Source: Aurantiochytrium sp. KH105 (Eukaryota > Sar > Bigyra > Thraustochytrida > Thraustochytriidae). From it: 53,568 nucleotides of DNA. Position 1 is the first letter of the stretch. Every line of letters begins with the position of its first letter. Shown here piece after piece: positions 1-53,568 of the stretch. A program made the translations under genes and the position numbers. The stretch is taken from positions 2,726-56,293 of the forward strand of contig BGKB01000276.1 in NCBI GenBank assembly GCA_003116975.1. Reading direction: 5' to 3'. The notes below the pieces were generated by a model. That model ran no database searches. It worked only from the letters and a program-made list of their open reading frames with translations, and had not been told where the DNA came from.

Positions 1-72
<72 letters not shown>
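1..72. repeat. (TTGC)n microsatellite
   Basis: About 18 uninterrupted copies of TTGC open the window. The array is open in every frame and so yields spurious Cys/Leu/Ala ORFs. The same tetranucleotide recurs in several other gene-free regions. Confidence 0.97.
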
Positions 73-73
<1 letters not shown>

Positions 74-230
74 GTCCTTCTTTCTTTCTTTCCTTTTTCT
101 TGCTTGCTCTCTGTCCTGGCCTCGCCTGGCCTCGCCTCCCTCCCTCCCTCCCTCCCTCCCTCTGCTTCCGCGCCTCGCCGCGCCGCGCCGCCGCGCGCTC
201 GCGCCTGCCGCTTCTGCGCTGCGCTGCTCC

Positions 231-340
231 GCTCTGCTCCGCTCTGCTCCGCTCTGCTCCGCTCTGCTCCGCTCTGCTCCGCTCTGCTCCGCTCTGCTCC
301 GCTCTGCTCCGCTCTGCTCCGCTCTGCTCCGCTCTGCTCC
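231..340. repeat. Decanucleotide tandem repeat, 11 perfect copies
   Basis: Eleven head-to-tail perfect copies of GCTCTGCTCC, flanked by one degenerate copy at 221-230 and a partial copy from 341. The absence of any mismatch suggests recent expansion or active homogenisation. It lies about 510 bp upstream of the RING-CH gene that starts at 854. Confidence 0.97.
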
Positions 341-853
341 GCTCGGCGTGGCCTGGCCTTGCTTGCTCGGCTTGCTTGCTTGCTTGCTTGCTGCTGGTAT
401 TCCCCCCTGCTTGCGGCCGGGCTTTACAGGGCTCGTTTGGGGGGAGAAAGGGAGCCACGACTAGTGCGGACTAGTGCCGCGGCTGTGCGCTGCGCGCGGC
501 GTGGGTGGGCGGCTCGGGAGGGAAAAGATTATAGTTTTTCGGGGTTTGTTGTTGTTTTTGTTGCTTTTCCTTGTTGCATCAGACAGACACCATACGACCG
601 AGTGGTCGGCCGCACGCAAAGCCACGCCCGGCCGTGACCTGGCTTTGATCCGGCCTTGGCCCGGCCTTGGCCCGGCCTGGCCTCAGCTTTTTTCGTCTCC
701 GCCGCTCCGGAGGGAACGAGCACGCAAGGGCAGCAGAAGAGCGTGACCGACTTGTGAGAAAAGTTACATCTAAAAGCAGTTGTTGACCCACGGCGCTGCA
801 GGCAGAAAGAGCGCGCAGAACCAGAATAAGCCGTGCTTTCCTTGTCCAGCCTC
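341..853. other. Gene-free 5' flank of the RING-CH gene
   Basis: GC-rich sequence with a short TTGC run near 370-390 and CCTTGGCCCGG-type repeats at 653-680. I see no TATA box and no convincing ORF. It presumably holds the promoter and 5' UTR of the gene starting at 854. Confidence 0.5.
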
Positions 854-2065
854 ATGCCGGCAGCGGCTAATGACAGCAGAGAAATCACCCTGCGCACGAC
901 GACTGGCGATGTGAGCGCGACCGTTTCCTGGAATGAGGATCGTATCTCGCAAGATCGCGTCAGCGAGTTCGCGCGCCAGGAATTTGGATGGGAGAATCCT
1001 CGCATTGTGCATGAGGGCGCTGTTCTCCTGCCCGGGGCGACTGTTGATCTTACACGTAGCAGTTCTGTCTTCATCATCGTTCCGCTGCGGCCGTTCGCCG
1101 CACAAGATCGACCCAACGTACCCTCCGGTACCCCATCACCTGCGGCACCCACGCCATCTACGTCTTCCGCATTGGCCGGATCAAATGCATCAAGTGCACT
1201 GCCTGCAGCTGCGCCAGCTGAGCCAGCTGAGCCAGCTGAGCCATCATCGCCACCGGCGCAGACGCCCAATTCGCCCCCGCAAGAGGCCAAGACGTGCAGA
1301 ATTTGCCTCGAGGAAGAGGGCGAAGAGACCGTGGAGGCCTCGACGACGACCACGGGAGGATTCTGGCACAATCCGAGCTGGGATTCGCGCTTCATTGCGC
1401 CTTGCATGTGTCGAGGGACGATGAAGTACGTGCACATTGGCTGTCTAAATCAGTGGCGGCTTCGGGCAGCTTCGGGATCGGGATTCTTCAAGTGTCAACA
1501 ATGCGGCTTCGAGTATCTCGTGGCAAGAACTCATGCTGCTCAAGTCATCGACATTCTCGCAAGCGACCAAGTGTGTGCCGTCGTGGCAGCCGTCTTGCTC
1601 GTACTTTGCATCGAGCTTGCAGCCGTGCTCCTCGACAAGTCAGGTGGCGGCCTCTGGGTACGGCAATATGCCTCGCTGCCAATACCCCGCGACATCCGCA
1701 AGGTCTTCATCAAGTACTTTGGCGTCGCCTCTCAAGCCAGAATGGAATATCACTGGAGCGGACTCGTCGCAGTAGGGGCCGTTGGCGCGGCACAACATAT
1801 CGCACAACTTGTGGACCGCCATTTTTGGCGAGTGCGGAACCACGTCAATCCAATCGACATGTTCTGGGACAATCCCAACGTTCTATTCATCGGCGGATCG
1901 TTGGCAACGCAGACGCACGAGTCGCTCTCGCGAAGCTTGCTGGGTGTTGGCCTCATTTACTGCGCGGTTGAAATCTTCAAGGCCCTCAAGAGCGAAACGC
2001 TACGAATACTCCAGACGCTTGGCGAAAGGGTGCTCGAGCCACCCCCCTTCGCAACTGCCAGCTAG
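854..2065 (+). CDS. Membrane RING-CH (MARCH-type) E3 ubiquitin ligase with N-terminal ubiquitin-like domain
   Basis: A 403-residue protein, started at the first in-frame ATG (854). Residues about 10-80 fit a ubiquitin-like fold: a strand beginning EITLRTTTGDV, then IVHEGAVLLPG, then VFIIVPLRP. A Pro/Ala/Ser linker follows. Residues 148-217 form a C4HC3 RING-CH finger with C148, C151, C184, C186, H194, C197, C214 and C217; the 7-residue C186-H194 gap is diagnostic. A hydrophobic helix at 239-260 and weaker ones later predict a membrane protein. RING-CH ligases recruit E2-ubiquitin to ubiquitinate membrane cargo. A second, related gene lies at 18070-18921. The RING-CH call is firm; the Ubl call is by pattern; the target is unknown. 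Confidence 0.88.
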   Translation: MPAAANDSREITLRTTTGDVSATVSWNEDRISQDRVSEFARQEFGWENPRIVHEGAVLLPGATVDLTRSSSVFIIVPLRPFAAQDRPNVPSGTPSPAAPTPSTSSALAGSNASSALPAAAPAEPAEPAEPSSPPAQTPNSPPQEAKTCRICLEEEGEETVEASTTTTGGFWHNPSWDSRFIAPCMCRGTMKYVHIGCLNQWRLRAASGSGFFKCQQCGFEYLVARTHAAQVIDILASDQVCAVVAAVLLVLCIELAAVLLDKSGGGLWVRQYASLPIPRDIRKVFIKYFGVASQARMEYHWSGLVAVGAVGAAQHIAQLVDRHFWRVRNHVNPIDMFWDNPNVLFIGGSLATQTHESLSRSLLGVGLIYCAVEIFKALKSETLRILQTLGERVLEPPPFATAS

Positions 2066-3116
2066 CTAGCTAGTGTATACAAGTGGCAGCTCGTCAAATG
2101 TACAGAGCCATCACGTGCATAGCCACTCAACGTTAGGAAGAAACAAAGAAAGCGAGTCAACGCTTGGCCCGTGAGGTGGGCTGTTGTGGTGTGTATGTGT
2201 GATCGTTGTAATCATCTTGACGATGAAACATTTTTGTGTGTGAGAGAGAAAAAGAAGAAGAAGAGATTGTGTGTGTGTCGTCATAAACGATTACGCTTGA
2301 CAGCTGCTGCAAGGCTTTCCGTGCTTGCTTGATTGTGTGTGTAAGTGTGTGTGTGGGGGAGAGAGAGGGGGAGAGAGAGCGAGATAGAGACAGAGACAGA
2401 GACAACGCGACACGCGTCGGACAAGACATCATGTCTAAAACCGATTGGTGTTACGAAACTTGGATGTACGAGGAGAAGACACCGGAAAGGGTGTTAAGAC
2501 GAGAAGGCAGGCAGCACAAACGCTACAAAACGAACACAGATCCTCGTTTTACCAACCGCGATTCTTCTGCATTGAAAGAAAAAGAACCACCAATCGAAGA
2601 TAAAATGAATAGGAACCTGACGGCTCCAACAAATGTGTCCGTTTCGTTGCGCGGCAGAGCACATCGCCTTTGCACATAGCACTACGTCCCATCTCTAGCA
2701 CTTCCCGAAAAAAATCTCGAGCGCCTCTCCTCTCTTTCGCTCCTCAACGACCTCCCCTTATTCCCCCGTTTTTTCTTTTCTTTTCCTTTTCTGTTGTAAT
2801 TCCGTTTCGAACCTTTTCCTTTCCCTCTTAACCCTTAACACCATGCCCTAAGCGACTTTCGTTTTGAAAACAACCAATCGCAGAGCATCCTTACCCAGTC
2901 GGCAAGAGAGAAAGTGTTTTGTGTTGTGTGTGTGTGTGTGTCGAGATCACGACGTCCGTGTAGCTTCGTAAAGAGCAAAGTCAGACACGCACGAGGTGCC
3001 GTGTGTTATGTTGTGTGTGTGATGAGGGAAGACACTAAGCAGGGCCGCCGCCAGATCTCCAAAATCTGTCGTCGTCGACACGCCCAGAAGAGTAAAAGTG
3101 TGTGTGTGGGTGCCCT
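2066..3116. other. Convergent intergenic region with TG- and GA-rich microsatellites
   Basis: This lies between the 3' ends of the RING-CH and importin alpha genes. It holds TG runs (about 2254-2276, 2334-2354, 2922-2940) and a GA/GACA run (about 2357-2404). Short ORFs here are low complexity or lack codon bias. I see no gene. Confidence 0.6.
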
Positions 3117-4757
3117 CTACTGCATGTTGTTGAAGGAGAAGCCGCCCTGCTGGCCACCACCACCAAAGGGCGCCTGCGGCGGGTTACCGCCCATGTTCTG
3201 GCCACCAAAGGTGAACTGCTGACCAGAGGCATCGACGTCCGGGCCGTCATCGAGAAAGTCATCGTCGCCATCGGCAAAGTATGCAGCGTAGATCTTCGAG
3301 GCCTTCTCGGCGACCTCTGGCTCCGAGTTGTGCGTAAGCTCAAAGATGCGCTCGTCGCCGTTCTCCTCAATAATGCTGCGTGCAAACACGTTGACGCCCG
3401 TGGTGGCCTTCTCGATCTCACCGACCTTGAGGATGTTGTCCAGACCCTCGAGCGCGACGTTGCGCACGCGAGTGTCCATCAGGCCAATAAGCTCGCAGTA
3501 AGGCCGGATGCAGCCAGCCTCAACGAGAATCTTGATCTGTTCAGGAGTGCCGCCAGACGTGGCGTTGGAGATGGCCCACGCGGCCTCCTTCTTGATGTCG
3601 AGCTCCTCTTGATCGAGAAGGTGGATGAGAATCGGGATGATCTTGGCGTCAATGACAGCCTGAATCTGGTCGCGGCTACCCGCCGTGATGTTGGAAATGG
3701 TCCAGCAGGCCTCCTTGCGAATGCCCTTGCGCTCGTGGCTGAGGAGCGCCAAAAGGTGCACAAGAGCGCCATTCGACACCACCACCTGGGTCTGCAGGTC
3801 GTCGCCCGTGACGATGTTGCCGACCGTTCGAAGCGCCGGGGTCTTGACACCCGTGCTCGTGTGCATGAGGAGCTCAATGCAACGCGGCACGACGCCGCTC
3901 TCAATCACGGCCTGGATGTTGATCTCATTCGGACCGTCGGAAAGGTAGGAAAGCGCCCAGCAGGCGTCCGTCAAGACGTCGACATCTTCGTGGTACACGA
4001 GCGAGGCGAGAGTCTTGAGAGCGGGGCGCACCGTTTCGAATTCAGGTGCAGGGCGTCCGCGGCAAAAGTTCGACAGCGTCCAGGTGGCGTTGCGGAGCAT
4101 GCTGAGCTTCGACTTGCCGTTGATCTGCGCCAACAGAGCCGGAAGCGCATTGCACTCGAGCACCTGCTTGCGGCACTCGTGACCATCACCAGCAATGTTA
4201 CCGAGAGCCCACACGGCCTGCTCGCAGACGTCCTCCTCGGGAGAAGACAAAAGTTGGACAAAAATGGGGATGGCACCGGCTTCGATCACGATCTTCGTCT
4301 CCTCCGGGGTGCCACTGGCAATGTTGGTGAGTGCCCAGGCAGCCTCAAACTGCAGACGCGGGTTGTCAGCGTACTGCAGGAACTGCACGAAGCGCGGGAC
4401 GACGCCGCTTTCGATCACGTTACGAATCGGAGGGTTCTGCTCAATCGAAAGCAGACGGCGAAAGTTCTTCGTATGCACGAGCCACTCCTGGGGGTTGTTC
4501 GACATGACACCCTGCACATAGAGCGGGATGTCGGTCTGCTGCGGCTGCGGAGCGGCCGCGCCGCCCATTGCGCCCGCCATGGCATCGCCGGGGGTGTCCT
4601 GCCGCCGCCGCTGGCGCAGCCGGTCAGCCTTCTTCTGCTTTCGGATCTGGACCGAGGTCTCCTCGCGGTTCTTGCGCGCCTCCAAGAGGTCCACGCCGGC
4701 CTTCACATTCTCTCCGGTGGGCGCCTGCCCGCTTCCAAGGTCTCCGAACGCGGACAT
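3117..4757 (-). CDS. Importin subunit alpha (karyopherin alpha)
   Basis: A 546-residue, intronless adaptor that binds classical nuclear localisation signals and links cargo to importin beta. The N-terminal importin-beta-binding domain is visible as a basic cluster at residues about 27-53 ([19 protein letters not shown] and onward). Residues about 80-500 are armadillo repeats, with recurring [23 protein letters not shown] and [13 protein letters not shown] motifs that carry the Trp and Asn residues of the NLS groove. The C-terminus has an acidic patch ([10 protein letters not shown]) and a Gly/Gln-rich tail. Length and domain order are normal for the family. The start is the first ATG. A palindromic element lies about 315 bp upstream (5072-5103). 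Confidence 0.96.
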
Positions 4758-4915
4758 CTTCTCCTGCTCCTTCTCCTCGTCGACAAACGCGGTCTTCTCC
4801 TCCTTCTTCTCCTTCTCCTTCTTCTCCTCGGCGAGCGAGCGAGCGAGCGCGCGCGCGGCTGGGGCGAGCAGGCGAGCTCAGGCGCGAAGGAGCGAGCGGC
4901 TGGGGCGAGCGGGCT

Positions 4916-4940
4916 TGCGTGCGTGCGTGCGCGCGCGCGA

Positions 4941-4983
<43 letters not shown>

Positions 4984-4984
4984 T
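4916..4984. repeat. (TGCG)n microsatellite
   Basis: A tetranucleotide TGCG array interrupted once by a short GCGCGCGCGA stretch. It sits about 160 bp upstream of the importin alpha ATG and is probably promoter or 5' UTR. Confidence 0.95.
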
Positions 4985-5071
4985 CCGCGAGCGCGAGTGA
5001 GCGTCGGCCCTTTCTGTCTCTGCCGCGCCCTGCCTGGCGAGGCCCGTTCTTCAACTTGCGAGCCGGCGCTG

Positions 5072-5103
5072 CAAGTGCAGAATGGCGCCATTTCGCACTT
5101 GCG
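5072..5103. promoter_or_regulatory. 32-bp near-perfect palindrome, putative promoter element
   Basis: The left arm GCAAGTGCAGAATGGC and right arm GCCATTTCGCACTTGC pair across a GGCGCC centre with only two mismatched pairs. Near copies of the core flank it (AACTTGC at 5054-5060, GCAAGTC at 5114-5120). It lies between the divergent importin alpha and methyltransferase-like genes. A related palindrome is at 33187-33214. The regulatory role is inferred from position and recurrence. Confidence 0.6.
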
Positions 5104-5120
5104 CCGCGGCGCGCAAGTCG

Positions 5121-5841
5121 GCTATGTGTGAATGGCCGCGGCGCAGGCTGAAGCGGTTGCACGCGGACGCGGCTACGGTTAACGCTAGCTACGCCCTACG
5201 ACGAGGAAGCCTGGCGAAGAAAGCGCGGGCGCGGAAAGTTTTTACCGCGATTTTCGCAGCAAAATGAAAGCCAAAAGATACGCCCACAGTCTACCACACA
5301 GTCGCAAGGTTTTGGGCGGACTTCGTGTGGTCTGACCCCCTTGGACATTGTCAATCTCGCGACCCGCACCTCCACAGAGGCGACCGCCGTCCGGACCGTC
5401 GCCCCTCTCAAAGCGGAGCAGCAGCGGGAGGGGGAGGACGGGGCACAGTGGGTCCCGAAGAACTCCGGCGGCAGCGACCAAACGCGGCACTGGCCACGAG
5501 AGCGGGCGGCGGCGATGGCGCGCGGCCGCAAGCGCGCGCGGGCGGCGGGCGCGCAGCAGGCCAGGGGATGGTTCTCTGCTGCGGCGCGAGGCGGCGGCGC
5601 AGCGGAAGGCGCCGCGGACGAAGGCGCGAAGGGCGGTGCGCCCCGCGCGGCGGCGAAGGCGGACGAGGAGACTCTTGGTGAACCGGGGTTCTCGCTCCTG
5701 CAGCAGCCCCGCGTCAAGAAGCGCGTCAAGCGGCTCGAGCATCTCGATACTCATGTCGGGGGAAAGCCTCTCGGGCAGGGCAGGGTGCGCGAGCATGTTC
5801 ATAACTCCTCAAATTTGCCAACGACGACGACAAAGAATAAG
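5121..5841. other. GC-rich divergent region with ambiguous long ORFs on both strands
   Basis: The + frame of the downstream gene stays open upstream to 5341, with an in-frame ATG at 5515. The - strand also has an open frame from an ATG at 5802 whose first 50 residues look protein-like. Neither translation resembles a family I know. The stretch could be an N-terminal extension, a short - strand gene, or non-coding GC-rich promoter DNA. Confidence 0.4.
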
Positions 5842-6705
5842 ATGAAGAGCAAGAAGATGAACAAGAATAGCTATTCATCGTCGATTCATCATCATCATCC
5901 CGTAAAAACCAGTACGCCTAGCAGCGCCAACACATTCCCGTTCCCTACGGATGAGAGCGACCATTGTGAGACGCCAAAAGAAGCATTCCAGGACCTGGCA
6001 GCTTTATTGGATGCCGTGGCCACCAAGTTGCAAAAGTCTAGAGCAGATCTGAAAATTTATGACCCGTACTATTGCGCTGGGCGGTCTGCACGTACCTTGG
6101 GCTTGCTCGGCTTTGACAATGTGTACAACCGCTGTGAGGACTTTTACAAGATGATCGAAACTAATTCGACGCCAGAATTCGACGTTGTCGTCACGAACCC
6201 GCCTTTCAGCGGCGACCACATGGAGCGCATTATCCAATGGGCTGCCAGCACAGGCAAGCCTTTTTTCCTGCTCATGCCAAACTTCGTCTACACTAAGCCT
6301 TACTACGCGGACGCCTGCGGTGACAAGCAGCCTCGACTTCTTGTCCCTCTTGCACGAGGGCGCTACAAGTTTCTTCCTCCTGCATGGGTGTCCGCAGCCG
6401 AGGGCTCCACCAGCATTGCCAAGGGGAAAACAGCAACGTCGCCATTCCTTGCCTTTTGGTACTGCTGGGCTGAACACATTGACGCGGCCGGGGCTTCCTG
6501 CGGATCACTCCACGTTGTGCTCACGCCCCCTCGTCGTGAGGAGGACTTTTACAAGAACCAAGGCCTTCTGCTTTGCGCTGGGCCAGATGCCCTTCCGCAA
6601 GAGGTTCGCGGCGAGCTTGACACGGCGCGCAAGCGACCGAGTCCTAAAATTCGCAAGAAGATCGCTCAATTGAGGCAGACAATGCGAACTGCGTTCTCGC
6701 GCTAA
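5842..6705 (+). CDS. Putative SAM-dependent methyltransferase with NPPF motif
   Basis: A 287-residue protein from the ATG at 5842; an in-frame ATG at 5515 would add 109 residues of GC-rich, disordered sequence. The clearest signature is DVVVTNPPFSG (NPPF at residues 119-122), the [D/N]PP[F/Y/W] motif of methyltransferases acting on exocyclic amino groups of nucleic acids or on glutamine. An upstream IYDPYYCAGR (about 72-81) occupies the place of a SAM-binding loop, but the usual glycine-rich motif I is not evident. A hydrophobic strand PFFLLMPNFV follows the NPPF. The substrate cannot be told. The N-terminal His run and Lys-rich stretch look disordered. Confidence 0.65.
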   Translation: MKSKKMNKNSYSSSIHHHHPVKTSTPSSANTFPFPTDESDHCETPKEAFQDLAALLDAVATKLQKSRADLKIYDPYYCAGRSARTLGLLGFDNVYNRCEDFYKMIETNSTPEFDVVVTNPPFSGDHMERIIQWAASTGKPFFLLMPNFVYTKPYYADACGDKQPRLLVPLARGRYKFLPPAWVSAAEGSTSIAKGKTATSPFLAFWYCWAEHIDAAGASCGSLHVVLTPPRREEDFYKNQGLLLCAGPDALPQEVRGELDTARKRPSPKIRKKIAQLRQTMRTAFSR

Positions 6706-6896
6706 GCGTTATACTGTAACGCCGGCAAGTAACCATTATTACTTGCCGAATGACATAAGAGATCACGACCTGGTACTCTGCGTATGGAAAAATCACGTAT
6801 TCGAGCAAACAAAACAAATATGATTTCTACAAATATTAAAAATTAGAGATACATGGCCAACTTCCTCGCTCTCGGAGGAATTGTTTTGGAGATGTA

Positions 6897-9752
6897 TCAG
6901 TTGTCATGCGAATCTAAGCTTCGACTCTTGTCAGCTTGTTGTGCAGAGGTAGAGGAACAGGATCCATTTGAAGCCTTGCTGGACCGTGGAGTTCCCGGCT
7001 GGTCTGCTATTTTCTTCTCAAGCGCTGCAAAGCGCTCCTCTTGATTTGCAAGAAGTTCCGCGAGGGCAATCTGCACCGCATCGAGACGATGCGCTACCTC
7101 CAGATTGACCTCAACTTCAGCGCGATTACTGCGAAAAGAACTGTAGCAGCTCGAGTTTCTGTGCAACGGGAAAAACGGAGAGTTATCAAAGTCATCTTCT
7201 TCCGCGTCTTCAGCAGCCTGGTCCATCTCTCGCGCCGCGTCCTCCGAGATATTCGATGCGCTAGGTTGTGCGGTGGACAAAAATGATGGGCGGCTCAGGG
7301 GTTCGGACTCATCGCGTGCATGTGAGAGATTGGCGAGCTTGTCTCCAGCAGGAGCAAAGATCGATTGACGCCCGGGCTTGACATTCATTGTACTGTAACG
7401 AGAGAACTTTTCGGGTGACACGCGCTCAGGTGCTCCTCTGTCGAGAGAGCGCGTCGAATCTGCGCGAACATTCCTTTGAAAGATGGCAGGAATCGCTTTA
7501 GATATCGAAGATACTCGAGTGGAATGCACATCAGCCGCGTCCGAATCTTTCATGGCGTCATGAGCGCCATCTGTACCACCGCTACCGCCAGCACCAGTCT
7601 CACCACCGCTAGCTTCGTTCGCTATTTTTAAAGCCGCAGATTCATTTTGATTGGGACCTTGATCCTGCTCCTGATCTTGATCATGGTCTTGATCTTGGTC
7701 TTGATCTTGACCTTCCAAGTCTTCTTTTTCTTTTTCCTGCTGATTCTGTGTCATTGACTTGCGAAGACTCGAAAAGATGACACTCCCAGAGGTGACCTGG
7801 GTAGGCATCTGCGATTTTCGGGACGTTGTGCTCTCTTTAGCGCGACGGGATGCAACACCCCGCATCATCTTCAGTACCTCAGGAGAGTCGCGTACACAGG
7901 ACATGAAGGCATCCTTGGTCAATGTCAAAGTTTGAACTACCGGGGCCACCGCTCGAACCGAGGCCCCGCGGCGCTCACCGTAAAGCAGCGACCCTTCGCC
8001 AATAAAAGCGCCAGGCCCGCGCGATACCACAAAGTAACTATCTGCGATGATATCGTCAAAGTCCATGTTTGCGACATCTGCGTTCTTACCTTTGTGCGTG
8101 TACACTTCAATATCACCCTTGACAATGAAAAACAACTCCCGTCCCTCATCACCTTGGCGCATGAGAAAGTCGCCACTTAGAAAGATGTCTTGCGTGAAGC
8201 ACATGACAACTTTCTCGAGAAGACGCTGGGAGCATCTCGAAAATATTGGCACTGTGCGCACGAGATCCATGTAGAGAAAGACCATTATATCAATCTGCGC
8301 AGACTCTGGAACGCCTTCCATAATATCTCCAACGAGAACTTTGCGAAGCTGCCAGGTCGCCTCGTGGTAGCGAACAAGCCGCTCGCGGACGAAACGCGGC
8401 AAATGATTTGACCGCGCAAAGTCATTAATGCGCGCCACGCGCTCATTGTACTGATTTCGATGCCTGTCCCGCTCCTGGATCAGATTTGTAAAGGTTCCAA
8501 AGATCGATGCATACATGATCGATCCAAAGAACATGACCACAATTGCAAATCCGCGCTCCCAGAAGCTCACCGCTGCAATGTCACCGTACCCCACGGTGCC
8601 TAGCGTCGCAAATGCCCAATACAGGCACGAAAGGTATTGAAAACCCGTTGACCTATCGATAATACTGTATTCGTGCAACCAGTGACCCGTATCACTATAC
8701 AGCGCCTCGATTCGTCCGAGCGCAAAAAACATGCATCCGATCACATGAGCCATCACAAGAAAAGTGCCAAGCAGCTTGGCGATGCGCAGATAACCGGTCA
8801 GCACCATTTCATCCAGCCTCTTGATGACACGTGTAATACGCGCGAGCTTATTGATGGGAAAGAAAACTTGATACTCATCTGCAACCACGCCTTTCAGTAT
8901 GAGATCGAACTGCATACACGCGAGAAAATCGACGACAAACCATGTGTTGAGGTAGCGCCGTACAATCTGCCTGCGTTCTTTAATTTCATACCTGTCTTCA
9001 TCCAGATACGCCGTTCGGAAATTCAAGTAGACATCCACAATAAATACAATGTCGGTAATACGGCTCACGAGGCTCAGAACAAGATGCGAACCGAGCTCAT
9101 TTGCAAATGCAATCTGCAGAGGAATAAGGATGATGCTGTAAAAGGTCAGCACGATGATTACCCAGTCCCAGACATACTTGTACGGATTGTCATAATCGAT
9201 GATTCCAAAAGCCAACTCATAAAACGATGCGCGAGAGGCTTGCAATACGTCTGTCAGTGATGGTGGCTCTTGCAATTTAGGCGACGTCAGGACGCTTCCG
9301 ATGTCCCGCAAATCTATGGAAGCCCGCTTTGGTGTTTCCGAAAGCGCATGGTGTTGTTGTAGCGTTAGCCAACGTGATCCATCCTTAGCGTTTCCTATCG
9401 TTTCGGTCTGCAGACATCTGGCGGTAAACTTCTCCTCGAGGGTTCGTATTTGCGCGGCAGAAAACGTCCTTTTATCAAGCTCGTTGCCCGTTCGCTGGGG
9501 GCGACCCTCGGGCAGGCGAGCCGATTTCTCAACATTTTTCCGAAAATTTTTCGCTGCCCGCCGAGCAAGAACGATGCCCGCAAAGTCGAGTCCCGGTGAT
9601 GTCTGCGGAAGTCCTCCTCCGTCTTCTTGGTTTCTTGCGATGGAGGTGGCGTCCGTGACATGATTTTCCTCTGCGGCCAAATTTTCTCCTTCTGACGCTT
9701 CAACATTCTCTGAAGGATGCACTTTGTATGGTGCACTGGTGGAGTTCGACAT
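6897..9752 (-). CDS. Voltage-gated-type K+ channel with cyclic-nucleotide-binding domain (EAG/CNG/HCN-like)
   Basis: A 951-residue, intronless channel. Six transmembrane segments span residues about 185-415: S1 in WVIIVLTFYSIILIPLQ, an S4 with spaced basic residues (KLARITRVIKRLDEM), and a pore loop with TLGTVGYGD near residue 385, the K+-selective filter. After a C-linker, residues about 510-620 are a cNMP-binding domain with FIGEGSLLYGERRGASVRA, which keeps the Gly-Glu and the Arg of the phosphate-binding cassette. The long tail is disordered, with a DQ/DH/EQ-rich tract and a predicted C-terminal helix. The start is the first in-frame ATG (9752); the frame stays open further upstream without another ATG. 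Probable role: cyclic-nucleotide-modulated K+ conductance. Gating polarity cannot be read. Confidence 0.92.
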   Translation of the reverse strand: MSNSTSAPYKVHPSENVEASEGENLAAEENHVTDATSIARNQEDGGGLPQTSPGLDFAGIVLARRAAKNFRKNVEKSARLPEGRPQRTGNELDKRTFSAAQIRTLEEKFTARCLQTETIGNAKDGSRWLTLQQHHALSETPKRASIDLRDIGSVLTSPKLQEPPSLTDVLQASRASFYELAFGIIDYDNPYKYVWDWVIIVLTFYSIILIPLQIAFANELGSHLVLSLVSRITDIVFIVDVYLNFRTAYLDEDRYEIKERRQIVRRYLNTWFVVDFLACMQFDLILKGVVADEYQVFFPINKLARITRVIKRLDEMVLTGYLRIAKLLGTFLVMAHVIGCMFFALGRIEALYSDTGHWLHEYSIIDRSTGFQYLSCLYWAFATLGTVGYGDIAAVSFWERGFAIVVMFFGSIMYASIFGTFTNLIQERDRHRNQYNERVARINDFARSNHLPRFVRERLVRYHEATWQLRKVLVGDIMEGVPESAQIDIMVFLYMDLVRTVPIFSRCSQRLLEKVVMCFTQDIFLSGDFLMRQGDEGRELFFIVKGDIEVYTHKGKNADVANMDFDDIIADSYFVVSRGPGAFIGEGSLLYGERRGASVRAVAPVVQTLTLTKDAFMSCVRDSPEVLKMMRGVASRRAKESTTSRKSQMPTQVTSGSVIFSSLRKSMTQNQQEKEKEDLEGQDQDQDQDHDQDQEQDQGPNQNESAALKIANEASGGETGAGGSGGTDGAHDAMKDSDAADVHSTRVSSISKAIPAIFQRNVRADSTRSLDRGAPERVSPEKFSRYSTMNVKPGRQSIFAPAGDKLANLSHARDESEPLSRPSFLSTAQPSASNISEDAAREMDQAAEDAEEDDFDNSPFFPLHRNSSCYSSFRSNRAEVEVNLEVAHRLDAVQIALAELLANQEERFAALEKKIADQPGTPRSSKASNGSCSSTSAQQADKSRSLDSHDN

Positions 9753-10486
9753 TGGGGTTCCTTCGCGCTCTCGACAGCGCGCGCACTCGCGCAAGAACGT
9801 GCCAGCACGCAAATGCGCGTGCCTTCGCAGTCTAGACGAAGGCCTGCTTGATGTCAAGAGCGTAGTTTGCGCTTCGCTCTTGAGCACCCATGCGCCACCT
9901 AAAAGTGAACCCCTTCTGCTCAATCAAGTCTGCGCCTGCCACGAAATTCGCGCGACAGATTTCGACGCTCTGAGCCGTTATTCCTGTAGTGTTCGACTTC
10001 AATGCCCATCAAGCGACTAAACTGTCCATGGATGATCGACTCGGCCGAGGCGGATGGTTGCTTCCAGCAGACTATCCGTTATGTCCGGTGAAAAGTTTCC
10101 TTGGGAAAAAGTTGAACTTTGACTTGAAATTGGAAAAAAAGTCAAGGCCTTGCAAGGTAGGGCCTACGTAACAGTGTTGGTGCTCGTCACTGCAGATTAT
10201 TTTCCTTGAGAGGCCTAAACTGTTTGATTAGGTAGGCCTATGAGCAGGCGAGGTCCCGGCAGGCTATCTGCCGTGTGACCAAGATGTAACCAAGGCTCGG
10301 AAGCCAAATACGGGGGCTGTCCAATTTAGTGAGAACGTCGCACGAGCGTACACACGCGCTCTCAAAGGAATGTGCGAACGCGCGGCCGCTTTTGCCGCGC
10401 TGTGACGTATAGCGCTCGCCTCGACTTACAGGGGCGTTTGCTTGCAAGCAAGCGAGAGGGAGAGCCGCCAAACACCACTGCTGGCC

Positions 10487-10514
<28 letters not shown>
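10487..10514. repeat. (GGCT)n microsatellite
   Basis: About seven copies of GGCT/CTGG, roughly 70 bp upstream of the TATA box at 10585. Confidence 0.9.
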
Positions 10515-10517
<3 letters not shown>

Positions 10518-10584
10518 TAGGGAGGGAACCAGGAAGGGGGCGCGCGCGAAGCTGCCGCGTGTTGCAGCGAGAAACCCGCGCGCC

Positions 10585-10600
10585 TATAAAGGTGCACGTG
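10585..10600 (+). promoter_or_regulatory. TATA box with adjacent CACGTG E-box
   Basis: TATAAA at 10585-10590 is followed by CACGTG at 10595-10600. The ATG of the STPGR gene is 85 bp downstream, so initiation about 30 bp after the TATA would give a 5' UTR of roughly 60 nt. The spacing supports a real core promoter; the E-box role is inference. Confidence 0.65.
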
Positions 10601-10674
10601 AAGCGCTGGAAACATTCAAGGACAATTCGAGACATTTGACGTGATCCAAGGCCTCCGCTTGGCGAAAAGAAAGC

Positions 10675-12465
10675 ATGGCTTTTGTTCATCGAACCACCCG
10701 TGAAACATGCCGCATCGACGGCTTCGTACCTGAGACAAATTGCACCCAAGACATTGGCCCAGGACACTATGACGTCGAGACGGGAACCGCCATGCTGCGG
10801 GACCGCACCAAAGCGAGCTCCCGAGCACCATTCCTATCGACTTCGCTTCGCGACACACCTCAGCGTGGAAAGGTCAATCTTGGCCCAGGAGAATACTACG
10901 ACGCCACAAAGCGCCCAGAAACGCTTGGCGTTGGCTGCCAAGGCGCGTTTAAGTCCCGCACGAAGCGTTTCCAAGATAGCAATCGGGACAAGGCATCGAT
11001 GCCTGCACCAGGACAATATGAAGTCTGCCAATCTCCTCCTGCGCGACCACAAAAAGTGAAAGATTTTGGGCATGATACGGAAATTTTCGCAGCGTTTGAT
11101 CACGAAACCACAGCTCCGTCCATTCCCGCCGGCGACCTTTCGCATGGCTACGTTGTTGATTCCGAAGGTAAGATTCGTCCCCGGCGACGCGCATCGAGTG
11201 CTCGAGGCAGATGTCCTGGTCCTGGAGAGTACAGCGGATCAACCCCAACATGGTCTGGCGCACGAGGTTCTGTTGCATTCGACAAGCAGGCACCGCGCAC
11301 CGTAGGGCAGCGGCCAAACGCCGTGCCTGGGCCGGGTCATTATCATAAAGAGAGCGCTGGCGAAAATCAGCACGCCTGTGCGCTTCTCAACCCGACATTG
11401 GCGGACTTTGTTCGACCTTCGCTCCACTCGTCGTTTGCCTCCACATCCCAGCGAACGAGTGGCGCTCCCAAAGCTGCAGCAGAGATGCCTGGACCTGGCC
11501 AGTACGCCATTCACGAGCTTTCTTCCAAGCAATGGATCAAAGGTTCCCCCAACGTGCGAGCCAAAGGCTTTGGAAGCACTTCGTCTCGCTTCAATGATCC
11601 TGCGTGTAAAAATGATGACGATGAGTTCGGTGGGCCAGATTTCATGCCACCCAAGAGTAGTTTTGTCGACACCTGGCAGCGGGCTTCCACAGCTCAACAG
11701 GTACATCGCCCTGGTGTTGGATTTTGTTCCAGCTCCGCGCGCATCCCAGAGTCGAAAAAGGCAACGGAAGGTCCCGGTATTGGAAAGTATCGTCTTCCCG
11801 GTATGGTGGATGATTTGATGCTCAATTTGGCCACAGGGCCCAAGCGAAAAAAGGCGCCGTTTGGCAGCTCAAGCTGCCGTTTCCGACGAGCCCCAGCAAA
11901 GGTCCAGAAGGATAATACTGAGCAGGAAGCTCGTCTTCGTGCGATCGAGAGGCGGCGTCGAGCCCATTCGTCGCGCGCGAAAACATTGGCGAGTCGCGAA
12001 TCAAAAGCATACGCCTCGGTATTTGCGTCGAAGACCCGCCGCTGGTCCGGCGCACGGGCCCAACCGGGGCCCGATCCTGGAGCGTACGATGTGGATCGCG
12101 TGCAGAGTCTTGCAGCAGACCTTGCACGCAAAGGAGCGACGACTCACAAGGGAATCATGGAATCCAGCGGAGATCGATTTCGAGCCGCTCGCTCTGAAGA
12201 TGCTGACGTCCCAGGGCCTGGTCAGTATTACAAGGGCGAGCCAATGGTCGCAAAGGCAAAGCGAAGAGGAGCTGGCCAGCATCGAGCGCATCCTCAATCA
12301 CCAACGCCACGTCGGCAGGGTACGGCTTATGCTCGGGATTCAACGCCGGGACCAGGGCAATACAACTTGTCGGATGCTGCATCGAGTTTTCTTAAGCCAA
12401 CGTACAATCTTTCCATTGCGGTCGAGGAGGAGCAAGCCTTGCGGCGCCTTGGATATCTTCCGTAG
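10675..12465 (+). CDS. STPGR-repeat (SHIPPO/ODF3-like) axonemal microtubule protein
   Basis: A 596-residue, intronless protein built from sperm-tail PG-rich repeats. Visible units include IGPGHYDVETG, LGPGEYYD, PAPGQYEV, PGPGEYSG, PGPGHYHKE, PGPGQYAI, PGPDPGAYDV, PGPGQYYKGE and PGPGQYNLSD, about ten in all, separated by 40-70 basic, Ser-rich residues. Such proteins are known from flagellar axonemes and outer dense fibres, where they associate with microtubules. The start is supported by a TATA box 85 bp upstream. It fits the other ciliary genes here and implies a flagellate stage such as zoospores. Paralog identity within the family is not resolved. Confidence 0.88.
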   Translation: MAFVHRTTRETCRIDGFVPETNCTQDIGPGHYDVETGTAMLRDRTKASSRAPFLSTSLRDTPQRGKVNLGPGEYYDATKRPETLGVGCQGAFKSRTKRFQDSNRDKASMPAPGQYEVCQSPPARPQKVKDFGHDTEIFAAFDHETTAPSIPAGDLSHGYVVDSEGKIRPRRRASSARGRCPGPGEYSGSTPTWSGARGSVAFDKQAPRTVGQRPNAVPGPGHYHKESAGENQHACALLNPTLADFVRPSLHSSFASTSQRTSGAPKAAAEMPGPGQYAIHELSSKQWIKGSPNVRAKGFGSTSSRFNDPACKNDDDEFGGPDFMPPKSSFVDTWQRASTAQQVHRPGVGFCSSSARIPESKKATEGPGIGKYRLPGMVDDLMLNLATGPKRKKAPFGSSSCRFRRAPAKVQKDNTEQEARLRAIERRRRAHSSRAKTLASRESKAYASVFASKTRRWSGARAQPGPDPGAYDVDRVQSLAADLARKGATTHKGIMESSGDRFRAARSEDADVPGPGQYYKGEPMVAKAKRRGAGQHRAHPQSPTPRRQGTAYARDSTPGPGQYNLSDAASSFLKPTYNLSIAVEEEQALRRLGYLP

Positions 12466-12739
12466 CTGATCAGTCACTTAGGCAACCCAACCAGCCAGCC
12501 ACTCATTCGAAATAAAAGAAGTCTTCAAGTATGCTTTCTGCTCTCTGTGTCGTTGAGACCAACACGCTCGTGATGCCTCGAACCCCATACACAGTTCCAA
12601 ACCTTTATCAACCAACTACAAATTCGGCACTTACTTCTTTACTTCTGGCAATATTATCTTGTTCCTCGCAAATCAAAGGAGAAATGAGAATGTGACGGGT
12701 CTTTCTTTGTTCTGCTTGCAGCCTCGGCGGCGTGCGCAC

Positions 12740-14175
12740 TCAGCTGGGCGTCGCAATGGCAGATCTGTCACCACTGTCGTCCATTTCCACATCGGACTCG
12801 TTCTCAGACTCACCCGTATCAACATCACCGCCGTCATGAGAAAGATTGGGTCCGGATCCGCCGCGATCACTCGGGTCATCGCCAAGACTTGCACTCATTC
12901 CAGCTGGATCATCACTCGATTCCATGCTGGGTCCAGCGTATATAATACCGCTTTTTTGCAGACTGCTGCGAAGGATGGAAGCCTCAAGGTCAAGCGCGAA
13001 GCGCTTGCCAACCCGCAAGGTTTCGCGAAAGGCCATTTCTCGTGGATTCTCGCTTGTTACGTCAAGAAATCCTGACTCCCGGTCGATCGTGGCTGATATC
13101 TCCTGGTCAACAATAAGCTTGGCAACGTCGCGCTCGATCTTATCGCGGGAATTATGAAACACGGTGGCCATAAGGTCGAGCGAGGCCGAGGAAAAGGGTA
13201 AAATATACTGCTTGAGGCAGCGTCTTTGAATGCTGCGAGCGAGGTCCGCCCAGCATTTGCGCAGGTACAAATCCTCGGCAGCCGAGACACGGAGTTTGGC
13301 AAGCCCTTGCGAAAGAGCCGTGTACCGCGATCCAACAAAGTCACTCAGCATCTCTCGCACAGACGGCACGGCCTCGAGCATTGTCCGAAAGCTTGAGTGC
13401 GAGAGCACGCGACTGCGCAGCTCGTTCCTATCAAAGCTGGCGAGCGCGCAGATTCCCCCGTAGAGCGCCACGTCTTCACAGGTGATGACGTCTCTAAAGG
13501 AGTTCCCCAACTCGAGGCCCACATTCAAAAAGCTTACGGCGGCCGCCTGGTAGTCTTCCTGCCACATATTCACCAGGCCAGAGGCCGCGTGCAGCTTTGC
13601 GGCAGCTTCTTTGTCCACTTCTTGGCGGCCCGCGAGAATGGTTGTTGCGCGGTTCACCCAGGATGGCACATTGGCAAAGTTTCCTGCGCCGAGGCTGGAG
13701 CGGATCACCCGAAGTGCAGTATCGAGGTGGTGCGCGCTGTCAGAGCCATAATCGCGGGCGCGCGTGTACGATTTGAGCGCTTCATTGAACAGGCCCAACC
13801 GGTAGTGGAGGTCGCCGACTGCGTTGAGACACATTCTGATCTTTTCTTTGACCATCTCAGCGCGAGCTGCATTTCTTTCTTGCTCCAAGCGCTGTAATTC
13901 CAGCTCCAACTCGTGTTTGCGTTGCTCGGCCCAGGCTTTGTCTGTTGCCAAGCTCAAGCCTTCACCTGCGCCCGCCCCTGCAAAAGCGAGGTAGGCATCG
14001 GGGACGTCATCTTCACGAGCGCACTGCATCCCCACCTCCACGACTTGCTTCAGCCGCGCCGCATCGCCGCTCGCCTTGGCGGCCTCCAGCGCCGCGTGCA
14101 GCCTCTGGACCTTGGTGAACCCGGCGTACCGGTTGATCGCATCGCGCAAATCCGGGCCCCCCGCATCTCGCACCC

Positions 14176-14209
<34 letters not shown>

Positions 14210-14350
14210 GCCGCCGCCGCCGCCGCCGCCTTCTCCCGCGCCCCCCCGCGTCGCCGCCGCCGCCGCCTCCATCGCCTCGCGCGCGGCGATCTCCTCGCCG
14301 CCGCCTCGAGCCGCGTCTACTCTCTCCGGGCCTCGCGGCGCCGGGAGCAT
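12740..14350 (-). CDS. CSN1: COP9 signalosome subunit 1 (CSN1/GPS1)
   Basis: A 536-residue subunit of the COP9 signalosome, which removes NEDD8 from cullin-RING ubiquitin ligases. The N-terminus is low complexity, with poly-Ala, poly-Gly and a run of about ten serines encoded by CTG/CCG repeats at 14178-14235. Helical repeats of the RPN7 type follow (YAGFTKVQRLHAALEAAKA; VGDLHYRLGLFNEALKSYTRARDY). A PCI domain follows, including CLKQYILPFSSASLDLMATVF and a winged-helix strand with ISATIDRESGFLDV. The acidic C-terminal tail is disordered. The ATG at 14350 begins MLPAPRGPERVD; the frame is open further upstream, but that part overlaps the divergent LC8 gene and looks non-coding. Confidence 0.9.
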
Positions 14351-14778
14351 CCGGCGGAAGTTATCCCGGTGGGGGGCTATGTCGCACCTCTCTGCGGGAT
14401 TTTCGATTCGGCCTTGCTTGTGAAGCGTAGCGCTTCTACGTTCGGGGAATGAAAAGAATCCTGAAAAGTACCCTCGGCAGATTGAGAGGTGCATGTTGGG
14501 TGCAAGGATGGAAGATTTTGAGTAGAGAAAGTGGGGAAAAAAGGAGTCGACATTGTATCCTTTAAGAATGTGTCTATCACACCCCCCCGCTTCGGAAGAA
14601 TACCGGGGAGAAGACCGTTGAGAGATAGAGCCCTCAGCGCACGGCCGACTCGAAGTACGAGATGGCACGGCATCGCAATGTCGGGTAGCCCGCGACGCCT
14701 CGAGGTGGGCGGAGCGTGAATAAAGCCAAGCGCAGCGAAGCCAAAAGGGCTTGGAGGAGTCGTGGGCGGGTCTGCAAC
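14351..14778. other. Short divergent promoter region, CSN1 / LC8
   Basis: 428 bp separate the two start codons, so both promoters must lie here. I see no TATA box and no repeat beyond a C7 run near 14581. Confidence 0.5.
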
Positions 14779-15198
14779 ATGGTAGCCGCGAGCGCAACCG
14801 CGACCGCGACTGCCGGCGAGAGGAGACCTGGAGACGGGGAGCTGGTATCGGCATTTGGCCACGTGAAAAACCACTACCCGAACTCCGATCCCGAACTCGT
14901 AGCAGCAGTTTTGGAGGCAACAAATAAGGTACGTGATACTACAAGTCTGCAAAGGGTCTGGACATTACATTAACAAAAAAAATTTGAACTACAGGCGCTA
15001 CATAGTTTGCAAAAAGGAGAGATTTCTCGTCACTTTGAGATGGCGCAGGCCATCAATGAGACCCTTGTTGACGCTCGTGGTGGGGCCTGGCACACGATGG
15101 TGGGCAAGAGCTTTGGTAGCTTCGTTACGCACGAAAATAAGCTGCTAGTGTACATTAGTATTGGGCAGATCTTCATCATGACATTCAAGCACGGCTGA
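14779..15198 (+). CDS. LC8-family dynein light chain (one intron)
   Basis: Two exons, 14779-14928 and 14995-15198, join in phase 0 to give 117 residues. The 66-nt intron starts GTACGT and ends ACTACAG. Exon 2 carries the LC8 core: AWHTMVGKSFGSFVTHENK, then the terminal strands LLVYISIGQIFIMTFK, matching the WH..VG..FGS.VTHE...Y..GQ....FK pattern. Exon 1 supplies the first helix (VKNHYPNSDPELVAAVLEA). LC8 proteins are dimeric hubs in axonemal and cytoplasmic dyneins and other complexes. The N-terminal Ala/Thr-rich tail of about 20 residues is longer than in animal LC8. Family call is firm; a divergent LC8-like branch is possible. Confidence 0.87.
14929..14994 (+). other. Spliceosomal intron in the LC8 gene (66 nt)
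   Basis: G|GTACGT at the 5' end and TACAG|G at the 3' end, phase 0. Removing it restores the LC8 helix between ATNK and ALHSLQKG. A possible branch site is ATTAAC near 14970. Confidence 0.9.
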
Positions 15199-15527
15199 AG
15201 AAACAAAACAAACTCGCGAACGTACGAACGAATGTACGATCGAACGAGCAACCGTTTCCACATCACCTAATCACCAACAAAAAAAAACAGGAAAAGGAGG
15301 ATTAAGAGATATAAAGTTAAGATCCCAGCATCGAGCAAGGACGTGCGCCATCTGGCGCATGCAAATCACTTTCCAGCGAAACACAGAATCACGATCCATG
15401 TGCCGGGCGCATAAAGACATTCTCGAAGCAAAGATTGAAGGAAGGATTCGAGAACAGATTTTATTCTTCGACGCTTGCGTTGATCGACTGTTCTGCCCTT
15501 CTTGCCCCATCTGCTGGTGCGCTAAAG
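15199..15527. other. Convergent 3' region, LC8 / MON1
   Basis: Holds the two 3' UTRs. There are imperfect CGAACG/GTACGA repeats at 15213-15250 and an A-run near 15280. No gene seen. Confidence 0.5.
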
Positions 15528-17420
15528 CTACCATGTAGCTGGTTTTGACATGAAGCGCTCGTGACGCGCCGCCCGTGCCCACGCCGCAAATCGTGCGACG
15601 CAAGCCATGGCTTGCGTAGCGCTCGTAAATATATGAAATGCTGCGTAGAGTTCATACTGCCCAGGACTGACAACAGCAAGCACGGCCTCAGTTTCTCGAA
15701 CGTCCCACAAATGGCCCTGTTCGCAGGAGTCAATATACGAGGTGGCGGAAAATTTGGAACCCTCCTCTTCCTGTTGCTCTTGCTGATGTTCTTGTTGTTG
15801 TTGCTGACTATGCTGATGCTGATGCTGCGGATACTGACCGTCCCCGTTGCCATCTTGCGCAGAGGGCAAGGGTGCGACAGCCTGTATTCGACGCGAATTG
15901 CTATGAAGCCTCTCGCTAACGTTGACATAGCGGGAAAGGAGTCTACGTCTCGCTGGAGGCGTCTTGTGAAGCGGGGCATGACTTGCGACTCTTGTTTCGA
16001 AATACTGATCAAACTTGAGCGATCGGTACACGAGGTGCACTGAGGTAGCCGCCTCACACGCCTCTGGTGCAATGTCGCCCGCCGCAAGTGCTCTTTCAAG
16101 GCGCGTCTGCAAGCCAGTCGAAGCGAGCTGAGAGGCTATCTTGGTCTTGGTCTCTGAACAAAAGTGAAATTGGTCGAGGGACTCGCCCGATGACAAAAGA
16201 AGGAGGCAGAGATGCTCTGACAGATAAGCCGCATAAGCATGTAGGAATCCCGTTGAGTTGAAGGCTGGTAGGCAAAGGGGCGTCCATGTCTCTTGCGAGC
16301 GCAGCTGCTTGGCATTGTGCACAAAATTGATCAAAAGCACCAAGTCTGAAGCATGCAAAGGATGACGTTTCGGTGAGATATAAGCAACAAGCTTATCGTC
16401 AGCGAGCAAAATAGCGTACAAAAGATTGGACTGGCGAGCGGTGTAGAGCGTGTTGATGGCCTGGGTGCGAGCATCTTGCGGAATCGCTAGCGTTGGCACG
16501 GCTTCAAGCATGAGCGTAGGGGTTGACTCTGCGAGCTCGACCACCCCTAGCAGTTCTGTTCGGGCTCCTCCGAGCATTCCGCGCATGTCGTATCCAGGGC
16601 GTCTGCGAAAGGTGTCCATCAGCGCCGTAAGTGTAAAGTGGAAAAGAATCTGCGCGTAAATGTATTCGAGCTGCACTTGCAGGTAGCCCACAGGCTCCTG
16701 ACCACGCGAAGCTGCCGCCAAAAGCAAGGGTCCGCGCGCTGCAAAGACAATAACAAAGTTCTTGCCTGCGCGAATCACCCTGAGTCGATCATCTGTCTTG
16801 GCGAGCATGGCTTGTAGTAGCCCAAAGATTGACGACAGCTGGAACTCGTCGCCTCCGCTCGAGTAGATGGGCTTGCCGGCGCGACTGAAGATCACTACGT
16901 TTTTTTGTCTTCGAAGCCATGCACGCTCTGCCTTTTCACGCTGAATTGATTGTTCCTCCTCGTCTTGCTGCTGCCGAGCCTCTTTCAGTTGTTGCTTCTC
17001 TTGTAGCTCCTGCTCCTGTTGCTCAACTTGCTCAACTTGCTGCTCATCCGTTGATGCTGTGCTTGCATTTGCGGCATCGCCATGATCATCATTATCATCA
17101 TCATCGCTACTCTTTCCATGGTCATCATTATCCCCATTCTCTTTCTGAGTCAGCTCTTCCCCCCTTGGCGCTGATTCGCCCTGGACGAGGCCTTCTTCCT
17201 CTACGTTATCGTGAGTATCTACTTCCTTATCCTTGTCCTTGTCCTTGTCCTCGTCAACCTCATCAACGTCGTCTTCGACGCTTCCAGCTACGGGCAGCTC
17301 GTGCGTTTCGTCTTGGCGAGCGTCAGGCCCTGCGGCATCCTCCGCGGCTTCGGCTCCGCGCTGCTGCTGGTGCCCGCCACCGTCCTGCGCAGCGCCCACC
17401 CCGCCCGCGCTGGGCTCCAT
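15528..17420 (-). CDS. MON1: Vacuolar fusion protein MON1
   Basis: A 630-residue protein. MON1 pairs with CCZ1 as the guanine nucleotide exchange factor that activates Rab7 on late endosomes and autophagosomes. The N-terminal ~190 residues are acidic and disordered, including a KDKDKDKE tract and Gln-rich coils. The first longin domain starts KNVVIFSRAGKPIYSSGGDEFQLSSIFGLLQA. Later family blocks include YLQVQLEYIYAQILFHFT, RQSNLLYAILLADDKLVAYISPKRHPLHASDL and SSGESLDQFHFCSETKTKI. A Gln-rich insertion lies near the C-terminus (about residues 545-575). The start is the first ATG, MEPSAGG. Length is normal for the family. Confidence 0.93.
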   Translation of the reverse strand: MEPSAGGVGAAQDGGGHQQQRGAEAAEDAAGPDARQDETHELPVAGSVEDDVDEVDEDKDKDKDKEVDTHDNVEEEGLVQGESAPRGEELTQKENGDNDDHGKSSDDDDNDDHGDAANASTASTDEQQVEQVEQQEQELQEKQQLKEARQQQDEEEQSIQREKAERAWLRRQKNVVIFSRAGKPIYSSGGDEFQLSSIFGLLQAMLAKTDDRLRVIRAGKNFVIVFAARGPLLLAAASRGQEPVGYLQVQLEYIYAQILFHFTLTALMDTFRRRPGYDMRGMLGGARTELLGVVELAESTPTLMLEAVPTLAIPQDARTQAINTLYTARQSNLLYAILLADDKLVAYISPKRHPLHASDLVLLINFVHNAKQLRSQETWTPLCLPAFNSTGFLHAYAAYLSEHLCLLLLSSGESLDQFHFCSETKTKIASQLASTGLQTRLERALAAGDIAPEACEAATSVHLVYRSLKFDQYFETRVASHAPLHKTPPARRRLLSRYVNVSERLHSNSRRIQAVAPLPSAQDGNGDGQYPQHQHQHSQQQQQEHQQEQQEEEGSKFSATSYIDSCEQGHLWDVRETEAVLAVVSPGQYELYAAFHIFTSATQAMACVARFAAWARAARHERFMSKPATW

Positions 17421-18069
17421 CGTCACGGCCGGCCGGGTGGGTGGGTTGCTTGCGACTGCCAAGGTCCGCGGTTCGTTTGCTTGCTTGCTTGTCTGCGCGC
17501 GGCGTGTTTTGCCCAAAGCGACCTAACGCCGCCGCGGAGTCGTGCCCGTGCGATGGGCCTGTTCTCCGGGGTCCAGCGTTGGGTCTTTTGCCCTCTTTCC
17601 TGCCCGTGCTTCCTCTTCCTCCCTCTTTCGAACATTGACACGAGAGTCCAATCGGGGCGAGCAGCCCGAGCACACGGCCTGGGACGCAGACCATCCCGCG
17701 GCCGCGCGCAGTCGGCGAACTGCGAGAGGGAGCGAGCGGGCGCGGGCGGGCAAGGGAGAAGCGCCGCGGCGCAGCGCAGTGTCGGAGCGGCGTGCAAGAG
17801 CGAGCAGGAGTCCCTCGAGCGGGACCAGCAGAACCGGCCCGGTCCCGCAATTCTCGGGCACGCGTGCAAGCAAGCAAGTAAGCAAGCACGGGGCTGAGGC
17901 GCGGGGCGCGTGGCACAAGGAGCGAGCGCAACAGATATACAGGCGAACAGCAGCGAAGGCAGGCGACGGCAAGCGCGAGGAGCTTACTCGTACAGGCGAG
18001 GAAAGAATACCTCGTAAACAAAGCGAGCACTGTGCCTTGCATTCGTCAGTCAGCCAGTCAGTCAGAGGC
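17421..18069. other. Divergent region, MON1 / second RING-CH gene
   Basis: GC-rich. It carries (TTGC)n at about 17477-17490, (GCAA)n at 17865-17887 and GTCA repeats at about 18044-18064 just before the + strand ATG. The + frame stays open upstream, but it contains no other Met that would give a recognisable protein. Confidence 0.55.
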
Positions 18070-18921
18070 ATGGACGCTCTTGAAGCTGATGGTCAGCCTT
18101 CGAGGTGCTGCAGATTCTGCCTTTGCGGAGACGACAGCGGCAATGACAAAGATGCCACGAGTCTGGATGCGGCAATGAGGGATACCACACGCGACTGTTA
18201 CGGCGACAGGGCTCTCAATGACATCGATGAGCTCATTGCACCGTGCGCATGCAGAGGAAGTTGCCGTTGGGTCCATCGAACATGCCTCGACGCGTGGCGA
18301 GCAAAATCCTGTGCGCCAAACGCGGTATCAGCGTGCACTACGTGCAAAAGCCCGTTCCTTCTCGAGCCGTCGAAAGAGGCTGTATTGATCATGCGGGCTG
18401 AGATGGCATCCACTGCGCTTGGCGTTCTGATATTAGGCATGATCTTTCTGTCCCATCTGTATCTGTGGTTCTCCTACGCACTCTACGAGTGGGTTTCTGC
18501 GTCTCTCGTCAGATTATTAGGAGGTCTCGCGTATGTGTGCCTCATGATGGCATGGCGTAGTGAGTTCCACTGGAGCCGAGATTCACGAGCCTTCCTGACC
18601 GTTCACGCTTTTCCACTCGCTCGCCTTGTTTGGCTCGCATGTGCGTCTTGGGGTCTTCCGGCTCCGAATGTGTGCATCTCGGCGAGTCTCGAGAGTCTCG
18701 GAGTTTGCATGCTTCTTTGTTCCGTGGACGATTTTCGGACGCTCTTGACCTCGTTTATTCACACACGCATCCTCCATGTGGCGTCGTCGACCTGCCCTTT
18801 CGCTTTTCCAATGGCGCAAGGAGACATGAAAAAGCAAAATGCCTTGCCACGCGTTCAGTGTCGCGCGCGTCTCCTGTGTGAAGAAAAAACAGCAGCAGAG
18901 AATAGATCGCTTCGGTGGTGA
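18070..18921 (+). CDS. Second membrane RING-CH (MARCH-type) protein
   Basis: A 283-residue protein. The C4HC3 RING-CH finger uses C14, C17, C59, C61, H69, C72, C89 and C92, with the required 7-residue C61-H69 spacing and the APCACRGSCRWVHRTCLDAW core. Three or more hydrophobic segments follow (ALGVLILGMIFLSHLYLWF; SLVRLLGGLAYVCLMMAW; VCMLLCSV), giving a membrane-anchored E3 ubiquitin ligase. It shares with the gene at 854-2065 a post-TM EFHWS/EYHWS motif and a later PNV block, so the two look paralogous; this one lacks the Ubl domain. The last ~40 residues are Arg/Lys-rich and less family-like. Confidence 0.85.
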   Translation: MDALEADGQPSRCCRFCLCGDDSGNDKDATSLDAAMRDTTRDCYGDRALNDIDELIAPCACRGSCRWVHRTCLDAWRAKSCAPNAVSACTTCKSPFLLEPSKEAVLIMRAEMASTALGVLILGMIFLSHLYLWFSYALYEWVSASLVRLLGGLAYVCLMMAWRSEFHWSRDSRAFLTVHAFPLARLVWLACASWGLPAPNVCISASLESLGVCMLLCSVDDFRTLLTSFIHTRILHVASSTCPFAFPMAQGDMKKQNALPRVQCRARLLCEEKTAAENRSLRW

Positions 18922-20051
18922 AGAAAACAAGTCGTTTCACGCAAACTGGGATCGATCTCTTGGAAATGGGTTGCGCAGAATGGTCCCACTTTGTTAGTGC
19001 GAGGATTTTATTTTTATTTTTATTTTTCATTCTGCCCACCGGGGGGCGGACGCGGCGAATGGCTTTGGATGCCCGTGCGGCATTGAGCACCGGTTGCAGC
19101 CAGCCAAGCAGATGTCTACCATTGGGTCGGAGAGGTGTCAGACATTGGATCAAGCACGCATGCTCTTAAAGAACTTTGGTGCAACCCTCGAGGAATCTCA
19201 ATTTTCCGTCCCATTCGTCCCTCTCTTTGTTTGTCCTTGGAGCACGGCGGGCCAAAGCCGTCATCGACGTCAGTTGAGAGAAAACTTGAGTATAGACCAA
19301 ACCTGCTCGCATTGCCTCAAAGAGGGAGGGCGGACACTGTTTCTGGTGAGTGTTAGCAGGCACGATTCCAACTATCCTCCGGAATCAGGGACAATCCTTG
19401 GCAATATAGTGTGTATGTAGTATTCAACCGAGGAATCTTCATGATACCACAAATTTTGGGTTTCGCAGAGGGCACGAAAATACGACCCAGACAACCATGG
19501 CACCTTCCACTCGTTCCCTCTTCTTTTTCTTCTTCTTCTTCTTCTTCTCCTGCTCCTCTTCCCCTTTTCCTCTACCTTCGCCTTCGTCCTCTCCCCCTCT
19601 CTCTTTTACGAAAAGCATTCACCACCCCCCCCCATTGCCTTTCGTTCCTCGACCCTTAACCCCCCCCCCCTTCGGGTTCCCATTTTCTCCGAGGCATTGC
19701 TGGCAGAGGGTGGACGACTTCTGAATGCACCTCGACCGATTGCGCGAAGAAACGAGGGAGCCAAAGGGAGGCAGGCGGTCAAAAAGAGGCCATGCCCAAG
19801 GCGATGTGATCCATCACCAAGAGTTGCCCTTCGGTTGTCACCAAATCTGTGTGGGAAATCAATGAACAATCAAAGGGCTTGTACAAGACGAAAAGGGCGC
19901 ATCAAGTGGATAAGCTGGCATTTCTCTTTCAAGCACAAGTGATAAAGAGCAAACACCTCTTCGTCGAGATTTGCAAGCAGCAAATCGACAAGAGACGGAA
20001 CAGTAAAGAAAAAATAGTAAATCCTCTCCGAAATCTAGAAGATCGAGCAAG
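18922..20051. other. Gene-free region upstream of coronin
   Basis: 1.1 kb with no ORF I trust. It holds TTTTA repeats at about 19006-19027, inverted GCAGAATGG/CATTCTGC sequences (18973-19039), a CTT run (about 19530-19550) and C-runs near 19625 and 19663. Low-bias ORFs at 19094-19420 resemble nothing known. Confidence 0.5.
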
Positions 20052-21401
20052 ATGAGCCGCATTGTTCGCGCGAGCAAGGTCAGGCACGTGTACTGCGAGC
20101 CGGCGAAGCAGGAGTTCCAGTACCATGGACTTCGCATCAGCTCCGCCACGGGCGACCACAACTACATCAAGGCCAACACGACATTCCTGGCCTACGCTGT
20201 CACGACCGGTGGCGGTGCGCTGACAGTCGTGCCGCTCGCGGACTGCGGCAAGCTCGACCCCTGCCTTCCGGTCCTGGATGGCCACAAGGGCGCCGTTTTG
20301 GACTTTGACTTTAATCCCTTCGACGAGCATATGCTGGCGAGCGGTGGCGACGACTGCACCGTCAAAGTTTGGGCTCTGCCTCGTGGCGGCCTCACCGAGA
20401 ACATCATGGACCCCGTTGTTAACATGGCCGAGCATCAAAAGAAGGTCACTGTCGTGAGATACCACCCGACGGCCGAAAATGTCCTTGCGACGGGTTCGGC
20501 AGACTCCACGGTCAAGATCTGGGACGTGCAGCGGGCTGAGAGCGTGGCAACCTGCGCCGACAGCGAGCAGCTCATCCAGGATGTTGTGTGGAGTTATGAC
20601 GGCTCCCTTCTCGCCACGTCTGCCAAGGACAAGTTTCTCCGCATTGTGGACCCTCGCAATGGCGAGACCGTACAAAAGGTGCTTGCCCACGATGGCGCCA
20701 AGACCTCCAAGCTCACCTTTCTCGGTGCTGGCGGCAACCTCTGCAGCGTGGGCTTTACGCGAAGCAGCAAGCGCCAATTCAAGGTGTGGGACCCACGGAA
20801 TCTCGAAAAGCCCCTCGCGACCTGCGACATCGATCAGGGCGCAGGCGTCATTATGCCGTTCTTCGACGAAGGCACGAACCTGTTGTATTTGGCTGGCAAA
20901 GGTGACGGCAACATTCGTTACTTCGAAATTACGGGCGAAGCCCCCTTCCAGTTCCACGTTGGCGACTACCGCGCGTCGTCCCCAGCAAAGGGCATTGCAA
21001 TCGTGCCGAAGCGCTCTTGCGACGTTACGCGGTGCGAGGTGACGCGCTTCCTCAAGCTCACCAAGAACTCTGTCGAGCCGCTGTCCTTCATTTGCCCGCG
21101 CAAGTCTGATGTCTTCCAGCCTGACCTTTTCCCAGATGCTTATGCTGGCAAGGCAGCGCTCTCTGCGGATGATTTTTTTGCAGGCAAGAACGCGAGTCCC
21201 ATCCTCGCCTCGCTCGACCCGAAAGATCGTGCTGCAATGGCCGGCGAAGAGGCGCCCACCTCGACGCTCAAGCCGCTGAAAACTGCGCGAGAGCTCGAGG
21301 CTGAGCTCACTTCTGCCAAGGCGTACATTTTGCAGCTTCGCTCATCGCTTGAGGAGCACGGGGTCGATATTCCTACGGCGCCTGCTACGCTCATGGCCTA
21401 A
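20052..21401 (+). CDS. Coronin
   Basis: A 449-residue actin-binding WD40 protein, typical short-coronin length. The N-terminus MSRIVRASKVRHVYCEPAKQ is the conserved coronin leader. WD repeats follow: VLDGHKGAVLDFDFNPFDEHMLASGGDDCTVKVW, YHPTAENVLATGSADSTVKIWDV and SYDGSLLATSAKDKFLRIVDPR. The coronin-specific extension includes YFDEGTNLLYLAGKGDGNIRYFE-type and FICPRKSDVFQPDLFPD blocks (residues about 275-365). A C-terminal heptad coiled coil (ARELEAELTSAKAYILQLRSS) would mediate oligomerisation. Coronins tune Arp2/3 and cofilin activity in cortical actin. Intronless and complete. Confidence 0.95.
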   Translation: MSRIVRASKVRHVYCEPAKQEFQYHGLRISSATGDHNYIKANTTFLAYAVTTGGGALTVVPLADCGKLDPCLPVLDGHKGAVLDFDFNPFDEHMLASGGDDCTVKVWALPRGGLTENIMDPVVNMAEHQKKVTVVRYHPTAENVLATGSADSTVKIWDVQRAESVATCADSEQLIQDVVWSYDGSLLATSAKDKFLRIVDPRNGETVQKVLAHDGAKTSKLTFLGAGGNLCSVGFTRSSKRQFKVWDPRNLEKPLATCDIDQGAGVIMPFFDEGTNLLYLAGKGDGNIRYFEITGEAPFQFHVGDYRASSPAKGIAIVPKRSCDVTRCEVTRFLKLTKNSVEPLSFICPRKSDVFQPDLFPDAYAGKAALSADDFFAGKNASPILASLDPKDRAAMAGEEAPTSTLKPLKTARELEAELTSAKAYILQLRSSLEEHGVDIPTAPATLMA

Positions 21402-22041
21402 ATCGACCTTTTGACCACGTAAAACTTGGATGATTGCTTGACTTTAGCCCTTTCATTCACTGGTCTGGTCGACCGTCCGAACTCTTCGCGACGACGTTGT
21501 CAAGGAAAGAATTCATGCTCTCAGTCCTGACGCCCATCACGCCATCTTTCTTCACTTCACCTCACTTCACTTCACTTCACCTCACCTCACCCAACCTCTC
21601 GTTGCAAGTATACATGACCTCATTCGTTTGCAGTTGACGCGAATGCCCTCTTGGCACGCCATGACATTTTCCAGAAAAATCACCATTTCAAAACCCTTTT
21701 GCTACCGCTCTTGCTGCTTTCTACTTTAGCTGCTCTCCTGTGCTTGCAGTTGACCTTGGCCAAGGCCGAATGCTCTCGGCCAAGACTGACGATTATCCCT
21801 TGCACGCATTGCATTGCATTGCATTGCATTGCATTGCATTGCATTGCATTGCATTGCATTGCATAGTATTGCATTGTAGTGCCTACTGCATTGCACTGCA
21901 TTGACAGTGAAGAATGACAAGAATAAAAAATAAAAAATAATAGGCGGCAAGCAAGCAAGCAAGCAAGCCAGCCGTCGGCAAAGCCAGAAGCGCGAGTTCC
22001 GAGCTTGGAGACGCCCGCCGCCCTTGCCACTGACACGCACG
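21402..22041. other. Intergenic region between coronin and glutaredoxin
   Basis: Holds TCACT/TCACC pentamer repeats (about 21553-21590), a (GCATT)n array and (GCAA)n at 21946-21967, about 75 bp upstream of the glutaredoxin ATG. No gene seen. Confidence 0.55.
21806..21860. repeat. (GCATT)n pentanucleotide array
   Basis: Eleven perfect copies of GCATT followed by degenerate copies to about 21900. A shorter run of the same unit occurs in the eIF4A intron near 49103-49120. Confidence 0.95.
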
Positions 22042-23646
22042 ATGGAGGTCGCCAATGCGGAGGAGCTGCGACAAGCAGTCGCCGCGAACACGGTACGTTC
22101 GGTCTTACACGCGCTCGGGCCTGCTGGCAGGCGGCGCGAGTTTGCAGAGAGGACGGGAAACGAAATCTAGAGTCTGGCCTCTTCACGCATCGCGTCACTC
22201 GAGGCTGGCGGCGCGCTACGTCTCCCGGTGCTCCGCAACGGGTGCCGATGATAAACGCGGGAACAACAGCTAACTCGTTTTGACTGAGATTCGCAGAACA
22301 CCCTTGTGATTGTGTATTTCTGGGCTGATTTCCATGAGGCATGCAAACCGGGAGGGCAAATGGACCAGGTGATCAGCCTGCTCCAGGGCCGGCACGGTGC
22401 TGCTGTCAAATTCATTAAGGCCGAGGCAGAAAACGCCTACGAGGCCGCAGAGGCATTCGGAGTCTCCATGGTGCCCTCCTTTGTCGTACTTTCGCATGCG
22501 AAAAAAGTTGACATGGTTGAGGGCGCTAACCCGCAAAAGCTGCAGGTGGCCATTGAGAAGAATCTCAGTGCCGCGGCGAGCAAGCCCGCCAGCGGCGCCG
22601 CAGCAGAAGCTACAGGAAGTCTCGCGGCTGCGGCCTCGGCGCCTACTGCCCCATCGGCAGGATCCAGCGAAGAGCTTGACGCGCGCCTGCGCCGATTGAC
22701 CCAATCCGGAGCCGTTGTCCTCTTCATGAAGGGCTCGCCGGAGGCACCGCGCTGCAAGTTCAGCCGCGCCATGGTTGAGCTCCTTAACGAAAAGGAGGTG
22801 CGTTTCGTGTCGTTTGACATTCTGCAAGACCCTGCTGTGCGCGAGGGTCTCAAGACCTTTGCGAATCATCAGACATACCCGCAGCTCTGGGTCGTTGGCA
22901 AGTTGGTTGGAGGCACGGATGTGGTCAAGGAGATCGCTGCCAAGGACGACGGCAAGGGCCTCCAGGCACTCTTGGTTGAGGCAGCAAACGCTGGCGCCCC
23001 GAAGCGCAAGGCCGCGCCCGCTGGCCCTATCGTGGACGATGAGTACTTGCGCAAGCTTGTTTCGTCGGCGCCCGTGCTGCTCTTCATGAAGGGCTCGCCT
23101 GATACGCCACGCTGCGGATTTAGCGCAAAGATGGTTGGGCTTCTGCAAGACAAGGGCATCAAGTTCAGCACCTTCGACATTCTTGAGAATGAAGAAGTGC
23201 GTCAGAACCTCAAGACCTTTGCAAAGTGGAAGACCTATCCCCAGCTCTGGGTCAATGGTTCGCTGGTTGGCGGCCTCGACATCGTGCAGGAGATGGCCGA
23301 GATGTCTGATGATCTTGCCGACGAGTTGGGCATCGAAGCGCTCGACAAGCGCCTTGCCAAGCTCGTCAAGCAGTCGCCGAACATGCTTTTCATGAAAGGT
23401 GTGCCCGACGAGCCGCGCTGCGGCTTTTCTCGCCAGATTGTGGAGATTTTGCGCGCAGAGGGCATCTCCTTCGGGTCTTTTGACATTCTTCAGGATGAGG
23501 AGGTGCGCCAGGGCCTCAAAGATTTCGCAAATTGGCGCACTTTCCCCATGCTCTTTAGCGACGGCAAGCTTGTCGGCGGTCTCGACGTTGTGCAAGAGCT
23601 TCAAGAGGAAGGCGAGCTCAAGGAGACCGTCTCCCAGGCCCAATAA
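22042..23646 (+). CDS. Monothiol glutaredoxin 3/4 (PICOT/GRXS17-type): thioredoxin-like plus three Grx domains
   Basis: Exons 22042-22092 and 22297-23646 join in phase 0 to give 466 residues. The N-terminal thioredoxin-like domain (VIVYFWADFHEACKPGG) has a single Cys (C33) in place of CxxC. Three Grx modules follow with signature Cys at 170, 290 and 392. Each has FMKG.P..PRC.FS, a TYPQLW or TFPMLF strand and a VGG.D glutathione-binding turn. Domains 2 and 3 carry CGFS; domain 1 carries CKFS. CGFS glutaredoxins bind [2Fe-2S] with glutathione and BolA and serve cytosolic iron trafficking. Three Grx domains match plant GRXS17 rather than the two of animal PICOT. An Ala/Ser linker separates Trx from Grx1. 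Confidence 0.93.
22093..22296 (+). other. Spliceosomal intron in the glutaredoxin gene (204 nt)
   Basis: G|GTACGT at the 5' end and TTCGCAG|A at the 3' end, phase 0 after codon 17. A CTAAC branch-site match lies at 22270-22274, about 22 nt before the acceptor. Confidence 0.88.
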
Positions 23647-23989
23647 AACCTTCAAGCGGGTGTGTGCAGCGCCGTGCGTGGCTAGCTAGCTGGCTGGCTG
23701 TTATACTACCTCTACCAAGGCTGCGTTGATAAGGTGGCGTTGACCTGCCTCGCCTACAGAATTACTAAAAGAAAAAAGAAAGATAGCACGCATCGCTTCG
23801 CTTCGCTTTGCTTTCAGGTTGCAAATTTGATTTCCGCCCAGGGCAAAGCAGTGCAGAGCGCGCGCGCGCGCGCTCGAGCAAGGAAAAGCCGCGTGTGCGA
23901 TCGAGTGACAGAGATAGAGCTTGGACCAGCTTAGACAGACTTGCTCTGCGTCACAAGGACAAAAAGCTTCGACAAAGAAAGAACCCTTG
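23647..23989. other. Intergenic region between glutaredoxin and aldehyde dehydrogenase
   Basis: An AATAAA overlaps the glutaredoxin stop codon. There is a short GGCTGGCT run near 23690 and a GCGC alternation near 23860. No gene and no clear TATA box. Confidence 0.5.
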
Positions 23990-25525
23990 ATGCTAGGTAA
24001 TGTTCTTGCGAGCCGCCCGCTGGGCCGGCAGGTAACAAAGGCGGCACGAGGCTTGCAAGAATGGCGCGCTCTGAGCAGCGGGGCGTCCACGTCTTCCTCA
24101 GCGTCCGAGTGGAAAGTGGATGACCCTTTCACGAGAGATACTTACTGCACTGTGAAGATGATGAACGACGACGAGGTACGCTCCATCGTTGACACCGCGT
24201 CTCTCGCGCAGACCGAGTGGCGGCACGCAAGCGTCCAAGACCGCGTCGATATTGTTCAAGCCTTTCTCCGCTACTTCGAAGAAAATGCCGATGAGGTCGC
24301 GAACGACATCACGGGCCAAATGGGCAAACCCCTGGCCCACGCCCGGGGAGAGATCCGCGGCATGCGCGAACGCGCGATTGCCATGATGGACCTTGCTCCG
24401 ACCGCGCTCGCTGACTACACCTTGGGAGAAACCACCAATAACCAAGACACGGAAAATTTTCACCGCAAGATCGTGCGCGAGCCCGTCGGTGTGGTGCTCA
24501 CTTTGGCCCCATACAACTACCCGCTGCTCACGGCAGTCAACTCAATTGTGCCCGCGGTTCTGGCCGGCAACGCGGTTGTTGTCAACCACGGATTCCGCAC
24601 ACCTCTCATTTCCGAGCACTTTGAACGCGCTTTTAAGGCAGCTGGTGTCCCCAGCGGTCTTGTTGTCTCTCAAAAGTGCGAATATGATGTTCTGCACAAG
24701 AGTATCCGCGCCGGACTGTATGATTTTGTCAGCTTCACGGGCTCCGTTGAGGGCGGCACGCGTGTGCAGGAAAGCGTTGCGGCTTGTGCTCCTAAATTCA
24801 TCGATTGCACGCTTGAACTGGGCGGCAACGACGCTGCCTATGTTGCTGAAGACGCGAACCTCTATGTCGCAGCCGCAACCGTCGTCGACGGCGCCCTCTT
24901 TAATGCGGGCCAGTCTTGCTGTGGTATGGAACGCGCATTTGTTCATGAGTCTGTCTATGACGAGTTTCTCGATCGCGCTCGGGAAGAGTTCCACAGCGCT
25001 TACGGCAAGGTTGGAGACCCGCGTGCTTCCGAGACAGCCATGGGACCGATGGCTCAGCCCACGGCCATTCCCGCTCTTGCGGAACTTGTGGCAGATGCCA
25101 AGGCGAAGGGCGCGACGGTTATTCTGGGAGGCGACACCGACGATGACGCCGGCATCACAGGACCGCGCATCTACAATCCCACGCTCTTGGCCGATTGTGA
25201 TGCGTCCATGAAGGTCATGTTCGAAGAGTCGTTTGGTCCCGTTCTCGCTGTTCAAAAAGTGAGTTCAATGGACGATGCCATTCGTGGCGTCAACGCTTCC
25301 AAGTACGGCCTTACTTCGGCCATTTTCACTCAGGATGAGAGCGCTGCCTCGGAATATGCGTCTCGCGTCGATGTGGGGACTGTCTTTATGAACCGTGCGG
25401 ACTACTTGGACCCATACATGCCATGGCAGGGCCGCAAGGCCACCGGCAAGGGCCTCTCTCTCTCGCATCATGGCTTCAATGCTTTTACGCGTCTCAAGAA
25501 CTACCACTTCAAGCTCGTAAAGTAA
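23990..25525 (+). CDS. Aldehyde dehydrogenase family protein, probably mitochondrial
   Basis: A 511-residue member of the NAD(P)+-dependent aldehyde dehydrogenase superfamily. The N-terminus (MLGNVLASRPLGRQVTKAARG, then EWRALSSG) is Arg-rich, amphipathic and free of acidic residues early on, like a mitochondrial presequence. Catalytic features: the oxyanion Asn in LAPYNYPLL, FTGSVEGG of the cofactor site, ELGGND with general-base E276, and FNAGQSCCGMER with nucleophile C310. EESFGPV, which positions the nicotinamide ribose, is also present. The usual LKPSE or LKHA lysine is replaced: VVVNHGFRTP has N199 there. The C-terminus GKGLSLSHHGFNAFTRLKNYH is typical of the fold. The substrate cannot be assigned. 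Confidence 0.9.
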   Translation: MLGNVLASRPLGRQVTKAARGLQEWRALSSGASTSSSASEWKVDDPFTRDTYCTVKMMNDDEVRSIVDTASLAQTEWRHASVQDRVDIVQAFLRYFEENADEVANDITGQMGKPLAHARGEIRGMRERAIAMMDLAPTALADYTLGETTNNQDTENFHRKIVREPVGVVLTLAPYNYPLLTAVNSIVPAVLAGNAVVVNHGFRTPLISEHFERAFKAAGVPSGLVVSQKCEYDVLHKSIRAGLYDFVSFTGSVEGGTRVQESVAACAPKFIDCTLELGGNDAAYVAEDANLYVAAATVVDGALFNAGQSCCGMERAFVHESVYDEFLDRAREEFHSAYGKVGDPRASETAMGPMAQPTAIPALAELVADAKAKGATVILGGDTDDDAGITGPRIYNPTLLADCDASMKVMFEESFGPVLAVQKVSSMDDAIRGVNASKYGLTSAIFTQDESAASEYASRVDVGTVFMNRADYLDPYMPWQGRKATGKGLSLSHHGFNAFTRLKNYHFKLVK

Positions 25526-25748
25526 ACGGAAGGAATACGCAAATTTGTCTGGATCGACGCATCGAAAGACTCCCCCACTCCCCCCCTTCTCCCCCCAAAA
25601 AATAAAGCACTGAACCTTTGGGTAAAGACTAGTCGGTCGCAAGCAGTTTTTCTTGCAGCACACCACGTAATTTTCTTTCTTCCTCCTTCTTAGTAAGGAA
25701 ATGAATGATCGATCGCTTTGAGTCCAACAAAAACATGCCTGTCCTAAC

Positions 25749-27647
25749 CTAAGTTCGCCTGTATTTGGCCCGCAGACCCTGCAAAGAACATGGCTTGCTC
25801 GCGTCGAGACGTCTCTTTCTCGCATTGGAGGAAGACGCCCACGGCATACCTCGTTTCCTTGACATTCTCCTGCTTGCTTTGGGAACTAAAAAGTGAAGAG
25901 CATCCTCTGCGCACACTCGTGACGCCACCTTTGCGTTTCGTGAGCCAGCACGAATGTTGTCTTCGGTTCTCGGTTTGCTTGATTTCTCATTGCTTGCAAT
26001 TATTTCATGTTCAAACTCATCCTGTGCAACCCGTTCGACACTATCGGTGTGCATAACGTTGGTTGCTTTCAAAGACATTTCTTCGTTAAGGTCCAATATC
26101 GAATCATCTTCGTCAACAATGGACGTGATGTTAGCATCGCTAGAGCTCTTATGAACTTCAGCTTCGCCATACGTTTCGAGGGAACTTTGCTTTTGAAGTA
26201 ATGTTTCCCGCGCATCATGATATTCTGATTCTTCTTCTTCCTCCTCCTTCTCTTCCGCCTGTTGTTGAAAGGTGAAGTCGACTGTATCGTCGATGGGCGC
26301 AACAGGTTGCCCAAAGTCCTTTTCCTCTTCTTCAAGGTACGTCGGACCATTGTCGTTGTTCTTGACAAGCAGATCACGTTTTGCGCTCTCAACGCCAGTG
26401 ACGAAATTCTCATCGCCAGAGCACATGCCCTTTTCGTCGCCCTTAATTTCGTCAAGTGGCGATGCAAGGGAAAGGTTTCCTGACTGCTCGGATGACAGAA
26501 TGCGCGCAGCACCTGACGAAGCGTCGCTTGAAGAATCAGAGTCAAGCGTCAGCTCTGCATCGCTTTCGATGTCCTGAAGCGCTGTGACTTCCGAGTCCTC
26601 CCTGGCTCGACGGTCTGAGGGTTCATGGAGCTGACTTCGTATCTTTGGAGATGTCTTTGTCGCTTCAAGAGGACGTTCATGCTCCTCTTCCCAACGAGGC
26701 GCCGAGAAGAATGCGTCTGTACTTTCCACAGAGCCATGGAGATGTCCTCGTGGAGAGGCAACGTCTTGCGCGATTGGCGCCGCTTGAGACTTTTCTTCAC
26801 GTGCGATTTCCACTTCGTCGTCACTAGAAGAGTCACCACAATGCAATGGCTCAGCAGATGAAGCTCTCGTAGTTTGCCGTCTGACATGGCCCACGACGGA
26901 CTTGTTGTCCGCAGCGATCTTGTCCTGTTCAGCAAGCGAGGATGGTAAATGGCCTGATTCGTTGTTCATGGTGCCACCACTCTGTGCGTTGGGCGAAGCG
27001 GAGGCATGCGAGCTTACCTCGCTCGACGCCTCCGAGGATGAGGGCGACTCGAGGCCTTCTCGTAAATCAGATGAGAATGAGAGCAAAGAGTCGTCCATAC
27101 GCTTGAATTCGGCGACAAGCGATGACATCTTGGGGCTTTGTGCTGCAGGAAGAGGCTCGCTGGCTTCGTGCCGAATCTCTCGGCTTGAACCTGTCTTGAA
27201 AAAAGATGCAATTTGCAGTGAGCCATCGAAATGAACCAGTGGGGGACGCAAACTTCGACCGTAGACGCGTTCCCCCGATTTCCTATGCACAGTGCCGACA
27301 AGTCGAGGTGGAGGCACGAAGTCTGCGTCTTCGTGAAGAGGCTCGCTGCCAGCGTCTTCGCTGCTTAAGTTTGACGAAGCATCTTTGCGATGGTTCCTTT
27401 GTCGACCCTGTTTTCTGTCTGTGATATTTCTACTCCTGCGGAAAGGTGTTGCCTTTCTCCCAAGCCTGATGGACTTTTTCTGGGGGGCACGGCGCGAAGA
27501 AAGTGCTCGCTGGCGCGAAGGCGTCTTGCCTTCTTCAAGTGTAGTTTCACCATGTTCGGTACTTGACAATGCTTTTGTGTCCTCTCCATCAGCAAAACGA
27601 GCCCTCCTGGACCGTGGTTTCTTTGTTGATGTGTTGCGGCTGCTCAT
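25749..27647 (-). CDS. Hypothetical disordered protein, nuclear-type composition
   Basis: A 632-residue, intronless reading frame from the ATG at 27647. I do not recognise a family. The N-terminal ~100 residues are strongly basic (TKKPRSRRARF; RRSRNITDRKQGRQRNHRK). A semi-conserved-looking block PPPRLVGTVHRKSGERVYGR then RPPLVHFDG lies at about 115-150. The middle is acidic and Ser-rich (SDAELTLDSDSSSDASSG; EEKEEEEEESEYHD). The last ~50 residues are basic again (KASRRMSRKRG; KRRLDASK). Such basic-acidic-basic disorder is common in chromatin or nucleolar proteins, but that is only a compositional hint. It has a longer uninterrupted frame than chance predicts, but weaker codon bias than its neighbours. 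Confidence 0.7.
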   Translation of the reverse strand: MSSRNTSTKKPRSRRARFADGEDTKALSSTEHGETTLEEGKTPSRQRALSSRRAPQKKSIRLGRKATPFRRSRNITDRKQGRQRNHRKDASSNLSSEDAGSEPLHEDADFVPPPRLVGTVHRKSGERVYGRSLRPPLVHFDGSLQIASFFKTGSSREIRHEASEPLPAAQSPKMSSLVAEFKRMDDSLLSFSSDLREGLESPSSSEASSEVSSHASASPNAQSGGTMNNESGHLPSSLAEQDKIAADNKSVVGHVRRQTTRASSAEPLHCGDSSSDDEVEIAREEKSQAAPIAQDVASPRGHLHGSVESTDAFFSAPRWEEEHERPLEATKTSPKIRSQLHEPSDRRAREDSEVTALQDIESDAELTLDSDSSSDASSGAARILSSEQSGNLSLASPLDEIKGDEKGMCSGDENFVTGVESAKRDLLVKNNDNGPTYLEEEEKDFGQPVAPIDDTVDFTFQQQAEEKEEEEEESEYHDARETLLQKQSSLETYGEAEVHKSSSDANITSIVDEDDSILDLNEEMSLKATNVMHTDSVERVAQDEFEHEIIASNEKSSKPRTEDNIRAGSRNAKVASRVCAEDALHFLVPKASRRMSRKRGMPWASSSNARKRRLDASKPCSLQGLRAKYRRT

Positions 27648-28123
27648 TGCTCGCACTCAATCGTTAGAAAATTCAGAGCACCAAAGGCAACGTCCTCGTG
27701 TTTGATCGTCGTCCGTTCGCAAGTAATACAAGAAGGGATTGATAAGATACGTCTGAGAGAGGGCCTTGGCAGATGATCAGTCCTGCCACGAGGCCTCACG
27801 AAGCGAATTTGGGTTTTGAATTCGAGATTTGAATTTGAATTTTTTGGAGTTGACGGTGAAGTTGAATTCGAATTTGTTCAAGGTGTCGCGAGCCAGACCT
27901 TCTTGCTGAGCGCCCGTGCCAATGCGCATGACCGCCTCGAGCTGCATGATCGATGATCGTGCTGTGAGAGATCCAACAGCCAGCAAAATTGTCAAGACGC
28001 GGCAGGAGACTCGATGCGTATACGTAGTATGCTGCGGGGCTCGACTAGTGTACATGGATGGGCTCCAACAGCAGGTGTGAGTGCGAGTGAGCCGAGGGGA
28101 AGGGAAACTCTAACTTGGTTTCG
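27648..28123. other. Intergenic region with GAATT-rich stretch
   Basis: 5' flank of the disordered-protein gene and 3' flank of BBOF1. An AT-rich block of TTTGAATT/GAATTCGAATTT units covers about 27804-27869. No gene seen. Confidence 0.5.
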
Positions 28124-29692
28124 CTAGTGCGCAGCAGGCCTCTCCGCGAGAAGACCCGAGACGTCTGCAGAACCTGAAGCGCGAGTGCTGTCAGAGGCAT
28201 GGACAATAGAAAGGCCTGTGAGTCCAGCCTGGGTGGCATCACGAATAATATCCCCGGCCTGGTTTTCAACAGCGTTGATTCGTGCAAAGAGAATTCGAAG
28301 CACACGCTCCCGGTCTGCCCAGCTTAGGTCGCGCAACTCAATGTTGAAGTCTTTTGGAATGAAGACCCGATTGCCCATAACCGGTGCAGACAGATGCGAG
28401 TCATTTCCAATTCCAAGCTGCTGCGGCCGCTGAAATTCGCGATCCTGCGCAGCACGGATAGAAGGTAGTCGTGTTGAGTGTGACCTCGCAGAGGAGGGCG
28501 GCGCATTCGCTGCGGAGCGTACTCGCTTACGATGTTCCGCAGCGAGTCGATGATGCTCCTCGACGCGCGCGCGGCGTACTTCTTTCTTGACTTGCTCGAG
28601 AGCTTCTAAAAAGAACTGCTCTGTCTCTGTCCGTTGGTCAAGGATGACCTGTGCAAGCTTGCGGATGTTTGCAAGCTCCTTGTTTTTCAGCTTGACAAGC
28701 TGCTTGAGACCGGCCACCTCGAGATTGAGGCTCTCCGTTTCCTTGCGAAATTTGGAGTCGGCATCTGCTTGCCGCTGCTCAGCATCTCGAACAGCTTGCG
28801 AGAGCGTCCGTTCGAGCGCCTTGATTTTTTGTCGTGCATTGTGGATCTCGTTCTCCTTGTAAAATCCCCTCGCAGCATACTCTTCTTCCTTGCCGCTGGC
28901 AAGCTCGAGATTGCGGCGCGCTCGCTTGTTTTCCTCGACAAGTGCTTTGTTTTGGGCCTGAAGCTCGTCACAGGTCTGGAGCTGGAATTTGAGCTCCTCA
29001 CCCATTCGCTTGTTATCGGCTATGATTTTGCGGGTATCGGCGTCGAGCCCCTGCTGCGCGTCCTCTCGCGCCTTTTGCTCGATGCTTTCGATGCGCATTT
29101 CCATTTCACGCTGCTTTCGCGCGGTTTTCTCAATAAATTCCCGTTCCATGGTGTGAATTTTTTCCTGGTGCTCCTTTGCCTGTTCGGCAGCCCTGCTTTC
29201 GGCGGCCTCGAGGCGCGCATTGAGCACATCACGTTTGTGTTTATATTCGGAGAGAAGCTCGAGCTCGTCCTCGAGCGCGAGCACCTTGGCATCGAGAGCA
29301 GCTTTGGTGTCTTGCAGCTCCTTTTGGGCTTTGCTGACGGCCGCCTCACTGGTCGCTCGCGTAGCTTTGAGCTCCTCTTCGGCCCGCGCCTCGCTTCTGT
29401 TGCTCTCTTCGGCAAGCTTGGCAATCGTAGCATCCTTTTTCTCGATTTCGTTTTGAAAGTATGCTACGAACTCATGCGTGTCCTTTTCGCTCTTGGCGGC
29501 TTTTTCCTTGAGACTGAGATTCTCTTCGCGTAGGGCTTCAACGCGCAGCTTGAGGCCCTCGACCCGCGACTCGAGCGACTGCTTGTAGAGCGCGTCTTCT
29601 GCGCTATCGCCTCTCGATCCAGGTCGCGGAGCTGCCGACGCTTTGGCGCTTCCGGTGGCTGCTGCCTTGGCCTGTTTCTTCTTCTTGGCCAT
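28124..29692 (-). CDS. BBOF1: Basal body-orientation factor 1 (BBOF1/CCDC176)
   Basis: A 522-residue, intronless coiled-coil protein. After a Lys-rich N-terminus (MAKKKKQAKAAA) it is almost all heptad coil to about residue 400. Two stretches fit BBOF1 closely: the KLAQVILDQRTETEQFFLEALEQVKKE region (about 335-365), and DLSWADRERVLRILFARINA (about 455-475), matching the vertebrate DLTWEQKEKVLRLLFAKMN pattern. Length is close to vertebrate BBOF1 (about 530). The family is a component linked to basal-body orientation and axonemal microtubules in motile cilia. The N-terminal KKKK start and position agree with the first ATG. It is one of several ciliary genes here. Confidence 0.85.
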   Translation of the reverse strand: MAKKKKQAKAAATGSAKASAAPRPGSRGDSAEDALYKQSLESRVEGLKLRVEALREENLSLKEKAAKSEKDTHEFVAYFQNEIEKKDATIAKLAEESNRSEARAEEELKATRATSEAAVSKAQKELQDTKAALDAKVLALEDELELLSEYKHKRDVLNARLEAAESRAAEQAKEHQEKIHTMEREFIEKTARKQREMEMRIESIEQKAREDAQQGLDADTRKIIADNKRMGEELKFQLQTCDELQAQNKALVEENKRARRNLELASGKEEEYAARGFYKENEIHNARQKIKALERTLSQAVRDAEQRQADADSKFRKETESLNLEVAGLKQLVKLKNKELANIRKLAQVILDQRTETEQFFLEALEQVKKEVRRARVEEHHRLAAEHRKRVRSAANAPPSSARSHSTRLPSIRAAQDREFQRPQQLGIGNDSHLSAPVMGNRVFIPKDFNIELRDLSWADRERVLRILFARINAVENQAGDIIRDATQAGLTGLSIVHASDSTRASGSADVSGLLAERPAAH

Positions 29693-30086
29693 GCTCGCTG
29701 ACGCGCCGTCTGGGGCGCGCTGTTGCTTCGCGCGCGCACGGCCCCCGGGACGTCACGACAAGCACGCACGCACGCACGTGCACAAAGACTGGATTTATGG
29801 CTGGCCGGCTGACAAAGCGCAAGCGATGCCGTCCGCGCGCTGGCTGTACTAAGCTGAGCCGAGTCGCAACTTGAACCTGGCTGGTCTGTCGGGCGCTCTC
29901 GGTTCGAACGGATAAAAACAAAAACAAGAACAAAAAATTATGGAAACAGGAAATTTGCCCATTGGCAAGCAGAGCAAGCAAGAAAGGGGAAAAAAAGAAA
30001 AGAAAAGGGGCAGCTGCGCAGAAAAGTGTGTATACTCCTTGAATTTTCGCCAAATCAGGGGATGGAGAGGTGGGGGCCGAAGGGTT
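29693..30086. other. Intergenic region, BBOF1 5' flank
   Basis: A GCAC run near 29763-29777 and A-rich sequence at 29917-30010. No gene; a GGTTCGAAC at 29901-29909 is not part of a tRNA. Confidence 0.5.
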
Positions 30087-32285
30087 TTACGGGCCCTGCT
30101 GCAAGATGCGCAAGGCTTGTTTCGCTTGCTCCTCGCTGGTTTTTGCGTTCTGAAGTTGCTGCATTAGGGAGGCAGGAAGCTTCTTCGCTTGCTCGATGAG
30201 ATTGAGGCGGAGCTCGGGGTCGATGGCGCGACCTGCTTCGGTGAGAAGAAGGCTTTGATAAATGCTAAAATGCTGCTGTACAGCAACCTGTTGCATGTGA
30301 GCTTCGCGCACTTGCTTGTGCATGTGCTCAATTAGCACTTCCTTGTTCACGCCAGGCATGCCGCCGGCGCCACCACCGCTCACGAAGTCCATTATGCTGG
30401 ACAGGTGAGTGGGCCCTTGGCTAGATATGTTCTGTGCGGAGGAGTTTGCCGCTGCTTGCCCGTTGCCCGAGCCTTGCATCTGGCCATGCGCGGTCATCAG
30501 ATTCGTGACCCCGCCCATTTGTTGGAATTGAGGCCCAGGATTTCCGCTTGCTGCTGGGGAATCTGTTGCGCGAACTTTCCGTGGACGCCCCCGCTTTGCG
30601 CCTGTTGCGGACCGCTTATTGGCTTTACCAGGGGTGCTCTCTCCCTGCGACCCGTTCGTCTCCTTTTTGTCTTTCTTTCCAGATTTGGAGCCCTCGGCTT
30701 TAGCTTTGGCCTTGATCATATTTCCTACCAAAGCAGACTTGAACGTTTTTCCATCGGTCTTTTCCTTGGAAGATACGATTCGAGGCTTGTCGCCGTTGGA
30801 GGCTTTTCCGCCTTTTTGTTTTTCTTTGCCGGGCGAGGGGGCTTTACCAACTTGGCTGCGCGAGGCAACAATGCCAGCTTCGAGTTCGGCCATGCAAGGT
30901 TTGCAGTGTGTGGCGCGAACGTTGCGGCCCTCCGTGGCCTTTGCCTGCTTGCAGCGCATGCACATACGATATCCCAGCTCCATATCGCTCTCTTTGTGCT
31001 TGGCGCAATATTCGCGCTGTCCCTTGTAGCCGTATGAGGCCGTCTTGGAGCAGCTAACATGCTTGCAAAGACGTTTCGCCACGGTAACCATGCCAGGCTT
31101 GCGGCAATCCGCACAGTGCGTCTTGTTCTTGTTGTTGGGCCACCCGTACGTTGGCGCAGTTTTCTGACAGACTTTGCAAAGCGAAGGGGAAATTGTCCCC
31201 ATGTTGACTGGCCGGCAGGTGTTACAGTGCGTCTTGATGGTGCCGTTTCCGTACTGGGCAATTCGGCAGCTCTCCCCTTCGCCGCTGAAAATAAGTTGGA
31301 CGCAGCCCACGCATGCGCGCTTCCATTCTGTGTTTGTTTTGTTGTGAGGCGTCTCGAAGCACTGTTGCGATTCATTCCATCGCAGCGTATCTACTTCAAC
31401 CTCGGCGCCGTGGGGCCACCATGGGCAGAGGTGCCCTGCGTGTGGAGCAAGAAGAGGCTGCAGAACCTTTTCGGAGAGAAATAGGTCGTACTTGCAAATA
31501 ATCTCAAAGCCGCGAATGCGCACAAATACGCCGAGGTCACGCTCGATGACCCTTGCTTGTGGAACGTGCCGCCTGCCAAGCACCTCTACTCCATTATTGA
31601 GGCTCTGGACCACAATGAAGGGGTCTTTTTCGTTGCCCCAGATATGGTCTTCGGGCCGCATTTCGCCGAGCATGGGCCCGTCTTGGCCGCCACGTCGGCT
31701 TTGCACTTCTGCGTTCGAGTCGACGTCATCTTCGTCGTCTTCGTCTCCATCTTCATCGGCAACGGCATCCATGTTCGCTTTACCCTTTGATTTGGAGTTT
31801 CCACGTGGCATCGCAGCGGCGTCCGCATTCTTGCGTGCCTTTGGCGTCTCGTTCTTGCCGGTCGCGCCCTTTGCTTCCGGCAAGTCACCGCTTTTGTTTG
31901 ATCGACCTGTAGATAGCTTGGCCAATGCGGGCATGTCTTTTCCGCCACTTTTTGCTTCGCCACCGGACTTTGAAGTTGAGGGTTTCGGCGCCTCTTGAGA
32001 AGGAGTCGAAGGTTTACGAGTAGGCGTAGGTGTAGTGTTAGGAGTCGCAACAGCAACAGAAGGCGGCGGCGACGACGACGACGCTGCTGCAGATGATGAT
32101 GATGGCGACGAGGCAGAGGTGGAGGTCGTCGTTTTCTTCGCGAGTGTTGGCGTTGCTGAGGTCGAAGCGTCGGCTGCCTTCGAAGGGGTGGTGGACCCGG
32201 TAGCTGCAGAAGGTCCGGGGTTTTCCGCCTTTGCGGGCATGTCTGTCTTCGCCGGGTCCGACGCAGGGATCTTATCGGTCTCCAT
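30087..32285 (-). CDS. EsV-1-7 cysteine-repeat protein with AT-hook
   Basis: A 732-residue, intronless protein from the ATG at 32285. The first ~200 residues are Ser/Thr/Pro/Ala-rich and disordered, then acidic (DEDGDEDDEDDVD). At about 338-463 lie Cys/His repeats of the EsV-1-7 type. The clearest unit is CKHVSCSKTASYGYKGQREY followed by CAKH; others are CKVCQKTAPTYGW..THCADC and CMRCKQAKATEGR..THCKPC. EsV-1-7 repeats are named from an Ectocarpus virus gene and occur in the brown-alga developmental protein IMMEDIATE UPRIGHT. KRGRPRK (about 562-568) is an AT-hook. The C-terminal ~100 residues are Gln/Met-rich and helical. A nuclear DNA- or chromatin-binding role is inferred from the AT-hook. 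Confidence 0.78.
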   Translation of the reverse strand: METDKIPASDPAKTDMPAKAENPGPSAATGSTTPSKAADASTSATPTLAKKTTTSTSASSPSSSSAAASSSSPPPSVAVATPNTTPTPTRKPSTPSQEAPKPSTSKSGGEAKSGGKDMPALAKLSTGRSNKSGDLPEAKGATGKNETPKARKNADAAAMPRGNSKSKGKANMDAVADEDGDEDDEDDVDSNAEVQSRRGGQDGPMLGEMRPEDHIWGNEKDPFIVVQSLNNGVEVLGRRHVPQARVIERDLGVFVRIRGFEIICKYDLFLSEKVLQPLLAPHAGHLCPWWPHGAEVEVDTLRWNESQQCFETPHNKTNTEWKRACVGCVQLIFSGEGESCRIAQYGNGTIKTHCNTCRPVNMGTISPSLCKVCQKTAPTYGWPNNKNKTHCADCRKPGMVTVAKRLCKHVSCSKTASYGYKGQREYCAKHKESDMELGYRMCMRCKQAKATEGRNVRATHCKPCMAELEAGIVASRSQVGKAPSPGKEKQKGGKASNGDKPRIVSSKEKTDGKTFKSALVGNMIKAKAKAEGSKSGKKDKKETNGSQGESTPGKANKRSATGAKRGRPRKVRATDSPAASGNPGPQFQQMGGVTNLMTAHGQMQGSGNGQAAANSSAQNISSQGPTHLSSIMDFVSGGGAGGMPGVNKEVLIEHMHKQVREAHMQQVAVQQHFSIYQSLLLTEAGRAIDPELRLNLIEQAKKLPASLMQQLQNAKTSEEQAKQALRILQQGP

Positions 32286-33654
32286 GGCGCTCCTCACTTC
32301 AGCTCTCTCTCCTCTGTATCCTCTGACTACTCTCCAACTCGTCTGCCTGCCTGTCTGCCTGCCCCGGTGTCGGGCCGGTTTCTTTGCACGGCGTGTATTC
32401 TTATTTTCTTCTTCTTCGTCTTTCTACGCAGACAGCGACGGCGTCAGCGGCAGCGGCGGCGGGGTCTGCGGCTGCCACGCGCGGCCCCACCCTCGCCCTC
32501 GCCCGCGCCCGCGCGCTGCGCGCGCCCGCACAGGAGCGGCCAGCGACTCTCCCTCCTGTCCTCGCAAGCTCGCGCCCGCCCGCTCACGTGCCTCGGCGCG
32601 ACGCGGCGGACGCGGCAGACAGACAGACAGTCAGGCAGGCAGGCGGGCAGGCCCCGGGGCGAGCAGGCGCTGCTGCGGCTGCCGCGAGACCTGCTGCAGG
32701 CGCTGCGCGGGCTCGCGCGCGCGGCCGCTCTGCCGCCTCGCGCGCCCTGGTCGCCGCGCTGAGACGAGCGAGGAGGCGCGACGAGATGCCGATTTGGTTT
32801 GAATCGAGTTGGCCGCTCCTTTGAATCGTTTTGAATGGAATGCTTGAGCGAATGAATTCGAATTCGATTTCAAATTCAACCAAATTCTAATAAGCCTGCG
32901 TGCTTTGCTTCCTTGCTTTGCTTGCTTGCGCTGCTTGCCTGCTTTCTTTTCAAAAACTCTTTTCGCTCACAGTCAGCGCCTTTCCTTCTCTTATTCTGCT
33001 TGTTCATAGACGTGATGGTAGGAGGAGCGGTAGGCCTCGCGCGCTGCGTGGCGCCGCCCCGAGTTTCACTTGCCGTACCGCATTCTCCACTTTCGCTGCG
33101 GGGATACACCACTGTAACCGCGCCCCACGCCGGGCTGGACCCGGCGCCGGCTGCGGGGTGCGGAGACAGGGGCCGCGGCGGCGCGGAAGTACAGAATGCG
33201 CCCATTCTGCACTTGTGAGCCCCCGATGCGGACTGTGAGCGCCGCGCCGCACTGCGCCTCCGGCGAGCCAACGGCCCGCTCTGTGGGGAGGAGAGGCGGA
33301 GAAGTGGTGCAGGGGAGGGAGGGAAGGAGGAAGGGAGAGAGAAAGAGGGAGGGAGATTTTTTTTCCCATCGCGGCCAAGAGCTCTTTTGCTGCCACTGCT
33401 GCACTGGTGGTGGTCAGTCACTGGCAATGGACCAAGGCTCCGATGACGCGACGCGAGCGGGATGTCGGCGCATGGAATGCATGTCGCAGAGGTTTCGTGG
33501 AAGAGGTTTGAGCAAAGAACGAATGAGAGCACGAAAGCAAGCAAGCAAGCAAGCAACATACAAGCAAGTAAGTTAGTTCTGTCGATAAAACGAAGGGCCA
33601 ACGATCATTTGAAGTGATAATAGGACAAAGTAGATTAGGCTTCTAGGCCTAAGC
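32286..33654. other. Long 5' flank of the EsV-1-7 gene
   Basis: 1.37 kb without a credible ORF. From the gene outward it holds a GC-rich block (32430-32780), a GAATT-rich block (32798-32888), TTGCT-like repeats (32903-32940), promoter half-sites and a palindrome (33067-33214), a GGGA/GAGA run (about 33316-33355), and (GCAA)n at 33536-33555. The distance between the palindrome and the ATG suggests a long 5' UTR or a 5'-UTR intron. Confidence 0.5.
33187..33214. promoter_or_regulatory. Second palindromic promoter-like element
   Basis: AAGTACAGAATG and CATTCTGCACTT flank a CGCC centre as inverted arms with one mismatch. The arms match those at 5072-5103. A further half-site CATTCTCCACTT lies at about 33081-33092 and CACTTGC at 33067-33073. 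The role is inferred. Confidence 0.55.
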
Positions 33655-36600
33655 TTAGGCGCGGCGCTGCAGGACCTGCAAAAGGTCGAGAGCCTGGAGG
33701 GAAAGGGAAACCTTGGCAACGACGCGGTTGTCGCGGTCATAGACCTCGAGGTCGTCGCCATCAAGGTCGCGCATCTCCTCAAGAAGCTCGACGAGATCCA
33801 CACGGGTACGTCCGAGGGTCTTAGAGCGACCCGAGGGGCGAACGCCCACGAGCTCGAGGTCCAAGTAAGCCTTGCCAGTACGCAAAGCTGCCTTGAGGGC
33901 CTTGCGTGTGCGAGATCCAGTGATTGCGGAAATGGTCTTACGCTGGTCACACTTGATCGTTTGCCGCTTGTGCGTCCCAGAACACGCCGCAGCGGGCGTG
34001 CGCACAATTTCCTTGTCCGGCAGACTGAATTGTAAAAACACACGCTCTAACTCCGTGTGCAACTTTCCTAGCTTGATGCTGCGAACATGCAGTGTCAGAC
34101 TCTCAGAGGACAACGCCTCTGCTGCTGCACCCTCGTTACCGAATTGTTGTTGCTCGTGACTGCTCCCCGCTCGCTGTCTGCGGCGCGGTGAGGCATTACC
34201 CCTGGCCGGGATCCCACCCTTGCCAGCTGCGAAATCAACAAATTCATCATACGAAATGAAGCCGTCGCCGTCTTGGTCAAAGATGTCCATGATCATACGC
34301 ACCTCGCCGTCCGTGAGCTCCAGGTTCAAATGACCGAGACCATCTCGAAACGCTTTGCGTGAGATAAGCCCGTCTGCATTGCGCTCAAAGTGCCGAAACG
34401 CTTTCCGGAGCGATGCGACGCGCCCCAGCATGCGGCGAAACTTATCTGCGACCTCTTCCACAGTTGCCTCTTCCTCTGGCGCCACAGCACGCAAAAAGTC
34501 GCGATAGCGCACCCGCGAGTCCTTACCGGCAAAACGCTCGATCAAAAGTCGCACGTGCTCAGGCTTTACGTCGATACCAAGCTGCTCGAGCCCGCGCCGA
34601 AAGTCGTCTGCATCTATGAATCCCGCATAGTGTGGGTCAAAGTGTTCGAAGGACTGCCTGTATGCGACTCCCTTCTGGTGAGCCTTTCGCACAAGCGCCC
34701 GTAGCTGCTGCGCAATCTCGTCTGCATCGCGGTCGGCTTGGCGCCGCTTGGCGCCTGGCACGGCGCTTGCATCCTCGCCCTGTGCAAAGGCCACGAATTC
34801 GGCAAAACTGATGCGCCCGTTTCCGTCAATGTCGAACTTGTCCAGCAATGCACGCACCTCGGAGTCGCTCAAGTCGAAATGCAAGACCTCGAGGCCCCGG
34901 CGAAAAGCATGTCGCGAAACCTGGCCGTGTGCATCAGGCTCGAAGTGGCGAAAGGTCTTTTCGAGTCCTCCTCGCCCAAGTCGACTCACACGCTTTTCGA
35001 TGAGGTGCCGGAGCTTGTCCGCGACCTCTTCCACGAAGGCAACATCGGCTGGCAAGCATTCGCGTAAAAATCGCCTGTATTTGATTGTCCGTCGCTTCGA
35101 GCCTGCGAAACGAGCAAACATTGCACCCAGCTGTTCCTTCGAGAGCTCAAAGCCGAGATCCCGCAGACCGGTCTCAAAGTCCTCGTAGGTAATCTGACCC
35201 GAGTAGTCAGTATCAAAGTGCTCAAACGACTTACGATAGTCCACGCCGCGATCGTGCGCTTTCTTGAGCAGCGTTTGGAACTCGTGCATGGCCGTGTCGA
35301 CGCTCGTTTCCAGGTTGACACCGCTGTTGCGACGAGCGCGACGACTTGAGCTTCTCGGGCTCGCGGGCGCAGCGACCGTGAGCTCAACGCCCCCGTTAAC
35401 AAAGTCGAGGCATTCCTGTGTATCAACTTGGCCTCCAGTTCCAGCAAACACAAAGCAGTCTGCGAGCAGGTGAGCGTCCCTCTCCTCGAGACCGAGCTGT
35501 TGGGACGTCCCGAGTAGCTGACTTAAAAAGACGGGCTTGGGGTTCACTCCGCCTGCGCCAGGTGTGAGAAGTTGTTGCAGCTGCACCCCGCCATCGCGCA
35601 GCTTGCGGCGAAGACGATCCGCAATTGTCACGGCCTGACGCGCCAGCTTGACCTGTTCCTCGAGCCATTGCGCAACAGCCTGAACTTTTGCGCTCCCTGC
35701 ACCATTTGGATCGAAACGAAGAATAATGCGCGCGATCTCCTCGCGCGAAAGAGCCAAGCCAAGCTTTTTCGCTGCGCTGCGCAGCCCGTGTTTGTCGACA
35801 AATCCAGTCCCATCTTCGTCGAACTTGCGAATTTCCTTTTGAGGATCGCGCGTCCACTCTTCCGCAAGCACGCTGGACATGATCAGCTTGCGAATTTTGC
35901 GCTCGAGTTGCGGGCCGAATTCAGGATCCTGAATAAAAGCTGCGAACTCGCCAAAATCAGCTTTACCAGAGCCTGAAACGTTGATTTTCTCGAAAAGCCC
36001 GACAACAACGCGATCTGGGGCCTCGAGAGCAAGATCCTTGATGGCTCGCTTCCATGCCTCAAGATCAAAGTGGCCCTTGCGTCGGCGATCAAAGTGTGTC
36101 ATCGGGACGCGGATGTTGCCCTGCAGCTCAACCTGTTCCTCCACCATGGCCCGCACTTGTTCGCCTAACTGAGCCACTGCCAGTGCAGATCCGCTCTCAC
36201 ACTCTGCAAGATGAAGAAGACGAGCGTACTCAACCACGCCTGTGCTCTCTGTATCGAGAACCAACGCAAGGTCCTCGAGAGCATCATGCGGGACGGCTGG
36301 ATCGACCTTTCGCAACGCAGCCAAGAAGCTTTCCTTGCGAAGCTGCAGGCTTGATGCCTTGGCACCATGGTGGGCAAAGAGCGCGCGGAAATTTACCCCA
36401 CGGCGACGCCCGGCGTACACAAGCCGCTTAACGAGCATCATCTGGTGCTCGGAAAGCCTCACGCCTTCCTGACGTGGGCTGCGTGGACTCTGCACAGTTT
36501 GCGAAGCAGCACTTTGCTCTTTGCGCACAGCCTCGGCAAATTCCTCGAACGACACATGGCCATCATGATTAGCGTCGAAGCGTTCTACCAAGGCGTGGAC

Positions 36601-39600
36601 CTCGGCGGGGACAAGGTCGAATGCTAGCGCTTCTAAACCAGTCTTGAAGCCCTCGTACGTAAGCGCAGCGACGGGAGATCCGTCCTGGTTGAAGTGCGCG
36701 AATGGAACTGACAAATCACCGCCTGCTGCTGCCGCGCGATTCACGATCAGCTTGCAAACCTTGCGAAAGACTGCATCGATGTACTCTTGATTCCCTTCCT
36801 GCTGTTTAAGGAACCGCTTGTACAGTACGTTACCTTCGGCATCCGTGAGGGGTGCCAGGTCTCCGTTTTCCACACCAACTTCGGCGAGTGCCTCTCCGAA
36901 GGCCTCCGCTGATAGTTTGCCCGTGAACGCAACGTCGCGAATCTCCAGCGCAGCGCGAAGCTTGCGCAGATCCTCGCGTGCAAGAATCTCGCCTTGCCGC
37001 GGAGACTCGGGATGAGAACGCGCAGAATTTTGACCCACGCTCACACGCGGGGAAACAGCAGTTCCGCTCGGTCCCGGGCCTGAAGTATTACCAGCGCGAA
37101 GCACCTTGGCGAACTCGTGATATTGAATAAAGCCATCGCCATCGCGGTCAAATTGTTCAAAGAGCGCGATGCGCTCCTCTTGGCCCAAGCCGTCGAGACC
37201 AAGCTGAGCAAGCCCAGCTTGAAAGTCCTTGCGCGTCACTTCGCCCTTCTTTTCGGGGTCAAAGTGCTCAAATACCGTCGTGATACGGGAGTGTTCGCCC
37301 ATGGTGCGCAGCTTGTCGACAACGTCCCGCGCCAAGACGCGGTCCACAAGGGTCCATTCAACAAAGGCCTGGTAGTTGACTTTGCGTCCGTCCTTTGAAG
37401 CGAATTTGGACGCAAGTGCTTGGATCTCAGCATGTGTGAGGGGAAGGCCGAGCATGCCGCACGCACGCTCAAACATGATTGGCGCAATGCTGCCCGTCCG
37501 TGTCCAATCATAGTGCTCGAATGGCCCGTGAAGCGTCATTCCCGCGGCGAGAGCGTTACGTGTGATATTTTGTAGGCGTTTACGCGCAGCACTCAGCGCT
37601 TGATCATCAATGTTGGCTGGATCCATCAAATCAATACGCTCGCCGCTCTCCTTGGCATGAAGAAACTTGACAAAGTCCTTGTACGACACCATTCCTTTTC
37701 GTTTCGGATCAAATCTTGAAAAGAGCGCCTGTGACTCTTTTCGGTTCACGTCGATGCGAAGACTACGCAGCGCCTTGGAAAACTCGACGAGCGAAATCTT
37801 TCCGTCCTTGTTTTTGTCAAAGTGCTCGAACGCCTGAGAAATCTGGATGCCATTATCCACCATAGCTTGGATGCGATCCCTGAGACGGGCCTCCACGCTA
37901 GCGAGAGCAACCGCCACGGATTGACCCTGAGCGAAGCGGACAAATGCGCGATAGTCCACCTCTCCGTTGCTGTCGGCATCGAAAATGTCCATGAGCACCT
38001 TGGCATCGTAGCTGCTCAGGGACGGCACATTGGCGCGAAGCGCCTTGGCAAATGCCCGGCGAGAGACGACGCCCCGTCTCTGCACATCGACCTCATAAAA
38101 TATAGCGGGAGAGCGAACTTGGAGAAGCGCATTGCAAATTTGGAAAGTGAGGCCGGACACGTTGCGTGGCTGGAAGCGTGCAAAGCGGACGAACTCGTTA
38201 TAGTCAACTTGACGGCGACGTCGCGACGGGTTTTGCGTGTCGTTGTCCGCATCCTCATGCGCTCTTGCCTCGGTCGAGTCATCATGGTCTGCCGCAAAAC
38301 ACAGGGCCAACGCCATGGCTTGCGACGACTGCATTTCCAACTCGCTCTCAACCAGGGCTCTCACAAAGTGCCCAGCAGGAATGTAGCCCGAGCGTCGCTT
38401 ATCCCGGGCGGCCAGCGCAGCGCGGAGATCGAAAGAAGAGCTCTTTTGCGCCAAAGCATGGCGCAACACATCCTCGGCATCGACGATGGCTCCTGCTCCA
38501 CTTCCGCTGCCCGAAAGCGCTGCCTTGGCTTCGCCCTCGCGCAATTGTGAGCGCGTCCAATAGCTACGAAAGTTGGACTGCAAACGAGTGGCCGAGTTGT
38601 CTGCCCCAGTGCCATAAAGGCCCAGAAGAGCCTCCCGTTCGGCGAAACTGCCGGCATGGACCTCCTCTGTGGCTTGCGCAGCGCGCGCGAGACGGTCTTG
38701 AAATTCGAGCTTTTTGCGCTCGTACAACTCAACGTGAGCCGGTTGCGCGTTTGCGTGAATTTCGTGTTCGCGATGCGCGGCCTGAGCATTATCTTGTCGG
38801 TCAGGTCCTTGACGCCTCGTAGTGTGCTCGGGACCGACGCGAACGGGTCTAGTTGAAATTTTGTCTTCATCGTCTCCTTCTTCTTCAAAGTCCGACTCCT
38901 CTCGTGGGTCTCGTAACAGAGTTTCGTGCTCATGAAGCCTAAAGCCGAGGTCTCTCAGGACGCGGCAAAAGTCGCGTGTGCTCAGCAAACCCTCAACCTG
39001 ACGGCGCTGAAAGGGTCTTTCGAGGTCTACTTCCTTTGCTTGCAGGATGCGAAGGGCCTTGACAACCTTTTGTTCACCTGCGGAAGGTGCCTCGACGGCC
39101 TGCAAAAATATGCTATAAGACACACGGCCCTGGCGACCTTCGTCGATCGCAAGAAGAAAGTCATCAAGCTCCTCCTCGGTGACGGAGACCCCGAGATCTT
39201 CGAGTGCCTGCCCGAGATCTGCACGCGTGATGAAACCATCCCCGTCCTTGTCCAGATGTCGACAGGCTGCGAAAGCATGGATGCCCCCATCTTCGGCGCG
39301 CTCAATAGCTGTACAAAGGCGCATGCGAATGCCCTGCACGCGGTCGTTTGCGCTGCGGAGGAAGCGACGCCAGTCCACAGCGCCATCGGTGTTGAATTTT
39401 CGGATAACTTGCTGCAAGTGGTCCTCGGAGAGCGCCATGACATCATTGAGCCCTGCGTCTTCGACAGTCAAGAGCGGAGACCGCCACGCCAAGCGAATTT
39501 CGACGGTACCAGCCTCGCATCCATCGACATCCCGAAGAGGATACCGCCCTGACACAGCCTTGCCTTGCGCAAGCTTGGCGAGCGGAATGACTGTCTTGCC

Positions 39601-42168
39601 AAGCAAACCGTTGAGGTCGTCATCGACGGTGCCCCGCCCGTCCATGTCATTGTCGTCGTCATCATCGTTGAGCACGTTGATTTCGAGCTTCTCGCGCTCC
39701 AAGTATCGCAAGAGCTTGTCGTCGACGAGGAGTGGAAATGGAGCGCGGTAGTCAAAGACGGGGTCAGCCGTATTCTGTAGAATGGGCGTGAACGTATCGG
39801 GGAAAGAGAGGAGCTGAAAATGCACAAAGGGGCTTGGGAACGCACGGTCCTTGGCCGGGAGACCTTCGCAACCAAGAATGGTGATCTCGAGCTGGTTTTG
39901 CGCCCTGGCGCGTGCGATCGCCGCGTCCTCGTGTTCTTGATCAATGACCTTGAGACGCTCGATGCGCTCGCGCTCGCCAGGGACCTCGCGGAGATATGTC
40001 TCAAAGAGTGCCTCAATCGGAAGGGCAAGGCGGATGCAAATGGTAAAGGTGCCAAGCACGGATCCGTCGCGCACACTGATAATCTGAGCGTCATCGACCT
40101 GCCATTTGCCTGAGCCATGCAATAGTGGTCGGAGAGAAAGCGCAGTCTGGCCGAGAAGTTCAAAGTCTCCATGGCGAGTACGATTGAGCTCCAGGGTGAG
40201 CGTGTCACTGGCCATGTAGCGCAGGAGGAAGTGATCGACCGCGACGCGGTACGTTGCAGCAAAGTTGAAGTTGGGCGTGAGACCGCTAACCAGAGGCGAG
40301 GTTTGCGTCTCGTAGTCATAAAAGTCGAGCATAACAAAGGTCGTTGCGGCCTGTTCAAGCTTTGTTTTATCGAGCTTGGCATCTTTGATCCAAATCTCAA
40401 TGAGGTTCTCGCCAGGTCCAAAGTCAGACGCTGAGGCCGCGAGCGAGACGATGCTGATGGCATCATCGTCATCACGTGCGTCATCACGACGGCCCTGACG
40501 TGGGGACGATGCGGATGTTGCCTGTTTTTTCGCTTTCTTCAAGAGTTGCTTGATTTGGGCCTCCAGGGCGTGAATCTTTTGCAGTCTGCGCGCGCAGAGC
40601 GTCTCATAGTCTTCGAGCTTGCGCAAAAGTTCATTATTGCTGCCCTTAACCTTGCGTTGCAGGTCGGAGATTTCCTCGTTGAGATCGCGGTTGATGGCCG
40701 TTTGGGCCTTGAGCATGCGCTCTGCCATTTCGAGGTCGCGGCATGTGTTAAGGTGGGTCATTTGAAGATCTTGCAGCTTGCGGTCGCTGGCCGGCGCGGT
40801 TTCAAGGAAGCCGACCTGACTCATGGCCTCTGAGCGCCTCTTGACGAGGGTTAGAGCACGTTCGAGCTCGCTGGCATCGACGCCTGCCTCTCCACTGTAG
40901 AGACGCATTTTGTCTTCGAGCACACTGGATCCGCGTTCGACCTGCTCGAGTTTGAGTTTCAGAGCGTGATTTTCCTGCGAAAGGTGATCGCGTTGCTTGC
41001 AAAGCTGCTCAGCGCTGGACTTGAGCGCAAGGATTTCGGCATGATGCATCTTGGCCGTCTCCTTGAGGTGCTCGATTTGTACCTTTTGCTGGCGGTCGGC
41101 GCGCTCAAGACCGAGAAGTTTGTCGACCTTGGAGCGCGACTCAAATGCATCATTGATGAAGGGGCTCTCACAAAGCGCGGTGATGCGCGTCTCGAGACGA
41201 TGCGCCTCTTCTTTGGTCGTAGCGAGCTCGAGAGCCAGGTCCTCTGCACGTTGTTGATGAAGGGCTAGCTGTTCGTTGTCGTGCTGAAGGGCTTGAATCT
41301 TGCGCCGCAAATCCCGAATGGTACGATTTCCTTCTTCCATCATGTGCACGGTGCGTTCATGAATTTCGGCAGCGGCGCGTGCCTTGGCCTCCAGGTGCTC
41401 GTATCGATTCTTCACGATTCGGATTTGCGCTTCTTTGTCTTGAAGTTCGCGCGTCAGCAAATCGGCGTCCTTGGCACTGAAAGTGCCGTTGCGCGCCGAA
41501 GGCGCGGCAAAAACTTCGCCAGCTTCGCCGCCAATGTTCTTGGTGCCCGGACGGTTCGGGACGGTGGTATCATTTTCTGTGCCGGGTTGCTGGCCGCGAT
41601 GGTGAACGCGGCGGCGGAGGGCATTGTTTTCTTCGTGGAGCTTGCGAATTCGCGTTTCCATGGAAAGAAGCTGCTTTCGAAGGGTCGCCACTGCGTTGCC
41701 GTCACCGCCCGCAGACTTTGGCCTTGGTCGAGCGGCGCTTGGAGCCACTTTACGTCGATTTCCGGGGGCGACGGGCGGTGCAGTTCTGATTTGCTCGCGT
41801 AAGTCGCGATTCTCACGACGAAGACGATCATTCTCCTTGCGCAGACTCTGAATAAGCGCGTCGGCCTCGCGATCGTCCTTTGTCTTTCCTTGTGGGCCTC
41901 TTGAGTTGCCAAGAGCCATGGGCCCGTTGGCTTGTTGATTTTGTTCCTTTGCTACCATGGTCTTGTCGATGAGTTGAAGCTTGGTATGCATTTGCCTCAT
42001 GATCGTCTGTTGTTCGTTGCTTTGGCGTTTAAGGGCTGCATGCTCTTCACGGAGTCGAAGGAATTTTTCCTCCCAGAACGCAGCGTCCTTGGGGCCCTGC
42101 GAGTTCTTGGGCGCATTTCCGCCGAGACGTGGCCCTCCGGCCACGTCGATGCTGTTGCGACCCATCAT
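33655..42168 (-). CDS. RPGRIP1L-like ciliary scaffold with a large EF-hand array
   Basis: One uninterrupted 2,837-residue frame. Residues about 20-560 are coiled coil. About 587-720 is a C2 domain like the first RPGRIP1L C2 (GENLIEIWIKDAKL; FVMLDFYDYETQTSPLVSGL; TPNFNFAATYRV). About 759-896 is a second C2 (NQLEITILGCEGLPAKDR; DPVFDYRAPFPL). From about 974 to 2640 run about 20 EF-hand-like motifs. Loops able to bind Ca2+ include DKDGDGFITRAD, DKNKDGKISLVE, DRDGDGFIQYHE, DANHDGHVSFEE, DTDYSGQITYED, DIDGNGRISFAE and DQDGDGFISYDE; others (DPKRKGMVSYKD, EPDAHGQVSRHA) are degenerate. The last ~145 residues resemble the RPGR-interacting C2 domain, ending VAKVSLSLQALDLL. RPGRIP1L organises the ciliary transition zone; the animal proteins have no EF-hands. 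Confidence 0.87.
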   Translation of the reverse strand: MMGRNSIDVAGGPRLGGNAPKNSQGPKDAAFWEEKFLRLREEHAALKRQSNEQQTIMRQMHTKLQLIDKTMVAKEQNQQANGPMALGNSRGPQGKTKDDREADALIQSLRKENDRLRRENRDLREQIRTAPPVAPGNRRKVAPSAARPRPKSAGGDGNAVATLRKQLLSMETRIRKLHEENNALRRRVHHRGQQPGTENDTTVPNRPGTKNIGGEAGEVFAAPSARNGTFSAKDADLLTRELQDKEAQIRIVKNRYEHLEAKARAAAEIHERTVHMMEEGNRTIRDLRRKIQALQHDNEQLALHQQRAEDLALELATTKEEAHRLETRITALCESPFINDAFESRSKVDKLLGLERADRQQKVQIEHLKETAKMHHAEILALKSSAEQLCKQRDHLSQENHALKLKLEQVERGSSVLEDKMRLYSGEAGVDASELERALTLVKRRSEAMSQVGFLETAPASDRKLQDLQMTHLNTCRDLEMAERMLKAQTAINRDLNEEISDLQRKVKGSNNELLRKLEDYETLCARRLQKIHALEAQIKQLLKKAKKQATSASSPRQGRRDDARDDDDAISIVSLAASASDFGPGENLIEIWIKDAKLDKTKLEQAATTFVMLDFYDYETQTSPLVSGLTPNFNFAATYRVAVDHFLLRYMASDTLTLELNRTRHGDFELLGQTALSLRPLLHGSGKWQVDDAQIISVRDGSVLGTFTICIRLALPIEALFETYLREVPGERERIERLKVIDQEHEDAAIARARAQNQLEITILGCEGLPAKDRAFPSPFVHFQLLSFPDTFTPILQNTADPVFDYRAPFPLLVDDKLLRYLEREKLEINVLNDDDDDNDMDGRGTVDDDLNGLLGKTVIPLAKLAQGKAVSGRYPLRDVDGCEAGTVEIRLAWRSPLLTVEDAGLNDVMALSEDHLQQVIRKFNTDGAVDWRRFLRSANDRVQGIRMRLCTAIERAEDGGIHAFAACRHLDKDGDGFITRADLGQALEDLGVSVTEEELDDFLLAIDEGRQGRVSYSIFLQAVEAPSAGEQKVVKALRILQAKEVDLERPFQRRQVEGLLSTRDFCRVLRDLGFRLHEHETLLRDPREESDFEEEGDDEDKISTRPVRVGPEHTTRRQGPDRQDNAQAAHREHEIHANAQPAHVELYERKKLEFQDRLARAAQATEEVHAGSFAEREALLGLYGTGADNSATRLQSNFRSYWTRSQLREGEAKAALSGSGSGAGAIVDAEDVLRHALAQKSSSFDLRAALAARDKRRSGYIPAGHFVRALVESELEMQSSQAMALALCFAADHDDSTEARAHEDADNDTQNPSRRRRQVDYNEFVRFARFQPRNVSGLTFQICNALLQVRSPAIFYEVDVQRRGVVSRRAFAKALRANVPSLSSYDAKVLMDIFDADSNGEVDYRAFVRFAQGQSVAVALASVEARLRDRIQAMVDNGIQISQAFEHFDKNKDGKISLVEFSKALRSLRIDVNRKESQALFSRFDPKRKGMVSYKDFVKFLHAKESGERIDLMDPANIDDQALSAARKRLQNITRNALAAGMTLHGPFEHYDWTRTGSIAPIMFERACGMLGLPLTHAEIQALASKFASKDGRKVNYQAFVEWTLVDRVLARDVVDKLRTMGEHSRITTVFEHFDPEKKGEVTRKDFQAGLAQLGLDGLGQEERIALFEQFDRDGDGFIQYHEFAKVLRAGNTSGPGPSGTAVSPRVSVGQNSARSHPESPRQGEILAREDLRKLRAALEIRDVAFTGKLSAEAFGEALAEVGVENGDLAPLTDAEGNVLYKRFLKQQEGNQEYIDAVFRKVCKLIVNRAAAAGGDLSVPFAHFNQDGSPVAALTYEGFKTGLEALAFDLVPAEVHALVERFDANHDGHVSFEEFAEAVRKEQSAASQTVQSPRSPRQEGVRLSEHQMMLVKRLVYAGRRRGVNFRALFAHHGAKASSLQLRKESFLAALRKVDPAVPHDALEDLALVLDTESTGVVEYARLLHLAECESGSALAVAQLGEQVRAMVEEQVELQGNIRVPMTHFDRRRKGHFDLEAWKRAIKDLALEAPDRVVVGLFEKINVSGSGKADFGEFAAFIQDPEFGPQLERKIRKLIMSSVLAEEWTRDPQKEIRKFDEDGTGFVDKHGLRSAAKKLGLALSREEIARIILRFDPNGAGSAKVQAVAQWLEEQVKLARQAVTIADRLRRKLRDGGVQLQQLLTPGAGGVNPKPVFLSQLLGTSQQLGLEERDAHLLADCFVFAGTGGQVDTQECLDFVNGGVELTVAAPASPRSSSRRARRNSGVNLETSVDTAMHEFQTLLKKAHDRGVDYRKSFEHFDTDYSGQITYEDFETGLRDLGFELSKEQLGAMFARFAGSKRRTIKYRRFLRECLPADVAFVEEVADKLRHLIEKRVSRLGRGGLEKTFRHFEPDAHGQVSRHAFRRGLEVLHFDLSDSEVRALLDKFDIDGNGRISFAEFVAFAQGEDASAVPGAKRRQADRDADEIAQQLRALVRKAHQKGVAYRQSFEHFDPHYAGFIDADDFRRGLEQLGIDVKPEHVRLLIERFAGKDSRVRYRDFLRAVAPEEEATVEEVADKFRRMLGRVASLRKAFRHFERNADGLISRKAFRDGLGHLNLELTDGEVRMIMDIFDQDGDGFISYDEFVDFAAGKGGIPARGNASPRRRQRAGSSHEQQQFGNEGAAAEALSSESLTLHVRSIKLGKLHTELERVFLQFSLPDKEIVRTPAAACSGTHKRQTIKCDQRKTISAITGSRTRKALKAALRTGKAYLDLELVGVRPSGRSKTLGRTRVDLVELLEEMRDLDGDDLEVYDRDNRVVAKVSLSLQALDLLQVLQRRA

Positions 42169-43263
42169 GGTGGTGCTTTCGCCCGCCTGTCGCGCGCGGG
42201 CGAGACGGGTGCGCTGCTTGCTGGCGTTTGCTTGTCCTCAAGCAAGGATGTGCGGTCCGTTTAAACGACACAAGCGCAGCAGCGCGTTGTCGCAGGCAGT
42301 CCCGTCGTCGTTCGTGCCGGCGTTGAGAACTTTCTGGCAAACGGACTCGCCGGTCAGGGTCCGAGCGTCTTTGCAAGCTCAACGGCGCGCTGCGCAGCCC
42401 CTGCGCGCGCGGCGACCTTGCCGCGCGACTGTCGCGCGCTGCGCGCGCTTGCCCGCTGCAGGTTTCGGGCTTGAAGGTTGCCGTTACGATTTTGCTGCCC
42501 CCGCCCCGGACTCACCCTGAGTGTCCCATCCTCACCAAGGTGGCGCGTCCCAAACAAACACTGTCTGGCGCGTCCCCAACACAGCGAGTACCGAGACAAG
42601 TAAGCAAACCCGCGCGCGCGCCCCGTGGCTGGCGCACGAGCCAGCCAGAAGAACTGCGGACCGAAGAGCGGGGAACGGCCGTCGGCACGAGCGAGGGCTG
42701 CCCAGCCTTCCGGCACGCCCGCAAGTTTGTCGTCCCTGCCGCGGCTGCTTTCTGGGGTCTCTCTCTCCCTCCTCCTCGCCGCGACGGAGAGCGAGCAGCT
42801 GCGCAGCTTAGCTTGCCCAGCGAAGCGAGACCACGCTAAAGCGCCAACGACCCGCGGGCCCGAGCCGGCCTCCGCTGGCCTCGGCCGCCGGCCGGGCGAG
42901 GCGAGGAGGGCCGAGTTCGGAGCGGAGGCGCTGGTCCTCGGGCGAGCTGAGCTGACCGTCGCGAGGATGATCGGTGTCGAGGTGTAATCTTATCCAAGAG
43001 AGAGACGCACGCAAAAAGCATTCGCTCCGTCGAGCCGAAGCCTCGAAGGCCTCGGCCTCGGCCACGACCGCCGGCGAGCGAGCGAGCGAGCGAGCGAGCG
43101 GGGGAGGCGGGCCCGGCGCGGCGCGCGCGGGCGTGCAGAGCCTGGACTGTCAAGCCCCGCGGCCGTCGCCCGCGCCTGAGCCTGAGCGCGAGTTCGGGCG
43201 ATCGTGCAGGCCTCGCGGGAGACGAGACGAGACGAGACGAGACGAGACGAGACGAGACGAGAC
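42169..43263. other. Divergent GC-rich region, RPGRIP1L-like / CRAL-TRIO
   Basis: 1.1 kb with no credible gene. It contains (GCGA)n at about 43076-43100 and (GACGA)n just before the + strand ATG. Long GC-rich ORFs on both strands lack family resemblance. Confidence 0.5.
43219..43263. repeat. (GACGA)n pentanucleotide array
   Basis: Eight or nine copies of GACGA/GAGAC abut the ATG at 43264, so the array would be the immediate 5' UTR of the CRAL-TRIO gene. Confidence 0.93.
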
Positions 43264-44800
43264 ATGCTGCTGCTCGTGACGCCGCGCGCGCTCGCGGAGC
43301 ACCTCGCGCACGCGCTGGGCGTGGATGGAGGACTAGCCCTGCTCGCGTTTGTGGTTGGAATCTACGCGGTCTTGGGCCGCGCAGCGCGCGAGGTTCTCGA
43401 ACGAGGAGGGCTCGACGTGAGCGTCGAGGTGCAGGTCTCGCTCGGTCTGGTTCTTGTAGGCGTACTTGCGCTGCTGGATGTGCGAGAGCTGGAACAGCGG
43501 CCCAAAGCAAAGAGCAACCCAAGCTCGAGAAGAGCTTCGAGCGCGCAGCACGGAAATAAAGAGGCAGCGGAGGATTGCCCCGACAGCAGCAGCGAAGATT
43601 GTAATAGCGCAGGTCGCGAGACAACTGCGGGAGCCTCGCTTCGTCGCTATGCGTCGTCGATGCCGCTCGTGCCGTCGGCTGACTTGGAGCCATGGTGGAC
43701 GCCGCGCGAGGAAAACTTTAGCGGAAAACAAGAAGCGGCCATTCAGGAACTACTCGCGAGCCATTTCGGAGATGAGGCGCCTGCGGAGAAGCGCAAGGGT
43801 CTCGAGAGGATTATTGTCAATGGCGACGCGCGTGCAGCGGCGATTCGGGCGCTCGTTGCGCGTCAATTCGACGTGAGCGCTGCGCGCAAGCTTGTGGATG
43901 ACATGCTGCAATGGCGGGCGGAAAATCACGTTGACGAAGTGCTCAAGTACCCAATTCCGGAGGAGACGCTACGAAAGATTCGCTCGTGCTTGTTTGACGG
44001 GTTTTGTGGTGTGTGCAATCAGGGGTGCCCGGTGTACATTGTTTTTGGCGGCCGCATGGATCTTGCCGAGTGCAAGCGTCTTACCAGCGTTGACGAGATC
44101 GTCAAGTATCATGTGCAGGTGATGGAGTACAACATGAATGTGTACTATCCTATGATTTCTAGGATGACCGGACGGACAACCTCGCGGGTGACGATGCTCC
44201 TGGATCTCAAAGGTTTTGGGGGCCATAATGTCAAGCCATCGTTTTGGGAGACAATCAACGGTACGTTTGCTTTAGAAGGATGGTAAGCGTTGTGAAGAGG
44301 GTTTTAGACGAGGATAATTGGAAGAGTTGGAAGACTGCATGCGAACAAAAAGGCGCTGACAAAAGACTATCGGCCCACGATACATTTTCTATTTTTGTTG
44401 TCGCATTTTTGATGACTCCAAAAATCGCACAGCCTTGGCGGCAATTGATAATGTGTTTTACTACGAGTGGCTGAACAAAGTGATTATTGTGAACGCGGGT
44501 TTATTCTTCAAATTCTTTTGGCGAACCGCCGCGCCTCTGCTGCAGCCTGAAACGAAACGCAAGTTCTTTGTGATTGATACCAAAAAGCTTACAGACCATA
44601 TTCCACGGCATCAGCTCCCAGAGCGCTTTGGTGGTCTCGTTGCGGATGAGGGCAGCTTTTGCAGTAAGGATAACCCTTGGACCAATCACTACCGCAAGTT
44701 TGACAAATATGTGCGAGAGCAGGCTGAGCAGCACAAGAACCAGGGTGAGCCTCCCGTGATTGCAACGACGGTAAAGAGTTCTTCTTCCTCAAACAAATAA
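43264..44800 (+). CDS. CRAL-TRIO (Sec14-like) lipid-transfer domain protein with N-terminal hydrophobic segments (one intron)
   Basis: Exons 43264-44260 and 44433-44800 join in phase 1 to give 454 residues. Residues about 140-235 form the CRAL-TRIO N-terminal helices (FDVSAARKLVDDMLQWRAEN). The lipid-binding domain follows: VYIVFGGRMDL, VTMLLDLKGFGG, then across the splice site ETINALAAIDNVFYYEWLNK, and VIIVNAGLFFKFFWRTAAPLL. KFFVIDTKKL and LPERFGGLV close it. Sec14-type domains carry phosphoinositides or other hydrophobic ligands between membranes. The first ~80 residues hold two hydrophobic stretches (GGLALLAFVVGIYAVLG and VQVSLGLVLVGVLALLD), implying membrane anchoring. If translation began at the downstream Met near 43660 they would be absent. 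Confidence 0.85.
44261..44432 (+). other. Spliceosomal intron in the CRAL-TRIO gene (172 nt)
   Basis: G|GTACGT at the 5' end and CGCACAG|C at the 3' end, phase 1. Splicing creates an Ala codon and restores the conserved CRAL-TRIO strand-helix. Without it the frame ends 8 codons later, after the sequence ALEGW. Confidence 0.9.
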
Positions 44801-46246
44801 TACCAGCAATGTGGCGAAAGAAAGAATGCGGCGTCGGCAACGTCGTCACAAGAAACAAATGGTCAACTAGCTAGCGAGCTGATTGGAGATCAACTGGTTA
44901 TCCCCCAAAACTAGCTGGCCAATTGTCTTGCTGATTGGAGAGATGGACTAAGCCCTTTTGAAATATTAAGCTTTGCGTGTTTGCTTGGACGCTTCGGGTT
45001 GGCAAGAGCGCGAGGTCGCACATGTTGACTTGACACCGTCTCCCACCCCAAAAATGCTGCCGCGGATCGTGACGATCTGCGGCAAAATGTCTCTGAATTT
45101 ATCTACACTAAAAGGTTTGCATGTCTTTGTGATTCTTCGGATTGTCAAGATGAAAAATGGGGAGTGTGGAAACACACTAGAGTAAGCCTCGTTGAGTTGA
45201 CATCCGCGCCCGAGGGTGCGGACGTTGTCAGCATAACTTTGCTTCGGCAAAAAGACCCGCGCTCTCTTTTTGCAGACTCGGCTCTTCCGGCTCAAAGCTT
45301 GCGCTCTTCGCCGGCGTCTTGGCCTCCACGCACCAACCGTTTCCAGCTGGGCGCACTGCATCCCACGCGAGGGGTGTTTCGCCATCTCTGGCTGGCACTT
45401 TCTACCTTGGTGCCCGAGGACTTTCCCACGGCCTGAATGCCCGCGTCGGGAGCGAACTCCCGCGCGAGCGGGCGGGCCGGCGTCTCCGCCGTCCGCCGCG
45501 TTCGTGTGCCGTGCTGCCGACCTTGGTGAGTTTCCGCACTGCCCGCCGTTGTGATCCCGCGCTCATTCGCTGGCAGCCAGCCATTCATCCCGGCCGGGGC
45601 GCCCGTTGCGAATGCGACCTAAACGCGCGGTTAGGTCCCTTTACCAGATTGGACGTCGTTGGGAAAAAATCCCGCGGGGGCTAGCAGCTACCTAGCGAGA
45701 GGTAGAGCCGCAACAAGAAGGACGCGCGGAAAGCGAAGCGAGGGAGCGGCGGCCGGCGGCAGAGCGCGGACGTGGCGCAGGGCGCGAGGCGCGAGGGCCG
45801 CGGCGGCCGGCAGGCCAGTCTGCCCCGCGCGCAACCTACTTCCGCGCGCGGGGTGTCGTGCGCGCCCGGCGCGAGACAGACCACGCGGGGCGACACGTGT
45901 CGCTCACGGCGAAGGAACAGCAGGCAGCAAGCAGACCGGCCGGCCTCTCGAGCAGGCAACGCTCGCGGGTTCGCGGGGACTTCTTGCGCACGGGAGACCA
46001 GGCGAGCGCGGAACCAGAAAGGGTGAAGGGCTCGACTTTGTCCGCTTCGCTCGGCTTCCCGAAGGTCAAGCACCTCACGAACGGAGTATATATACAATAG
46101 TCTTTCGGGTGGGTCTGCCTTTTCTTTTGGGGGGTCTGTCTTCCGGTCCTTTATAGAGACAATCAGGCACGAATCGCAGAACTCGACAGAAAGAGTTTCA
46201 TTGTAGCTTGCTGTACGCGTGAAGCAACGTTGACTCAATCCACAGG
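44801..46246. other. Gene-free region upstream of the 195-residue gene
   Basis: 1.4 kb. GCTGATTGGAGA occurs twice (about 44877-44888 and 44930-44941). The rest is GC-rich with unconvincing ORFs on both strands, until a TATA box at 46087. CACAG|G directly before the ATG resembles a splice acceptor, so a 5'-UTR intron is possible. Confidence 0.5.
46087..46094 (+). promoter_or_regulatory. TATA box
   Basis: TATATATA in GC-rich surroundings, 153 bp upstream of the ATG at 46247. Initiation about 30 bp downstream would leave a 5' UTR of roughly 125 nt, unless spliced. Confidence 0.6.
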
Positions 46247-46834
46247 ATGCTGAACGATCTCCGCAACGGCGCCGAGGGCAGTTTGCAGAGCAGCCGCGGC
46301 GGAAAGGAACAAGAAGGAGGTGGACCGAAAGACAAGAATGGCCCGGAGTTTGTGAACTTGCGAGGCATCGTTGGACGCGTCCATTCGTCCAAGCTTACGG
46401 AAGCGGAACTGAAACAGCTAGAAGATCACGATCTGTGGCCAGCATCGAAAACCAAGGGCAAGTTCTTTCATGAATTTGATCAATCACAGATTGATGTTCT
46501 CAGCACCGTGCGAGATCTGGTGTGGAAGCGCCAAATTAAACAAGAGTTCCCAGACAACGATCGTTTGCGGCAAGAACTGGAAAATAAGCGGTTACAACAC
46601 GAAGAAGCCGCTCGCAGGCAAGCACCCGCACCCCCTCTACCTCCGGCGATGTCGAATACTCTTTTGTCAGGCGCATCTGGCCAGCACGCGTCGGCTCTCC
46701 ATCAGCACCGGCAAATGGAAAACGCGAGCAACTTTGTGTACGGACTCACGCAACAACAACAGCAACAGCAACGGCAGTCGGATCGTCATGCAGGACAAGA
46801 TGCTTCGTTCGACGGTGGCGTGTACGGTGACTAG
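46247..46834 (+). CDS. Hypothetical protein, 195 residues, helical with poly-Gln tail
   Basis: I do not recognise a family. The N-terminus is Gly/Ser/Lys-rich. Residues about 35-120 look folded and helical: EFVNLRGIVGRVHSSKLTEA, then LKQLEDHDLWPASK, then IDVLSTVRDLVWKRQIKQEF. A charged helix (LRQELENKRLQHEEAARRQ) and a Pro/Ala hinge follow. The C-terminal part is low complexity with seven consecutive Gln. A TATA box upstream and a C-rich start context support expression. It is a same-strand neighbour of eIF4A but separated by 1.7 kb, so no functional link is implied. Confidence 0.65.
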   Translation: MLNDLRNGAEGSLQSSRGGKEQEGGGPKDKNGPEFVNLRGIVGRVHSSKLTEAELKQLEDHDLWPASKTKGKFFHEFDQSQIDVLSTVRDLVWKRQIKQEFPDNDRLRQELENKRLQHEEAARRQAPAPPLPPAMSNTLLSGASGQHASALHQHRQMENASNFVYGLTQQQQQQQRQSDRHAGQDASFDGGVYGD

Positions 46835-48104
46835 CGAGAGTGCTGCTGGAGGACGACAGGAATGGAAAGAGGAAGTCGAGGCGGAGTCAATGTGATTTAC
46901 GATTACGAGAATTTGCCATCGGCGCGTGATCTCGCGCCGATGGCGGGGAACTGGAAAGAAAAGGAGGGGAAAAGAAGGAAGAGCGACGAAGCGCGCGCAA
47001 CAACAAACAATAAATAAGCCTTGATTGTAGTTCATCCTACCATGGGCTCACCCCACACCGATCAGCAGAGGCAATTGGAAAAGGGAAAAGATGGAAAACT
47101 TTGCAAGCGGTGTTGCAGGAACGCCGGCAGTGCAGACACGTCTCATTCCCTAAGGATTCTCATCTTATCCCATTCTACTTTACATCACTTATGGTTATCC
47201 TTTCCTACTTCTTCATCAAGCTCCTGAGATATGGAAAAGAGGATCTCCGATTATGATCGACACACCCGCACACATATGCGCTGGGTACTGTTGTTGACAC
47301 GAAGAAGACTGTGAGTCCTGCTCTTTTACACGACGGCCGGATAGGCTATGGTCTGAATTTATAAGCTGCTTTTCCACTATGTATTCGTTTCATCTGTGAT
47401 TGATTAGATTGCAAGGTCATGGAAGATACTGGCTGATTGCTCGCAAGGCTTCTCAGAGTTCCCCTGCGGCCAACCAAGCCATCAATCCGGGCCGCCAAGC
47501 TTCCCATGTTCCAGATGTTTGAGCCCGAATTCCGAGAGCGCTCAGAACGTTCTATGATGGTTCTATAATAGTTCCTTTCGCGTTCTCTTACTTTAAAAAT
47601 GCCCCAATTCTTGACGACATCGCGGCTTCCGAGCACGAAATGTATAGAAAACGACTAGAGAACTTCTACGTGGTCCGAGTTCCCTTCGGGAAACCATCCG
47701 ATGTTTCTCCGAGAGGCGACCGCTAGTAACGAACTTTCCCACAGATATCCGCTCACACAGCTTCCCTGAATCTTCTCGGCAGACCTCGGGAGGAGGCGCC
47801 CTGGCGACGTTCTCCCCACAGCTCACCCGTCGCTGGCCCGTCATCCTCTGTTCCGCCCCATTTAAAAACCCGCAGCAGTAGTGGCCACGGACTGGCTTCC
47901 CCACTCACAGCTGTCCGCGAGCCCTTGGGCTGCGGGCGTTTTCGCGCGGCCTTCGTTCGTATTTATGGGCACAAAGTGGTATCCCCGAGAAGACGTGTGA
48001 ACGCAGTGGAGGCGAGGTGCGGGGCGGCTCGAAATGGATGGTGCAGAGATAGACCGGTTTCCGCCCCGCCGCGTCGCTGTCACGCGTCGACAGGGCCGGC
48101 GCGG
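46835..48104. other. Intergenic region 5' of the eIF4A motif cluster
   Basis: AT-richer sequence than elsewhere, with no credible ORF. GAA/TTC-rich stretches at 47520-47720 include the palindrome AGAACGTTCT (47544-47553). AATAAA occurs at about 47009, probably for the upstream gene. Confidence 0.45.
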
Positions 48105-48410
48105 CACTTGCGCGGGGGCCGGCGCAAGTAGGTAATAGCGGCGGCAAGTGCAGCTGCTGCGGCGCGCAAGTGGGCGGAAATGGGTGGCCCTGGGGCGGCG
48201 GCGCAGCGGCCGATTCCGCACTGTGGAGGCGCGCCCGCAAGTGGGGCTAACGGCGGCTGCAAGTGGCTCTCTTGGCGCGGAAAGGGCCGCAAACGGCGGC
48301 GGCGCGGCGGCGGTGGTTGGCTGGCGGTTTGCGGCATTCCACAGTGTGGGCGGGCCGCGAGCGCCACTTGCGCGTGCGTTTGTCGCACTTGCGGAGGCCG
48401 CGTGCAAGTG
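48105..48410. promoter_or_regulatory. Cluster of GCAAGTG/CACTTGC motifs upstream of eIF4A
   Basis: Eight exact heptamers: GCAAGTG at 48144, 48166, 48237, 48259 and 48404; CACTTGC at 48105, 48365 and 48386. GCAAGTA lies at 48124. Neighbouring starts are often 18-22 bp apart. Paired CCGCACTGTGGA (about 48217) and TTCCACAGTGTGG (about 48337) lie within it in opposite orientation. The cluster ends about 165 bp before the eIF4A ATG. The promoter role is inferred. Confidence 0.65.
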
Positions 48411-48573
48411 GCGAATAGTTGGTTCTGCGGCGAATAGGCCGCCCGTGTTTCTGGCAGCGGCGGCCCTCCTTCAAATTCAAAACGCTTCCCCCCTTGCGAC
48501 CCCGACACGCTTCCCTTCGCGACCCCCTCCGCGCTCCCCCCCCCCGCTTTCCACCCCGCTCAAGTTCGAGACC

Positions 48574-50435
48574 ATGGCTGACCAGCAGCAGCCCGATGCC
48601 GCCGCGCAGCAGCAGGACGTTGCCGCCGGCGAAGGCGCCCAGGCCCAGGGCGGCGAGGGCGAGATGACCTCGACCTCGCTCGGTGACGGCCTCACCGTCG
48701 AGTCGGTACGTGCATGAACGACGGACGAACGAACGAACGAACGAACGAAGCGAGCGGCCAGGCCGGCCTGTGAGAAGGCCTGCCGCCTGTGCCTGCGCGC
48801 CCGCGCCCGCCCGCCCGCGCGCGCGCGCGTGAGGTCCTGGCTGGGCCGAGCCGAGAAGAGCGAATCGTTCTTTTCTCCCCGCGTGATTTCGCCTAACGGT
48901 GACTCTCTCAGGGCAGAGAAGGACGAGCCACTCATTCTCCATCACTCTCTCTTTCTCTCTTGCTTGCTTTTCTTACCTATTCCCATCTCATCTCGTCGCT
49001 GCCTGCGCGCGGGAGCAGCGCCGCGGAGGCCGACGAGACGAGATAGGATGGAGAGAAGGCTCGAGAGGGAAAGGAGAGACGAGATGGGGATAGTGGTCGC
49101 TTTGCATTGCATTGCATTGCTTTGTTTCGTTTCGTTTGTTTTGAGTTCTGATCGATCGATTAACCAACCCAATGCTGGTGGGAACCAGAAAGGACGATAA
49201 GAGTGAAAGAGAGAGAAGAGAAGAACGAGGACTAACTTTGATGACACTTGCGTGAACCTGTGTGTGATCGAACGAATTGCCGAAAATGACAGAACTGGAC
49301 CGAGGTCACCGAGACCTTCGACGCCATGGACCTCCGCGAGGATCTCCTCCGTGGTATCTACTCGTACGGTTTTGAGGCCCCCTCTGCCATCCAGCAGCGC
49401 GGCATCAAGCCCATCCTCCTCGGCAACGACACCATTGCCCAGGCCCAGTCCGGTACCGGTAAGACGGCGACCTTCGCCATCTCTGCCCTGCAGAAGCTCG
49501 ACATGGACCGCCGGGAAACCCAGGCGCTGATCCTGTCCCCCACCCGCGAGCTCGCGGTTCAGACCCAGAAGGTCATCCTCGCCCTCGGCGACTACATGGG
49601 TGCCGCCGTGCACTGCTGCGTCGGTGGTACCGCCGTCCGTGACGACATTCGCATCCTCCAGGAGGGCGTGCACATTGTCGTCGGCACCCCCGGCCGCATC
49701 TGGGATATGCTTGGCCGCAACGCCATCCGCACTGAGAGCGTTGGTCTCTTCATCCTCGATGAGGCCGATGAGATGCTCTCGCGCGGTTTCCGCGACCAGA
49801 TTTACGAGGTGTTCCGCTTCCTGCCCGAGAAGGTCCAGGTTGCGCTCTTCTCCGCTACCATGCCCCTCGAGGTCCTCGAGGTTTCGCGCCGCTTCATGCG
49901 CGACCCCGTCCGCATCCTTGTCAAGCGCGACGAGCTCACCCTTGAGGGTATCAAGCAGTTCTACGTCGCCGTCGAGAAGGAGGAGTGGAAGTTCGGAACC
50001 CTGTGTGATCTGTACGAGACCCTCACCATCACCCAGGCCATCATCTACTGCAACACCCGACGAAAGGTCGACTGGCTCACCGAGAAGATGCGCTCGAAGG
50101 ACTTTACCGTCTCGGCCATGCACGGTGACATGGACCAGAAGGAGCGTGAGCTCATCATGCGCGAGTTCCGCTCGGGCTCCTCGCGTGTGCTCATCACCAC
50201 CGATCTGCTCGCCCGCGGTATTGACGTGCAGCAGGTCTCTCTTGTGATCAACTACGATCTTCCCACCAACCGTGAGAACTACATCCACCGCATCGGTCGT
50301 GGCGGCCGCTTTGGCCGCAAGGGTGTGGCCATCAACTTCCTCACTGCTGGTGATGTGCGCTACCTTCGTGACATTGAGCAGTTCTACTCGACGCAGATCG
50401 AGGAGATGCCCATGGATGTCGCCGACTACGTGTGA
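48574..50435 (+). CDS. Eukaryotic initiation factor 4A, DEAD-box RNA helicase (one intron)
   Basis: Exons 48574-48705 and 49293-50435 join in phase 0 to give 424 residues. The join reads [21 protein letters not shown], matching the eIF4A ESNW...FDDM.L.E block. Motifs in order: Q motif [11 protein letters not shown], motif [37 protein letters not shown] and [13 protein letters not shown]. eIF4A is the ATP-dependent helicase of eIF4F that unwinds mRNA 5' leaders for ribosome loading. The N-terminal ~40 residues are Gln/Ala/Gly-rich, slightly longer than in animals. Extreme C-ending codon bias suggests very high expression. eIF4A-III is less likely, given the N-terminal block and overall length. 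Confidence 0.96.
48706..49292 (+). other. Spliceosomal intron in eIF4A (587 nt)
   Basis: G|GTACGT at the 5' end and AATGACAG|A at the 3' end, phase 0. The longest intron seen here. It contains (GAAC)n at about 48724-48748, short CG-alternating runs near 48810, and TGCATTGCATTGC near 49103. A GACTAAC branch-site match lies about 60 nt before the acceptor. Confidence 0.9.
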
Positions 50436-51080
50436 GCCCCCGGGGGGCCGGCCGTCTTCCACCTGGTTGGTTGGTACTCTTTACAGAAGATGCCCTCTAT
50501 AGTAGTGATATAATCTAGTCACTTCTTTCTAAACCTTTTCCCACTGCTGCTGATTCCGTGTGTTTTTCATCGTAAGTCTCGTGATGCCAGAGTCTGGCTT
50601 CACGTTGTGCTCTCTTCGACGTTGTGCATCCAGGAAGTGAAGAATGAATGACTTGTTGGCCGGAATTGGCGAGTGCAGACTTAATCAATCAATCAGTCAA
50701 TCAATAAATCAATCAATCATCACACGCGATTGTACGCCTGCAAGTTCGTTCTGGTAGAAGGCAGTTGGTTACAGTGGTGAACTGCAGGTTAAACAACAAC
50801 AACAAAAGCCGATAAAAGGAACACGTTTGGACAGGAAGGAAAAACAAAAGAAGAAGAAATGTCAAGAGGGATCCGCGTCGCTTCATTCACGTTTCGAAAG
50901 GAAAAGATAGAGTTGCAGCGGTGAAGCTCAATTGTGTTATTGTAATAAGTAACGCAATCAGCGCATAAAACCTTGTTTGTTCTTTATGATTGACAAATAC
51001 AGAAAGAGTCCACAAACATTGAAAGAAACTCATGCTCAACAGTTCTCTCCCTTCACCTCAGGCACGCATGCATACATCCA

Positions 51081-51120
<40 letters not shown>

Positions 51121-51247
51121 CGTATGGTCACACGTAGAAAGACTTGCAGGCATACATGCAGGCATACATGCAGGCAGACAGAGAGATAGATAGGCAGTCA
51201 GGCAGCTAGGCAGGCGTAGGGACGTCCAAACGAACAAGGCGGGGCTC
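50436..51247. other. Convergent region, eIF4A / BET1
   Basis: No gene. It holds (CAAT)n at about 50685-50720, A-rich sequence at 50795-50860, (CGCA)n at 51077-51121 and CAGGCATACATG repeats at about 51147-51180. Confidence 0.6.
51077..51121. repeat. (CGCA)n microsatellite
   Basis: Eleven copies of CGCA/ACGC in the predicted 3' flank of BET1. Confidence 0.93.
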
Positions 51248-51634
51248 TCAACCACGGCCCATGAGCATAAAGTACAAGACGAGAAAGACGGCCACCACGA
51301 AGAGAATCAGGTAGCACATGTGCTTGCTACCGCCCTTATCAATCATGACCTGGAGATTCTTGAGGGTCTTGTTCATGAGCTGGTTGGTCTGACCAAAAGT
51401 GGACCCCATGCCGTCCAGCAGCTTGTTGTCCTCGTTCACAACGCCGTTGATCTGAATAGAGAGCTCTTTGAGTTGCGAGACGCGCTCTCCAAGTAGATCC
51501 GTCTGCCGGTTGTTCTCCTCTTCCATCATGTTGCGTGTCGCCTCAGCGTACGCGACGCCGGCCCCCGAGTTGCCGCCGGCGCGGTTGCCAAAGAGGTCAT
51601 TGCGTTGGCTCATGCTGCCGCGGTACGTGGCCAT
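51248..51634 (-). CDS. BET1-like Qc-SNARE
   Basis: A 128-residue tail-anchored SNARE; BET1 works in ER-Golgi and intra-Golgi vesicle fusion. After a short Gly/Asn-rich N-terminus, the SNARE motif runs from about residue 35 to 97 (MMEEENNRQTDLLGERVSQL; KELSIQINGVVNEDNKLLDG; MGSTFGQTNQLMNKTLKNLQ). It ends in a single C-terminal anchor CYLILFVVAVFLVLYFMLMG with almost no lumenal tail. The KELSIQI...ED.KLLD.M pattern and the CYLILF anchor match BET1/BET1L. The first in-frame ATG is at 51634. The paralog (BET1 versus BET1L/SFT1) is not settled. Confidence 0.92.
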   Translation of the reverse strand: MATYRGSMSQRNDLFGNRAGGNSGAGVAYAEATRNMMEEENNRQTDLLGERVSQLKELSIQINGVVNEDNKLLDGMGSTFGQTNQLMNKTLKNLQVMIDKGGSKHMCYLILFVVAVFLVLYFMLMGRG

Positions 51635-52465
51635 GCCGTTGCTCCGCTCCGGGTCGCGCGACGTCGAGCGCACGTACGTGCGTACGCTCGCCCGCCCGCC
51701 CGCCCGCCCGCCCGCTCGCTCGCTCCTCCGCCGGCGCGGGGAAGCTGCTTCTCGCTCTGCGCGAAGACAAGACTGCCCGACTCCGCCACGTCAGCCTCCG
51801 AGTCGAGCGAGTCGAGCCGGCGCGAGAGGCGCGGAAGAGAACGGGCCTCGGGCCACGAGAGAACAGAACGGGACGAACCTGTGCAGTCCCCCGGGCTGGT
51901 GCGCGCGGCGCCGCGGCCGTGGCTAACGGATCGTTTTTGGTTTCGGGTTCTTTTGTTCTGGTTGGGATTTCTTAAAATGCAGGTTGAGCTTCTTTCTTGT
52001 AGTTGCTGGTCGAGACGGCATAGCTGGCCTGGTCTGGCAAGCAGGAAGGGAGGCTTGCTTGCTTGCTTGGCGTGGTTGCTCTTTTGCGAGGGCGGCGCGG
52101 AGCCTTTTTCTCTTTTTTTCTTTTTTTTTTTCATTCTTCTTGCTTTTGTCGAGCTCACGAGGTGAGAACTCCGTCTTCGTAAAAAAATTAGGATTGCAAG
52201 TTGAGAAAAACGTGCGTGACAAGAATCGTATAGGAAAACGAGAGTGTTCTCTGCGTGTGAGTGATTGCATCAAATCTGCGCGTCGTGGAGATCGACAAAA
52301 GGGAGCAAGCAGTCTCAGACGAGGCCTTTTTCGCGCGGCGCGGTAACCAAGACTGGCGCCGCGCAGGTTGCCTAGACCGCACAGGTTCTGACGGATCGGC
52401 AAGACGCGACCGAGCATCGCCGGCGTGTCGAGGAGATTACACCGGGCGGCTAAGCGATACGAATC
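51635..52465. other. Divergent region, BET1 / 247-residue gene
   Basis: Contains (CCCG)n at about 51690-51716, (GCTT)n at 52053-52069 and T-rich sequence at 52108-52140. No credible ORF and no TATA box. Confidence 0.5.
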
Positions 52466-53209
52466 ATGTACACCACCAAGGAAGTGCACAAGATGGCCGG
52501 CGTCAAGTTTCTTGGCGGCGGCCCGCAAAAGAAGCAAAAGGAGTCCGAGAGATTTACCGGCAAGCAAATGAGCGCCAAGTTCCCCAAGTCCGGCAACGTT
52601 AGTACGCCAGGCGTCCTCTTCTCCATCCTGCCCGGAGGCAAGCCTGATCCTTACGGCATCAAGAACTCGTACCTGAAGCGCTTTCCACCCGAGTCCCGCA
52701 AGCAGGGTTTCGGCTCGGGAGATGCTCCAAAGCACGACGAATTTATGAATGGCCAACGCGCAGATCAGCACAAGAATGCCCTCGAGAAATCTGTCGTGTC
52801 AGAGAAGGAGTGGGCGCTGCGCAGAGGTCCGTACGACGCTCAAATCTCGCAACTGGAATCTAAGCTTCGCGATATCGAAGCCTCGCACCCTGACCTTGCT
52901 GTCGGAGAACGTTCCGAGGACGACTATGTGGCTCATGTCCCAAAGCGTCTCTACGATATTGGTCGCAATGCGCACACGGAGGTGTTTCTGCACGACGGAC
53001 GAGACAACTTTTACTCGCACAAACGTTGTGCGCGTCGAGAGAAGCCCCGACACGTCGCAGGCAATGCGACCACAAGCATGCAGTATGGCAAGGGCAAATA
53101 CCCGCGCGGGCTCGACAAGATCACGATTCCAGGCGTTATGGGCGGTGGAGGTGGTGGTGGCTCTTTTCTCGACCACGGCCATCTACAAGTTGGCGACCAC
53201 CACCACTAA
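52466..53209 (+). CDS. Hypothetical protein, 247 residues, possibly axonemal
   Basis: Not recognised with confidence. It starts MYTTKEVHKMAGVKFLGGGP and is rich in Lys, Gly and Pro without membrane segments. Residues about 60-105 (KPDPYGIKNSYLKRF; PPESRKQGFGSGDAPKHDEF) recall the short Gly/Pro/aromatic motifs of axonemal microtubule inner proteins. A coiled stretch (DAQISQLESKLRDIEASHP) and a Lys/Arg block (SHKRCARREKPRH) follow. The tail has seven Gly in a row and ends in His residues. The ciliary idea comes only from this motif flavour and the other ciliary genes in the window. The frame is intact and has good codon bias. Confidence 0.72.
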   Translation: MYTTKEVHKMAGVKFLGGGPQKKQKESERFTGKQMSAKFPKSGNVSTPGVLFSILPGGKPDPYGIKNSYLKRFPPESRKQGFGSGDAPKHDEFMNGQRADQHKNALEKSVVSEKEWALRRGPYDAQISQLESKLRDIEASHPDLAVGERSEDDYVAHVPKRLYDIGRNAHTEVFLHDGRDNFYSHKRCARREKPRHVAGNATTSMQYGKGKYPRGLDKITIPGVMGGGGGGGSFLDHGHLQVGDHHH

Positions 53210-53568
53210 GGTGAATGAATTCTATACCTGCCATGCGCGTGAACCGTTTCACACGTCACGTCGGTTCGCTATGGCACGATGCAGTAACATTTACTTTGGG
53301 GTGGCCAATTCTTTTGCACGAGAACTTGAAATGCTGTCCACAAGTTTCGTTTGATCTTATCGTGCAGGTATACAAATGCGTGTTGCTTTAATTTTAACTT
53401 GACCGTCTTTTTATAAGAGCAGGAGCAAAAATATACGGAGATTTGACAGACCCGAAAATCCGCACTTGCGTTTCGCAGACCGCGGCGAGGATGCCTGGCT
53501 TCGGCTCGGCCTGGAGAGCGCGAATCTGGTCTTCTCGAGCCACGAAACTTCGTAGACGAAAAGTTATC
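53210..53568. other. 3' flank and probable start of the next promoter
   Basis: No gene. TTATAAG near 53411 and AATCCGCACTTGCG at about 53457-53470 resemble core-promoter and half-site elements seen elsewhere here, so a further gene may begin beyond the window. Confidence 0.4.

Follow-up and report, generated by a model that had tools for sequence, protein, structure and literature searches.

The gene on the minus strand at positions 33655..42168 of the window is the one RPGRIP1L (protein fantom/MKS5) orthologue that we found, present as two alleles; between its C2 pair and its C-terminal C2 domain lies an array that, as read from sequence and predicted models, comprises 15 or more EF-hand pairs and a weak IQ motif. 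The window is the whole stretch of DNA analyzed, 53,568 nt from the flagellated marine protist Aurantiochytrium sp. KH105 (contig BGKB01000276.1, positions 2,726 to 56,293, forward strand).

Domain organization of the RPGRIP1L gene

A single ORF of 2837 residues, with no internal stops, fills 33655..42168 (stop included). The initial annotation described the whole 8.5 kb as one exon; in the genomic sequence the frame is indeed open throughout. All features given below lie on the minus strand. An N-terminal coiled-coil-like region, recognized from the sequence (residues 1-560, 40489..42168), is 59-74% identical in the relatives P0003-P0005. It is followed by a first C2 domain (PF11618, C2-C2_1; residues 581-717, 40018..40428; Pfam E 1.9e-40, above the cut-off) and a second C2 domain (PF00168; residues 759-878, 39535..39894; E 1.1e-8). 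The EF-hand array (residues 967-2649, 34222..39270) precedes a C-terminal C2, the RPGR-interacting domain or RID (residues 2687-2834, 33667..34110). Pfam returned C2-C2_1, C2, EF-hand_7, and C-terminal RPGR1_C in the order proposed earlier, with the EF-hands placed between the second and the last C2 domain.

Two other ORFs of the window were noted. The adjoining one (30087-32297, minus strand, 736 amino acids) carries an EsV-1-7 cysteine-rich motif (PF19114, E 2.2e-11), and one at 6897-9923 (minus strand, 1008 amino acids) has ion-channel and cyclic-nucleotide-binding domains.

Assignment to RPGRIP1L

The initial annotation assigned the protein to RPGRIP1L, and PF11618, the second C2, and the C-terminal RPGR-interacting C2 were all found. 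A search of the C2 pair against solved structures gave a single significant relative, human fantom (RPGRIP1L; 2yrb, E 1.4e-14); the only other row had an E value of 0.74. A better match of the C2 domains to another family, named beforehand as the outcome that would count against the assignment, did not appear in either the profile or the structure comparison. The C-terminal domain matched weakly by profile: RPGR1_C scored E 0.036 with the whole protein and 0.0013 with a C-terminal slice, below the Pfam cut-off, as was also the case for P0003. Against PDB profiles, this region matched RPGRIP1 at only E 0.29. In a profile search of the genome, one locus, together with its allele, exceeded the PF11618 cut-off, while two other places matched below it (26.4 bits). 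Taking identity alone, we regard the gene as almost certainly an RPGRIP1L orthologue. The PF11618 C2, the second C2, and the fold of the RID are common to this protein and to animal RPGRIP1L and RPGRIP1 (2yrb, 4qam); we know of no EF-hand array in the animal proteins.

One gene, present as two alleles

The second allele (G000:C109) encodes 2838 residues and differs from the window protein by 60 substitutions and one inserted residue. Between the alleles, the overall pN/pS is 0.11; the array has 0.13 and the C2/EF junction 0.08, while the linker at residues 1104-1240 has 0.45 and, taken alone, shows no significant constraint (P 0.14). Synonymous changes are in significant excess in the array (P 1e-30) and in the C-terminal part (P 0.0012), and at the C2/EF junction 8 of 10 changes are synonymous (P 0.00025).

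These data bear on the reading that two adjacent genes, one for RPGRIP1L and one for an EF-hand protein, are joined by a chance open frame. The point in its favor is that the NCBI protein of Hondaea fermentalgiana lacks 99 residues. Against it, both alleles keep the frame, purifying selection spans the junction, and C2 domains followed by EF-hands occur, by sequence, in P0003-P0008 and in P0009. We therefore rejected the two-gene reading, which we consider extremely improbable, on the grounds of the frame and purifying selection shared by both alleles; the claim of a single gene holds.

The Hondaea protein (P0002, Protein fantom, also from a thraustochytrid) is an orthologue with 19 differences in the 2738 residues that it has in common with the window protein, and the source thraustochytrid is, judged by sequence, very close to H. 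fermentalgiana. As deposited, P0002 has no counterpart of residues 2644-2742 of the window protein, a stretch within which the RID begins. The corresponding 297 nt (33943..34239), bounded by GT and AG and free of stops, were apparently modeled as an intron. Relatives align here (55/97 residues identical in P0003, 26/75 in P0004, 24/82 in P0005), and 6 of 11 allelic changes are synonymous, more than expected by chance (binomial P 0.026). Because of this alignment and synonymous excess we read the stretch as coding; conservation suggests that the deposited Hondaea fantom protein is short.

The loci searched in this genome (G000) mostly occur as contig pairs, and so were read as two haplotypes. 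Between the two alleles of RPGRIP1L, 8.6% of synonymous sites differ, a value that seems high for haplotypes within one species and that may reflect a hybrid origin.

The EF-hand array and its IQ motif

Pfam EF-hand_7 matched 10 stretches of the window protein (E 6.9e-94). An EF-unit HMM, built in iterative rounds from this set of proteins with the window protein among them, gave 30 matches at E<=1 and 23 at E<0.01, whereas 30 shuffles of the array averaged 1.0 match at E<=1 and never gave more than 3; one of the 30 falls in the second C2 and was taken as chance. Most of the 30 units have degenerate loops. Structure models, built on four sequences and with mean pLDDT of 75 and 71, contain 11 predicted EF-hand pairs in residues 1220-2300 and 4 in residues 2290-2650, counted by eye from secondary structure. 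Given the 23 HMM units and the predicted pairs, the earlier estimate of about 20 EF-hands is too low. Other very long open frames in the genome (2,040-3,413 codons; G000:C73, C106, C6, and C39, with their paired contigs) also match the EF array.

An IQ-like motif lies within the array (residues 1191-1210, 38539..38598). The loose IQ pattern at residue 1196 occupies the same alignment place in all eight aligned proteins, and the strict pattern occurs in P0009, which is outside that alignment; shuffles of each protein gave 0.19 to 0.39 loose matches. The window motif is degenerate at the G position, the P0008 row has a proline within it, and P0005 and P0006 each have one extra loose match elsewhere. 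Pfam IQ was run on slices of the window protein, P0004-P0007, and P0009. Five of the six slices matched, the exception being P0004; the match was above the cut-off in P0009 and below it in the other four, just below in the 63-residue window slice (E 0.00071).

Retention of predicted Ca2+-binding loops

Candidate Ca2+ loops were scored by a simple coordination rule and by a stricter PROSITE-type pattern. Both were satisfied by the canonical loops at residues 973 (39217..39252), 1451 (37783..37818), 1674 (37114..37149), 1865 (36541..36576), 2446 (34798..34833), and 2631 (34243..34278); a near-canonical loop at residue 2319 (35179..35214) passed the simple rule and failed the stricter pattern. 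The expectation of at least seven Ca2+-type loops is thus borne out by the simple rule, with six by the stricter one, and 500 shuffles of the array gave a mean of 0.012 loops and a maximum of 1. By the simple rule, P0003 has seven of the seven and P0004 four (alignment read by eye); P0005 retains most of them in the alignment, and the distant relatives P0006-P0008 fewer, again as read by eye. From these loops we infer that the array may be a Ca2+-responsive module.

Similarity to microtubule inner proteins

Searched against the PDB by sequence, the array gave EFCAB6 and CFAP115 as its best rows; length favors arrays in this ranking, which was set against a single control. For that control we took 1271 residues of L003, a different EF array of this genome; the piece, which is shorter than the window protein, matched calmodulin first, with EFCAB6 absent from the best 60 of its 267 PDB rows. 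With Foldseek, ranks 1-12 for the middle part of the array were all doublet-microtubule entries, with the caveats that long repeat arrays favor other arrays and that the rmsd is large, so what matches is the individual pairs, not the overall shape. EFCAB6 and CFAP115 resemble the window array in being strings of EF-hand pairs. In the published descriptions consulted, Chlamydomonas FAP115 has one EF-hand pair and an 8 nm repeat, Tetrahymena CFAP115 has four pairs (PMC10105768), and in mammalian doublets EFCAB6 occupies the inner junction (PMC8595878). These proteins differ from the window protein in lying inside doublets, and the descriptions consulted name no coiled-coil/C2 scaffold or RID for them.

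Such matches raise the possibility that the array is purely structural, a string like a microtubule inner protein (MIP) that runs along the transition-zone doublets and binds tubulin, its Ca2+ loops being left over from its origin. The sequence and fold rankings, the different behavior of the control array, and the many degenerate loops all point this way. Retention of the seven loops in P0003, and of most in P0005, argues against it, and the ranking itself is weakened by the shorter control piece and by the possibility that long EF arrays in the PDB are mostly ciliary. To our knowledge, moreover, RPGRIP1L is a transition-zone protein not known from the doublet lumen. On balance we think a purely structural array possible but doubtful. 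A more specific version, which we put forward as quite a long shot, is a MIP-type array of ~16 pairs that lies axially along the transition-zone doublets and has its far end occupied by the RPGR-binding domain. If each pair read a single 8 nm tubulin dimer, the spacing reported for Chlamydomonas FAP115 (PMC10105768), the array would cover ~125 nm and serve as a ruler or clamp of the transition zone that Ca2+ can tune.

Related proteins with RPGRIP1L and EF-hand domains

PF11618 and EF-hand domains occur together in eight database proteins, P0002-P0009. The C-terminal C2 of P0003, P0004, and P0005 is the same as that of the window protein, while P0006, P0008, and P0009 end in EF-hand units by the HMM; for P0007, RPGR1_C was not among the 25 matches listed. 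Some of the forms ending without a RID (P0006-P0009) may be cut gene models. EF-less RPGRIP1L proteins of protists were sought by alignment among the ~8,000 candidates sharing most words, and two such searches yielded 13 and 10 proteins. Four proteins without EF-hand Pfam domains, P0010-P0013, were rejected as such: P0010 and P0011 extend beyond the second C2 and have three and two weak EF units by the HMM, P0012 and P0013 (780 and 662 amino acids) end inside or before the second C2, and all four look like cut gene models. P0014 and P0015 were discarded as EF-hand proteins without PF11618.

The literature that we searched yielded one description of EF-hands in RPGRIP1L, that of Paramecium, and an earlier mention is possible; nothing was found there that links RPGRIP1L, a stramenopile, and the transition zone. 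Compared by description, the Paramecium protein has a coiled coil, C2 domains, and EF-hands in its C-terminal part, which the authors describe as Paramecium-specific and place where the RPGR-binding domain would be (PMC7093003); the window protein has both. Chlamydomonas RPG1 is described as having a disordered stretch of ~450 residues in its last third (PMC6215392). The fusion of RPGRIP1L with EF-hands as such is therefore already known, from Paramecium and the eight database proteins; what is new here, by sequence, is the stramenopile host, the long array, and the retained RID, which make this a more elaborate version of the Paramecium arrangement.

Discussion

The coiled coil and C2 domains of RPGRIP1L form a scaffold, and an RPGR-type partner binds at the RID. 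In the explanation that we find best overall, and somewhat favor, the window protein is such a scaffold with a Ca2+-tuned accessory EF array. As in other eukaryotes, the coil and C2 domains would make up the scaffold of the transition zone; the RID would bind an RPGR-type partner. The array would be a long string of pairs linking the two, built like the axonemal microtubule-inner EF-hand proteins; many pairs would be structural. A rise of Ca2+ at the flagellar base would act through the six or seven loops competent for Ca2+, which would tune the stiffness of the string or its contacts; perhaps centrin, calmodulin, or one of the array's own pairs would then bind the internal IQ helix. The genome has parts of a transition-zone MKS module that could host the protein, with B9 loci in five pairs and CC2D2A-type loci in one; the CEP290 family profile had no match in this genome, nor in the controls.

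The array would be accessory to the scaffold rather than its core; in Paramecium, RPGRIP1L without its EF-hands localized alike and rescued deciliation, which supports this view (PMC7093003). Taken by itself, the Ca2+-tuned accessory role seems to us an evenly balanced proposition. The same study bears on the idea that the array senses Ca2+ and so sets off the shedding of the flagellum at the transition zone. Ca2+ triggers deflagellation, and depletion of Paramecium RPGRIP1L impairs Ca2+-induced deciliation; however, the EF-less protein restored it, and the authors point to defective Ca2+ influx (PMC7093003). We consider a shedding sensor unlikely and retain the tuned accessory array as the preferred reading.

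An EF array in a stramenopile together with a retained RID suggests that the fusion may be ancient, predating the stramenopile-alveolate split, and that the array may be an insertion, not a replacement of the RPGR-binding domain; two separate fusions are the alternative. The gene ties a ciliopathy scaffold to a fold like that of the microtubule inner proteins, and it marks a protist group for study.
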